In this document: positions 1-40,697 of the stretch, in pieces | Layout of the letters: the number at the start of each line of letters is the position of its first letter | How positions within the stretch are numbered: position 1 is the stretch's first letter | Assembly (NCBI RefSeq): GCF_000430045.1 | Contig: NZ_KE387023.1 | Location: 2,465,276 to 2,505,972 of the forward strand | Length of the DNA stretch: 40,697 bases | Direction: 5' to 3' | From: Calidithermus chliarophilus DSM 9957 | GTDB taxonomy: Bacteria; Deinococcota; Deinococci; Deinococcales; Thermaceae | The notes under the pieces: generated by a model | What the model was told of the DNA's origin: nothing | Databases searched by the model: none | The model's input: the letters and a program-made list of their open reading frames with translations, nothing else | Program-made: the position numbers and the translations under genes

Positions 1-107
1 CCCTGGCCTACCGCGCCTCCACCCTCCTCTACGCCATGAAGGACCAGCCCACGCCCCCGCCCGACCTGTTCAGCCCGTCTCGAGACGCAGCAGGAAAAAG
101 GCCCTGA
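1..107 (+). CDS. C-terminal end of an unidentified protein (partial)
   Basis: An open frame enters from the left edge (first full codon at base 3) and stops with TGA at 105-107, giving 34 residues that end in a Pro/Arg/Lys-rich tail. An in-frame ATG at 36 is too close to the end to be a convincing gene start. A terminator-like hairpin begins 14 nt after the stop, which supports this being the true end of a transcribed gene. The fragment has no recognisable motif, so I do not assign a function. Confidence 0.5.
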   Translation, partial: LAYRASTLLYAMKDQPTPPPDLFSPSRDAAGKRP

Positions 108-111
108 TCGT

Positions 112-192
112 GTTTCCCACAAACACCCCCCGCGACCGGGGGGTGTTTTACCCCACCTGGCCGGGCTGGCTGGGCGGGGTATTCGTGGGAAC
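112..192 (+). repeat. R2 repeat, copy 1 (portable terminator-like palindrome)
   Basis: This 81-bp unit starts with GTTTCCCAC and ends with GTGGGAAC, so its ends are inverted repeats. The left part contains a perfect 11-bp hairpin followed by T residues; the right part contains a GGGTATTCGTGGG motif. A second copy lies at 35845-35952 in the opposite orientation, with the same ends and the same GGGTGTTTTACCCC core but a different hairpin interior. Both copies lie just downstream of a gene's stop codon. Confidence 0.7.
121..149 (+). terminator. Rho-independent terminator inside R2 copy 1
   Basis: AAACACCCCCC (121-131) pairs perfectly with GGGGGGTGTTT (138-148) across a 6-nt loop, and the 3' arm ends in TTTT. 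It starts 14 nt after the stop of the partial gene at 1-107 and probably ends its transcript. Confidence 0.75.
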
Positions 193-234
193 CGCTTTGT
201 AAAGGGCCTCTCCGGATGCTCCCCGCGCGTCTTA

Positions 235-392
235 TACCGGATTCAAAAAGATAATCATCCGATCCGAAGAGCCCCGGAGGCTATCTTTTTGAATCCTAGA
301 GCACACCCCTCCCTGACGGTCGGCGAAGCAAGCGTATCCCTTCGGTCGGGTTAGTTCGCCGCCATCCGGCGCCGAACTAACCGAATCTGGTA
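235..392 (+). mobile_element. MITE-like element R1, copy 1 (158 bp)
   Basis: The element runs from TACCGGATTC to GAATCTGGTA, imperfect terminal inverted repeats, and is flanked by a 3-bp direct repeat TTA (232-234 and 393-395). Inside are two hairpins: GGATTCAAAAAGATA paired with its complement near the left end, and GGTTAGTTCG paired with CGAACTAACC near the right end. It encodes no protein. Related copies are at 8995-9205, 20471-20666, 35715-35838 and 40382-40507. The right-hand TTA is also the TAA stop codon of the minus-strand lipoprotein gene. This copy is intermediate in length between the long and short classes. Confidence 0.85.
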
Positions 393-887
393 TTACGGCT
401 GGCCGTACGGGAAGATGGGGTCGCAGTTGGTGTCGGTGCTGGGGGCCATGGTGTTCATGGCCTTCACGAAGCCCTTGGTCTGGTCGAAGTTGTAGGCCCG
501 CACCCACACCTGCTTCTCGGTGGGCGTGACCACGATGGCGGGCCGGTTCTGGCCGTTGAGCTCGATCTTGTTGTCCCCGTTGGTGTCGAGGGCGATGAAG
601 CCCACGACCTTCGAGCCCTTGGAGAAGAGGTCGAAGGTCTCGAGCTCGCCCACCTTGTTGTTGGCGTCGGTGCTGGGGTCGCTCACGCCGGGCTCGCTCA
701 CCCAGACCTCGAGCTTAGAGATCAGGCCGCTGGCCTCGAACTGGAAGTCGAGGATGGTGTCGCGGTCGGTGCAGAAGGTGGCCTGGGTCTCGAGCTTGGT
801 AATGGTCGGCGGTACGGCCCGCACTTCGACGATGCCGCAACCGCTAATGAGGGCCGCGAGGGCAGGAATAGCTAAGAGTCTTTTCAT
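393..887 (-). CDS. Putative exported lipoprotein with an EF-hand-like loop
   Basis: This is a 164-residue protein with an N-terminal signal sequence ending in a lipobox (L-I-S-G-C), so it is probably a lipid-anchored surface protein. I chose the ATG at 885-887 because AAGGTG lies 6 nt upstream; a GTG three codons earlier overlaps that ribosome-binding site and is less likely. Near residue 100 is D-T-N-G-D-N-K-I-E-L-N-G, which resembles a calcium-binding EF-hand loop, though a single loop is weak evidence. It follows the HD-domain gene by 35 nt on the same strand, so the two may be co-transcribed. Its TAA stop codon coincides with the target duplication of MITE copy 1. No family is recognised with confidence. 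Confidence 0.7.
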   Translation of the reverse strand: MKRLLAIPALAALISGCGIVEVRAVPPTITKLETQATFCTDRDTILDFQFEASGLISKLEVWVSEPGVSDPSTDANNKVGELETFDLFSKGSKVVGFIALDTNGDNKIELNGQNRPAIVVTPTEKQVWVRAYNFDQTKGFVKAMNTMAPSTDTNCDPIFPYGQP

Positions 888-922
888 GGAATTCACCTTA
901 TCGGGCGCTCATGAACGCGCGG

Positions 923-1606
923 TTAGTACCGGCTAAGTTGCGCAGGCTGCAATTGTTCGAGCCAGCCGATCTCGTGGCGCAGGTTGGCGCGGGCCACCTC
1001 CTCGAGGCCGGCGAAAGCCGGGGTGACGTAGATCTGCGGCCTCGAGAGGAAGGCGTGGAGCACCCGCAAGCGCCCCTCCCGGTACACCTCGGGCGGCACC
1101 CAGGCGTACTCCTGGCGGATGGCCCGGCTGTAGCGCCGGTACACCGCCTCCTCGGCCCCCAGGATGCTCAGGTCGGCGTCGAGCAGCAACCGGGTGGTGG
1201 GGTCGTCGCTGCGGTGGTGCTTGGTGGCGAGCACCATGCCGCTCACCCGGCGGGCGAGTTCCCGGCCCATGGGCTCGAGCGCCCGCGCCGCCAGTGCGGC
1301 GCTCTCCTCCTCGTTGGTGTTGCGCGTGGTGTCGTACACAGCGTCGTGGAACCACACGGCGAGCTCGAGGGCGGCCTTTTCCCGCACGGGGTGGGGCTCG
1401 AGCGCCGCGAAGAGGGCCTCGAGGTGGAAGAGGTTGTGGTAGCTGCGGTGCGGCTCCCCGTAGCGCCGCAGGAGGTCGTCGAGCACGCCGAACTGGACCT
1501 CTTCCGGGGCCTGCAGGCTCCGCATGAGGGCGTTCCAGCGCTGGATCAGGCGTTTACGCCCGCCGGTGCCGAGGGTGAAGAGGGCCACGGGTGCATGGTA
1601 CGGCAA
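923..1606 (-). CDS. HD-domain metal-dependent phosphohydrolase-like protein
   Basis: The 227-residue product looks like the COG4339-type HD-superfamily proteins. Y-H-N-L-F-H supplies early histidines, W-F-H-D-A-V-Y-D carries the HD pair, and L-D-A-D-L-S-I-L-G supplies the later aspartates. Such proteins are predicted metal-dependent phosphohydrolases, but the substrate is unknown. The N-terminus is uncertain: the first ATG at 1606 adds about 20 residues before the region that resembles the family, and starts at a GTG or ATG further in are possible. The lipoprotein gene follows 35 nt downstream. The promoter side faces a heptamer array that begins at 1625. Confidence 0.8.
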   Translation of the reverse strand: MPYHAPVALFTLGTGGRKRLIQRWNALMRSLQAPEEVQFGVLDDLLRRYGEPHRSYHNLFHLEALFAALEPHPVREKAALELAVWFHDAVYDTTRNTNEEESAALAARALEPMGRELARRVSGMVLATKHHRSDDPTTRLLLDADLSILGAEEAVYRRYSRAIRQEYAWVPPEVYREGRLRVLHAFLSRPQIYVTPAFAGLEEVARANLRHEIGWLEQLQPAQLSRY

Positions 1607-1624
1607 GGTGGGGGAGGGGGGGTA

Positions 1625-1758
1625 GCCTATGGCCGGACGCTGATAATGCCGATAGCCGATAGCTGATAGCCGATAGCCAAACGCAAGACGCTAAACGCAA
1701 GACGCCCCTCCCTCCGGCCGGAGGGAGGGGAAGGGGTGGATGGGAAGGCTGACGGCTG
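1625..1758. repeat. Heptamer array A1 with a GC palindrome
   Basis: From 1625 the sequence reads as 7-bp words: GCCTATG, GCCGGAC, GCTGATA, then after 2 nt GCCGATA twice, GCTGATA, GCCGATA, GCCAAAC, GCAAGAC, GCTAAAC and GCAAGAC (to 1703). Next is a 26-bp perfect palindrome at 1705-1730 (CCCCTCCCTCCGG and its complement), a partial R3 unit. Two more words, AAGGCTG and ACGGCTG (1745-1758), end exactly at the valS stop codon at 1759. The array fills the whole space between valS and the HD gene, and no gene is seen in it. Confidence 0.85.
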
Positions 1759-4422
1759 TTAACCCAGCCGCTCCAAGTTGGCCCGGATGCGCTCGAGCTG
1801 GGCCTGGTTCTCGGCCAGGCGTTCGCGCTCGGCTTCGACCACCTCGGGCTTGGCCCGCTCCACGAAGCCGGGGTTGGCGAGCTTGGCCTGGGCCTGGGCC
1901 ACCAGCTTTTCCAGCTCGGCCAGGCGCTTCTTCTGGCGCTCGAGGAAGCTGCTGAGGTCGCCCTCGGGCTGCAGGTAGACGGTGGTGGTGGGGGTGGCCT
2001 GGGCGATGGCCTTGGCGGGGGTGCCCAGCGTGGCGTCGGCCTTGCCCAGGAAGCGGAAGAGGGCCAGGTTCTCCATCACCAGCGCGGCGCCGGGGCCGTC
2101 GAGCTGCACCGCGATCTCCTGCTGGGGCGCGATGCCCAGCTCCGAGCGCAGGTTGCGCGTGGCGGTGATGGTCTCCTGCAACGCCTCGAAGGCGCGTTCG
2201 GCCCCCAAGTCGCGCTCGCCCGCGGTGGGCCAGTCCTGCAGGGCGAGCTGCTTGGGGTCGCCGGTGAGGGCTTCGTAGAGCTCGGAGGTGATGAAGGGCA
2301 TGATGGGGTGAAGCAGCTTGAGCAGCGCGGCGAGGGTGGTCTCGAGGGTCTTCATCGTCGCCTGGTTGCCCTCGCGCAGCGCGGGCTTAGCGGCCTCGAG
2401 ATACCAGTCGCAGAACTCGCTCCACACCAGGTCGTAGATCAGGCGGGCCGCACGGCCCAGGTCGTAGGCTTCGTAGGCCTCGGTGATCTCTGCGATGCCC
2501 CGGTTTAGCCTCGAGGTCATCCAGCGGTCGGCGAGGGTCAGGTCTTCGCGTTTTGCCTCTTGCGTTTGGCGTATCGCGTCCTTGTTCATCAGGACGAAGC
2601 GGGTCGCGTTGTAGAGCTTGTTGGCGAAGTTGCGCCCCTGCTCGTAGCGCCGCTCGTCGTGGCGGATGTCCTGCCCGCCGGTGGCGAGGTAGTCCCAGGC
2701 GAAGCGGCAGGCGTCGGCGCCGTACTTGTCGATGAGCTCGAGGGGGTCGATGCCGTTGCCCTTGCTCTTCGACATCTTCTGGCCCTTGGCGTCGAGGTAG
2801 AGGCCGTGCAGCACGATGGTGTGGAAGGGGGCCCGGCCGGTGAACTGGTAGCCCGACATCTGCATGCGCGCCACCCAGAAGAAGATGATGTCGTAGCCCG
2901 TCACCAGCACGTCGGTGGGGTAGTACTTCTCGAGGTCCGCGGTCCGGTCGGGCCAGCCCAGGGTGCTGAAGGGCCACAAGGCCGAGGAGAACCAGGTGTC
3001 GAACACGTCCTCGTCGCGGCGCAGCTTTAGGTGGGCTAAAGCAGGGTCCTTGTCGCAGTCGAGGTCGGGGTTGGAGGGGTCGGGCACGTAGATGTTGCCC
3101 TCCTCGTCGTACCAGGCGGGGATCTGGTGGCCCCACCACAACTGCCGCCCCACCGCCCAGTCGCGGATGTTCTCCAGCCAGTCGCGGTTCACCTTCTCCC
3201 AGCGCTCGGGCACGAGGCGCATCTCGCCCTTGTCGAGGCCGGCCAGCACCTTCTGGGCCACCGGCTTCATCCGCACGAACCACTGCGTCAGCAGCATCGG
3301 CTCGATGGGCTCCTTGGTGCGCTCGGAGAGGGGGAGCTGCACGGTGTGGGTCTCCACGCCCTTGAGGTAGCCCTCGGCCTCCAGGCGCTCGGCCACCTTG
3401 AGCCGCGCCGCGAAGCGGTCGAGGCCGCGGAACTCCTCGGGCACCAGCTCGCCCGCCAGCTTCGCGTTCAGGTCGATGACGCTGGGCATCTCGAGGCCGT
3501 GCCGCTCGCCGATCTCGAAGTCGGCGGGGTCGTGGGCCGGGGTGATCTTGAGCGCGCCGGTGCCGAACTCGCGCTCCACCGCCTCGTCGGCGATGATCGG
3601 GATGAAGCGGTCGGTGAGGGGGATGCGCACGCGCTTGCCGATCAGGCCCCGGTAGCGCTCGTCCTCGGGGTGCACGGCCACCGCCACGTCGGCGAAGATG
3701 GTCTCGGGGCGCTGGGTGGCGATCCGGATTCCGCCTAGGTTAGCGGCATCGCCGCTATGGCCTACGGCCACCCCCTGCTCGCCGTCTTCGAAGGGGTACT
3801 CGAGCACGTAGAGCTGGCTCTGGCGCTCCTCGCGGTCCACCTCGAGGTCACTGAGCACCGTCTGGGCCACCGGGTCCCAGTTCACGATGCGCTTGCCGCG
3901 GTAGGCCAGGCCCTGGTGGTAGTACTCCACGAAGCTGCGCCGCACCGCGCGGGAGAGGCCTTCGTCCATGGTGAAGCGCTCGCGGCTCCAGTCGCAGCTC
4001 GCCCCGATGCGGCGGAGCTGGTAGAGGATGGTGCCGCCGTTCTTCTCCTTGAAGTCCCACACCCTCTCCAAAAACTTCTCCCGGCCCAGGTCGTGGCGGC
4101 TCTTGCCCTCCTTGGCGAGCTCGCGCTCGACGAGCACCTGTGTGGTGATGCCCGCGTGGTCGGTGCCGGGGAGGTAGAGCGCCTCGTAGCCCTGCATGCG
4201 CTTGAAGCGGACGAGGGTGTCGATGATGGTGTTGTCGAGCGCGTGCCCCAGGTGCAGGTTGCCGGTCACGTTGGGCGGGGGGATCACGATGGTGAAGGGC
4301 CCTTTGCCCTTGCCCGCGTTGAGCTCGGGCCCCAGCGGGTTCCTGGCCCACTCCTCGGCCCAGCGGGGCTCCACGGTCTGGGGGTCGTACGCCTTAGGCA
4401 ATTCCTTGGTGGCTTGACTCAT
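1759..4422 (-). CDS. valS: Valyl-tRNA synthetase
   Basis: This 887-residue class I synthetase charges tRNA-Val. Visible landmarks are P-P-P-N-V-T-G-N and HLGH (57-60), the GTDHAG motif, the editing-domain segment around ATQRPETIFAD, DVFDTWFSSALWP, KMSKS (549-553) and a C-terminal coiled-coil tail. The ATG at 4420-4422 has GGAG upstream and overlaps the NUDIX stop as ATGA, which implies translational coupling. An upstream in-frame extension is an artefact of the overlapping gene. Two stretches look inserted compared with Thermus ValRS as I remember it: about residues 211-232 in the editing domain, and 615-627 before TLADRW. Both are built from sequence otherwise found between genes in this window. 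The cysteine zinc clusters of Thermus ValRS appear absent. Confidence 0.97.
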   Translation of the reverse strand: MSQATKELPKAYDPQTVEPRWAEEWARNPLGPELNAGKGKGPFTIVIPPPNVTGNLHLGHALDNTIIDTLVRFKRMQGYEALYLPGTDHAGITTQVLVERELAKEGKSRHDLGREKFLERVWDFKEKNGGTILYQLRRIGASCDWSRERFTMDEGLSRAVRRSFVEYYHQGLAYRGKRIVNWDPVAQTVLSDLEVDREERQSQLYVLEYPFEDGEQGVAVGHSGDAANLGGIRIATQRPETIFADVAVAVHPEDERYRGLIGKRVRIPLTDRFIPIIADEAVEREFGTGALKITPAHDPADFEIGERHGLEMPSVIDLNAKLAGELVPEEFRGLDRFAARLKVAERLEAEGYLKGVETHTVQLPLSERTKEPIEPMLLTQWFVRMKPVAQKVLAGLDKGEMRLVPERWEKVNRDWLENIRDWAVGRQLWWGHQIPAWYDEEGNIYVPDPSNPDLDCDKDPALAHLKLRRDEDVFDTWFSSALWPFSTLGWPDRTADLEKYYPTDVLVTGYDIIFFWVARMQMSGYQFTGRAPFHTIVLHGLYLDAKGQKMSKSKGNGIDPLELIDKYGADACRFAWDYLATGGQDIRHDERRYEQGRNFANKLYNATRFVLMNKDAIRQTQEAKREDLTLADRWMTSRLNRGIAEITEAYEAYDLGRAARLIYDLVWSEFCDWYLEAAKPALREGNQATMKTLETTLAALLKLLHPIMPFITSELYEALTGDPKQLALQDWPTAGERDLGAERAFEALQETITATRNLRSELGIAPQQEIAVQLDGPGAALVMENLALFRFLGKADATLGTPAKAIAQATPTTTVYLQPEGDLSSFLERQKKRLAELEKLVAQAQAKLANPGFVERAKPEVVEAERERLAENQAQLERIRANLERLG
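2542..2580 (-). repeat. Heptamer block inside the valS coding region
   Basis: Read on the minus strand this segment contains the in-register words GCGATAC, GCCAAAC, GCAAGAG and GCAAAAC, flanked by GAC and GCGAAGAC. These are the same words that form the intergenic arrays. It stays in frame, encoding D-A-I-R-Q-T-Q-E-A-K-R-E-D. An A-class heptamer array translates to the cyclic heptapeptide A-K-R-K-T-Q-N in every frame on this strand, and the valS residues follow that cycle at A, R, T-Q and A-K-R. The surrounding protein (ARFVLMN before, LTLADRW after) is normal ValRS. Confidence 0.7.
3727..3790 (-). repeat. In-frame palindromic insertion in the valS editing domain
   Basis: The minus strand encodes an extra stretch between E-D-G-E and I-R-I-A-T-Q-R-P-E-T. 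Its core has CGGCATCGCCG at 3744-3754 and GGCCTACGGCC at 3759-3769 (plus strand). Both 11-mers recur, in the same order, at 35895-35905 and 35908-35918 inside the intergenic R2 repeat copy 2, separated by 2 instead of 4 nt. AGCGGC and GCCGCT form a tight hairpin around ATC. This looks like a mobile palindromic module tolerated inside a coding region, as known for Rickettsia palindromic elements; that comparison is inference. Confidence 0.65.
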
Positions 4423-5267
4423 AGTCGCTCCTTCAGTCGGGGCAGCAATTCGCCGAGTTCTTCGGCCAGCTCGAGATCTCCGATGGGCACGAAGCGGTGG
4501 CGGTAGACCATGCCGCTGTCCTCCTCGCCGTTGAGGACGCGGTGGTCCCAGGCGTCGGGGGTGTGGGGCGGGGCCTCGAGCCAGAAGAAGTGCTGGCGCT
4601 CCACGCGCCGGGCGCGGGTGTGCTCGAGGGCGGGCCGGTACTCGCGCGTCCCCAGGTAGACCGGGCCCTGCAGCCTCAGGCCCGACTCCTCCCACACCTC
4701 CCGCACGGCGGCCTCGGCGGGGTCCTCGTCCGGCTCGACGCCCCCAGCGACCACCTGCCAGCCGGGCTCCAGGCCGGGGTCGTCGTGCTCGAAGACCAGC
4801 AACTCGCGCTTCCCCCGGGTGACGTAGCACACCACGCGCTCGCGCACCAGCCGGGCGCGGAGCTCGGGCAGGAGGAGGTCTAAGTCCCAGGGGAGGGCGA
4901 GGCCCTCGAGCGGCACGAAACGGTGGTGGTACGTGAAGCCCCGATCCAGCTCCCCGTGGCTCACCACGTGCGACCAGGCGTCGGGGGTGGCGGTGGGGGC
5001 GGCCAGCCAGACGTAGTGGAAAAGGTCGTCGTACGCCTGCCCCCGGAACACGTAGGGACGGCACACCGAGCCCAGCAGGACCGGGTGGCGCAGCTCGAGG
5101 CCCGTCTCCTCCCACGCTTCGCGCACCGCCGCGGCCAGCGGGTCCTCACCGGGCTCGAGCGTGCCCCTGGGCACCTGGGGCATCGGGACGTCGGGCTCCG
5201 CCTCCAGGTGGTCGAACACCAGGATTTCGCGGCCTCGAGTTATGTACACCACCACTTTCTCCGCCAT
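4419..5267 (-). CDS. Tandem NUDIX hydrolase-domain protein
   Basis: The 282-residue protein contains two NUDIX domains, apparently from internal duplication. Each has an intact box of the form G-x5-E-x7-RE-x-W-EE-x-G-L: the first around residues 38-60 (G-T-L-E-P-G-E...), the second around 180-202 (G-G-V-E-P-D-E...). NUDIX enzymes hydrolyse nucleoside diphosphates linked to another group; the substrate cannot be read here. I chose the ATG at 5265-5267 because AAGGAGG stands 7 nt upstream. The stop TGA overlaps the valS start by 4 nt (ATGA), so both genes should be made together under the T-box leader. Linking this protein to valine starvation is inference from that arrangement. Confidence 0.9.
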   Translation of the reverse strand: MAEKVVVYITRGREILVFDHLEAEPDVPMPQVPRGTLEPGEDPLAAAVREAWEETGLELRHPVLLGSVCRPYVFRGQAYDDLFHYVWLAAPTATPDAWSHVVSHGELDRGFTYHHRFVPLEGLALPWDLDLLLPELRARLVRERVVCYVTRGKRELLVFEHDDPGLEPGWQVVAGGVEPDEDPAEAAVREVWEESGLRLQGPVYLGTREYRPALEHTRARRVERQHFFWLEAPPHTPDAWDHRVLNGEEDSGMVYRHRFVPIGDLELAEELGELLPRLKERL

Positions 5268-5285
5268 CCCACGCCTCCTTTCTCC

Positions 5286-5620
5286 ACAACAAAAACGCCC
5301 GCGCAGGCTCTGCTGCACGGACGAGGAAAACCCCGTGGTACCACCGCGCTTCCGATGGAGGCCGAGGGCTTAGGGTCGAGGGTCAAGGGCCTTTCAATTG
5401 TTCGGCTCTAGACGCTGGACTCCGGGCTCTAGACGCTCCAAAGGCACTCGGACGTGCTGTGACGGGCACTCCCGGCAGGCTCTACTGGGCCATGGGCTGT
5501 TCTTCCTGCTGGCTCGCGGGCGACGTTCGGTTTCCTCTCTCCAGACCGCCTTCCAGCCTATGAGCGGTCCTCTCTGGGGAGCGGGGGGAAACCTACTCCT
5601 CCCGGTCGGCGCCTGGCTCG
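5286..5620 (-). promoter_or_regulatory. T-box riboswitch (valine) for the NUDIX-valS operon
   Basis: On the minus strand the leader has a T-box sequence GCGGTGGTACCACGG (core at 5333-5345) followed by an intrinsic terminator, the standard arrangement for sensing uncharged tRNA. In stem I, GGAGTA lies 5' of the helix GGTTTCC/GGAAACC; the 3' strand then reads G-A-A-C-GTC, giving the valine codon GTC (plus 5522-5524) as specifier. The apical part has AGAGAGGACCGC and GGCTGGAAG with matching arms. The glyS leader has the same layout with GGC in the equivalent place. The linker between stem I and the T-box (5357-5391) contains five heptamers. Uncharged tRNA-Val should favour readthrough into both genes. 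Confidence 0.92.
5288..5322 (-). terminator. T-box intrinsic terminator
   Basis: On the minus strand GTCCGTGCAG (plus 5313-5322) pairs with CTGCGCGGGC (plus 5297-5306), including G-U pairs, and is followed by G-TTTTT. It lies directly after the T-box sequence and before the NUDIX ribosome-binding site, as expected for T-box attenuation. Confidence 0.88.
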
Positions 5621-5626
5621 AGTATA
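5621..5626 (-). promoter_or_regulatory. -10 box of the NUDIX-valS operon
   Basis: The minus strand reads TATACT here, just upstream of stem I of the T-box leader. No good -35 at the usual spacing is visible; TCGACA about 20 nt upstream is the nearest candidate. The heptamer array A2 starts shortly beyond it. Confidence 0.5.
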
Positions 5627-5654
5627 CACAAGAGCGCTTGGGGGGTTGTCGAGG

Positions 5655-5923
5655 GTCGATAGCCGATGGCCGAGCGCGGGGCGCGGGTCGTACGTCCTAC
5701 GCCGTACGCCAAACGCCAAACGCAAAACGCAAAACGCAAAACGCCAAACGCAAAACGCAAAACGCTAAACGCAAGACGCAAGACGCAAAACGCAAAACGC
5801 CAAACGCAAGACGCAAGACGCAAAACGCAAAACGCGAGACCCTGGACGCCTTAGCCCTCGGCCCTGGGCCCTCGACAAGCCACGAGTCACACGCCACGGG
5901 TCTTGGCCTTCTGGTGAACGGTC
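5655..5923. repeat. Heptamer array A2, with 19 tandem GCNARAC words
   Basis: The array begins GTCGATA, GCCGATG, GCCGAGC, GCGGGGC, then GTCGTAC, GTCCTAC, GCCGTAC. From 5708 to 5840 there are 19 consecutive heptamers of consensus GC-N-A-R-A-C (mostly GCAAAAC, GCAAGAC, GCCAAAC) with no phase slip. CCCTCGG-type words follow, then ACAAGCC, ACGAGTC, ACACGCC, ACGGGTC and weaker ones to 5923. The stop codon of the regulator gene is at 5925-5927. The repeats leave long open frames on both strands, which are not genes. This and the T-box leader fill the 657-bp gap. Confidence 0.9.
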
Positions 5924-5924
5924 T

Positions 5925-8900
5925 TCACAGCGCCCTCAACGCCTCGAGCGCCACCTCCTCCAGGCTGCGGCCCGGGGGGTCGGGGTGCTGGCTTCCCTCG
6001 CGGCGGGTTTCCTCGCGTACCCAGGCGTCGGTGCTGGGGTGGTGGGCGATCAGGCTGCGGACTTCGGCGGCTAGGGGGGGCTCGAGGTCGCGGGTCATCC
6101 CGGCCAGGGCGCGCAGGGCCAGGGGGGCGGCTTCCAGGCGGAGGGCCTGCTCGAGGGCCAGGCGGTAGTGGGCGCGGCTCTCGGCGGTCTCGCCCAGGGC
6201 GGAGTAGGTGCGGGCGAGGTGGTTGTAGGCCAGGGCTTCGCCCCAGGGGTGGTGGCCGAGCTGGAAGCGCTCGAGGGCCTGCCGCTGCAGGCGCAGGGCT
6301 TGCTCGGCCTTGCCGTCGCGCATCGCCAGGCGGCCCAGGCCCACCAGCGCCCGGCCGATGCTCACCGGGTCGCCGGTCTGGTAGGCGGCCTCGAGGCTGG
6401 CCTGAAGCCGCTCGCGGCACTCCTCGTTCTGGCGTTCGATGCCCGCCACGGCGCCGAGCCAGAGCTGGGCGGCGGCCTCGCTGAAGCGGTCGCCGAGCTG
6501 CTGGCTGAGGGAGAGGGCCTGGCGCAGCAGTTCGCGGGCCACGCCGTACTGGCCCTGGGCGATCCAGGCCTGGCCCAGCCCGGTGAGGGCCAGGCTGGTG
6601 CCGCGCAGGTCGCCGAGGGCGCGGTAGTGCTCGAGCGCCTCCTGGAAACGCGGGCGGGCGGCCTCCTGCTGCCCGAAGCTCAGGGCGACGAGCCCCAGGT
6701 TGTACAGGCAGTTGGCAGCGCCCCAGCGGTGGCCCGCCTCCCGCCGCAGGGCCAGGCTCTGCTCGAACAGCTCCTGCGCGGCGCGGGCGTGGCCTTCGCT
6801 GAGCTCGACGAGCCCCAGGTTGTTCAGGCAGAAGGCCCGCTCCTGGGGGGCGTCGGCCAGGGATAGGGCGCGCTCGAGGCTCCGCCGGGCCTCGCCCAGG
6901 GCGCTCAGGCGGTAGAGCAGGCGCCCTTTGCGGGCGAGCACCCGGGCCTGGAGCCCCGGCGTGGGCAGGCTCTGCGCCTCAGCGAACCACTCGACGCCCT
7001 CGCGGAAGCTCCCGCGCAACTCGTGCAGCAGGAAAACTGCGTCGCTCATCGGCTCGAGGAGGGCCGGTTCGTGGGCCACGGCCCACTGCCACGCGGCGTG
7101 CAGGTTGTCGCCTGCCGCGCTCAGGCGGCGCAGGGCCGCGTGCTGGTCGCCGCCCGTCAGCGACCGGGCTTCCCGGTGCAGCAGGGCCGCGAAGTGCCGG
7201 GCGTGGGCGGCCCGGGTTCCGGCGGGCACGCGGGGGCTGAGGTGCTGGCGCACCACCTCGAGGATGCGGAAGCCCGCTTCCTGGCGCTGCAGCAGCGCGC
7301 GGTCGGTGAGGGCGGCCAGCAGGGTGGGGGAGGCCTGGGCCACCTGCCGGGCGGTCTCGAGGTCGAAGCCGCCCCGGAACACCGCCAGCCGCTCCAGCGC
7401 GGCCCGCTCCTCGGGCCGCAGGGCCTCGAGGGTGGAGTCCAGCACGGCCTTCAGGCTGGCGTGGCGCCCCCGGGGCTCGCTCAGGGAGCCGTCGAGCAGG
7501 TCGAGGTCGTGCTCGAGGTGCGCGGCGATGGCCTCGCAGCCCATCAGCCGCACCCAGGTCGCGGCGAGCTCGAGGGCCAGCGGCATCCCCGAGAGCTGGC
7601 GGCAGATCCGCCCGATGGCCTGCCACTCGGCGGGCGCCGGGGCGAAGCCGGGCTTCACCCGCTCGGCCATGGCGCGGAAGAGCTCGGCGGCGGGGCTGCT
7701 GCGCACGGCCCAGCTCTCCCCGGCCACCGCCAGCCCGTGCACCTCGTAGACCCACTCGCTGTGCAGCCGCAGGCGCTCGCGCGAGGTGAGGAGCAGCTTT
7801 AACGGCGCCTCGCGCAGCAGGGTCTCGAGCTCGCCCGGTTCCTCCAGCGCTTCGGCCTCGTCGAGCACCAGCCAAGGGCGGGTCTCGCGCATGCGGTGCA
7901 GCAGCGCTTGCAGGGCATTACCCCGGCCCAGCAAGGGCAGCCCCAGCGCCTCGGCCAGGCTCGAGACCAGCTTGCCTCCGCCCAGGCTCACCCAGTGCAG
8001 GGCCTGTCCCTGCTGCTGAAGGCGCTCGGCCACGGCCAGCGCCAGCCGGGTCTTGCCGATGCCGCCGGGCCCGACGAGGTTGAGCAAGCGGCAGTCGGGC
8101 CGCTGCAGGAGCAGCAGCACCTCCTCGATCTCCTGCTGCCGCCCGACCAGCGGGGTGGGCGGGGCCGGGAGCGCGGGGGCGGGGCTGGAGCGCGCCGGCT
8201 CGAGCAGGGCCTTGGCCTCGGCGGAGGGCTCGAGGCCCAGCTCCTCCCGCAGCGCCTTCTCCAGGCTCTGGTACAGCCGCAGCGCCCCGGCGCGGTCGCC
8301 CTGGAGCTCGAGCAGCCGCATGGCCTGGAGGTAGGGCCCCTCGGCCAGGGGGTCGGCGACGATGGCCTGGCGGCAGTACGCCAGCGCCTCCCCGACCTGC
8401 CCGGCCTCGGCCCGCCGGGCGGCGAGGGCGGCGAGGGCCTCGAGGTAGCGCTGCTGGAGCCGCTCACGGCCCTGCGCCTGCCACTCCTCGAACCCGAAGG
8501 CCCCCTTGAGCTGCAGGCCCTGCAGGAAGGGGCCCCGGTACAGCCCTACGGCGCGCTCGAGCTCGCCCGCCTCCAGCGCCGCCTCGAAGGCCCACAAGTC
8601 CACCCACAGGTGCTCGCGGGAGAGCGCGAGGGTCTGGGGGTCGAGCTTCCGCAGCGCCTCGCCCAGGGTCTGGCTGAGCCTCGAGACCTCCTGCCGCAGC
8701 GAGGCGCGGGCCTGCTCCTCGGCGTTGTCGGGCCACAGCAGCCCGGCCAGCTCGGCCCGTGCGCTCCCGCCTGGCTGCGCGGCGACGTAGGCCAGCAGCG
8801 CCAGCGACTTCCGGGTCGCCAGGTAGACGCGCTCGCCGCCCCGCTCGAGGCCCACCGGCCCCAGCAGGTAAAGGCTGGGCCTGCTTTGCCCTGGGGCTTC

Positions 8901-8942
8901 GGCCCGCTCGGCCAACGGGGGCACCGGTTGGGGGGCGATCAT
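5925..8942 (-). CDS. SARP-type regulator with BTAD, NB-ARC and TPR domains
   Basis: This roughly 1005-residue protein resembles AfsR/SARP-like signal-transduction ATPases. The N-terminal region (about 25-110) is an OmpR-like winged helix (Y-L-L-G-P-V-G-L-E, then T-R-K-S-L-A-L-L-A-Y). Next is a bacterial transcriptional activation domain with helical repeats to about 260. A P-loop GPGGIGKT at about 291-298 starts an NB-ARC-type ATPase module with an L-L-L-T-S-R-E-R sensor. The C-terminal third is TPR-like repeats. Such proteins activate transcription on ligand or partner binding; the target is unknown. I prefer the ATG at 8940-8942, but no ribosome-binding site supports it and a TTG at 8984 would add 14 residues. 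MITE copy 2 lies about 50 nt upstream. Confidence 0.88.
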   Translation of the reverse strand: MIAPQPVPPLAERAEAPGQSRPSLYLLGPVGLERGGERVYLATRKSLALLAYVAAQPGGSARAELAGLLWPDNAEEQARASLRQEVSRLSQTLGEALRKLDPQTLALSREHLWVDLWAFEAALEAGELERAVGLYRGPFLQGLQLKGAFGFEEWQAQGRERLQQRYLEALAALAARRAEAGQVGEALAYCRQAIVADPLAEGPYLQAMRLLELQGDRAGALRLYQSLEKALREELGLEPSAEAKALLEPARSSPAPALPAPPTPLVGRQQEIEEVLLLLQRPDCRLLNLVGPGGIGKTRLALAVAERLQQQGQALHWVSLGGGKLVSSLAEALGLPLLGRGNALQALLHRMRETRPWLVLDEAEALEEPGELETLLREAPLKLLLTSRERLRLHSEWVYEVHGLAVAGESWAVRSSPAAELFRAMAERVKPGFAPAPAEWQAIGRICRQLSGMPLALELAATWVRLMGCEAIAAHLEHDLDLLDGSLSEPRGRHASLKAVLDSTLEALRPEERAALERLAVFRGGFDLETARQVAQASPTLLAALTDRALLQRQEAGFRILEVVRQHLSPRVPAGTRAAHARHFAALLHREARSLTGGDQHAALRRLSAAGDNLHAAWQWAVAHEPALLEPMSDAVFLLHELRGSFREGVEWFAEAQSLPTPGLQARVLARKGRLLYRLSALGEARRSLERALSLADAPQERAFCLNNLGLVELSEGHARAAQELFEQSLALRREAGHRWGAANCLYNLGLVALSFGQQEAARPRFQEALEHYRALGDLRGTSLALTGLGQAWIAQGQYGVARELLRQALSLSQQLGDRFSEAAAQLWLGAVAGIERQNEECRERLQASLEAAYQTGDPVSIGRALVGLGRLAMRDGKAEQALRLQRQALERFQLGHHPWGEALAYNHLARTYSALGETAESRAHYRLALEQALRLEAAPLALRALAGMTRDLEPPLAAEVRSLIAHHPSTDAWVREETRREGSQHPDPPGRSLEEVALEALRAL

Positions 8943-8994
8943 GGGGAGACTATGCACCCCCCGGGTGCTCACCCGCCAGGCCAAAAACTGCTCA

Positions 8995-9205
8995 TACCCG
9001 ATTCGGTTAGTTCGTCACCGTTCGGTGACGCCGCCCCGCCTTGGCGGGGCGGCCGACCGAAGTTATCCGCGTGGCGGAGGGCGGTAGCGCCCCTTGGAAG
9101 GGATACGCTTGCTTCGCCGACCGTCAGGGAGGGGTGTGCTCTAGGATTCAAAAAGATAGCCTCTGAAGGTCTTTGGTTTGGGTGATTATCTTTTTGAATC
9201 CGGTA
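8995..9205 (-). mobile_element. MITE-like element R1, copy 2 (211 bp, long form)
   Basis: This copy is inverted relative to copy 1. Ends are TACCCGATTC and GAATCCGGTA; the flanking 3-bp repeat is TCA (8992-8994 and 9206-9208). It keeps the internal segment missing from short copies. The hairpin near its left end (GGTTAGTTCGTCACC) has lost most of its partner arm, which is replaced by a 22-bp hairpin, CCGCCCCGCC-TT-GGCGGGGCGG. It lies between the regulator gene's start and the end of the SnoaL-like gene. Confidence 0.85.
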
Positions 9206-9225
9206 TCACGGCGGTCGTGCGCTGC

Positions 9226-9642
9226 CTAGCCCCCGGAGCCGCTCAACCGGCGCAGCAGGGCGCGGGCGTCGGCGGCGCCCCAGTGCTCGACGATCCGGCC
9301 GTGCCGCAGCCGCAGCAGCTCGAGGCTCTCCAGCCGCACCTCCTCCCCGGTAGGGGCCACCCCCAGGAAGTCGCCGCGGTGGGTGCCGCGCCACCGGCTC
9401 CGCACGGCGACGCACTCCCCTTCGGCCACGCAGTCCTCGACGGTCACCTCGAGGTCGGGAAACCCCGCATGGAGCAGCGCGTACAGCCGCTTGGCCCCCT
9501 CACGCCCCGCCGGCAGCCCCAGGACCTCCGCGACGTGGTCGAGGCAGTCGGGCGCCAACAACTCATCCACGGCGCCCAGGTCCCCCCGGTTGATCACCGC
9601 GTCCATGAACCGCCGAACGATGCTCTTGTTGACCTCCGACAC
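9226..9642 (-). CDS. SnoaL-like / ester cyclase family protein
   Basis: The 138-residue product has the pattern of SnoaL-like polyketide cyclase/ester cyclase proteins of the NTF2-like fold: N-K-x-I-V-R-R-F-M-D near the start, L-H-A-G-F-P-D-L-E-V-T-V-E-D, then T-H-R-G-D-F-L-G-V-A-P-T-G and H-G-R-I-V-E-H-W-G-A-A-D near the end. Members bind small hydrophobic molecules and many have unknown substrates. I chose the GTG at 9640-9642 because GGGAGG lies about 9 nt upstream and the product then begins where the family does; an upstream start would add 17-18 unrelated residues. Confidence 0.85.
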   Translation of the reverse strand: MSEVNKSIVRRFMDAVINRGDLGAVDELLAPDCLDHVAEVLGLPAGREGAKRLYALLHAGFPDLEVTVEDCVAEGECVAVRSRWRGTHRGDFLGVAPTGEEVRLESLELLRLRHGRIVEHWGAADARALLRRLSGSGG

Positions 9643-9729
9643 ACTCCGACCTCCCTGGAGGGCAGTGTGCCAGGGGGGGTGTGAAAAGAGCGTCAAAGGG
9701 GGTAGGAGGTGTGCAGCCCGTGGTTTGTC

Positions 9730-9882
9730 GAGGGCCGAGGGCCGAGGGCCAAGGCGTCTTGCATTTTGCGTTTCGCGTTTGGCTTTTTGCGTACGACGTA
9801 CGACGTAGGACGTACGACCCGCATCCGACGTACGACCCGCTATCGGCTATCGGCGTTCGGCCATCAACCACCGGCCCTCCCC
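9730..9882. repeat. Heptamer array A3
   Basis: Words in register are GAGGGCC three times, then GTCTTGC, ATTTTGC, GTTTCGC, GTTTGGC, TTTTTGC (9756-9790), GTACGAC, GTACGAC, GTAGGAC, GTACGAC (9791-9818), and TATCGGC, TATCGGC, GTTCGGC, CATCAAC, CACCGGC, CCTCCCC to 9882. The order is the reverse complement of A2. It lies in the 341-bp gap between the divergently transcribed SnoaL-like gene and the Mrp gene, so unlike the other arrays it touches no stop codon. I see no gene in the gap. Confidence 0.85.
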
Positions 9883-9983
9883 ACCGCAAACCCCGTGAGG
9901 CAAACCACTCCGCACCCCGACAGATACGGCCAATGTGACCTTTCCCGCCTTCGGATATCGCGCTGCTCACTATCCTTAGAAGG

Positions 9984-11033
9984 ATGAGTGGCGTGAACGA
10001 AGCCTCGGTGCTCGAGGCGCTCAAGACGGTGAACGATCCCGAGCTGCACAAGGACCTCGTGAGCCTCGGGATGGTGGAGAAAGTCGTGGTCGAGGGGGAG
10101 AAGGTGGGGGTGAAGATCAACCTCACCACCCCGGCCTGCCCGCTCAAGGGCCAGATCGAAGCCGACGTGCGGGCCGCCTTGGCCCGCATCGGCGTGAGGG
10201 AGCTCGAGGTGCACTTCGGCGCTACCGTGCGCGCCCCGCAGAACCTGCCGCTGCCGGGCATCAAGCACGTGGTGGCGGTGGCCTCGGGCAAGGGCGGGGT
10301 GGGCAAGAGCACCGTGGCGGCCAACCTGGCGGTGGCGCTGGCCCAGGAGGGCGCTTCGGTGGGCTTGCTCGACGCCGACATCTACGGCCCCTCCCAGGCC
10401 CAGATGTTCGGCACCCAGGCCGAGAAGCTGCGGGTGGACGAGCAAAAGCGCATCGTGCCGCTCGAGCGCTACGGCATCAAGCTCGTCACCATCGCCAACA
10501 TCGTGCCCGCCGGGCAGGCCATGGTCTGGCGCGGCCCCATCCTGCACGGCACCCTCAAGCAGTTCCTGCACGAGGTGGCCTGGGGCGACCTCGACTACCT
10601 CATCGTGGACATGCCCCCCGGCACCGGCGACGTGCAGCTCTCGCTGGCCCAGCTCACCAAGGTCTCGGGCGGCGTGATCGTGACCACCCCCCAGGACGTG
10701 GCCCGCATCGACGCCGAGCGCGCGGTGGACATGTTCAAGCGGGTGCAGGTGCCGCTGCTGGGCATCGTGGAGAACATGTCCTACTTCGATCAGGGCGGCC
10801 AGCGCGTGCACATCTTCGGCCAGGGCGGCGGGCGGCGGATGGCCGAGGCCTACAAGACCGCCTTCCTGGGCGAGGTCCCCATCGCCGTCGCCGTGCGCGA
10901 GGCGGGCGACGCCGGGGTTCCGGTGGTGCTCTCCGCGCCCAACAGCCCCGAGGCCCAGGCCCTGCGCCAGACGGCCCGCGCCCTGGCCGCGCAGCTCTCG
11001 GTGCAGAGCTACATGCTCCTGCCGATGGCGTGA
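9984..11033 (+). CDS. mrp: Mrp/ApbC-family Fe-S cluster carrier ATPase
   Basis: This 349-residue P-loop ATPase belongs to the Mrp/ApbC/NBP35 group, which carries Fe-S clusters to target proteins. The N-terminal 80 residues form a MIP18/DUF59 domain with T-T-P-A-C-P-L; the deviant Walker A GKGGVGKST follows at about 107-115, then D-A-D-I-Y-G-P-S and D-M-P-P-G-T-G-D. The segment E-N-M-S-Y-F is normally followed by a C-x-x-C pair; here it reads D-Q-G-G-Q-R-V-H-I-F-G, so those cysteines are missing. TATCCT (9971-9976) lies 7 nt before the ATG, fitting a leaderless mRNA; a GTG at 9993 with AAGGA upstream is an alternative start. A SufR-like regulator follows 36 nt downstream. Confidence 0.93.
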   Translation: MSGVNEASVLEALKTVNDPELHKDLVSLGMVEKVVVEGEKVGVKINLTTPACPLKGQIEADVRAALARIGVRELEVHFGATVRAPQNLPLPGIKHVVAVASGKGGVGKSTVAANLAVALAQEGASVGLLDADIYGPSQAQMFGTQAEKLRVDEQKRIVPLERYGIKLVTIANIVPAGQAMVWRGPILHGTLKQFLHEVAWGDLDYLIVDMPPGTGDVQLSLAQLTKVSGGVIVTTPQDVARIDAERAVDMFKRVQVPLLGIVENMSYFDQGGQRVHIFGQGGGRRMAEAYKTAFLGEVPIAVAVREAGDAGVPVVLSAPNSPEAQALRQTARALAAQLSVQSYMLLPMA

Positions 11034-11069
11034 CGGGCCTATGGGAGCGGCTTTAGGAGGGGAGGAGCG

Positions 11070-11669
11070 ATGGTAGGTTTGGGGGATACCAAGCTGAAAA
11101 TCCTCGAGCACCTGCGGCAGTCGCCGGCTACCGCGGCCGAACTCTCCGAACTCATGGGCATCAGCAAGGTGGCCGTGCACCGCCACCTCGAGGACCTGAG
11201 CCGCGAAGGGCTGGTCAGGGGCCGGGAGGAGAAGTGCGCGGGCCGGGGCCGCCCCCGCCAGGTGTTCACCGCCGTCGACGAGCAGACCCCCTACGTCAAG
11301 CTCTGCAGCGACCTGCTCGAGCACATCAACGACCTCTTCGGGCGCGGCGCGGTGCTGCAGGTGCTCTCCCTGCGCAACGCCAAGCTGCTGGCCCAGGTGG
11401 GCCCGCTGCTGGAGGGCCTGCCGCTGGAGCAGAAGCTCTGCCGCCTCGCCGAGTACCTCACCGAGCAGGGCTACCAGGCGACGTGCTACCGGCAGGACGG
11501 GCGCTGGTACCTGGAGCAGCAACGCTGCCCCAAGCTCGCCCTCTCCACCGAGCACTACGACCTCTGCCAGACCGAGCAGGAGTTCTACCAGCAGTTGCTG
11601 GGCCTCCCCGTCGTGCGCGAGGAGCGCATCGCCGCGGGCGGGCGGTGCTGCCGTTACCGCATCGGCTGA
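11070..11669 (+). CDS. SufR-like winged-helix regulator with C-terminal cysteines
   Basis: The 199-residue protein has an N-terminal helix-turn-helix (A-A-E-L-S-E-L-M-G-I-S-K-V-A-V-H-R-H-L) and a wing with R-G-R-P-R-Q-V-F. The C-terminal half resembles COG2345/SufR-type repressors: C153 in R-C-P, C166 twelve residues later, and C193-C194 near the end. In SufR such cysteines bind an Fe-S cluster that controls DNA binding. That, plus its position 36 nt behind the Fe-S carrier gene with AGGAGG before the ATG, suggests Fe-S-responsive regulation; the cluster itself is inference. A hairpin at 11675-11696 (GGGGTGAG/CTCATCCCC) follows without a clear T-run. Confidence 0.85.
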   Translation: MVGLGDTKLKILEHLRQSPATAAELSELMGISKVAVHRHLEDLSREGLVRGREEKCAGRGRPRQVFTAVDEQTPYVKLCSDLLEHINDLFGRGAVLQVLSLRNAKLLAQVGPLLEGLPLEQKLCRLAEYLTEQGYQATCYRQDGRWYLEQQRCPKLALSTEHYDLCQTEQEFYQQLLGLPVVREERIAAGGRCCRYRIG

Positions 11670-11740
11670 GGCCCGGGGTGAGGGTTTCTCATCCCCCTGC
11701 CACGATTCCCCGCGGCATCTCGGCCACAATGAGCCGGACC

Positions 11741-12673
11741 ATGAGAGCGCTCGTGCCGCTACTGTTGGCTTTTTCCGCCCTGGCCATGGCCCAGACCGAC
11801 CGCCTCGAGGGGAGCACCTGGGAACTCCGCCGCATCGGCCCGCGGGAGGTGGGCGCGGGCGATAAGCCCACCCTGCAACTGGCGGGGGGCCGTTTCGGCG
11901 GCTTCGCCGGGTGCAACCGCTACGGCGGGAGCTACCGCCTCGAGGGCGGCCGCCTGGCCTTCGGCCCCGTGACCAGCACCAAGATGGCCTGCGCCCCGGA
12001 GCGGATGGAGCTCGAGCGCGCCTTCACCGAGTCGCTCGCCCGGGTGCAGCGCTACTACCTCGCCCCGGACGGCCAGACCCTGGTGCTGTGGGGCGGCGGG
12101 GCCAGCCTGCGCTTCGCCCGGGCGGGGGAGGCTCGAGCGGGCACCAGCCCGCCGCCCGGCAAGGTGCTGAGCGTCGAGCCCGAAGCCCAGCCCTGCCCCG
12201 GCGAGGCCCAGCGCCGCTGCCTGGCCCTCGAGGACCTCACCCCCGGCGGCTGGGGCCGCTTCGCCCTACCCGAGATCGCCGGCTTCGCCTTCGAGCCCGG
12301 CTACCGCTACACCCTGCAGGTCGCGGTCGAGGGCGGCTCCACCCCCCAGACCGCCCGGCTGCGCCTGCTCGAGGTCGTCAGCCAGAAGTGGCTGGGCCCC
12401 GTGCCCGAGGGGATCGTGCTCGAGATCGCCCCCACCCTGGAAAACTGCCCCGGCACCGCCTCCCGCAAGTGCCTGATGATCCGCGACGTCCGGGGCGAAG
12501 CCAAGAGCCCGTGGCGCCCTTTCTCCGGCACCATCGAGGGGTTCAAGTTCGAGGAAGGCTACCTCTACCGCATCGTGGTGTCCTTCGAACGCCAGCCCGA
12601 CCCTCGAGCCGGCGCCACGTCGCTGCGTTACCGCATGCTGCGGCTGCTGGAGAAGATGCCGGTGGTGCGGTGA
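11741..12673 (+). CDS. Exported META-domain protein with two DUF4377-like domains
   Basis: The protein starts with a signal peptide (M-R-A-L-V-P-L-L-L-A-F-S-A-L-A-M-A). A META/HslJ-like domain follows (L-E-G-S-T-W-E-L, F-G-G-F-A-G-C-N-R-Y-G-G-S-Y, then M-A-C-A-P-E-R-M-E-L-E). The second half has two similar segments, each with E-x-x-x-x-C-P-G-x-A-x-R-x-C-L and G-F-x-F-E-x-G-Y-x-Y, which fit DUF4377. META proteins are linked to stress and heat-shock phenotypes, but their biochemical role is not established. An in-frame ATG 12 nt upstream (11729) is equally possible; neither has a clear ribosome-binding site. A heptamer array begins right at its stop codon. Confidence 0.85.
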   Translation: MRALVPLLLAFSALAMAQTDRLEGSTWELRRIGPREVGAGDKPTLQLAGGRFGGFAGCNRYGGSYRLEGGRLAFGPVTSTKMACAPERMELERAFTESLARVQRYYLAPDGQTLVLWGGGASLRFARAGEARAGTSPPPGKVLSVEPEAQPCPGEAQRRCLALEDLTPGGWGRFALPEIAGFAFEPGYRYTLQVAVEGGSTPQTARLRLLEVVSQKWLGPVPEGIVLEIAPTLENCPGTASRKCLMIRDVRGEAKSPWRPFSGTIEGFKFEEGYLYRIVVSFERQPDPRAGATSLRYRMLRLLEKMPVVR

Positions 12674-12916
12674 GGGGTGTTGATAGCCGATAGCCGATAG
12701 CCGAACGCCAAACGCCTAACGCCGGTCGTACGTCCTACGTCGTACGTCGTACGCAAGACGCCAAACGCAAGACGCGGGGCGCCTCGTTCCCCCCTTAGCA
12801 AGGGGGGCTGGGGGGGGATAAACCCTCCCCGCGCCCGGGGAGGGACGGGGTGGGGTAACCACAAGCCACACGCTAAGTGCTTACCGCTGACGGCTGAAAG
12901 CTGAAGGCTCTCCGCT
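12674..12916. repeat. Heptamer array A4 enclosing an R3 repeat
   Basis: Directly after the META gene stop come GGGGTGT, TGATAGC, CGATAGC-type words, then GCCGAAC, GCCAAAC, GCCTAAC (12700-12720), GTCGTAC, GTCCTAC, GTCGTAC, GTCGTAC (12725-12752), GCAAGAC, GCCAAAC, GCAAGAC (12753-12773). The R3 two-hairpin repeat occupies 12784-12866. A last block of eight words, ACAAGCC, ACACGCT, AAGTGCT, TACCGCT, GACGGCT, GAAAGCT, GAAGGCT, CTCCGCT (12861-12916), ends 6 nt before the hisF -10 box. No gene is seen in it. Confidence 0.87.
12784..12866 (-). repeat. R3 two-hairpin GC repeat, copy 1
   Basis: It contains CCCCCCTTAGCAAGGGGGG and a CCCTCCCCGCGCCCGGGGAGGG hairpin, joined by GGATAAA and followed by a GGGGTGGGGTAACCAC tail. 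The full unit recurs in the opposite orientation at 23650-23737. Fragments occur at 1705-1743 and 31014-31032. Every copy lies within a heptamer array. Confidence 0.8.
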
Positions 12917-12922
12917 TCCCCG

Positions 12923-12928
12923 TATACT
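12923..12928 (+). promoter_or_regulatory. hisF leaderless promoter (-10 TATACT)
   Basis: TATACT ends 6 nt before the hisF ATG at 12935, so transcription should start at or next to the start codon. CTGAAG at 12901-12906 is a weak -35 candidate at 16-nt spacing and lies within the last heptamers of array A4. Confidence 0.65.
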
Positions 12929-12934
12929 TCGCTC

Positions 12935-13708
12935 ATGCTGACCAAGCGCATCATCCCCTGCCTGGATGTTCACGCCGGGCGGGTGGTCAAGGGGATCAAC
13001 TTCGTGAACCTGCGGGACGCGGGCGACCCGGTGGAGTCGGCCAAGGCGTACGACCGGGCGGGGGCCGACGAGCTGGTGTTCCTCGACATCACCGCCACGC
13101 ACGAGGAGCGGGCCATCATGCTCGACGTCGCGGCGCAGGTGGCGGAGCAGGTGTTCATCCCCTTCACGGTGGGCGGGGGCATCAAGAGCCTCGAGGACGC
13201 CCGCAGGCTGCTGCTGGCCGGGGCCGACAAGGTCTCGGTCAACTCCTCGGCGGTCAAGCACCCCGAACTGCTGCGCGAACTCTCCGACCACTTCGGCAAC
13301 CAGGCGGTGGTGCTCGCCATTGACGCCCGCAAGCGGGCGGGCGCGCCCGGCTGGGAGGTCTACGTGGCCGGGGGCCGCACCCCCACGGGCCTCGACGCCG
13401 TGGAGTGGGCGGTGCGCGGCGCGGAGTTGGGGGCGGGGGAGATCCTGCTGACCAGCATGGACAAGGACGGCACCAAGGACGGCTACGACCTCGAGCTCAC
13501 CCGTGCCGTCGCGCAGGCGGTGGGCGTCCCGGTGATCGCCTCGGGCGGGGCCGGGCGGATGGAGCACTTCGCGGACGTGCTCACCGCGGGCCAGGCCGAC
13601 GCGGCGCTGGCCGCCAGCGTGTTCCACTTCGGGGAGATCGGGGTGCAGGGGCTCAAGCGCTACCTCCAGGGCCGGGGCGTGCCCGTGCGGCTCGAGGTGC
13701 TGGCATGA
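12935..13708 (+). CDS. hisF: Imidazole glycerol phosphate synthase cyclase subunit
   Basis: The 257-residue TIM barrel closes the imidazole ring in histidine synthesis, using ammonia from the HisH glutaminase; hisH is not in this window. Clear marks are R-I-I-P-C-L-D-V (catalytic D11), [26 protein letters not shown] (second catalytic Asp, about 130), [13 protein letters not shown] and S-G-G-A-G. No ribosome-binding site precedes the ATG; the TATACT box only 6 nt upstream implies a leaderless message. The stop overlaps the hisIE start as ATGA, so the two form a coupled operon. Confidence 0.97.
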
Positions 13709-14367
13709 ACCTGGGCGACGTGCAATTCGACGAGCGCGGCCTGGTCCCGGTGGTCGTGCAGGACGCCCACACCGGCCAGGTGCTCACCCTGGCCTACGCC
13801 AACCGCGAGGCTCTGACCCAGACCCTGCTCACCGGCTACTCCACCTTCTGGAGCCGCAGCCGCGACGAGCTATGGGTCAAGGGCGCGACCTCGGGCAACC
13901 GGCAGAAGGTGCTCGAGGTCGTCCTCGACTGCGACCAGGACGCGGTGCTCTACCGCGTCGAGCCCCATGGCCCGGCCTGCCACACCGGCGCGCAGAGCTG
14001 CTTCCACAACCCGGTGCCGGGCGCTCAGGCCGAAGAACCGGGCGAGCGGGTCCCGCCGCTGGGGGAGGTGCTCGAGACCGTCTACCGCACCATCCAGCAG
14101 CGCCTGCGCGACCTCCCCGAGGGCTCCTACGTCGCCAAGATGCACCAGGCCGGCCTCGACCGTATCCTCAAAAAGATCGGGGAAGAGGCCGGGGAGGTCA
14201 TCATCGCCGCGAAGAACGCCGACGCCGGGGAGCTGAGCTGGGAGGCCTCCGACCTGATGTTCCACCTCCTGTTCACCCTGGCCGAGCTCGGCCTCTCGCC
14301 CGACGACCTCGCCCGCGTGCTCTGGGAGCGCCACGCCAAACGGGCGGCTAACGTGCCGCCGGCGTGA
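13705..14367 (+). CDS. hisIE: Phosphoribosyl-AMP cyclohydrolase / phosphoribosyl-ATP pyrophosphatase
   Basis: This 220-residue fusion does two early histidine steps. The N-terminal HisI part (1-110) has [21 protein letters not shown]-like text, D-C-D-Q-D and the metal-binding C-H-T-G-A-Q-S-C-F. The C-terminal HisE part (about 115-215) has S-Y-V-A-K-M and [12 protein letters not shown], followed by [10 protein letters not shown]. Bifunctional fusion is common in bacteria. The ATG overlaps the hisF stop by 4 nt. Confidence 0.96.
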
Positions 14368-14468
14368 GCGCGGGGAAAAGCTCGCGGCCCGTGGTGGAAG
14401 CCTCCATCCCCACCCGCCACCTGCTGCGTTGGAAACGCTACCGCGCCCGCCCCGTCGCCCGGCTTTGG

Positions 14469-14474
14469 TAGGCT
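14469..14474 (+). promoter_or_regulatory. glpX leaderless promoter (-10 TAGGCT)
   Basis: TAGGCT ends 6 nt before the ATG at 14481, the same geometry as at hisF and the asd leader. No convincing -35 is visible. Confidence 0.5.
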
Positions 14475-14480
14475 CTGGGC

Positions 14481-15461
14481 ATGGGCATTGACATGGACAT
14501 CGAACGCCTGATGGTGCTCGAGGTCGCCCGCGTCACCGAGCAGGCCGCGCTCGCCGCGAGCCGCCTGGCCGGGATGGGCGACAAGGAAGCGGTGGACGGG
14601 GCCGGGACCGAGGCCATGCGCCAGGTGCTGAGCGAGTTACCCATCTCCGGCACGGTGGTCATCGGGGAAGGGGAGATGGACGAGGCCCCCATGCTCTACA
14701 TCGGGGAGAAGCTGGGCAAGGGCGGCCCCGAGGTGGACATCGCCGTAGACCCGGTCGAGGGCACCAACATCACCGCCAAGGGCCTCCCCAACGCCATCAC
14801 CGTCATCGCCATCAGCGAGAAGGGCGGCCTGCTCCACGCCCCCGACATGTACATGGAAAAGCTGGTGGTGGGGCCGCCCGCTGCGGGCAAGGTCAACCTC
14901 GACTACCCCGTGGAGGCCAACCTCCGCATCGTGGCCGACTCGTTGCAGCGCAAGGTCGAGGACCTGGTGGTCGTGGTGCTCGACCGCCCGCGCCACGAGA
15001 AGCTCATCCGCGAGATCCGCCAGGCCGGGGCCCGGGTCAAGCTCATCACCGACGGGGACGTGGTGGCCGCCGTGGCGGTGGCCGTGCGCGGCACCGGGGT
15101 CCACGCCATGATGGGCAGCGGCGGCGCCCCCGAGGGCGTGCTGGCCGCCGCCGCGCTCAAGTGCATGGGCGGGGAGATCCAGGGCCGCTTCCTGCCCTCC
15201 AACGACGCCGAGCTCGAGCGCCTGAAGAGCATGGGCGGCGACCCCAAGAAGATCTACCGCACCAACGACCTCGCCCCCGGCCGCCAGATGGTCTTCGCCG
15301 CCACCGGCATCACCCACGGCGAGCTGCTCGAGGGCGTGCGCTACTTCGGCGGCGGCGCCCGCACCCACTCCATCGTGATGGGCTACGCCACCCGGGTCGT
15401 GCGCTTCATCGACAGCATCCACCTGCTCGAGAGCGGGGCGAGGGTGAACATCCGGGTCTGA
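14481..15461 (+). CDS. glpX: Class II fructose-1,6-bisphosphatase
   Basis: The 326-residue protein matches GlpX, which removes the 1-phosphate of fructose-1,6-bisphosphate in gluconeogenesis. Visible motifs are [24 protein letters not shown] (metal and phosphate site), [21 protein letters not shown] and the late F-A-A-T-G-I-T-H-G. Length is normal. It stands alone after hisIE with its own promoter-like TAGGCT. Confidence 0.96.
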
Positions 15462-15553
15462 CCTGTGACATGGTTCTGTGTGGTGGAAGGACCGGTAAAT
15501 AGCCTGGTGGAAGGAGTTTTCGGTGCCGCCAGCGGCTCACGACGGAGGGGGTT

Positions 15554-15799
15554 ATGTTCGCTTGCCCGTGCTGTGGTTACCTAACCCTCAACAGCGCCCC
15601 TCCAGGAACGTTCGAAATCTGCCCAGTATGTTACTGGGAGGATGACGCCGTGCAGTTCGACGATCCTGACTACGCCGGTGGTGCGAATGCCGTGAGCCTT
15701 AACGAGGCGCGAGCGAATTTCAAGAACTTCGGTGCGATCTCGCGGGAGTTCACCACAAGAACCAGACGACCGAAGCCCGAGGAGTTCCCGCTCGTTTAA
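15554..15799 (+). CDS. CPCC-family cysteine-rich small protein
   Basis: The 81-residue protein begins M-F-A-C-P-C-C-G-Y and has E-I-C-P-V-C-Y-W-E-D-D, the pattern of the CPCC cysteine-rich family. Cysteines at 4, 6/7, 23 and 26 probably bind a metal, likely zinc. The end (T-T-R-T-R-R-P-K-P-E-E-F-P-L) is also typical. GGAGGGGG precedes the ATG. Codon choice is less GC-biased and has fewer CTCGAG than the neighbours, so recent acquisition is possible. An 11-bp direct repeat TGGTGGAAGGA (15481 and 15505) lies upstream. The family's function is unknown to me. Confidence 0.85.
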   Translation: MFACPCCGYLTLNSAPPGTFEICPVCYWEDDAVQFDDPDYAGGANAVSLNEARANFKNFGAISREFTTRTRRPKPEEFPLV

Positions 15800-15838
15800 G
15801 GCCTCGAGGGTCGTCGAGCTTGGCGCTGCGAAAAGCTG

Positions 15839-15869
15839 AACCCTCCGGTGAGAACCGGAGGGTTTCTTT
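15839..15869. terminator. Bidirectional terminator between convergent genes
   Basis: AACCCTCCGG (15839-15848) pairs with CCGGAGGGTT (15855-15864) across TGAGAA and is followed on the plus strand by TCTTT. It sits 39 nt after the CPCC gene and 13 nt beyond the end of the minus-strand barrel-like gene, so it can serve both. Confidence 0.8.
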
Positions 15870-15881
15870 GGTCCGACCCGC

Positions 15882-16322
15882 TCAGAAGCCGACATTCACG
15901 CCGAAGGAGCCGCTGATGCCGAAGCCCGTGCTGCTGCCGAAGAACACCATGGGGTGAGCCTCGACGAAGAAGGCGATGCCCGGCAGGCCTAGGTTGAGCC
16001 AGGTGCCCAGCACGCCGCGCAGGCCGAGGTTGCCGCTGCCCAGCGCCGAGAGGGTGTTGCCGTTGCCGAAGAACACGCCGGCCCCGGCGTAGAGGTCGGT
16101 GAGGGGGATCTTGGCGAGCAGGTCGGCCCCGCCGCCGAACACCAGGGCCCCGCCCGTGCCCACCGGGCCGCCGGAGGCGTAGATGCGGCCGTCGAGCAGG
16201 AAGGGCACCAGGCCCAGCCGGACGCCCGCGCTCAGGCCGAAGGGGCCGCCCACGCTAGCCTGGAGGCTCTGGGCGAAGGCCGGGGTTAGCAGAAGGACCA
16301 ACAGCACGAGAAGTTTTTTCAC
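15882..16322 (-). CDS. Small exported beta-barrel-like protein
   Basis: The 146-residue product has a clear signal peptide (M-K-K-L-L-V-L-L-V-L-L-L-T-P-A-F-A). The remainder is Gly-rich with alternating hydrophobic residues and ends in G-V-N-V-G-F, the aromatic C-terminus seen in many outer-membrane barrels. The start is GTG at 16320-16322 with AGGAGGT 5 nt upstream. I do not recognise a specific family; a small outer-membrane or envelope protein is the best reading. Confidence 0.75.
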   Translation of the reverse strand: MKKLLVLLVLLLTPAFAQSLQASVGGPFGLSAGVRLGLVPFLLDGRIYASGGPVGTGGALVFGGGADLLAKIPLTDLYAGAGVFFGNGNTLSALGSGNLGLRGVLGTWLNLGLPGIAFFVEAHPMVFFGSSTGFGISGSFGVNVGF

Positions 16323-16383
16323 GTGTTACCTCCTGTGTCAGAGTATATCGGCCGCCGCGGGCCCGGACCTGCGGTTTTGGCCT

Positions 16384-16728
16384 TCAGGCATCTTCAACCT
16401 TTCCCCTGATGTGCCGCTGAATCTCACCCAGCGCGGCGTTCCGCTCGAGCACCACCGCCTGGGGCTGCCCGGGCTGATAGCCCACCACCACGTGCGTCAC
16501 GCCGAGCAGGCCCAGCGCGGTCAGGAAAGCCTCCTTCAGGAGGAAGCCCTCGAGCCGCCCCACCCGCATGCCCTGTGCGGCCGGGCTGAGGCGGAGGAAG
16601 GCCTCGGCCTCCTCCTGCGAGAGCCAGACGGGCACCAGCTTGCGGCCCAGCGCCTCCATCACCAGGTGCTCCCCAGGCGCGGCGGGGTCCTCGAGGACGT
16701 GCCAGGGGGTCTGTAGAACGGGTTCCAT
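16384..16728 (-). CDS. Conserved-looking hypothetical protein downstream of asd
   Basis: The 114-residue protein is predicted cytoplasmic: no signal peptide, mixed helices and strands, V-P-V-W-L-S-Q-E-E-A-E-A-F-L near residue 32 and G-V-T-H-V-V-V-G-Y-Q-P-G in the second half. It starts 6 nt after the asd stop, so the two are almost certainly co-transcribed under the same attenuator. I do not recognise the family. The W-L-S-Q-E-E-A-E segment vaguely recalls SseB-like domains but is not enough for a call. Confidence 0.75.
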   Translation of the reverse strand: MEPVLQTPWHVLEDPAAPGEHLVMEALGRKLVPVWLSQEEAEAFLRLSPAAQGMRVGRLEGFLLKEAFLTALGLLGVTHVVVGYQPGQPQAVVLERNAALGEIQRHIRGKVEDA

Positions 16729-16734
16729 GGGGCT

Positions 16735-17733
<999 letters not shown>

Positions 17734-17751
17734 CCTGACCTCCTGGAAGCT

Positions 17752-17775
17752 AAATAAAAATCCTGCCTTGGCAGG
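17752..17775 (-). terminator. Attenuator terminator upstream of asd
   Basis: On the minus strand CCTGCC-AA-GGCAGG is followed by ATTTTTATTT and then the asd ribosome-binding site. A second, larger hairpin (GCGGCGACTC-CTC-GAGTCGTCGC) lies between it and the leader peptide stop and could be the alternative structure. Confidence 0.82.
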
Positions 17776-17808
17776 CAGGGGGCAAGCGACGACTCGAGGA
17801 GTCGCCGC

Positions 17809-17838
17809 CTAGGTAGTGGTGGTGCGAGCCAGGCTCAC
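17809..17838 (-). CDS. Threonine-rich leader peptide of asd
   Basis: The minus strand reads GTG AGC CTG GCT CGC ACC ACC ACT ACC TAG, encoding M-S-L-A-R-T-T-T-T: four consecutive threonine codons just before the stop, like leader peptides of threonine operons. The GTG stands 6 nt after TAGGGT, which has TTGACC 18 nt before it, so the peptide would be translated from the 5' end of a leaderless transcript. A hairpin and a T-tailed terminator follow before asd. Ribosome stalling under threonine shortage would be expected to relieve termination. Frame choice and mechanism are inference. Confidence 0.7.
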   Translation of the reverse strand: MSLARTTTT

Positions 17839-17844
17839 GCGAGC

Positions 17845-17874
17845 ACCCTAGCATCCCCCGGCCCCGGCGGTCAA
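17845..17874 (-). promoter_or_regulatory. Promoter of the asd leader (TTGACC-N18-TAGGGT)
   Basis: On the minus strand TTGACC (plus 17869-17874) and TAGGGT (plus 17845-17850) are 18 nt apart, and the leader peptide GTG starts 6 nt after TAGGGT. This is the best-formed promoter in the window. Confidence 0.75.
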
Positions 17875-17961
17875 GGGGTGGACCGCCCGGGCCGTTGCGC
17901 TTGCGTTGCGCCGCGTCCCTATGCTCCGGATTAAGGGAAAAGCCGTGGCCCGTGCGGCGGC

Positions 17962-17990
17962 TTGCCCTATTTGAACGCAGCGCCGATAAT
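17962..17990 (+). promoter_or_regulatory. Promoter for the PA14/copper-oxidase-like gene
   Basis: TTGCCC (17962-17967) and GATAAT (17985-17990) are 17 nt apart. Start of transcription near 17997 would give a leader of about 67 nt before the ATG at 18064, which has GGGAGGG upstream. The rest of the 17875-18063 interval shows nothing I can assign. Confidence 0.6.
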
Positions 17991-18063
17991 GGTTGGTTAA
18001 TCAAGGACTCATTCAGCGGGAAGTCTGCAAGGCATTGAGCAAGGCCTCGAGGGAGGGTGTGGC

Positions 18064-20388
18064 ATGAGGGGGAGCGGTCGGATTGTGGCGGTCGGATTGT
18101 TGTTGGTGGTGCTGGGGGCGTGCTCGAGCAACCTCGAGCCCAGGTCCCAGATCGACGAGCCGGGCTTCAAGGAGACGGCCGAAGGGTACGAGTTCGCCGA
18201 CGACGCCCGGGGGGCTCCGGCGCAGCCCGCGGCCACCCTGCCCAGCAACGGGCTGGTCGGGGAGTACTTCGACAACAAGGACTTCACCGGGCCGGTGGTG
18301 CGGCGTGTGGACCCCGAGATCAACTTCACCTGGAACTCCCTCGCGCCGCTGCCCTCGATGGGCGCCGACACCTTCTCGGTGCGCTGGACCGGCGAGGTCG
18401 AGCCCCGCTATAGCGAGCAGTACACCTTCTACACCGTCTCCGACGACGGGGTGCGGCTGTGGGTCAACGGCCAGCTCCTCATCAACAACTGGGCCAATCA
18501 CGGCGCCAAGGAGGACGCCGGCACCATCACGCTGCAGGCCGGCAAGCGCTACACCATCAAGATGGAGTTCTACGACAACACCGGCAAGGCCGTGGTCAAG
18601 CTGCGCTGGTCGAGCGCGCGGCAGGCCAAGGAGGTCATCCCCAGTTCGCAGTTGTTCCCCACCGGCCCGCTGATCCCCCTGCCCGCCGACCCCTCCGGCC
18701 TGACCGCCACCGCGACGAGCGGCCAGCGCGTGGACCTGCGCTGGGGCGCCTCCGCCAACGCCAGCCAGTACGAGCTCGAGCGCAAGGCGGGCGATGGCAG
18801 TTTCGCCCCGCTCGCCCGGCTCAGCGGAACGAGCTACGCCGACGTCAGCGTCAGCGGCAACACCACCTACACCTACCGCGTGCGGGCCACCAACGAGATC
18901 GGCGAGAGCTCCTGGGTGGTTTCCAACACCGTGACGACGCCGCCGACGGGCAGCTCGAGGGCCCACCTCGAGGGCAAGTTCGGGCCGGTCCAGCCCTGGC
19001 CGCTGGTCGCCGCGCACGCCGCGCTGCTGCCCGACGGCAAGGTGATCTCCTGGTACAGCTACGACGCCGTCGGCGACTACCGCGACATCAAGGACCCCCA
19101 GGCCTACTTCCACAACTCCACCCTGGTCGGCCTGTGGGACCCCGCCACCAACACCCACGAGCGGGTGGACAACCCCACCACCGACCTCTTCTGCGCCGGG
19201 TGGGTGCTCCTGAGCGACGGGCGCTTCTTCGTGGCGGGTGGCAACGAGGGCTCGCCCAACGGTAGCCCCGACACCAACGTGTTCTACTCCCAGACCAAGG
19301 CCTGGAGCCCGGGCCCGGTCATGAGCGGCGGGCGCTGGTACCCCACCACCACCCTGCTGCCCAACAAGGAGGCCCTCATCATCGGCGGGACCGACCAGAG
19401 CGGCGCGGATAACGGCCTGGCCGAGGTCTACCAGACCAACGGGACCCTGCGCGCGCTCACCGGCGCCCGCACCGAGACCTGGGACTTCACCCACTGGTAC
19501 CCCTGGATGCACGTCGCCCCCAACGGCCTGGTGTTCTACTCCGGGGCTTCCCCGCGCATGGGCTACCTCAACCCGGCGGGCACGGGGAGCTGGACCTTGC
19601 AGTTCTCCAGGGGCGACCCCACGCGCACCTACGGCACCTCGGTGATGTACCAGCCCGGCAAGATCCTCGTCGCGGGCGGGGGCGGCACCAACGCCACCAC
19701 CAAGCTCATCGACCTGCTCACCCTCAACGCCTACGGCGAGCCCACCGTGACCGTGGGGCCCCCCATGGCCTACGGCCGCACCCACCTCAACGCCACCCTC
19801 CTGGCCGACGGGCGGGTCTTCGTCAACGGCGGCAACGACGGCACCAACTTCGACGACTCGAGCTCGGTCTACCGCAGCGAGATCTGGAACCCCAAGGCCA
19901 ACGCCTGGACGTTGGGCGCGACCGCCCAGGTGCCGCGCAACTACCACTCCACGGCGCTGCTGCTGCCCGACGGCACCGTCTGGACCGCGGGCGGGGGCGG
20001 CTGCGGTTCCGACTGCACGGTCAACCGCTTCAACTACGAGATCTACTACCCCCCCTACCTCTTCAAGAAGGACGGCTCGGGCAACTACGCGCCCCGCCCC
20101 TCCCTGGCCTCGGTGCCCACCGCGCTGGCCTACGGGCAGGGCTTCAGCCTGGGCACCCCGCAGGCGGCCTCCATCCAGAAGGTGACCCTCGTCGCGCTCG
20201 GCGCCGCCACCCACGCCTTCAACATGAACCAGCGCTTCCTCGAGCTCCCCATCACGGCCCGGGGCGCCAGCACGCTCCAGGCCACCGCGCCCGCCAGCCC
20301 CAACCTGGCCCCGCCCGGCTTCTACCTCCTCTTCATCCTCGACGCCGACGGCGTGCCCTCGGTGGCGAAGGTCGTCAACCTTCAGTAA
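18064..20388 (+). CDS. Lipoprotein: PA14 + FnIII + galactose/glyoxal-oxidase-like kelch + DUF1929
   Basis: The 774-residue protein has a lipobox (V-L-G-A-C), a PA14-type carbohydrate-binding domain (about 63-200, with [11 protein letters not shown]), a fibronectin III domain (about 208-295), a seven-bladed kelch-like propeller and a C-terminal DUF1929-like domain ending [12 protein letters not shown]. Residues of copper radical oxidases are present: C377 in F-C-A-G, Y426 in R-W-Y-P-T, Y627-H628 in N-Y-H-S, and H717 in T-H-A-F-N-M-N-Q-R. In that family the Cys and first Tyr crosslink as the radical cofactor, oxidising an alcohol or aldehyde and releasing H2O2. Anchoring outside the cell suggests a role on polysaccharide. 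Activity is inference. Confidence 0.88.
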
Positions 20389-20403
20389 CCGCCTGAACCG
20401 CTC

Positions 20404-20429
20404 CAACCCCTGAGCTCGCTCAGGGGTTG
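20404..20429 (+). terminator. Terminator-like hairpin after the first oxidase-like gene
   Basis: CAACCCCTGAG pairs perfectly with CTCAGGGGTTG across CTCG, 15 nt after the stop codon. The following AGCCTTTCC is only weakly T-rich. Confidence 0.7.
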
Positions 20430-20470
20430 AGCCTTTCCTGAACCCAGCCCCGGGAAGCGCGGTGGCGTAA

Positions 20471-20666
20471 TACCAGATTCGGTCAGTTCGTCCCCGAATG
20501 GGGACAAACTGACCCGACCGAAGTTATCCGCGTAGCGGAGGGCGATACCGCCCCTTGGAAGGGATACGCTTTCTTCGCCGGCCGTCAGGGAGGGGTGTGC
20601 TCTAGGATTCAAAAAGATAGCCTCTGAAGGTCTTTGGTTTGGGTGATTATCTTTTTGAATCCGGTA
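20471..20666 (-). mobile_element. MITE-like element R1, copy 3 (196 bp, long form)
   Basis: Ends are TACCAGATTC and GAATCCGGTA; the flanking 3-bp repeat is TAA (20468-20470 and 20667-20669). Orientation matches copy 2. Its outer hairpin reads GGTCAGTTCGTCCCC / GGGGACAAACTGACC: compared with copy 4, both arms changed together at most positions (T-A to C-G, tip CACC/GGTG to CCCC/GGGG). It lies between the two oxidase-like paralogs. Confidence 0.85.
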
Positions 20667-20710
20667 TAAGATTGTCTGTAAGCTTTCGAGGGTCGCCGCA
20701 GGGTAGGCTG

Positions 20711-20768
20711 TTCAGGTGCGGCTCAGCTTTTTCGGGCAGGATTTACCCTCGATGCCGCTTCACCTGAG
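20711..20768 (+). promoter_or_regulatory. Inverted repeat in the leader of the second oxidase-like gene
   Basis: CAGGTGCGGC (20713-20722) is complementary to GCCGC-TT-CACCTG (20754-20766) apart from a small bulge, enclosing about 30 nt. The ribosome-binding site GGGAGG and ATG (20781) follow at once. It could be a leader hairpin affecting translation or an operator. TAGGCT at 20705-20710 is a possible -10. Apart from this and MITE copy 3, the 20389-20780 gap shows nothing else. Confidence 0.45.
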
Positions 20769-20780
20769 CTTGGGAGGACA

Positions 20781-22544
20781 ATGAATCCGGGGAAAATGAT
20801 CCTGCTGGGGCTCGCTGTCGTGCTGGCCGCCTGTGCCGGGCCCGACCCCGCGCCCGCCAAGCCCGCCGTCCTCGAGGCCATAACCCTCTCCGAGCGCCAG
20901 GTTCGCCTGAGCTGGCCGGCCGCGGCCCACGCCCGCGCCTACGAGATCGAGCGCAGCACGGCGGGGGGCGCGTACGAACCGCTCGCGCAGGGCGCCGCCA
21001 CCGCCTACGTAGACTCCACCGTGGCCGCCGACCAGCGCTACAGCTACCGGGTGCGCGCGCTCAACTGGGGCGGCGCGAGCGGCTGGGCCGAGTCGGGGGC
21101 GGTGATCACCCCGCCCAAGCCCACGCCGAGGGCCCACCTCGAGGGCGTGTTCGGCACGGCGCGGAGCTGGCCCCTGGTGGCGACGCACGCCGTGCTCCTG
21201 CCCGACGGCACGCTGATGTCGTGGTACAGCCAGGACGCCATCGGCAACCACCGCGACAACACCGACCCGATCTACCACACCGGCACCCGGGTGGACCTGT
21301 GGAACCCCCGCACGCTCGAGCACCGCCCTGCCAACAACAGCACCACCGACCTGCTGTGCGTAGGGCACGTGGTGCTCAGCGACGGGCGGCTCTTCGCGGC
21401 GGGCGGCAACCTGGGGGGCACCAACGGCAGCGACCACACCAACTACTACGACCCCGCCCGCGGCGCCTGGGCCCGCGGCCCCGACATGGCCGCCGGGCGC
21501 TGGTACCCCACCCTCACCCTCCTGCCCAACGAGGAGGTCCTCATCACCGGCGGCAGCGACGCCCAGGGCAAGGACAACCCCGCCCCCGAGGTGCTCCAGC
21601 GCGACGGCACGCTGCGCCTGTTGAGCAACGCCCGCACCGACACCTGGGACCTCAACCACTGGTACCCCTGGATGTTCGTCACCCCGACGGGGCGGGTGTT
21701 CCACGCGGGCTCGAGCAACCGCCTGCGCTTCCTCGAGCCCGCCGGCCAGGGGGCCTGGGGCGAGGGCTACCCCCGCGACGGCAAGAACCGCTGGTACGGC
21801 AGCGCCGTCATGTACCAGGCGGGCAAGATCCTGGTGATCGGCGGGGGAGGGCCGGACGCCACCACCACCCTCCTGGACGTCAGCGCGGACGGCGAACCCG
21901 GGGTGCGCCCCGGCCCCTCGATGCGCTTCGGCCGCACCCACTTCGACGCCACCCTCCTGGCCGACGGGCGGGTCTTCGTCAACGGCGGCAACGACGGCGA
22001 GAAGTTCAGCGACGAGGCCACCGTTTACGACAGCGAGATCTGGGACCCCCAGAGCAACGCCTGGGCGCCGGGGGCCAGGGCCAGCGTGCCGCGCAACTAC
22101 CACTCCACGGCGCTGCTGCTGCCCGACGGCACCGTCTGGACCGCAGGCGGGGGAGGCTGCGGCGAGGGCTGCGGCGTCAACCACCCCAACTACGAGATCT
22201 ACTACCCGCCCTACCTCTTCGAGCCCGACGGCTCCGGCCGCTATGCCCGCCGCCCCAGCCTCACGGGCGCGCCCCGCACCCTGGGCTACGGCCAGCGCTT
22301 CACCCTCCAGTCCCCCGACGCCCCCTCGATCGCCTCGGTCAGCCTCGTCGCCCTGGGGGCCGCCACCCACGGCTTCAACATGAACCAGCGCTTCATGAAG
22401 CTGACCCTCGAGGGCAAGGGGAGCGCTACCCTCGAGGTCCGGGCCCCCGCCAGCCCCAACCTGGCCCCGCCCGGCTTCTACCTCCTCTTCATCCTCGACG
22501 GGCGGGGCGTGCCCTCGGTGGGGGAGATCGCGCGGCTCGAGTAG
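20781..22544 (+). CDS. Lipoprotein: FnIII + galactose/glyoxal-oxidase-like kelch + DUF1929
   Basis: This 587-residue paralog of the preceding gene lacks the PA14 domain. It has a lipobox (V-L-A-A-C), a fibronectin III domain (about 28-110), the kelch propeller and the DUF1929-like end. The copper-radical residues are conserved: C193 in L-L-C-V-G, Y242 in R-W-Y-P-T, Y440-H441 in N-Y-H-S, H530 in T-H-G-F-N-M-N-Q-R. Long stretches (for example [17 protein letters not shown]) are identical to the neighbour, so the pair arose by tandem duplication. It has its own ribosome-binding site and probably its own promoter. Substrate unknown; activity inferred. Confidence 0.88.
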   Translation: MNPGKMILLGLAVVLAACAGPDPAPAKPAVLEAITLSERQVRLSWPAAAHARAYEIERSTAGGAYEPLAQGAATAYVDSTVAADQRYSYRVRALNWGGASGWAESGAVITPPKPTPRAHLEGVFGTARSWPLVATHAVLLPDGTLMSWYSQDAIGNHRDNTDPIYHTGTRVDLWNPRTLEHRPANNSTTDLLCVGHVVLSDGRLFAAGGNLGGTNGSDHTNYYDPARGAWARGPDMAAGRWYPTLTLLPNEEVLITGGSDAQGKDNPAPEVLQRDGTLRLLSNARTDTWDLNHWYPWMFVTPTGRVFHAGSSNRLRFLEPAGQGAWGEGYPRDGKNRWYGSAVMYQAGKILVIGGGGPDATTTLLDVSADGEPGVRPGPSMRFGRTHFDATLLADGRVFVNGGNDGEKFSDEATVYDSEIWDPQSNAWAPGARASVPRNYHSTALLLPDGTVWTAGGGGCGEGCGVNHPNYEIYYPPYLFEPDGSGRYARRPSLTGAPRTLGYGQRFTLQSPDAPSIASVSLVALGAATHGFNMNQRFMKLTLEGKGSATLEVRAPASPNLAPPGFYLLFILDGRGVPSVGEIARLE

Positions 22545-22565
22545 CCCCGGTGGCCCGTGGGGAGA

Positions 22566-22586
22566 GGGCGGGCACGAGACCCGCCC
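22566..22586. terminator. GC hairpin between convergent genes
   Basis: GGGCGGG and CCCGCCC pair across CACGAGA. There is no T-run, but it sits between the ends of two convergent genes and may act as a bidirectional terminator. It resembles a GGGCGGGCACGAGACCCGCC palindrome I have seen in other bacterial genomes; that recollection is unverified. Confidence 0.45.
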
Positions 22587-22605
22587 CTACGGCCCCATCT
22601 CCGCT

Positions 22606-22875
22606 TCAGACCTTCGCGCGGGTCAGGCGCTCGAGCCGCTGTGCCAGCGCCGCGAAGTCGGCGGGGTCGTCGAGCACGACCACGTCGCCCTCCACCGCCA
22701 CCGAGAAGCCCTGGTCGCAGTGCGAGAGGCAGGCGACGAACTCCACCTCGAGGCCCCTCCCCGCCCCGCCGAAGTAGCCGATGCCGAAGCGCTCCTCCAG
22801 CAGCTTCACCCAGGCGTTGAAGCTCTCCTCCGAGCCGGTTCTGGCGTGGCAGCCGGTGCAGATCTCCAGGCGCAT
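22606..22875 (-). CDS. Small thioredoxin-like 2Fe-2S ferredoxin-type protein
   Basis: The 89-residue protein has C6-x2-C9 near the N-terminus and C49-x3-C53 (A-C-L-S-H-C-D-Q-G), the layout of DUF1636-like or thioredoxin-fold 2Fe-2S proteins. The last part, V-V-V-L-D-D-P-A-D-F-A-A-L-A, fits the end of that fold. It probably binds an Fe-S cluster or metal; the partner is unknown. It begins 2 nt after the stop of the exported protein upstream and is surely co-transcribed with it. Confidence 0.75.
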   Translation of the reverse strand: MRLEICTGCHARTGSEESFNAWVKLLEERFGIGYFGGAGRGLEVEFVACLSHCDQGFSVAVEGDVVVLDDPADFAALAQRLERLTRAKV

Positions 22876-22877
22876 CG

Positions 22878-23561
22878 TCAGGGCTTGCTGAAGAGGTCGG
22901 GGCTGAGGGCCGGGTTGATCTGGTAGTCCTTGTACACGAGGTCGGCGTAGGGGAAGCCCTCGCGGAACTCGGTGGCCTTCACGGGCACGGTGATTCCGCC
23001 CACCACCTCGGTCTTGTCGAAGGTGATGGTGCTCTGCTTAGGCGTGAAGTAGCCGGCGACGGTGCCGTCGTCGAAGAACATGAAGCCCTGGCTCACGCCC
23101 TTGGTCTTGGTGAGCACCTGGTGGTAGCGCTTGCCCTTGTACGTCACGTTCATCACGTAGCTGGCCTCGTCGCGCTCCTTGCCGAAGCGCAGCCCCGGCC
23201 ACTCGTTGAAGAGGATGTCCCACATGAAGTTGCCCGGCTGGGTGCTGTAAATGCCCTCCTGCACCTGCTCGCCGCGCTTGGTGAACGAGCGCTCCTTGCT
23301 GTTGACCCGCACCGCCCCGTCGATCTCGAGCCGGCTGCGCAGGTTGACGAAGTCGAGGTAGACCTTGATGACGTTGGTCTTGTCGGTGAAGGGAGGCTTG
23401 TACTCGAGCGTGTAGCTCAGCGTCTTGAGGTTTCTGAGCGCGTCGCCGCCGTTGGCCTTGAGGCCGAGCTCGAGCCAGTAGGCGGGGTCTTTGTTCACGT
23501 TGTCCTGCGCCAGGCCCAGCAGGGCCACGAGCGCCAGAGCGAGCGGGAGGAGCTGTTTCAT
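22878..23561 (-). CDS. Exported LolA-like / outer-membrane-associated protein
   Basis: The 227-residue protein has a signal peptide (M-K-Q-L-L-P-L-A-L-A-L-V-A-L-L-G-L-A) and then repeated beta-strand text: S-Y-T-L-E-Y-K, V-Y-L-D-F-V-N-L-R-S-R-L-E-I, R-Y-H-Q-V-L-T-K, G-F-M-F-F-D-D-G-T. This is the pattern of the LolA/LolB or MucB-like half-barrel that binds lipid, but no signature fixes the family. The 2Fe-2S-like gene follows 2 nt downstream. Upstream is heptamer array A5. Confidence 0.7.
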   Translation of the reverse strand: MKQLLPLALALVALLGLAQDNVNKDPAYWLELGLKANGGDALRNLKTLSYTLEYKPPFTDKTNVIKVYLDFVNLRSRLEIDGAVRVNSKERSFTKRGEQVQEGIYSTQPGNFMWDILFNEWPGLRFGKERDEASYVMNVTYKGKRYHQVLTKTKGVSQGFMFFDDGTVAGYFTPKQSTITFDKTEVVGGITVPVKATEFREGFPYADLVYKDYQINPALSPDLFSKP

Positions 23562-23595
23562 CTCGAGGATTCTCCCACAACCGCCACGGGTGCGG

Positions 23596-23879
23596 GTGAG
23601 CGGAAAGCGGTAAGCGACAAGCTATAAGCCGTCAGCGAAAGGCCCGCGGCTTGTGGTAACCCCACCCCTTCCCTCCCCGCGCGCGGGGAGGGTTTATCCC
23701 CCCTAGCCCCCCTTGCTAAGGGGGGAACAAGGCGTCTTGCGTACGACGTAGGACGTACGACCCAGGAGTACGACCCGCGTCCGGCGTTCGGCTATCGACC
23801 ATCGACTATCGACGTCTTCCAGCGTTCAGCTATCGGCTATCAGCTATCGGCGTTCGACGTACGACCCGCGCCCGGCCCT
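23596..23879. repeat. Heptamer array A5 enclosing an R3 repeat
   Basis: First block: GTGAGCG, GAAAGCG, GTAAGCG, ACAAGCT, ATAAGCC, GTCAGCG, AAAGGCC (23596-23644). After an R3 unit the second block runs GTCTTGC, GTACGAC, GTAGGAC, GTACGAC (23734-23761), then mixed words including CATCGAC and TATCGAC, and finally GTTCAGC, TATCGGC, TATCAGC, TATCGGC, GTTCGAC, GTACGAC, CCGCGCC, CGGCCCT (23824-23879). It ends immediately at the glyS stop codon (23880). The 318-bp gap contains nothing else. Confidence 0.87.
23650..23737 (+). repeat. R3 two-hairpin GC repeat, copy 2
   Basis: The unit reads GCTTGTGGTAACCCCACCCC, then a CCCTCCCC/GGGGAGGG hairpin, GTTTATC, and a second hairpin CCCCCCTT-GCT-AAGGGGGG. It matches 12784-12866 in reverse orientation with few differences. 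It is embedded between two heptamer blocks. Confidence 0.8.
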
Positions 23880-25403
<1,524 letters not shown>

Positions 25404-25422
25404 AGAAGCTCCTTTCGGTCGC

Positions 25423-25443
25423 GCTAGACGCCCGACGCAAGAC
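25423..25443. repeat. Three heptamers (A6) between T-box terminator and glyS
   Basis: GCTAGAC, GCCCGAC and GCAAGAC stand in register between the T-box terminator and the glyS ribosome-binding site. They are the same words as in the intergenic arrays. Confidence 0.7.
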
Positions 25444-25481
25444 GAGGCCTGCTTCGGGGGCTCGGCCCGACCACCGGGGAA

Positions 25482-25514
25482 CAAAAAAACGCCCCCGGCA
25501 TAATGCCTGGGGAC
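25482..25514 (-). terminator. glyS T-box intrinsic terminator
   Basis: On the minus strand GTCCCCAGGCAT pairs with ATGCCGGGGGC and is followed by G-TTTTTTT. It lies right after the T-box sequence. Confidence 0.88.
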
Positions 25515-25690
25515 GAATAGTTGGGTCACTACTCGCGGTTCCACCCCAGTTCTCGAGGGAACCCCCTCGAGCCCTCTGAGTCGTTGCGTCGACTGCCTCC
25601 GCCGCCCTTCCCGTGGCCCCTGCCGCTGGGCTTTCACCGTCCCCAACTCGCTGTGGGCGGGTGTCCACGGTACTCCTGCGGACAACGCCC
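25482..25690 (-). promoter_or_regulatory. T-box riboswitch (glycine) for glyS
   Basis: The minus strand carries AACTGGGGTGGAACCGCG, the T-box sequence (plus 25534-25551), before the terminator. In stem I, GGAGTA precedes the helix CCGTGG/CCACGG; the 3' strand then reads G-A-A-G-GGC, giving the glycine codon GGC (plus 25604-25606). The valS leader has the identical GAA-N-codon arrangement with GTC, and the agreement supports both assignments. Uncharged tRNA-Gly should stabilise the antiterminator. Confidence 0.92.
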
Positions 25691-25694
25691 CCTC

Positions 25695-25724
25695 ATGATG
25701 CAGCACCGGGCGCCGGGTCGTCAA
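25695..25724 (-). promoter_or_regulatory. Promoter of the glyS T-box leader
   Basis: TTGACG (plus 25719-25724) and CATCAT (plus 25695-25700) are 18 nt apart on the minus strand, immediately upstream of the leader. Heptamer array A7 starts 6 nt beyond the -35 box. Confidence 0.6.
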
Positions 25725-25730
25725 TTTGGC

Positions 25731-25832
25731 GTCGGTAGCCGGGTGCGGGTCGTGCGTTTTAGGTCGTACGGCGTACGTCGTACGCCAAACGCAATACGCA
25801 AGACGCCTCGGCCCTCGACCCTCGACCTCCTA
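25731..25832. repeat. Heptamer array A7
   Basis: In register: GTCGGTA, GCCGGGT, then after 4 nt GTCGTGC, GTTTTAG, GTCGTAC, GGCGTAC, GTCGTAC, GCCAAAC, GCAATAC, GCAAGAC, GCCTCGG, CCCTCGA, CCCTCGA, CCTCCTA. The last word overlaps the TAG stop codon of ruvA (25830-25832). The class order matches A2, A8 and A9. Confidence 0.87.
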
Positions 25833-26411
25833 CCGCAGTGCCTTGAGCGCCAGCTTGATGATCTCCTGGGTGTTGGCCTCGGGGTTTTTCTGCACGATGT
25901 CGGCTACGACGCCGCGTACCTGGCTCTCGCGGAAGCCCAGCGTGACGAGGGCGAGTTCGGCTTCTTCCACGCCGCGGTTCTGACGGATGGGGCCGCCCTC
26001 GCCCATCAGGTGGGCGGGGACCTTGCCGCGCAGGTCGAGGGCGATGCGCTCGGCCAGCTTCTTGCCCACGCCCTGGGCGCCGGTGAGGAGGCGCAGGTCG
26101 CCCTCGGCGAGGGCTCGAGCCAGCAGGGAGGGGGTGAGGCTGGAGAGCATGTTGAGCGCCACCTTTGGGCCCACGCCCGAGACGCCCAGCAGCAGTTCGA
26201 AGAGCTCGAGCGAGCGCTCGTCGGCGAAGCCGTAGAGGGAGAGGTCGTCCTCGCGCACCACCAGCTTGGTGTGCAGCACGGCCTCCTGGCCCTCGGTGAG
26301 CTCGGCCAGGGTGGAGAAGGGGCAGCCCGCCTCGAGGCCGACGCCCCCCACCAGCAGCACGGCGGTGTTGGAGGTTTTGCGCAGGACGGTGCCTTTGAGG
26401 TAGCGGATCAC
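25830..26411 (-). CDS. ruvA: Holliday junction DNA helicase subunit RuvA
   Basis: The 193-residue protein binds Holliday junctions with RuvB. It shows the N-terminal OB fold (Y-L-K-G-T-V), two helix-hairpin-helix motifs (L-L-G-V-S-G-V-G-P-K-V-A-L and L-L-T-G-A-Q-G-V-G-K-K-L-A-E-R-I), and the C-terminal RuvB-binding domain (A-E-L-A-L-V-T-L-G-F). The GTG at 26409-26411 begins V-I-R-Y-L-K-G, the normal family start. TAAACT lies 7 nt upstream, fitting a leaderless mRNA; the longer open frame to 26450 is not coding. Confidence 0.95.
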   Translation of the reverse strand: MIRYLKGTVLRKTSNTAVLLVGGVGLEAGCPFSTLAELTEGQEAVLHTKLVVREDDLSLYGFADERSLELFELLLGVSGVGPKVALNMLSSLTPSLLARALAEGDLRLLTGAQGVGKKLAERIALDLRGKVPAHLMGEGGPIRQNRGVEEAELALVTLGFRESQVRGVVADIVQKNPEANTQEIIKLALKALR

Positions 26412-26418
26412 GGCGAAT

Positions 26419-26424
26419 AGTTTA
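26419..26424 (-). promoter_or_regulatory. ruvA leaderless promoter (-10 TAAACT)
   Basis: TAAACT on the minus strand ends 7 nt before the GTG start. No clear -35. The divergent gene at 26487 has TATTCT 5 nt before its ATG, so both promoters share this 75-bp gap. Confidence 0.5.
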
Positions 26425-26486
26425 CCCGGTCGTGAGCTGCCACCTTGCACTCAGCAAAAGCGCCTGCGGCGGAGGTATTCTCGAGC

Positions 26487-27284
26487 ATGTTGGAACCAGC
26501 ACAGCTTGCGTGGGTCGAGCGGCTGTTCGGCGGCCCTGGCACAGAGGTCCGGCTCCTCGACCGGCTGCCCCAAGGCCTTCCCGCGGTGGTGCCGTTGCCA
26601 CAGGGTCACCTCTTTGGCGGCTACGTGCAGGCCGGGACCGGGTTGCAGTTGGTCTTCGACGTGCCGCGGTCCCCGAGCGAATTTCACGCGGAGTACCTGG
26701 CCCTGCTGGAGATCAACGGTTGGGAAGCTGCCCTGTTGCCCCGCGGCGGCTTCGTCGGCCTCGCCGGCGGCTTACCCTCACTCTGGGTCCACGCAGCCGA
26801 GAGCCTGCAGCTCCAACTGCAGGTGGGGCCGACCGGGCAGGGGAGCGACGTGCGCCTGAGCCTGAGTTCCGTGGACGCCGAGCACGTCGAGCGGATGCTG
26901 CAGGGGGCGAATCACCCGAACCTCTTGCGCTCACTGCTCCCCACCTTGGTGGCGCCCGCCGGGGTCCGGATGTCCACTCGAGGCGGCGGGGGAGGAGGCG
27001 ACTTCGCCAGTAGCCAAGCCGAGCTGACCGGCGCGGTGATCCCCGGGGCGGTGCTCGAGCACTTCAACGCGCAGCTCCGCGAGGCGGGCTGGAGGCTTCT
27101 CCACAGCGAGGGCGAGGCCCCGCTGGCGTACTCCTTGTGGGAACTGCCCAAAGTCCCCTGGCGGGGCACGCTCACCCTCCAGGCGATGGCCGAGGCCGCC
27201 TATTTAGCCGACCTCTGCGCCTACCGGCCGCGGAAGGCGCGGCCGGTAGCGGTGTTCGGCTGGAGCGTCCTCAACGACCTTTGA
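26487..27284 (+). CDS. Hypothetical protein with two related halves
   Basis: The 265-residue protein has no signal peptide or membrane segment. Both halves end with a similar pattern: a gly-rich strand pair, then E-Y-L-A-L-L-E-I-N-G-W-E in the first and L-E-H-F-N-A-Q-L-R-E-A-G-W-R in the second, suggesting internal duplication. A run of six glycines (near residue 157) joins them. I do not recognise the family. The ATG at 26487 has TATTCT ending 5 nt upstream (leaderless geometry) and GGAGG 11 nt upstream. Its last 14 bp overlap the end of the convergent enoyl-CoA hydratase gene. Confidence 0.75.
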   Translation: MLEPAQLAWVERLFGGPGTEVRLLDRLPQGLPAVVPLPQGHLFGGYVQAGTGLQLVFDVPRSPSEFHAEYLALLEINGWEAALLPRGGFVGLAGGLPSLWVHAAESLQLQLQVGPTGQGSDVRLSLSSVDAEHVERMLQGANHPNLLRSLLPTLVAPAGVRMSTRGGGGGGDFASSQAELTGAVIPGAVLEHFNAQLREAGWRLLHSEGEAPLAYSLWELPKVPWRGTLTLQAMAEAAYLADLCAYRPRKARPVAVFGWSVLNDL

Positions 27285-28041
27285 ACTTGGGCGCGCGCTT
27301 CTCGTAGAAGGCCGTCACGCCCTCCTTGTGGTCCTCGGTCAGGCCGGCCAGGTCCTGCAGTTCGGCCTCCACGTCGAGCATCTCCTCCAGGCTCGAGGTC
27401 GCGCTCTTGCGCAGGGCCTGCTTGATGAGGCCGAAGGTGCGGGTGGGGCCCTGGGCGAGCTCGAGCGCGAGCTTATGCACCTCTTCATCGAAGCTCTCGA
27501 CGCTGACGACCCGGTTGACGAGGCCGAGCTCGAGGGCCTGCTCCGCGTTCAGGCGGGGGGAGAGGGCCATGAGCTCGAAGGCTTTGGCCTGCCCCACGAT
27601 GCGGGGGAGGTGGTAGCTCATCCCGGCGTCGGGGATGAGGGCGATGCGGCTGAAGCCGGTGGTGAGCACGGCGTCGGAGGCGGCGATGCGCAGGTCGCAG
27701 GCCAGGGCCAGCGAGAGCCCGGCCCCGGCGGCGGCCCCGTGGACGGCGGCGATCACGGGCTTGTCGAGGGTGGCGATGCCCGCGATGGCCCCGGCGTAGT
27801 TCTTGAGGTGGGCCTTGTAGGAGATGGTCTTGCCCTCGAATTCGCGCAGGTCCTGGCCCGAGCAGAAGCCGCGCCCGGCGCCTCGGACGACCACCACGCG
27901 CACCTCGGGGTTCTCGGCGGCGTCGCGCATGGCCTGGGCGAGGCCCTGGAGCATCGCAGTGTTGAAGGCGTTGATGGCCTCGGGCCGGTTGAGGGTGAGG
28001 GTCAGGACTCCTTGGTCGAGTTCGGATAACAGCACGCTCAT
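27271..28041 (-). CDS. Enoyl-CoA hydratase/isomerase family protein (PaaG-like)
   Basis: The 256-residue crotonase-fold enzyme shows N-R-P-E-A-I-N-A-F-N, the oxyanion-hole segments G-R-G-F-C-S-G-Q-D-L and H-G-A-A-A-G-A-G-L-S-L-A-L-A-C-D, and F-S-R-I-A-L-I-P-D-A-G. It looks most like PaaG-type isomerases of phenylacetate degradation, but crotonases are hard to separate by eye and no other paa gene is near. AAGGAG precedes the ATG. It is the last gene of a cupin-DinB-hydratase operon with gaps of 18 and 19 nt. Confidence 0.9.
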   Translation of the reverse strand: MSVLLSELDQGVLTLTLNRPEAINAFNTAMLQGLAQAMRDAAENPEVRVVVVRGAGRGFCSGQDLREFEGKTISYKAHLKNYAGAIAGIATLDKPVIAAVHGAAAGAGLSLALACDLRIAASDAVLTTGFSRIALIPDAGMSYHLPRIVGQAKAFELMALSPRLNAEQALELGLVNRVVSVESFDEEVHKLALELAQGPTRTFGLIKQALRKSATSSLEEMLDVEAELQDLAGLTEDHKEGVTAFYEKRAPKFKGR

Positions 28042-28060
28042 AGCGACTCCTTGCGGAAAT

Positions 28061-28543
28061 TTAGCGGTCTTTGCCCATCAGCCGCCGCAGCAGGCGGACC
28101 TGACCGGCGTGATAGACGTCGTGGTTGGCCGCGCCGAAGGCGTGTTCGGCGAGGGTCCAGCGCCCGGACTTCTCGTCGAGCCGTCGCGGCTCGAGCCGCT
28201 CGACGGCGGCGCACAGCTCGAGGTGGCAGGCGTGGAGGAGCTCGAGGTCGGCCTTCCAGGCCTCGGCCGTGGGCTCGGCGGGGACGGCGGGGAAGTTGGC
28301 GGGCTTGCGGGGGAACTTTCCCCGCTCGAGCTCGCCGGTGAGGTGGCGCGTGGCCATGAACTTCCAGTAGGCGCAGTGCAGCGCGTACTCCCAGGCGCAG
28401 TGCCGCCCTTCGGCGGGGCGCCAGAGGGCTTCCTCCGGCGTGAGGCCCCGCAGCGAGCTGCGCAGGTTGGGCCCGTGCCAGGTGGGCCGGTCGTAGGCCT
28501 GCTCGAGTAGGGTCAGGAGCATCGAGATGCGCGGGTCGGCCAT
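28061..28543 (-). CDS. DinB-family putative metal-dependent protein
   Basis: The 160-residue four-helix protein fits the DinB/YfiT superfamily: W-R-P-A-E-G-R-H-C-A-W-E-Y-A-L-H-C-A-Y-W in the middle and H-D-V-Y-H-A-G-Q-V-R-L-L-R-R near the end, with His residues placed to bind a metal. Members are often thiol-dependent transferases or have unknown roles. AAGGGG precedes the ATG, 18 nt after the cupin gene. Confidence 0.88.
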   Translation of the reverse strand: MADPRISMLLTLLEQAYDRPTWHGPNLRSSLRGLTPEEALWRPAEGRHCAWEYALHCAYWKFMATRHLTGELERGKFPRKPANFPAVPAEPTAEAWKADLELLHACHLELCAAVERLEPRRLDEKSGRWTLAEHAFGAANHDVYHAGQVRLLRRLMGKDR

Positions 28544-28561
28544 GCGAGCCCCTTCGAGTTG

Positions 28562-28894
28562 CTACTTCATGCGGTCTTCGCTGAAGCGCTGGCCCTCCCA
28601 AACGTCGATGAACGCGGTCCCGGCGGCCAGCCGGGCGCTGTGGGGCACCCCGGCGGGGATGTGGTAGTAGTCGCCCTTGGTGAACACCCTGCGCTCGCCG
28701 CCGATGACGAACTCCACGCGGCCCTCGAGCACCACCCCCCACTGCCCGTCGTGGGCGTGCTCGGGCACCTCGGTGTCCTCGTGCACCTGGCCGAAGCCGA
28801 TCTGGCCGTTGTGCCCGGAGATCACGGGCATGTCCATCCCCGGCCAGAGGGTGACCTGCTTGAACGCCTTGAACCATTCGGGGAAAACGCTCAT
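28562..28894 (-). CDS. Small cupin-domain protein
   Basis: The 110-residue protein is a single cupin barrel: G-Q-V-H-E-D-T-E-V-P-E-H-A-H-D-G-Q-W-G-V-V-L-E-G carries the first metal-binding motif, and K-G-D-Y-Y-H-I-P-A-G-V-P-H-S the second. The ATG at 28892-28894 has AAAGGAG 6 nt upstream. TATACT (minus strand, plus 28913-28918) is the likely -10 for this operon. The ligand is unknown. Confidence 0.9.
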   Translation of the reverse strand: MSVFPEWFKAFKQVTLWPGMDMPVISGHNGQIGFGQVHEDTEVPEHAHDGQWGVVLEGRVEFVIGGERRVFTKGDYYHIPAGVPHSARLAAGTAFIDVWEGQRFSEDRMK

Positions 28895-29058
28895 GTTCGC
28901 TCCTTTGCACGGAGTATAAGCGTCTGCGGGACAACTTGGGATCAGACCCTCCCATAAACTCACGCCACAGCCGCCCAAAGCCCGCCGGCGGGGTCTGCCG
29001 GGGAGCCTGCGGAGGGCGCAAAATTGGCGACGGGTACGGTATGGGCCCCCGAACCCGC

Positions 29059-29088
29059 TTGGTTTTGGTGTACCAAACATGATAGGAT
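29059..29088 (+). promoter_or_regulatory. lysC promoter with an embedded inverted repeat
   Basis: TTGGTT (29059-29064) and TAGGAT (29083-29088) are 18 nt apart, placing the start of transcription a few nt before the ATG at 29099. The spacer contains the perfect inverted repeat TTTGGT-GT-ACCAAA (29064-29077), a candidate operator. The rest of 28895-29098 holds only this and the cupin-operon -10. Confidence 0.6.
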
Positions 29089-29098
29089 TCACCGGATT

Positions 29099-30325
29099 AT
29101 GGCGTTGGTCGTACAGAAATACGGCGGTACCAGCGTGGGCGACCTCGACCGCATCCACAAGGTCGCGCAGCGCATCCAGCACTACCGGGAGAAGGGCCAC
29201 CGCCTGGCGGTGGTGGTCTCGGCCATGGGCCGCATGACCGACGAGCTCATCGCCCTGGCCAAGCGGGTCAACGTCCGGCCGCCGCAGCGCGAGCTCGACA
29301 TGCTCACCACCATCGGGGAGCAGCAGTCGGTGGCGCTGCTGTCGATGCAGCTCAACGCGATGGGCATCCCGGCCCGGGGCTTCACCCAGGGCCAGGTGGG
29401 CATCACCACCGACGGCCGCTACGGCGACGCCCGCATCCTCAAGGTCGAGCCCCGCCTGATCCAGGAGGCCCTCGAGCGCGGCGAGGTGGCGGTGATCGCG
29501 GGCTTCATGGGCGTGACCCCCGACGGCGAGCTCACCACGCTGGGGCGCGGCGGCTCCGACACCACCGCCGTCGCCATCGCGGCGGCCTTGGGCGCCCACG
29601 AGTGCGAGATCTTCACCGACACCGAGGGCGTCTACACCACCGACCCCCACCTCATCCCCGAGGCCCAGAAGCTCGCCAAGATCGGCTACGACCAGATGCT
29701 CGAGATGGCCGCGCTGGGGGCGCGGGTGCTGCACCCCCGCTCGGTCTACTACGGCAAGCGCTACGGCGTGCGCATCCACGTGCGCAGCAGCTTTTCCTAC
29801 AACCCAGGAACCATCGTTACGGAGGACGGAATGGAACTCGAACGCCCGGTCACCGGGGTCGCCCTCGACGACGAGATCGCCCAGATCGGCCTGGTCGGCA
29901 TCCCCGACCGTCCCGGCATCGCCAGCCGGGTCTTCGAAGCCTTAGCCCGCGCCGGGGTCGCCGTGGACATGATCATCCAGGGCGTGCCCGGCCACGACGC
30001 CTCGCGCCAGCAGATGGCCTTCACGGTCAACCACGACTTCGCCGACGACGCCATGGACGCCCTCGAGCCCGTCCTCGCCGAGATCGGCGGGGAGGCCCGC
30101 CTGCGCCGCGACGTCGCCAAAATCTCCATCGTCGGCGTGGCCCTGGCCTCCACCCCCGGCATCCCCGCCCGCATGTTCAACGCGATCTCGAGCGTGGGCG
30201 CCAACATCGAGATGATCGCCACCAGCGAGGTCAAGATCTCGGTGATCATCCCTGCCCAGTTCGCCGAGGCCGCCGTGCGGGCCGTCCACACCGCCTTCGA
30301 GCTCGACAAGCCCGTCAGCGCCTGA
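29099..30325 (+). CDS. lysC: Aspartokinase (alpha subunit, full length)
   Basis: The 408-residue kinase phosphorylates aspartate, the first step to lysine, threonine and methionine. It has V-Q-K-Y-G-G-T-S, the V-S-A-M-G motif, L-G-R-G-G-S-D-T-T-A-V-A, F-T-D-T-E-G-V-Y-T-T-D-P, and two C-terminal ACT domains (I-G-L-V-G-I-P-D-R-P-G-I-A and I-S-I-V-G-V-A-L-A-S-T-P-G). An internal start probably also makes the beta subunit. No ribosome-binding site precedes the ATG; the promoter is close enough for a near-leaderless message. A phosphoribosyltransferase gene follows, as in Thermus flavus. Confidence 0.96.
   Translation: MALVVQKYGGTSVGDLDRIHKVAQRIQHYREKGHRLAVVVSAMGRMTDELIALAKRVNVRPPQRELDMLTTIGEQQSVALLSMQLNAMGIPARGFTQGQVGITTDGRYGDARILKVEPRLIQEALERGEVAVIAGFMGVTPDGELTTLGRGGSDTTAVAIAAALGAHECEIFTDTEGVYTTDPHLIPEAQKLAKIGYDQMLEMAALGARVLHPRSVYYGKRYGVRIHVRSSFSYNPGTIVTEDGMELERPVTGVALDDEIAQIGLVGIPDRPGIASRVFEALARAGVAVDMIIQGVPGHDASRQQMAFTVNHDFADDAMDALEPVLAEIGGEARLRRDVAKISIVGVALASTPGIPARMFNAISSVGANIEMIATSEVKISVIIPAQFAEAAVRAVHTAFELDKPVSA
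29831..30325 (+). CDS. Aspartokinase beta subunit from an internal in-frame start
   Basis: An ATG at 29831 is in frame with lysC and has GGAGG at 29821-29825. It would give a 164-residue product starting M-E-L-E-R-P-V-T-G and containing only the two ACT regulatory domains. Overlapping alpha and beta subunits are established for aspartokinases of Thermus, Bacillus and Corynebacterium; use of the start here is inferred. Confidence 0.7.
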   Translation: MELERPVTGVALDDEIAQIGLVGIPDRPGIASRVFEALARAGVAVDMIIQGVPGHDASRQQMAFTVNHDFADDAMDALEPVLAEIGGEARLRRDVAKISIVGVALASTPGIPARMFNAISSVGANIEMIATSEVKISVIIPAQFAEAAVRAVHTAFELDKPVSA

Positions 30326-30395
30326 AGCCCGGCGCCGCTCATGAGGGCAGGCCCAGAGCCTGCCCTTTGCCCTGCTGTGTTAGGTTATGGGGCAT

Positions 30396-30875
30396 ATGGA
30401 GAAGCACTACCTGACCTGGAGCGACATCAGCAGCCTGGTCTCCAAGCTGCTCGCACGGCTCAACCGCGACGACTACGACGCCATCCTCTGCGTGACCCGC
30501 GGCGGCATGGTCCCCGCTTGCCTCATCAGCGAGGCCCTCGACCTGCGCAACGTGCTCACCGCAGCCGTGATGTTCTACACCGACGTGGGCGAAACCCTAG
30601 ACCAGCCCGTCTTCCTGCAGTTCCCCAGCGACGCGCTGCTGGTGGGCAAGCGCATCCTGGTGGTGGACGACGTGTGGGACTCGGGCAAGACCGCCGTGGC
30701 CGTGCGCGAGCGCGTGCGCCAGGCCGGGGGCAAGCCCACCCTCTGCACCCTGCACTACAAGCCCACCCACAGCCACTTCCCCGGCGACGGCCCCGACATC
30801 TGCGCCCAGGAGACCGACGGGTGGATCGTGTACCCGTGGGACCCGACGCAGGTATGGTCTTCGGCGTCGGCGTGA
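30396..30875 (+). CDS. Purine-type phosphoribosyltransferase
   Basis: The 159-residue enzyme has the PRPP-binding motif I-L-V-V-D-D-V-W-D-S-G-K-T (about 92-104) and an early C-V-T-R-G-G-M-V-P-A loop, as in bacterial Gpt/xanthine-guanine-type enzymes. It attaches a purine base to PRPP; base preference cannot be told. An operon of aspartokinase and purine phosphoribosyltransferase is described in Thermus flavus, and the same order is seen here with a 70-nt gap. The ATG at 30396 is preferred; one at 30387 would add three residues. Heptamer array A8 starts 3 nt after its stop. Confidence 0.88.
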   Translation: MEKHYLTWSDISSLVSKLLARLNRDDYDAILCVTRGGMVPACLISEALDLRNVLTAAVMFYTDVGETLDQPVFLQFPSDALLVGKRILVVDDVWDSGKTAVAVRERVRQAGGKPTLCTLHYKPTHSHFPGDGPDICAQETDGWIVYPWDPTQVWSSASA

Positions 30876-30878
30876 AGG

Positions 30879-31098
30879 GGATAGCTCATAGCGGATAGCT
30901 GATAGCCCATAGCCGATAGCCGGACGCCGGGCGCGGGTCGTACGTCGTACGTCCTACGCCGTACGCAAGACGCAATACGCAATACGCAAAACGCAAGACG
31001 CCTCGGCCCTCGGCCCCCCTTGCTAAGGGGGGTGAAGAAAGGGCGTTTCGCGTTTAGCGTTTGGCTATCGGCTATCAGCTATCGGCTATCGGCTATCA
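30879..31098. repeat. Heptamer array A8 with a GC hairpin
   Basis: In order: GGATAGC, TCATAGC, GGATAGC, TGATAGC, CCATAGC, CGATAGC, CGGACGC, CGGGCGC; GTCGTAC twice, GTCCTAC, GCCGTAC; GCAAGAC, GCAATAC twice, GCAAAAC, GCAAGAC; GCCTCGG, CCCTCGG; the hairpin CCCCCCTT-GCT-AAGGGGGG (31014-31032, part of R3); then inverted classes GCGTTTC, GCGTTTA, GCGTTTG, GCTATCG, GCTATCA, GCTATCG twice, GCTATCA. The final word includes the TGA stop of the alpha/beta hydrolase gene (31096-31098). No gene is seen between the two stops. Confidence 0.9.
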
Positions 31099-32160
31099 AG
31101 CCCCCTCCAGGTGCGCGTGGAACAGCGGGTCCACCACCTCGGGCTTCTCCATGTGCGGGGAGTGCCCTGTATCCGCGATGACCTCCTCGCGGAAGTAGCC
31201 GCCGCCAGCGGCGTAGCGCTCGAGCACCCACCGGGTCTGGCCCACCATGGGCTGGGGCGGGTGTACCTCGTCGCCCGGCCAGCCGGGGACCACGCCGAGC
31301 TTGCCCAGGGTGCCCATGTTGAAGAGGCTGAAGTCGCCCACGATCTGGTCCTCGGCGCCACGCACCCAGAGGACGGGGGGCTTGGGGTCGGCGGCGAGCA
31401 TCCGCTCCACCGTATCCCCGACGTACTTGGGCGAGATGGCGTTGGCGGGCCCGAGCTTGCCGGGGGCCACGCCCGGCCAGTGGGGGGAGGGCTCGAGGTC
31501 GCCGGGGTACTTGTCGGGCCCGACCCGCTCGGAGAGCAGGCCCGAGAGCAATTCCTCCTCGCGGGGGTGGCGGAAGGGCGGCTTCCAGTAGAAGCTGTTC
31601 ATGACGGTGCGGGGGGAGGCCTGGTGCTCGGTGCCGCGGTACTTTTCCCCCATCAGCCGGGCGAACTCGGGGTTGACGATGCCCCCGCCCGAGCCGGCGA
31701 AGTCGGGGGCGCAGGGGGTGCCCTGGAGGTCCTTGGTGCCCCCGAAGCCGAAGGGGGAGCCGGGGCAGAACACCGTCACGCTCAGCAGGCGCTCGGGCGC
31801 GGCGGCCATCATGGCCCAGATCACGCTGCCGCCCAGGCTGTGCCCGGCGACGTGGAACTTCGCGATGCCCAGCGTGTCCATGAGGCTCAGGAGGTCGTCC
31901 ACCCAGTCCATGCAGCCGCGGGTGGCGTCGATGAGCCTGTCCTCGGTGTCGCCGTAGCCGCGCAGGTCGGGGGCGATGGCCCGGTAGCCCCGCGGCAGGG
32001 CCAGCATGGTCTCCTCCCAGTAGGTCGAGGAGGAGGCGTTGCCGTGGATCAAAAGCACCGGGGTGCCGTCGGCGGGGCCGCTCAGCAGGACGTGCTGCCG
32101 GAGCCGGGAGGTCTGGACCGTGCGGGATTCGATGCCCTCGAGCGTAGGAATAGAACCCAT
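31096..32160 (-). CDS. Alpha/beta hydrolase
   Basis: The 354-residue hydrolase has L-L-I-H-G-N-A-S-S (oxyanion loop), nucleophile S108 in G-H-S-L-G-G, an acidic residue in R-G-A-E-D-Q-I-V, and the catalytic His in A-D-T-G-H-S-P-H-M-E-K-P. The region between about 150 and 260 is a cap longer than in minimal hydrolases. Substrate unknown. AAGGAG precedes the ATG; TAGGAT (plus 32197-32202) is a likely -10. The stop codon lies within the last heptamer of array A8. Confidence 0.9.
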   Translation of the reverse strand: MGSIPTLEGIESRTVQTSRLRQHVLLSGPADGTPVLLIHGNASSSTYWEETMLALPRGYRAIAPDLRGYGDTEDRLIDATRGCMDWVDDLLSLMDTLGIAKFHVAGHSLGGSVIWAMMAAAPERLLSVTVFCPGSPFGFGGTKDLQGTPCAPDFAGSGGGIVNPEFARLMGEKYRGTEHQASPRTVMNSFYWKPPFRHPREEELLSGLLSERVGPDKYPGDLEPSPHWPGVAPGKLGPANAISPKYVGDTVERMLAADPKPPVLWVRGAEDQIVGDFSLFNMGTLGKLGVVPGWPGDEVHPPQPMVGQTRWVLERYAAGGGYFREEVIADTGHSPHMEKPEVVDPLFHAHLEGA

Positions 32161-32252
32161 GGTGCTCTCCTTCGTCGTTTGAGTTGACTTCGCCCAATCC
32201 TACCGGAGCCTTGTTACAGAGTTGTTACTGGCTGGGATGGGACAATGGCCCA

Positions 32253-32567
32253 ATGGACACCGCCGCCCTCGAGCTCAGCGACAACCCCGCCCAAAGCCGC
32301 TACGAAGCCCGGGTGGGGGGAAAGGTGGTGGGCTTCGCCGAGTACCGCCCGCTCAACGGCGCCGTCATGTTCACCCACACCGAGGTGGACGAGTCGGTGG
32401 AGGGCCAGGGCATCGGCAGCAAGCTCATCCGCTACGCCCTCGACGACGTGCGCTCGAGGGGGCTCTACGCCATCCCCATGTGCCCCTTCGTCTCGGCCTT
32501 CATCCGGCGGCACCCGGAGTACATCGGGCTCGTCAACCCGCCCCACCGGCGGATCTTCGGGTTGTAG
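32253..32567 (+). CDS. GNAT-family N-acetyltransferase-like protein (YjdJ type)
   Basis: The 104-residue protein is the short GNAT form (COG2388/YjdJ-like): V-V-G-F-A-E-Y-R, F-T-H-T-E-V-D-E-S-V-E-G-Q-G-I-G-S-K-L-I (acetyl-CoA loop), and C-P-F-V-S-A-F-I-R-R-H-P-E-Y near the end. The acceptor is unknown. The ATG at 32253 gives the family length; it has no clear ribosome-binding site. A direct repeat TTGTTAC (32211 and 32222) lies upstream. Confidence 0.85.
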   Translation: MDTAALELSDNPAQSRYEARVGGKVVGFAEYRPLNGAVMFTHTEVDESVEGQGIGSKLIRYALDDVRSRGLYAIPMCPFVSAFIRRHPEYIGLVNPPHRRIFGL

Positions 32568-32610
32568 GGCCGGGCCCCGGCACCCCCAGGGGGGCCTCAG
32601 CTTGGGCCGG

Positions 32611-32616
32611 TAGCCT
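32611..32616 (+). promoter_or_regulatory. Antiporter leaderless promoter (-10 TAGCCT)
   Basis: TAGCCT ends 6 nt before a GTG at 32623, repeating the geometry at hisF, glpX and the asd leader. No -35 is evident, so this is weak alone. Confidence 0.4.
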
Positions 32617-32622
32617 GGGCCG

Positions 32623-33990
32623 GTGACGATGGCCTTCATCGACTGGGTTGCCCTCATCGGCTTAGTCCTTCTCGTGGTCGCACTGGCTGCGGCCTACCTC
32701 AGGCCCCTGCCCATCTCGAGCGGCGTCATCTTCCTGCTCATCGGGGTGGGCATCGGTCCGCTGGGGCTAGGGCTGCTCGACCTCAACACCATCGCCACCT
32801 CCAACTGGCTCGAGCGCCTCACCGAGGTGGTGGTGATCGTCTCGCTCTTCGTGGGCGGGCTCAAGCTGCGCCTGCCCCTGCGCCACAGGGCCTGGGCCGC
32901 GGCTTACCGCCTGGCGGGCCCGGTGATGCTGCTGTGCATCGCGGGCGTGGCGCTGGCGGGGCACTACCTGCTGGGCCTGACCCCGGCGGCGGCGCTGCTG
33001 CTGGGGGCGGTGCTGGCCCCTACCGACCCCGTGCTGGCCTCCGAGGTCGCGGTGGAGGACGCCAGCGACCGCGACCGCCTGCGCTACGGGCTCTCCGGCG
33101 AGGCCGGGCTCAACGACGGCACCGCCTTCCCCTTCGTGGTCTTCGCGTTGCTGCTCATCGAGCACCAGGGGCAGTTGGGCGGCTGGGTGGGGGAGTGGGC
33201 GCTCGAGCGGCTGCTGTGGGCGGTCCCGGCCGGGCTGCTGCTGGGCGGGCTGATGGGCTGGGGCGTGGGCCGCTTCGCCTTCTACCTGCGCAGCCGCAAC
33301 GCCAGCGCCAGCTCCGGCGACTTCCTGGCCCTGGCCCTCATCGCCCTGGCCTACGCGGGGGCCGAGTTCATCCACGCCTGGGGCTTTTTGGCGGTGTTCG
33401 CGGCCGGGGTGGGGTTGCGCCAGGCGGAGGTGCAGACCGTGCGGCGCAACCCGCCCGACGCCGTGCCGCCCGCGCCCGCGGCGGTGGACCTCGAGCGCCA
33501 GCCCGCCGAGCAGTTGGTGCGCCACCCCATGACCGAGGAGATGATCCGCCAGCCCGCCGTGGCCTCAGGGGCAGTGGTCCACGAGGTGCTGACCTTCGGG
33601 CAGACCTTGGAGCGCCTCCTCGCCACCTTCACCATCATCCTCGTCGGGGTGCTGGCGAGCGTGGACTGGGACTGGCGGGGGCTGGTACTGGCCGGGTTGT
33701 TGTTCTTCCTGATCCGCCCGCTCGCCGTCTGGGTCGGCCTGCTGGGCACGCCCACCACCGCCCGCCAGCGCTTGCTGATGGGCTGGTTCGGCATCCGCGG
33801 CATCGGCACGCTGTACTACCTGGGCTACGCCATCGGGGAGGGCGTGGGCCGCAGCCGCGCCGTGGACGTGACGGGCCTGGCGGTCACCGTGGTGGCCGCC
33901 AGCATCGTGCTCCACGGCGTCTCCTCGACCCCCTTGCTCAACTGGTACCACCGGAGCCTCGAGGCCAGCCCCGAGCCGCAGCCGGATTGA
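32623..33990 (+). CDS. CPA1-type cation:proton antiporter
   Basis: The 455-residue membrane protein has about 12 hydrophobic segments and fits NhaP/CPA1 Na+(K+)/H+ antiporters: L-A-P-T-D-P-V-L-A-S supplies the P-T-D-P helix and G-L-N-D-G-T-A-F-P-F the N-D pair of the ion site; F-G-I-R-G-I-G-T-L-Y-Y is another family segment. A hydrophilic loop of about 55 residues (near 265-320) is rich in Pro, Arg and Glu. The GTG at 32623 matches a TANNNT box at 6 nt; an ATG two codons later is possible. A GC hairpin follows the stop. Confidence 0.9.
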   Translation: MTMAFIDWVALIGLVLLVVALAAAYLRPLPISSGVIFLLIGVGIGPLGLGLLDLNTIATSNWLERLTEVVVIVSLFVGGLKLRLPLRHRAWAAAYRLAGPVMLLCIAGVALAGHYLLGLTPAAALLLGAVLAPTDPVLASEVAVEDASDRDRLRYGLSGEAGLNDGTAFPFVVFALLLIEHQGQLGGWVGEWALERLLWAVPAGLLLGGLMGWGVGRFAFYLRSRNASASSGDFLALALIALAYAGAEFIHAWGFLAVFAAGVGLRQAEVQTVRRNPPDAVPPAPAAVDLERQPAEQLVRHPMTEEMIRQPAVASGAVVHEVLTFGQTLERLLATFTIILVGVLASVDWDWRGLVLAGLLFFLIRPLAVWVGLLGTPTTARQRLLMGWFGIRGIGTLYYLGYAIGEGVGRSRAVDVTGLAVTVVAASIVLHGVSSTPLLNWYHRSLEASPEPQPD

Positions 33991-34003
33991 CCGCTTCCCA
34001 AAC

Positions 34004-34031
34004 GGTCACCCGTCGGCATCGGCGGGTGACC
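34004..34031 (+). terminator. Terminator-like hairpin after the antiporter gene
   Basis: GGTCACCCG pairs with CGGGTGACC across a 10-nt loop, 14 nt after the stop; CCTTT follows shortly. The convergent gene at 34043 ends just beyond it, so it may work for both strands. Confidence 0.65.
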
Positions 34032-34042
34032 TGCCCTTTCGC

Positions 34043-34312
34043 TCACGCCCTGGGGCGTTCCTGGTTGAAGACCGGCAGGCGGGGGGCTGCGCTGAGGGTG
34101 GCCGTCGCCAGCGGTTCCGGCAGCAGCAAGTTACGCAGCGAAACGCCGCGGTGGTTGGCCTTGGGGCGCCAGCTCGAGCCGCGCTGCTCGAGGCTGGGCG
34201 TGGGGGCCAGGTTGGAAGGGCTCGGCATGAGCGCGGTGGCCGAGAGCCCCAGGGCCAGAACCCCCAGGCACATCAGCTTGCGCGCGCGGTGTCGAGCGAC
34301 TTCCCCTACCAT
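34043..34312 (-). CDS. Small hypothetical exported protein
   Basis: The 89-residue frame starts with basic residues and a hydrophobic stretch (R-K-L-M-C-L-G-V-L-A-L-G-L-S-A-T-A-L) like a signal peptide; the rest is Pro/Ser/Leu-rich with no known motif. Support for translation is the TAGGCT box on the minus strand (plus 34319-34324) ending 6 nt before the ATG, the geometry seen at other leaderless genes here. No family is recognised, and it could be a chance frame. Confidence 0.5.
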   Translation of the reverse strand: MVGEVARHRARKLMCLGVLALGLSATALMPSPSNLAPTPSLEQRGSSWRPKANHRGVSLRNLLLPEPLATATLSAAPRLPVFNQERPRA

Positions 34313-34421
34313 GGCCCAAGCCTACCGCGCCCGGCGTTATCTGAGCGTTATAAAATCACAACCCTTCCGTTAACGCCTGTAGCGCGGCGTTCTCACGAAG
34401 GGCGGGGGCTCGCTGCGTTTT

Positions 34422-34691
34422 TCAGGCCCGCATCATCGGGCCGGGGGGCGCGTCGGGGTCTTCCCAGGCCATTTCCACGAGCTCGATCAGGGTTTCGACG
34501 GGGACGCCATAATCCCGCGAGATCTTGGCGATCTCCCGCCCGATCTGCTGAAGCTGGGGGACGTAGGCGGGTTCGCCCAGCTCCTGGGCGATGGAGATCA
34601 GCCAGTCGACGAGCTCGTGGGCCTGCTGGTCGGTCAGGCCCTCCGAAAGCGCCTCGTCTTCCAGGAATCGCTCGGCAAGGCTATCGAGCAT
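34422..34691 (-). CDS. Hypothetical protein coupled to the FtsB-like gene
   Basis: The 89-residue acidic, helical protein (M-L-D-S-L-A-E-R-F-L-E-D-E at the start, P-P-G-P-M-M-R-A at the end) has no known motif. The ATG at 34689-34691 lies inside the end of the FtsB-like gene (11-nt overlap) and has GAGG about 6 nt upstream, implying translational coupling. A longer frame to 34715 would use a start without a ribosome-binding site. A role near cell division is suggested only by this coupling. Confidence 0.75.
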   Translation of the reverse strand: MLDSLAERFLEDEALSEGLTDQQAHELVDWLISIAQELGEPAYVPQLQQIGREIAKISRDYGVPVETLIELVEMAWEDPDAPPGPMMRA

Positions 34692-34944
34692 TAAGGACCT
34701 CGTCCTTCTTGACATAACCCATGCGGCGCACCATGGCTTCGCGGTATTCGCGGGTCTGCGCGGCGGCGATGTCGGCCTGTAGAGCGGCGGCGCGGTCCTT
34801 GAGGCTGGCGATCTGGGTCTGGGTCAGCGCGCGCTCGTGGCGCAGGTCGATGAATCGCTTGGCCTCGAGGCCGACCAGACCCAACAAATGCAAAGAACCC
34901 AGGGCGAAAATGAGGTGAAGAACTCGGTAGACGGGTCGCTCCAC
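34681..34944 (-). CDS. FtsB/DivIC-like septum protein
   Basis: The 87-residue protein has a single N-terminal membrane helix (V-L-H-L-I-F-A-L-G-S-L-H-L-L-G-L-V-G-L) followed by a coiled coil (about 30-65) and a short tail, M-G-Y-V-K-K-D-E, similar to the G-Y-x-x-x-x-E-x end of FtsB/DivIC proteins. These link FtsL and FtsQ/DivIB at the division site. The start is GTG at 34942-34944. TATACT (plus 34954-34959) with GTGAAA 16 nt before it is the likely promoter. Confidence 0.8.
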   Translation of the reverse strand: MERPVYRVLHLIFALGSLHLLGLVGLEAKRFIDLRHERALTQTQIASLKDRAAALQADIAAAQTREYREAMVRRMGYVKKDEVLNAR

Positions 34945-34953
34945 GGTGTTTTC

Positions 34954-34959
34954 AGTATA
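34954..34959 (-). promoter_or_regulatory. -10 box of the FtsB-like operon
   Basis: TATACT on the minus strand ends 9 nt before the GTG start; GTGAAA 16 nt upstream is a fair -35. The remaining sequence up to the Fur-family gene (to 35182) shows a TATACT at 35147-35152 on the plus strand and nothing else. Confidence 0.55.
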
Positions 34960-35182
34960 TCGCGGGCTGGGGGTGTTTCACGGCCGGGGTACGCTACGGA
35001 CCCGTCTGCAGGACTGTAAAACTATGCTCCTCGTCCAACTGCCCCTTCCGCAAACCGCTCCAAACCCGCCTTCTGACCCGATTCCGAGTTCGAGCCGTCG
35101 AGGGCGCTAAAACGCTCTCGAACATACATTTTGCGGCAAACTGGATTATACTCAGATTGGCACCCAAAGGGAGGGACGACAA

Positions 35183-35623
35183 ATGGCGAGGACTAAAGAA
35201 CGAGATACTTTCCGCAGTCGGTTGAAGACGGTGGGGCTGCGCCACACCATGCCGCGTGAGCGTATCCTGTCCTTCTTGGACAAGAAAAACGCCCACCCCA
35301 CCCCTGAAGAGCTGTACCAGAGCCTGAAGAAGAAGGGGTACGCGATCGGCCTGTCCACCGTGTACCTCAACCTCCAGGTGCTGCGCGACGCGGGCTTGCT
35401 GTGGGAGTTCAAGGATCAACAGGGCAACACCCGCTATGACGGTTTCACCGAGAAGCACCACCACCTGTTCTGTGTGCAGTGCGGCACCATCGAAGACCTG
35501 CTCGCCAAGGACCTGCCCGAGTTCGACCCCGAGCCGGTGAAGAAGGCGGTCGAGTCGCGCACGGGCTGGTTCGTGGAAGACGCACGCCTCGAGCTGCGCG
35601 GCGTGTGCCCCAACTGCCAGTAA
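35183..35623 (+). CDS. Fur-family metal- or peroxide-responsive regulator
   Basis: The 146-residue repressor has the Fur winged helix (H-P-T-P-E-E-L-Y, G-L-S-T-V-Y-L-N-L), the metal-binding H-H-H-L-F-C-V-Q-C, and a structural zinc site from C97-x2-C100 with C142-x2-C145. Whether it is Fur, Zur or PerR cannot be decided by eye. GGGAGGG precedes the ATG. A strong terminator follows 17 nt after the stop, so it is monocistronic. Confidence 0.92.
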   Translation: MARTKERDTFRSRLKTVGLRHTMPRERILSFLDKKNAHPTPEELYQSLKKKGYAIGLSTVYLNLQVLRDAGLLWEFKDQQGNTRYDGFTEKHHHLFCVQCGTIEDLLAKDLPEFDPEPVKKAVESRTGWFVEDARLELRGVCPNCQ

Positions 35624-35640
35624 GAACACGGTGCCCGGTG

Positions 35641-35674
35641 GGGCCGCAGCATTCTGCGGCCCTGCTGTTTTTTT
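35641..35674 (+). terminator. Terminator of the Fur-family gene
   Basis: GGGCCGCAG pairs perfectly with CTGCGGCCC across CATT, followed by TGCTG and seven T residues. Confidence 0.88.
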
Positions 35675-35714
35675 ATTCAGGTTCCCGTTCCCCGCATCCC
35701 CGCAGGGGCCCTCA

Positions 35715-35838
35715 TACCGGATTCAAAAAGATAATCATCCAACCCAGAACCCTGGAGGCTATCTTTTTGAATCCTAGAGCACTCCCTTCGGTCGGGTTAG
35801 TTCGTCACCGTTCGGTGACGAACTAACCGAATCTGGTA
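35715..35838 (+). mobile_element. MITE-like element R1, copy 4 (124 bp, short form)
   Basis: Ends TACCGGATTC and GAATCTGGTA; flanking 3-bp repeat TCA (35712-35714 and 35839-35841). The right hairpin is perfect: GGTTAGTTCGTCACC paired over GTTC with its exact complement. The segment between the hairpins is almost gone. It lies between the Fur terminator and R2 copy 2. Confidence 0.85.
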
Positions 35839-35844
35839 TCAGAG

Positions 35845-35952
35845 CGTTTCCCACGAATACCCGCATAGCCGGGGTAAAACACCCGCTTGAGTCCCGGCAT
35901 CGCCGGGGGCCTACGGCCCTGCACCGGGATCGGCGGGTGTTTGTGGGAAACG
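35845..35952 (-). repeat. R2 repeat, copy 2 (terminator-like, downstream of pepA)
   Basis: Ends CGTTTCCCAC and GTGGGAAACG form a 10-bp inverted repeat. On the minus strand AAACACCCGC and GCGGGTGTTTTACCCC bracket an inner pair of palindromes, GGCCGTAGGCC and CGGCGATGCCG. The outer parts match R2 copy 1 at 112-192; the inner palindromes match the valS insertion at 3744-3769. It lies 84 nt after the pepA stop on the same strand and ends in a T-run, so it probably terminates pepA. Confidence 0.72.
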
Positions 35953-36035
35953 TGACCAGGAATGCCCGGTCCACCTCGTTGAGGCCTAGCCGCTCCGCCC
36001 GCTCTGCCGGGGGTCAACACCTCACCGCTCGAGCC

Positions 36036-37502
36036 TCATTCCTCGCCCAGCGGGTTAGGGCTGAGCAGTTCGACGAGGGTCCGTACCCCGAAGCCCACGC
36101 CCCCGGCCGGCCCCAGCGCGTGGGGGCGCTCGGTGTAGGCGGGCCCGGCGATGTCGAGGTGCACCAGCGGCTTCTCGGTGAACTCCGCGAGGAACAGCCC
36201 CGCCACGATGGCCCCGCCGTAGCGGCTGCGCCCGTGCACGTTCTTGAGGTCGGCGGTGGTGGAGGCGATCATCTCGCGGTACTCCTCCTCCAGCGGCATG
36301 GGCCAGACCTTCTCCCCGGCCCGCTCGGCCGCCTCCTGCACCTCGCGGCCCAGCCGCGCGTCGGTGCTGAACATCCCCGCGACCTTGTCGCCCAGGGCGA
36401 TCACGCAGGCCCCGGTGAGGGTGGAGAGCTCGACGATGGCCTCCGCGCCCTCGCGGTCGGCGTGGGTGATGGCGTCGGCCAGGGTGAGGCGGCCCTCGGC
36501 GTCGGTGTTGAGCACCTCGACGGTCTTGCCCGAGAGGCTCTTGAGCACGTCGCTCACGCGGAAAGCCCCGCCCGAGATCATGTTCTCGGCGGCGGCCACA
36601 TAGGCGCGCACCTCGACGCCGGGCTGGAGGCGGGCGACGGCCCGCATGGTGCCCAGCACTGCGGCGGCCCCGGCCATGTCGCACTTCATCGTCAGCATCG
36701 ACTCGTTGGGCTTGAGCGAGTAGCCGCCGGTGTCGAAGGTCATGCCCTTGCCGACGAGGGCGACGACCCTCGAGGGCTTGCCCTGGGGCCGGTAGACCAT
36801 CTGGATGAAGCGCGGGGGGTTGAGCGAGCCCTGGGCCACACCGTAGAAGGCCCCCATCCCCGCCTGCTGGATCTGGCGCTCGTCCCAGACCTCGACCTCG
36901 AGGCCCGCCTCGCGCCCGAGCTCCTTGGCCCGCTCGCCCAGCTCGGCCGGGGTGAGCACGTTGGGCGGCTCGTTGATGAGGTCGCGGGCGTAATTGACCG
37001 CCTCGGCCACGATCTCGGCGCGGTCTACGGCGGGCCCGGAGGAGCGCGCCAGCCAAAGGCGGAGTTTCTTCACTTCCGGATCGGATTTATACTTCTTGAA
37101 CTCATACGCGCCCAGCAACGCCCCCTCGGCCAGGGCGTAGCTCGCCTGCTTCTTGCCGAACTTCTCGGCCAGGAAGGTTTCGGCCACGGCCTCCTTGAAG
37201 CCCAGCCGCGTGACCTCGTGCACCAGCCGCGCCCCCGCTTTGCGCACGGTCTCGAGGCTTACCCCGCGTTTGCGGCCGAGCCCGAACAACAAGACGAATT
37301 GCTCCCCCACCGGCAGCAACAGGGTTTCGCCGAAATCGCCCTTGTACTTTAGTTCATCAAGCACTCGGCTGAGTTGCCCCCCGCTCTTCTGATCCAGCTT
37401 GCGGGCCTCCTCGGTGAGCTCACCACCCCAGTACCCGGCGATTGCTAAAGGGGCAGGAATCTCGTCCACATACCTGCGGGCGGATTTAACTGTAATTTCC
37501 AT
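36036..37502 (-). CDS. pepA: Leucyl aminopeptidase (M17)
   Basis: The 488-residue enzyme removes N-terminal amino acids. The C-terminal catalytic domain has V-G-K-G-M-T-F-D-T-G-G, M-K-C-D-M-A-G-A-A-A-V, and the M17 signature N-T-D-A-E-G-R-L (about 332-339), supplying the two-metal site. Length fits the family. The ATG at 37500-37502 follows TATGCT by 8 nt on the minus strand, consistent with a near-leaderless message; the longer upstream frame is not coding. Confidence 0.96.
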   Translation of the reverse strand: MEITVKSARRYVDEIPAPLAIAGYWGGELTEEARKLDQKSGGQLSRVLDELKYKGDFGETLLLPVGEQFVLLFGLGRKRGVSLETVRKAGARLVHEVTRLGFKEAVAETFLAEKFGKKQASYALAEGALLGAYEFKKYKSDPEVKKLRLWLARSSGPAVDRAEIVAEAVNYARDLINEPPNVLTPAELGERAKELGREAGLEVEVWDERQIQQAGMGAFYGVAQGSLNPPRFIQMVYRPQGKPSRVVALVGKGMTFDTGGYSLKPNESMLTMKCDMAGAAAVLGTMRAVARLQPGVEVRAYVAAAENMISGGAFRVSDVLKSLSGKTVEVLNTDAEGRLTLADAITHADREGAEAIVELSTLTGACVIALGDKVAGMFSTDARLGREVQEAAERAGEKVWPMPLEEEYREMIASTTADLKNVHGRSRYGGAIVAGLFLAEFTEKPLVHLDIAGPAYTERPHALGPAGGVGFGVRTLVELLSPNPLGEE

Positions 37503-37576
37503 ACCTGGCGAGCATACCACGGCGATTTTGAGAGAAAGCTGAGAATTTCCTGTCCTTTTCCTCAACTTCGGCCGCG

Positions 37577-37582
37577 TATAAT
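37577..37582 (+). promoter_or_regulatory. -10 TATAAT of the DUF1385 gene
   Basis: A perfect TATAAT ends 7 nt before the ATG at 37590, leaderless geometry. No clear -35 at 17-18 nt. Confidence 0.6.
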
Positions 37583-37589
37583 CGAACGG

Positions 37590-38573
37590 ATGAGGACTCA
37601 ACCGCGTTTCGCGCTCCCCAGACCTGCCCTGCACGGGTCAGTCGTGAGCTTTTGGACCCGTTTCGCCGCCGCTTTCCAGGCGCAGGCCAACCCCAAGAAC
37701 GCCCTGGGGGGGAGCGCGGCGCTCGAGGGCGTGATGATGAAGTCCCCCGACGCCTGGGCGCTGGCGGTGCGTCTGCCCAACGGCCAGATCCACACCGAGC
37801 GCCACGAGGAGGTCGCGCTGTCGAAGAAGTACGCCTGGGCCCGCCTGCCCCTCTTGCGCGGGGTCGTGGCCCTCTTCGACGCGATGTCGGTGTCCTACCG
37901 TTCGCTCTCGCGCAGCGCCCAGCTCGCCGGGGAGGAGGAGGAACAGCTCTCCAAGGGCGCGCTCTACACCACCATGGCGGTCTCGGCCGCCATCGGCATC
38001 CTCTTCTTCATCGTGCTCCCGGGCCTGCTGTCGGGCTTCCTCATCGACGCGGCCAAGTACCCGGTGTGGTACAACGCCCTCGCCGGGGTCTTCAAGGCCT
38101 GCATCCTGGTGGGTTATCTGCTCTTTATCGGCCGCCTGCCCGACATCCAGCGCTTTTTCATGTACCACGGCGCCGAGCACAAGGCCATCGCGGCCTACGA
38201 GCAGAACCTGCCCCTCACCGTCGAGAACGTGCGGGCCCAGCCCGCCTACCACCCCCGCTGCGGCACCACCTTCATCGCCTTCGTGATCCTCGCGAGCATC
38301 GTGGTCTACAGCGTGTTGCCCGGTCAGGAGAACCTGGCCTGGCGGTTGGGGGCCCGCGTGCTGTTCCTGCCCATCGTGGCCGGCTTGGCCTTCGAGCTGC
38401 TGCGCTTCACCGCCAACCACAACGACCCCTTCTCCCGCCTGCTGCGGGGCTTTGGCTTCCGCTTCCAGATGCTCACCGTGAAAGAGCCCACCGACGACAT
38501 GATCGAGGTGGCGATCGAGAGCACCAAGGCGGCTATCGGGGAGAAGAAGCCGGAGGCGGTGCCGGTGGCGTGA
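37590..38573 (+). CDS. DUF1385 family membrane protein
   Basis: The 327-residue protein has the family marks G-G-S-A-A-L-E-G-V-M-M near residue 40, F-M-Y-H-G-A-E-H-K-A-I-A-A-Y-E, and H-P-R-C-G-T-T-F. Two or more membrane segments lie around 130-155, 165-185 and 225-245. The His/Cys motifs suggest metal binding, but the function of DUF1385 is not established. The first 35 residues precede the usual family start and may be a lineage extension. Array A9 begins 4 nt after its stop. Confidence 0.9.
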   Translation: MRTQPRFALPRPALHGSVVSFWTRFAAAFQAQANPKNALGGSAALEGVMMKSPDAWALAVRLPNGQIHTERHEEVALSKKYAWARLPLLRGVVALFDAMSVSYRSLSRSAQLAGEEEEQLSKGALYTTMAVSAAIGILFFIVLPGLLSGFLIDAAKYPVWYNALAGVFKACILVGYLLFIGRLPDIQRFFMYHGAEHKAIAAYEQNLPLTVENVRAQPAYHPRCGTTFIAFVILASIVVYSVLPGQENLAWRLGARVLFLPIVAGLAFELLRFTANHNDPFSRLLRGFGFRFQMLTVKEPTDDMIEVAIESTKAAIGEKKPEAVPVA

Positions 38574-38577
38574 GGTG

Positions 38578-38770
38578 GTCGATAGCCGATAGCTCGACGC
38601 GCGTCGTACGTCCTACGTCGTACACGAGACGCGAGACGCAAAACGCAAAACGCGAGACGCAAAACGCGAGAGGCTTTGGCCCTCGACTCTCGACAAACCA
38701 CGAGCCACACGCCACAAGCCATACGCTTTTCGCTTTTGGCTATCGACTATCGACCATCAGCTACCGACGT
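38578..38770. repeat. Heptamer array A9
   Basis: GTCGATA, GCCGATA, GCTCGAC, then GCGC, then 24 words from 38603 to 38770: GTCGTAC, GTCCTAC, GTCGTAC, ACGAGAC, GCGAGAC, GCAAAAC, GCAAAAC, GCGAGAC, GCAAAAC, GCGAGAG, GCTTTGG, CCCTCGA, CTCTCGA, CAAACCA, CGAGCCA, CACGCCA, CAAGCCA, TACGCTT, TTCGCTT, TTGGCTA, TCGACTA, TCGACCA, TCAGCTA, CCGACGT. The classes follow the same order as in A2 and A8. It fills the gap between the DUF1385 gene and the mnmA promoter region. Confidence 0.9.
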
Positions 38771-38773
38771 ATT

Positions 38774-38811
38774 GGAAGTGTGCCCCACTTCCTAAAGCCA
38801 TCGGGTACACT
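38774..38811 (+). promoter_or_regulatory. Inverted repeat and -10 box upstream of mnmA
   Basis: GGAAGTG (38774-38780) and CACTTCC (38786-38792) form a 7-bp inverted repeat over 5 nt, in the place expected for a -35 or operator. TACACT (38806-38811) ends 8 nt before the GTG start, so the message would be leaderless or nearly so. Confidence 0.45.
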
Positions 38812-38819
38812 TAATCCTT

Positions 38820-39920
38820 GTGAGTAAGGGGCGCGTGCTCGTGGCGATGTCCGGGGGGGTAGACTCCTCGGTCTCGGCGGCGTTGCTCAAGGAGCAGGGC
38901 TACGAGGTGGTCGGGGCTATGATGCGCTTCTGGCCCGACAACAAGAAGGACGACTGCTTCGAGACCTGCTGCTCGCCCGACGCGGCCTACGAGGCCCGCC
39001 GGGTGGCCGACATCGTGGGCGTGCCCTTCTACCTCCTCGATTACCGCGAGGAGTTCCAGCAGAAGATCATCGACCCTTTCATCGCGGGCTACCAGGCGGG
39101 GGAGACGCCCAACCCCTGCGTCAACTGCAACACCCGCGTCAAGTTCGACTCGCTGTTGAAGAAGGCCCGCATGCTGGGCTGCGACTACGTGGCGACCGGG
39201 CACTACGTCATCCGCGAGGGCAATGCCCTGCTGCGGGGCGACCCGCGCAAGGACCAGACCTACTTCCTGTGGGGCACGCCCAAGGAGGCCATCCCGCACA
39301 TGCTCTTCCCGGTGGGGCACATGGAGAAGCCCCAGGTGCGGGCGCTGGCCGAGCGTTTCGGGCTGCCCACCGCCAAGAAGCCCGAGAGCCAGAACATCTG
39401 CTTCGTGCAGGGCGACCTCAAGGACTTCCTGGCCGGGCACCTCACCGCGCGTCCGGGGCCCCTGGTGGACCTCGAGACCGGCCAGGTGATCGGGGAGCAC
39501 CACGGGGCGCAGTTCTACACGGTGGGCCAGAAGAAGGGGCTGGGGCTCTTCAAGACCCACCTCGAGCGCTACGTGGTGCGGGTCAACACCGCCACCAACG
39601 AGGTGATCGTGGGGCCGCGCGAGGCCTGCTTGTGGGGGGGCCTCGAGGCGAGAGAGGTCAACCTGCTCGTGGGGCCCGGCGAGCTGCCCGAGGCCCTGGA
39701 GGTGCAGGTGCGCTACCGCACCAAGCCCGTGCCGGGCACGGTCGAGCTGCTCGAGGGCGGGCGCATGCGGGTGCGGCTCGCCGAGCCCCAGTTCGCCGTG
39801 ACGCCGGGGCAGAGCATGGTGCTCTACCGGGGAAACCGCCTGCTGGGCGGCGGGTTCATCGCCCGGCCCCTGCACAACCAGCTCGAGGCCCGCCAGGCCG
39901 GCGTCCTGGCGGCGGGCTGA
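38820..39920 (+). CDS. mnmA: tRNA-specific 2-thiouridylase
   Basis: The 366-residue enzyme thiolates U34 of Lys, Glu and Gln tRNAs. It has the PP-loop S-G-G-V-D-S-S (11-17), N-P-C-V-N-C-N with catalytic C100, D-Q-T-Y-F-L-W, and S-Q-N-I-C-F-V with C194, followed by the C-terminal barrel (Q-F-Y-T-V-G-Q-K-K-G-L-G). The start is GTG at 38820. An early C-F-E-T-C-C cluster is also visible. No partner genes lie next to it. Confidence 0.95.
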   Translation: MSKGRVLVAMSGGVDSSVSAALLKEQGYEVVGAMMRFWPDNKKDDCFETCCSPDAAYEARRVADIVGVPFYLLDYREEFQQKIIDPFIAGYQAGETPNPCVNCNTRVKFDSLLKKARMLGCDYVATGHYVIREGNALLRGDPRKDQTYFLWGTPKEAIPHMLFPVGHMEKPQVRALAERFGLPTAKKPESQNICFVQGDLKDFLAGHLTARPGPLVDLETGQVIGEHHGAQFYTVGQKKGLGLFKTHLERYVVRVNTATNEVIVGPREACLWGGLEAREVNLLVGPGELPEALEVQVRYRTKPVPGTVELLEGGRMRVRLAEPQFAVTPGQSMVLYRGNRLLGGGFIARPLHNQLEARQAGVLAAG

Positions 39921-39950
39921 CGCGATACGCCGTACAGCCGCCGGCGGCCC

Positions 39951-40346
39951 TCAAAGCACGATCTGGAAACGGATTTGCAACGTGGGGGCCTGGCCACCTC
40001 CCAGGTACACCTCCACCCGGTAGACCCCTGGCGACCAGCCCTGTGGGGGCCGGCTCAGCTTGTAGGTCACGCGGTTGATCAGGCCGCCTACCTCGAGCCT
40101 CGCCCGCTCGAGCTCGCGCTCCGGCGGGACTGCCTGGGCCTTCTCGGCCAGAAAAGCGCAGGTGAGCGGGGTGTCTGGGGGGACTCCCTCGAGCTCCAGC
40201 CGCAACCAGAGCTTCTCGAGGCTCGCGGGGAACGCCCTGGCGTCTGAGCCCCCCCTGCTGGCCGAGAGCACCGCCCGGCTGACCCGGCCAGGCCCTTCCC
40301 CCTGGGCCAGAGAACCCAGCACCCACAGCGCCAGAAGTCTCTTCAT
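39951..40346 (-). CDS. Small exported hypothetical protein
   Basis: The 131-residue product starts with a signal peptide (M-K-R-L-L-A-L-W-V-L-G-S-L-A-Q-G). The remainder is predicted beta-rich (L-E-K-L-W-L-R-L-E-L-E-G-V, V-Y-R-V-E-V-Y-L-G-G-G, L-Q-I-R-F-Q-I-V-L at the end) like a small Ig- or C2-like secreted domain. I use the ATG at 40344-40346; the longer frame to 40409 reads into MITE copy 5. Without that element the gap to the gene upstream would be only about 30 nt, so they may have formed an operon. Confidence 0.75.
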   Translation of the reverse strand: MKRLLALWVLGSLAQGEGPGRVSRAVLSASRGGSDARAFPASLEKLWLRLELEGVPPDTPLTCAFLAEKAQAVPPERELERARLEVGGLINRVTYKLSRPPQGWSPGVYRVEVYLGGGQAPTLQIRFQIVL

Positions 40347-40381
40347 CGCAGACCGCCACGAACATACCTTGGAGGCACTTA

Positions 40382-40507
40382 TACCGGATTCAAAAAGATA
40401 ATCATCCAAACCAAAGACCCCCAGAGGCTATCTTTTTGAATCCTAGAGCACTCCCTTCGGTCGGGTTAGTTCGCCGCCATCCGGCGCCGAACTAACCGAA
40501 TCTGGTA
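40382..40507 (+). mobile_element. MITE-like element R1, copy 5 (126 bp, short form)
   Basis: Ends TACCGGATTC and GAATCTGGTA; flanking 3-bp repeat TTA (40379-40381 and 40508-40510). It is a short form, nearly identical to copy 4 except in the tip of the right hairpin, which matches copy 1. The right-hand TTA is the TAA stop codon of the partial gene at 40508, the same relation as copy 1 has with its neighbour. Confidence 0.85.
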
Positions 40508-40697
40508 TTACTCCGAGACGATCCAGTGGAAGTGGGTGGTGTGTCCCCCCAGGGGCCGGATTACGTCGCGTGCCTGCCGGCCGTCGTTGAGGGTCACGTT
40601 CCTGATGGCCTCCCAGAAGGCGTTGCCGTTGGCCTGCTGGTACGTGACGTAGACGGTGAGGATGCGTGAGCCGTAGGTGGCGTCGTTGAGGTGACCG
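40508..40697 (-). CDS. C-terminal end of an unidentified protein (partial)
   Basis: An open frame enters from the right edge on the minus strand and ends H-F-H-W-I-V-S-E then TAA at 40508-40510. The 62 visible residues include R-I-L-T-V-Y-V-T-Y-Q-Q-A-N-G-N-A-F-W and look beta-rich, possibly secreted. No start is inside the window. The stop codon is the right target duplication of MITE copy 5. No family recognised. Confidence 0.65.
   Translation of the reverse strand, partial: GHLNDATYGSRILTVYVTYQQANGNAFWEAIRNVTLNDGRQARDVIRPLGGHTTHFHWIVSE

Follow-up and report, generated by a model that had tools for sequence, protein, structure and literature searches.

A candidate threonine attenuator with a leaderless-type leader peptide upstream of asd in Calidithermus and its relatives

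Introduction

The enterobacterial thrL leader has a Shine-Dalgarno sequence, encodes a longer, Thr/Ile-rich peptide than the leader described here, and controls thrABC. Our leader lies before asd, and the two are alike in placing a run of Thr codons and a terminator ahead of genes of the threonine pathway (Rfam Thr_leader for thrL), while the Ile codons that stand alongside Thr in some relatives of the asd leader are a further thrL-like feature. Unlike thrL, the asd leader starts at the promoter, has 7–14 codons across relatives, and controls asd.

Leaders without an upstream untranslated region have been described elsewhere. In Streptomyces lividans, which belongs to another phylum, leuL, trpL and thrL likewise have short, leaderless leaders with control codons followed by one or more hairpins; thrL stands before thrS and lacks a clear terminator, and the sections drawn on here describe no fixed abutment of stop codon, hairpin and terminator of the kind found at asd (PMC8079986). 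The Sinorhizobium meliloti trpL transcript begins at the leader ATG, as the asd leader is predicted to do, but trpL is a Trp attenuator, and the RNA and peptide that it releases also act in trans (PMC7298713). Since a leader start at the RNA 5′ end has thus been reported for Streptomyces leaders, including a Thr leader before thrS, and for S. meliloti trpL, this property by itself is not new. The Corynebacterium ilvB-II motif, or ilvBNC attenuator, resembles the asd leader in its conserved upstream ORF, two stems and terminator, but its antiterminator overlaps the terminator (PMC10272879, PMC11857589), while at asd no antiterminator sharing bases with the terminator was found.

Here we analyse a stretch of 40,697 nucleotides from Calidithermus chliarophilus DSM 9957 (hereafter the window) together with related genomes. 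In bacteria of the Thermus group, lysine comes from the aminoadipate route and the cell wall contains ornithine. Asd would therefore feed mainly Met, Thr and Ile, which would make a single Thr signal at asd reasonable. In the literature, searched as titles and abstracts of mostly non-subscription papers and covering Meiothermus, Thermus and Deinococcus, no Thr attenuator of asd was found; the control point at asd and the arrangement of its RNA parts appear to be new, while the general idea is known.

Materials and methods

The asd gene was located in 50 Thermaceae genomes and the DNA upstream of it was then compared; class- and phylum-wide searches covered one set of 111 genomes, with no sign of Deinococcus among them. 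The core comparison comprised 22 genomes, namely two of Calidithermus (the source genome G000 and G003), two of the genus g2, which we take to be Allomeiothermus, and 18 of Meiothermus. Leaders of the Thr type numbered 25, three of them from family f3.

For folding in the presence of a ribosome, the downstream edge of the ribosome mask was set 13 nt from the A-site codon. In the search for an antiterminator, the best pairing of each terminator 5′ arm with the upstream leader was compared with that obtained for shuffled leaders.

Results

An earlier note on this DNA had read a promoter (TTGACC-N18-TAGGGT), a GTG 6 nt further on opening a nine-residue peptide that ends in four threonines, and then a hairpin and a T-tailed terminator before asd. 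All of these parts were found where the note had placed them, all on the minus strand, with coordinates, spacing and peptide confirmed and with the hairpin (P) at 17811-17783 and the terminator (T) at 17779-17752. The features of the locus are:

17869..17874, minus strand: −35 hexamer TTGACC, from the sequence; TTGAC is kept in relatives with a spacing of 17–18 nt
17845..17850, minus strand: −10 hexamer TAGGGT, from the sequence; 6 nt upstream of the leader GTG
17809..17838, minus strand: leader ORF GTG...TAG for MSLARTTTT*, with translation from leaderless mRNA predicted
17812..17823, minus strand: control codons ACC ACC ACT ACC (four Thr), unique in the window
17783..17811, minus strand: hairpin P of 13 bp and −19 kcal/mol, from the stop codon on; covariation
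17752..17779, minus strand: intrinsic terminator T and U tract; 7 bp stem at 17779-17762
17739..17744, minus strand: Shine-Dalgarno sequence AGGAGG of asd, from the sequence
16735..17733, minus strand: asd, aspartate-semialdehyde dehydrogenase; TIGR01296, 412 bits; start GTG at 17733
16384..16728, minus strand: DUF3234 gene, PF11572; 6 nt downstream of asd

The spacer between the two hexamers is 18 nt in the window, and the leader codons, from the GTG at 17838, read GTG AGC CTG GCT CGC ACC ACC ACT ACC TAG. The stem of P (GCGGCGACTC-CTC-GAGTCGTCGC) has a core of 10 bp, or 13 bp with the stop codon counted in, and T consists of the stem CCTGCCTGCCAAGGCAGG at 17779-17762 followed by the U tract ATTTTTATTT; T was also recovered by an independent terminator scan. 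A run of four Thr codons ending in a stop turns up a single time on the two strands of the 40.7-kb window, against 0.01 expected from Markov controls, and the leader region folds more stably than its shuffles (z −2.85). The DUF3234 gene is probably the second gene of the operon, co-transcribed with asd. Divergent from asd lie genes for two tandem, related, secreted kelch/galactose-oxidase-like proteins, at 18064-20388 (+) and 20781-22544 (+), the first of whose products matches the radical copper oxidase GlxA below the cut-off.

Each of the 22 genomes of Calidithermus, Allomeiothermus and Meiothermus has the layout of promoter, ORF, P and T before asd; these genomes share ancestry and are not to be counted as independent events. 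The layout also recurs in five genomes from two further families (f3, n = 3; f2, n = 2). The peptide is MSLARTTTT in Calidithermus, MVWY plus three to five Thr, sometimes with one further residue, in Meiothermus and Allomeiothermus, and MQFWNTTTTTK, MNVWYTTTTTI or MSQRFNNTTTI in f3. Every one of the 25 Thr-type leaders, all of which have the terminator, encodes Thr at Thr1, Thr2 and Thr3, while Thr2 uses three codons and Thr3 four, the stop is TAG in 14, TAA in nine and TGA in two, and ORF length differs among relatives by whole codons. Because Thr is kept while third bases and the stop codon change, the sequences indicate that the ORF is selected as a translated, Thr-coding peptide. P is conserved as a structure, with 100% of cells paired in an alignment of 14 relatives and changes in both partners of three pairs. 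With E-values of 1e-11 or lower, a covariance model built on P and T recovered each of the 22 asd leaders, and it also matched the leaders of f2 and f3; no Rfam family, Thr_leader included, matched the asd leader at gathering score.

Neither the Thr leader nor the terminator stands directly before asd in Thermus (g4), in the genus g5 or in families f4 and f5. In many Thermus genomes asd is placed right behind the upstream gene, which from its sequence we take to be glyS, and the end of that gene is similar to the reading frame found before the promoter in g2; leader and terminator seem to have been lost in Thermus together, as a unit. The earlier note had proposed the comparison with Meiothermus and Thermus and had held that relatives keeping the terminator without the Thr run would speak against attenuation. 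The run is kept in all 25 Thr-type leaders, each with its terminator, and Thermus has lost both, so, given that the two seem to have gone as a unit, Thermus does not count as such a relative. No Thr leader was found before hom, thrC or lysC in 16 genomes each; this counts against the attenuator reading, under which control by Thr codons would be confined to asd.

Genome G051 of family f2 carries two paralogous leaders, the Thr-rich MKFDSSTSNTTIF before asd (TTGACC...GTG AAG TTT GAC TCG AGC ACC TCC AAC ACC ACT ATT TTT TAG) and the Ile-rich MKIQSSTPQIIIF before ilvA, a threonine ammonia-lyase gene (TIGR01124, 799 bits). The latter, the one second locus that the covariance model recovered, has the same promoter, hairpin and terminator as the asd leader of that genome, and the control residues of each leader fit the pathway in which the downstream gene acts. 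The pair amounts to a natural codon-swap experiment, and as a comparison of sequences it supports codon-specific sensing. The asd leader of the related f2 genome G052, MKLASHICNIMITP, mixes Ile, Met and Thr; some asd leaders of f2 and f3 combine Thr with Ile or Met in this way, which counts against the attenuator reading. The other model matches away from asd that were inspected were rejected as further P-T loci, being other structures, terminators or composition-driven.

The geometry of the two hairpins is narrowly fixed. In 26/26 leaders examined, P overlaps the stop codon by 0–3 nt or touches it, the linker between P and T is 0–3 nt, an intrinsic terminator stands between leader ORF and asd, and the stability of P (−14 to −23 kcal/mol) exceeds that of T (−10.5 to −14). 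Masked folding lets P form in Thr-type leaders when the ribosome is stalled with Thr1 in the A site, whereas a ribosome that has reached the stop codon prevents P and leaves T able to fold. T formed in every ribosome state folded, each time as a strong terminator, and P and T coexist in the structure predicted for free RNA. Since the two coexist in the predicted folds, a switch needs a steric or kinetic argument beyond the folding test.

By the pairing test used, the asd element has no conserved antiterminator that shares bases with T. The best pairing with T averaged −8.1 kcal/mol against −12.6 for T itself (mean z −0.6) and had no fixed place, so that the antiterminator mutually exclusive with T that marks classical attenuators of the trp, thr and his type is lacking at asd. 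The earlier note's description of a classical layout therefore stands for the Thr leader, the hairpin and the terminator and fails for the antiterminator. Pairing of the 3′ arm of P with the 3′ arm of T was tried as an antiterminator and dropped, having the wrong sign and being weaker than T. As a positive control, the ilvB attenuators of the same genomes gave −16.4 against −17.7 kcal/mol (z −2.6), with an antiterminator that is in every case formed by the leader ORF's G-rich end and reaches about 93% of the terminator energy. These ilvB attenuators are like asd in a promoter near the leader start, a short leader with control codons and a terminator, and differ in having the classical antiterminator that the asd leader lacks. 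Folded free of ribosomes, ilvB leaders in most cases also have upstream structure reaching to 2–6 nt from T; closeness to T is therefore not special to asd, and the 0–3 nt linker loses force as proof of steric antitermination.

The source genome itself has such a leaderless-type branched-chain attenuator, MPASLALTLVVVGLVIIGPTGDRV, before ilvB at 2333160, with a classical antiterminator, and homologues of the ilvB leader are MRFALALSLALVLIVGPAGGRV in Thermus and MKNASIIVVVVALSTGVAA in f3. Before leuA, f2 and f3 have leaderless-type leaders, some of them Leu-rich (e.g., MYNFAALSLALVHSRVVA), which end in terminators containing CTCGAG.

The promoter scanner used did not list the asd leader promoter, which has 8/12 matches against a cut of 9. 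Upstream of the leader, relatives from Meiothermus and Allomeiothermus keep a TTGAC(T/A) box at a spacing of 17 nt, and a TAnnnT hexamer ends 6–9 nt before the leader start codon in 22/22 genomes. From this distance of 6–9 nt we infer that the mRNA is leaderless, starting at the start codon or a few nucleotides from it.

In Meiothermus and Allomeiothermus the first leader codons are invariant, synonymous sites included, as ATGGTTTGGTATACCAC, with one copy per genome. The core of this motif, TTTGGTATACC, is often palindromic (TTTGGTATACCAAA) and occurs 5–10 times per genome in Meiothermus, Allomeiothermus and Calidithermus, against 0–2 for the reversed pattern; it occurs 3–11 times per genome in f2 and f3 and is absent from the two Thermus-type genomes tested (G028 and G049). 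It lies at the asd leader start in 20/20 Meiothermus and Allomeiothermus genomes, between the −35 and −10 of ilvB, and in these genera upstream of amino-acid and nitrogen genes, which from reading the sequence by eye we take to be leuC, serA, metF, metH, gltB, ilvC and others. The window has a copy with one mismatch, TTTGGTGTACCAAA, at 29064-29077 (+) before lysC (aspartate kinase), while at asd of Calidithermus, the window included, there is no TTTGGTATACC site and the attenuator is intact. On the simplest reading, TTTGGTATACC appears to be a candidate operator, for a global amino-acid regulator, that overlaps the leader start, which would account for the invariant MVWY without a peptide function. 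A functional MVWY peptide was considered and rejected, as the same nucleotides recur as a promoter-region motif and Calidithermus has SLAR in its place.

Discussion

It is very likely that the asd leader is a Thr attenuator, the reading put forward in the earlier note, which gains support from Thr1 to Thr3 being invariant in all 25 Thr-type leaders, each with its terminator, and from the Thr and Ile paralogues of G051. The full explanation that we favour and hold to be probable is that the leader is a ribosome-mediated transcription attenuator tying asd expression to threonyl-tRNA; both the response to Thr and the direction of the switch we infer from sequence. If the mRNA starts at or near the leader start codon, ribosomes would enter at the 5′ end of the RNA. 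When Thr is plentiful, a ribosome would pass the Thr codons to the stop and hold the 5′ arm of P open, so that T could fold and transcription would end before asd. When Thr-tRNA is short, the ribosome would halt on the first Thr codons, at a distance from P of roughly half a ribosome footprint, whereupon P would fold, T would fail and asd would be transcribed.

With no bases shared between P and T, their coupling would most likely be steric. The base of T should sit deepest in the RNA exit channel at release, with P attached there, and a duplex of 11–13 bp at 0–3 nt from that base would be incompatible with a fully closed T in the channel. Hindrance of T by P would be the only coupling considered here with the right sign, namely readthrough when Thr is short, and we put forward this steric step tentatively. 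More doubtful is whether it marks a variant of attenuation without competition for bases between antiterminator and terminator, in which a hairpin touching both stop codon and terminator blocks termination sterically when folded, and the ribosome, as it decodes the control codons, opens that hairpin and so switches termination on.

A fully classical attenuator, with an antiterminator made by the 5′ arms of P (UAGGCGG) and T (CUGCCUA) and with P itself doing no more than pausing or protecting, would bring asd into line with the ilvB attenuators of the same genomes, which are of the classical kind (z −2.6), and a 7-bp pairing of this type can be drawn in Calidithermus (G000, G003). We consider it unlikely, as the alternative pairing at asd is weak, not fixed in place and no better than with shuffled upstream sequence, and as P, which shares that 5′ arm, is transcribed earlier and is stronger, and an upstream stall would not free that arm. 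The strength of T in every folded state would also suit a constitutive terminator or RNA-stability element formed by P and/or T, with the Thr codons merely serving P and the ORF incidental, but synonymous Thr codons, interchanged stops and length changes by whole codons are unexpected for non-coding RNA, and codon identity switches to Ile before ilvA, which makes this proposal very unlikely.

With TTTGGTATACC at the asd leader start in 20/20 genomes, and 5–10 copies per genome against 0–2 for the reversed pattern, a DNA-binding regulator might be the main control of asd in Meiothermus and Allomeiothermus and the attenuator secondary; this we judge improbable, given that asd of Calidithermus keeps an intact attenuator without the site. 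Because the site is missing at asd there, the attenuator stands alone in Calidithermus, and outside that genus operator and attenuator may act together. The same parts might, finally, act on translation of asd through pairing of the Thr codons with the Shine-Dalgarno region, as in the minimum-energy fold of the window sequence, where the Thr codons pair with the asd Shine-Dalgarno/start region. However, that region and its distance from the leader vary among relatives while T is always kept, and in genome G011 more than 60 nt of other sequence separate the U tract from asd; we give this possibility hardly any credence.

A Thr attenuator at asd, whose product acts early in the route to threonine, would add a threonine control point in a deeply branching thermophilic lineage. 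It would also be a very small one, spanning about 85 nt between the start codon and the U tract, with an unusual geometry of stop codon, hairpin and terminator. In family f3, lysC lies downstream of asd with at least one gene between them, and the Thr attenuator may there control asd and lysC together.
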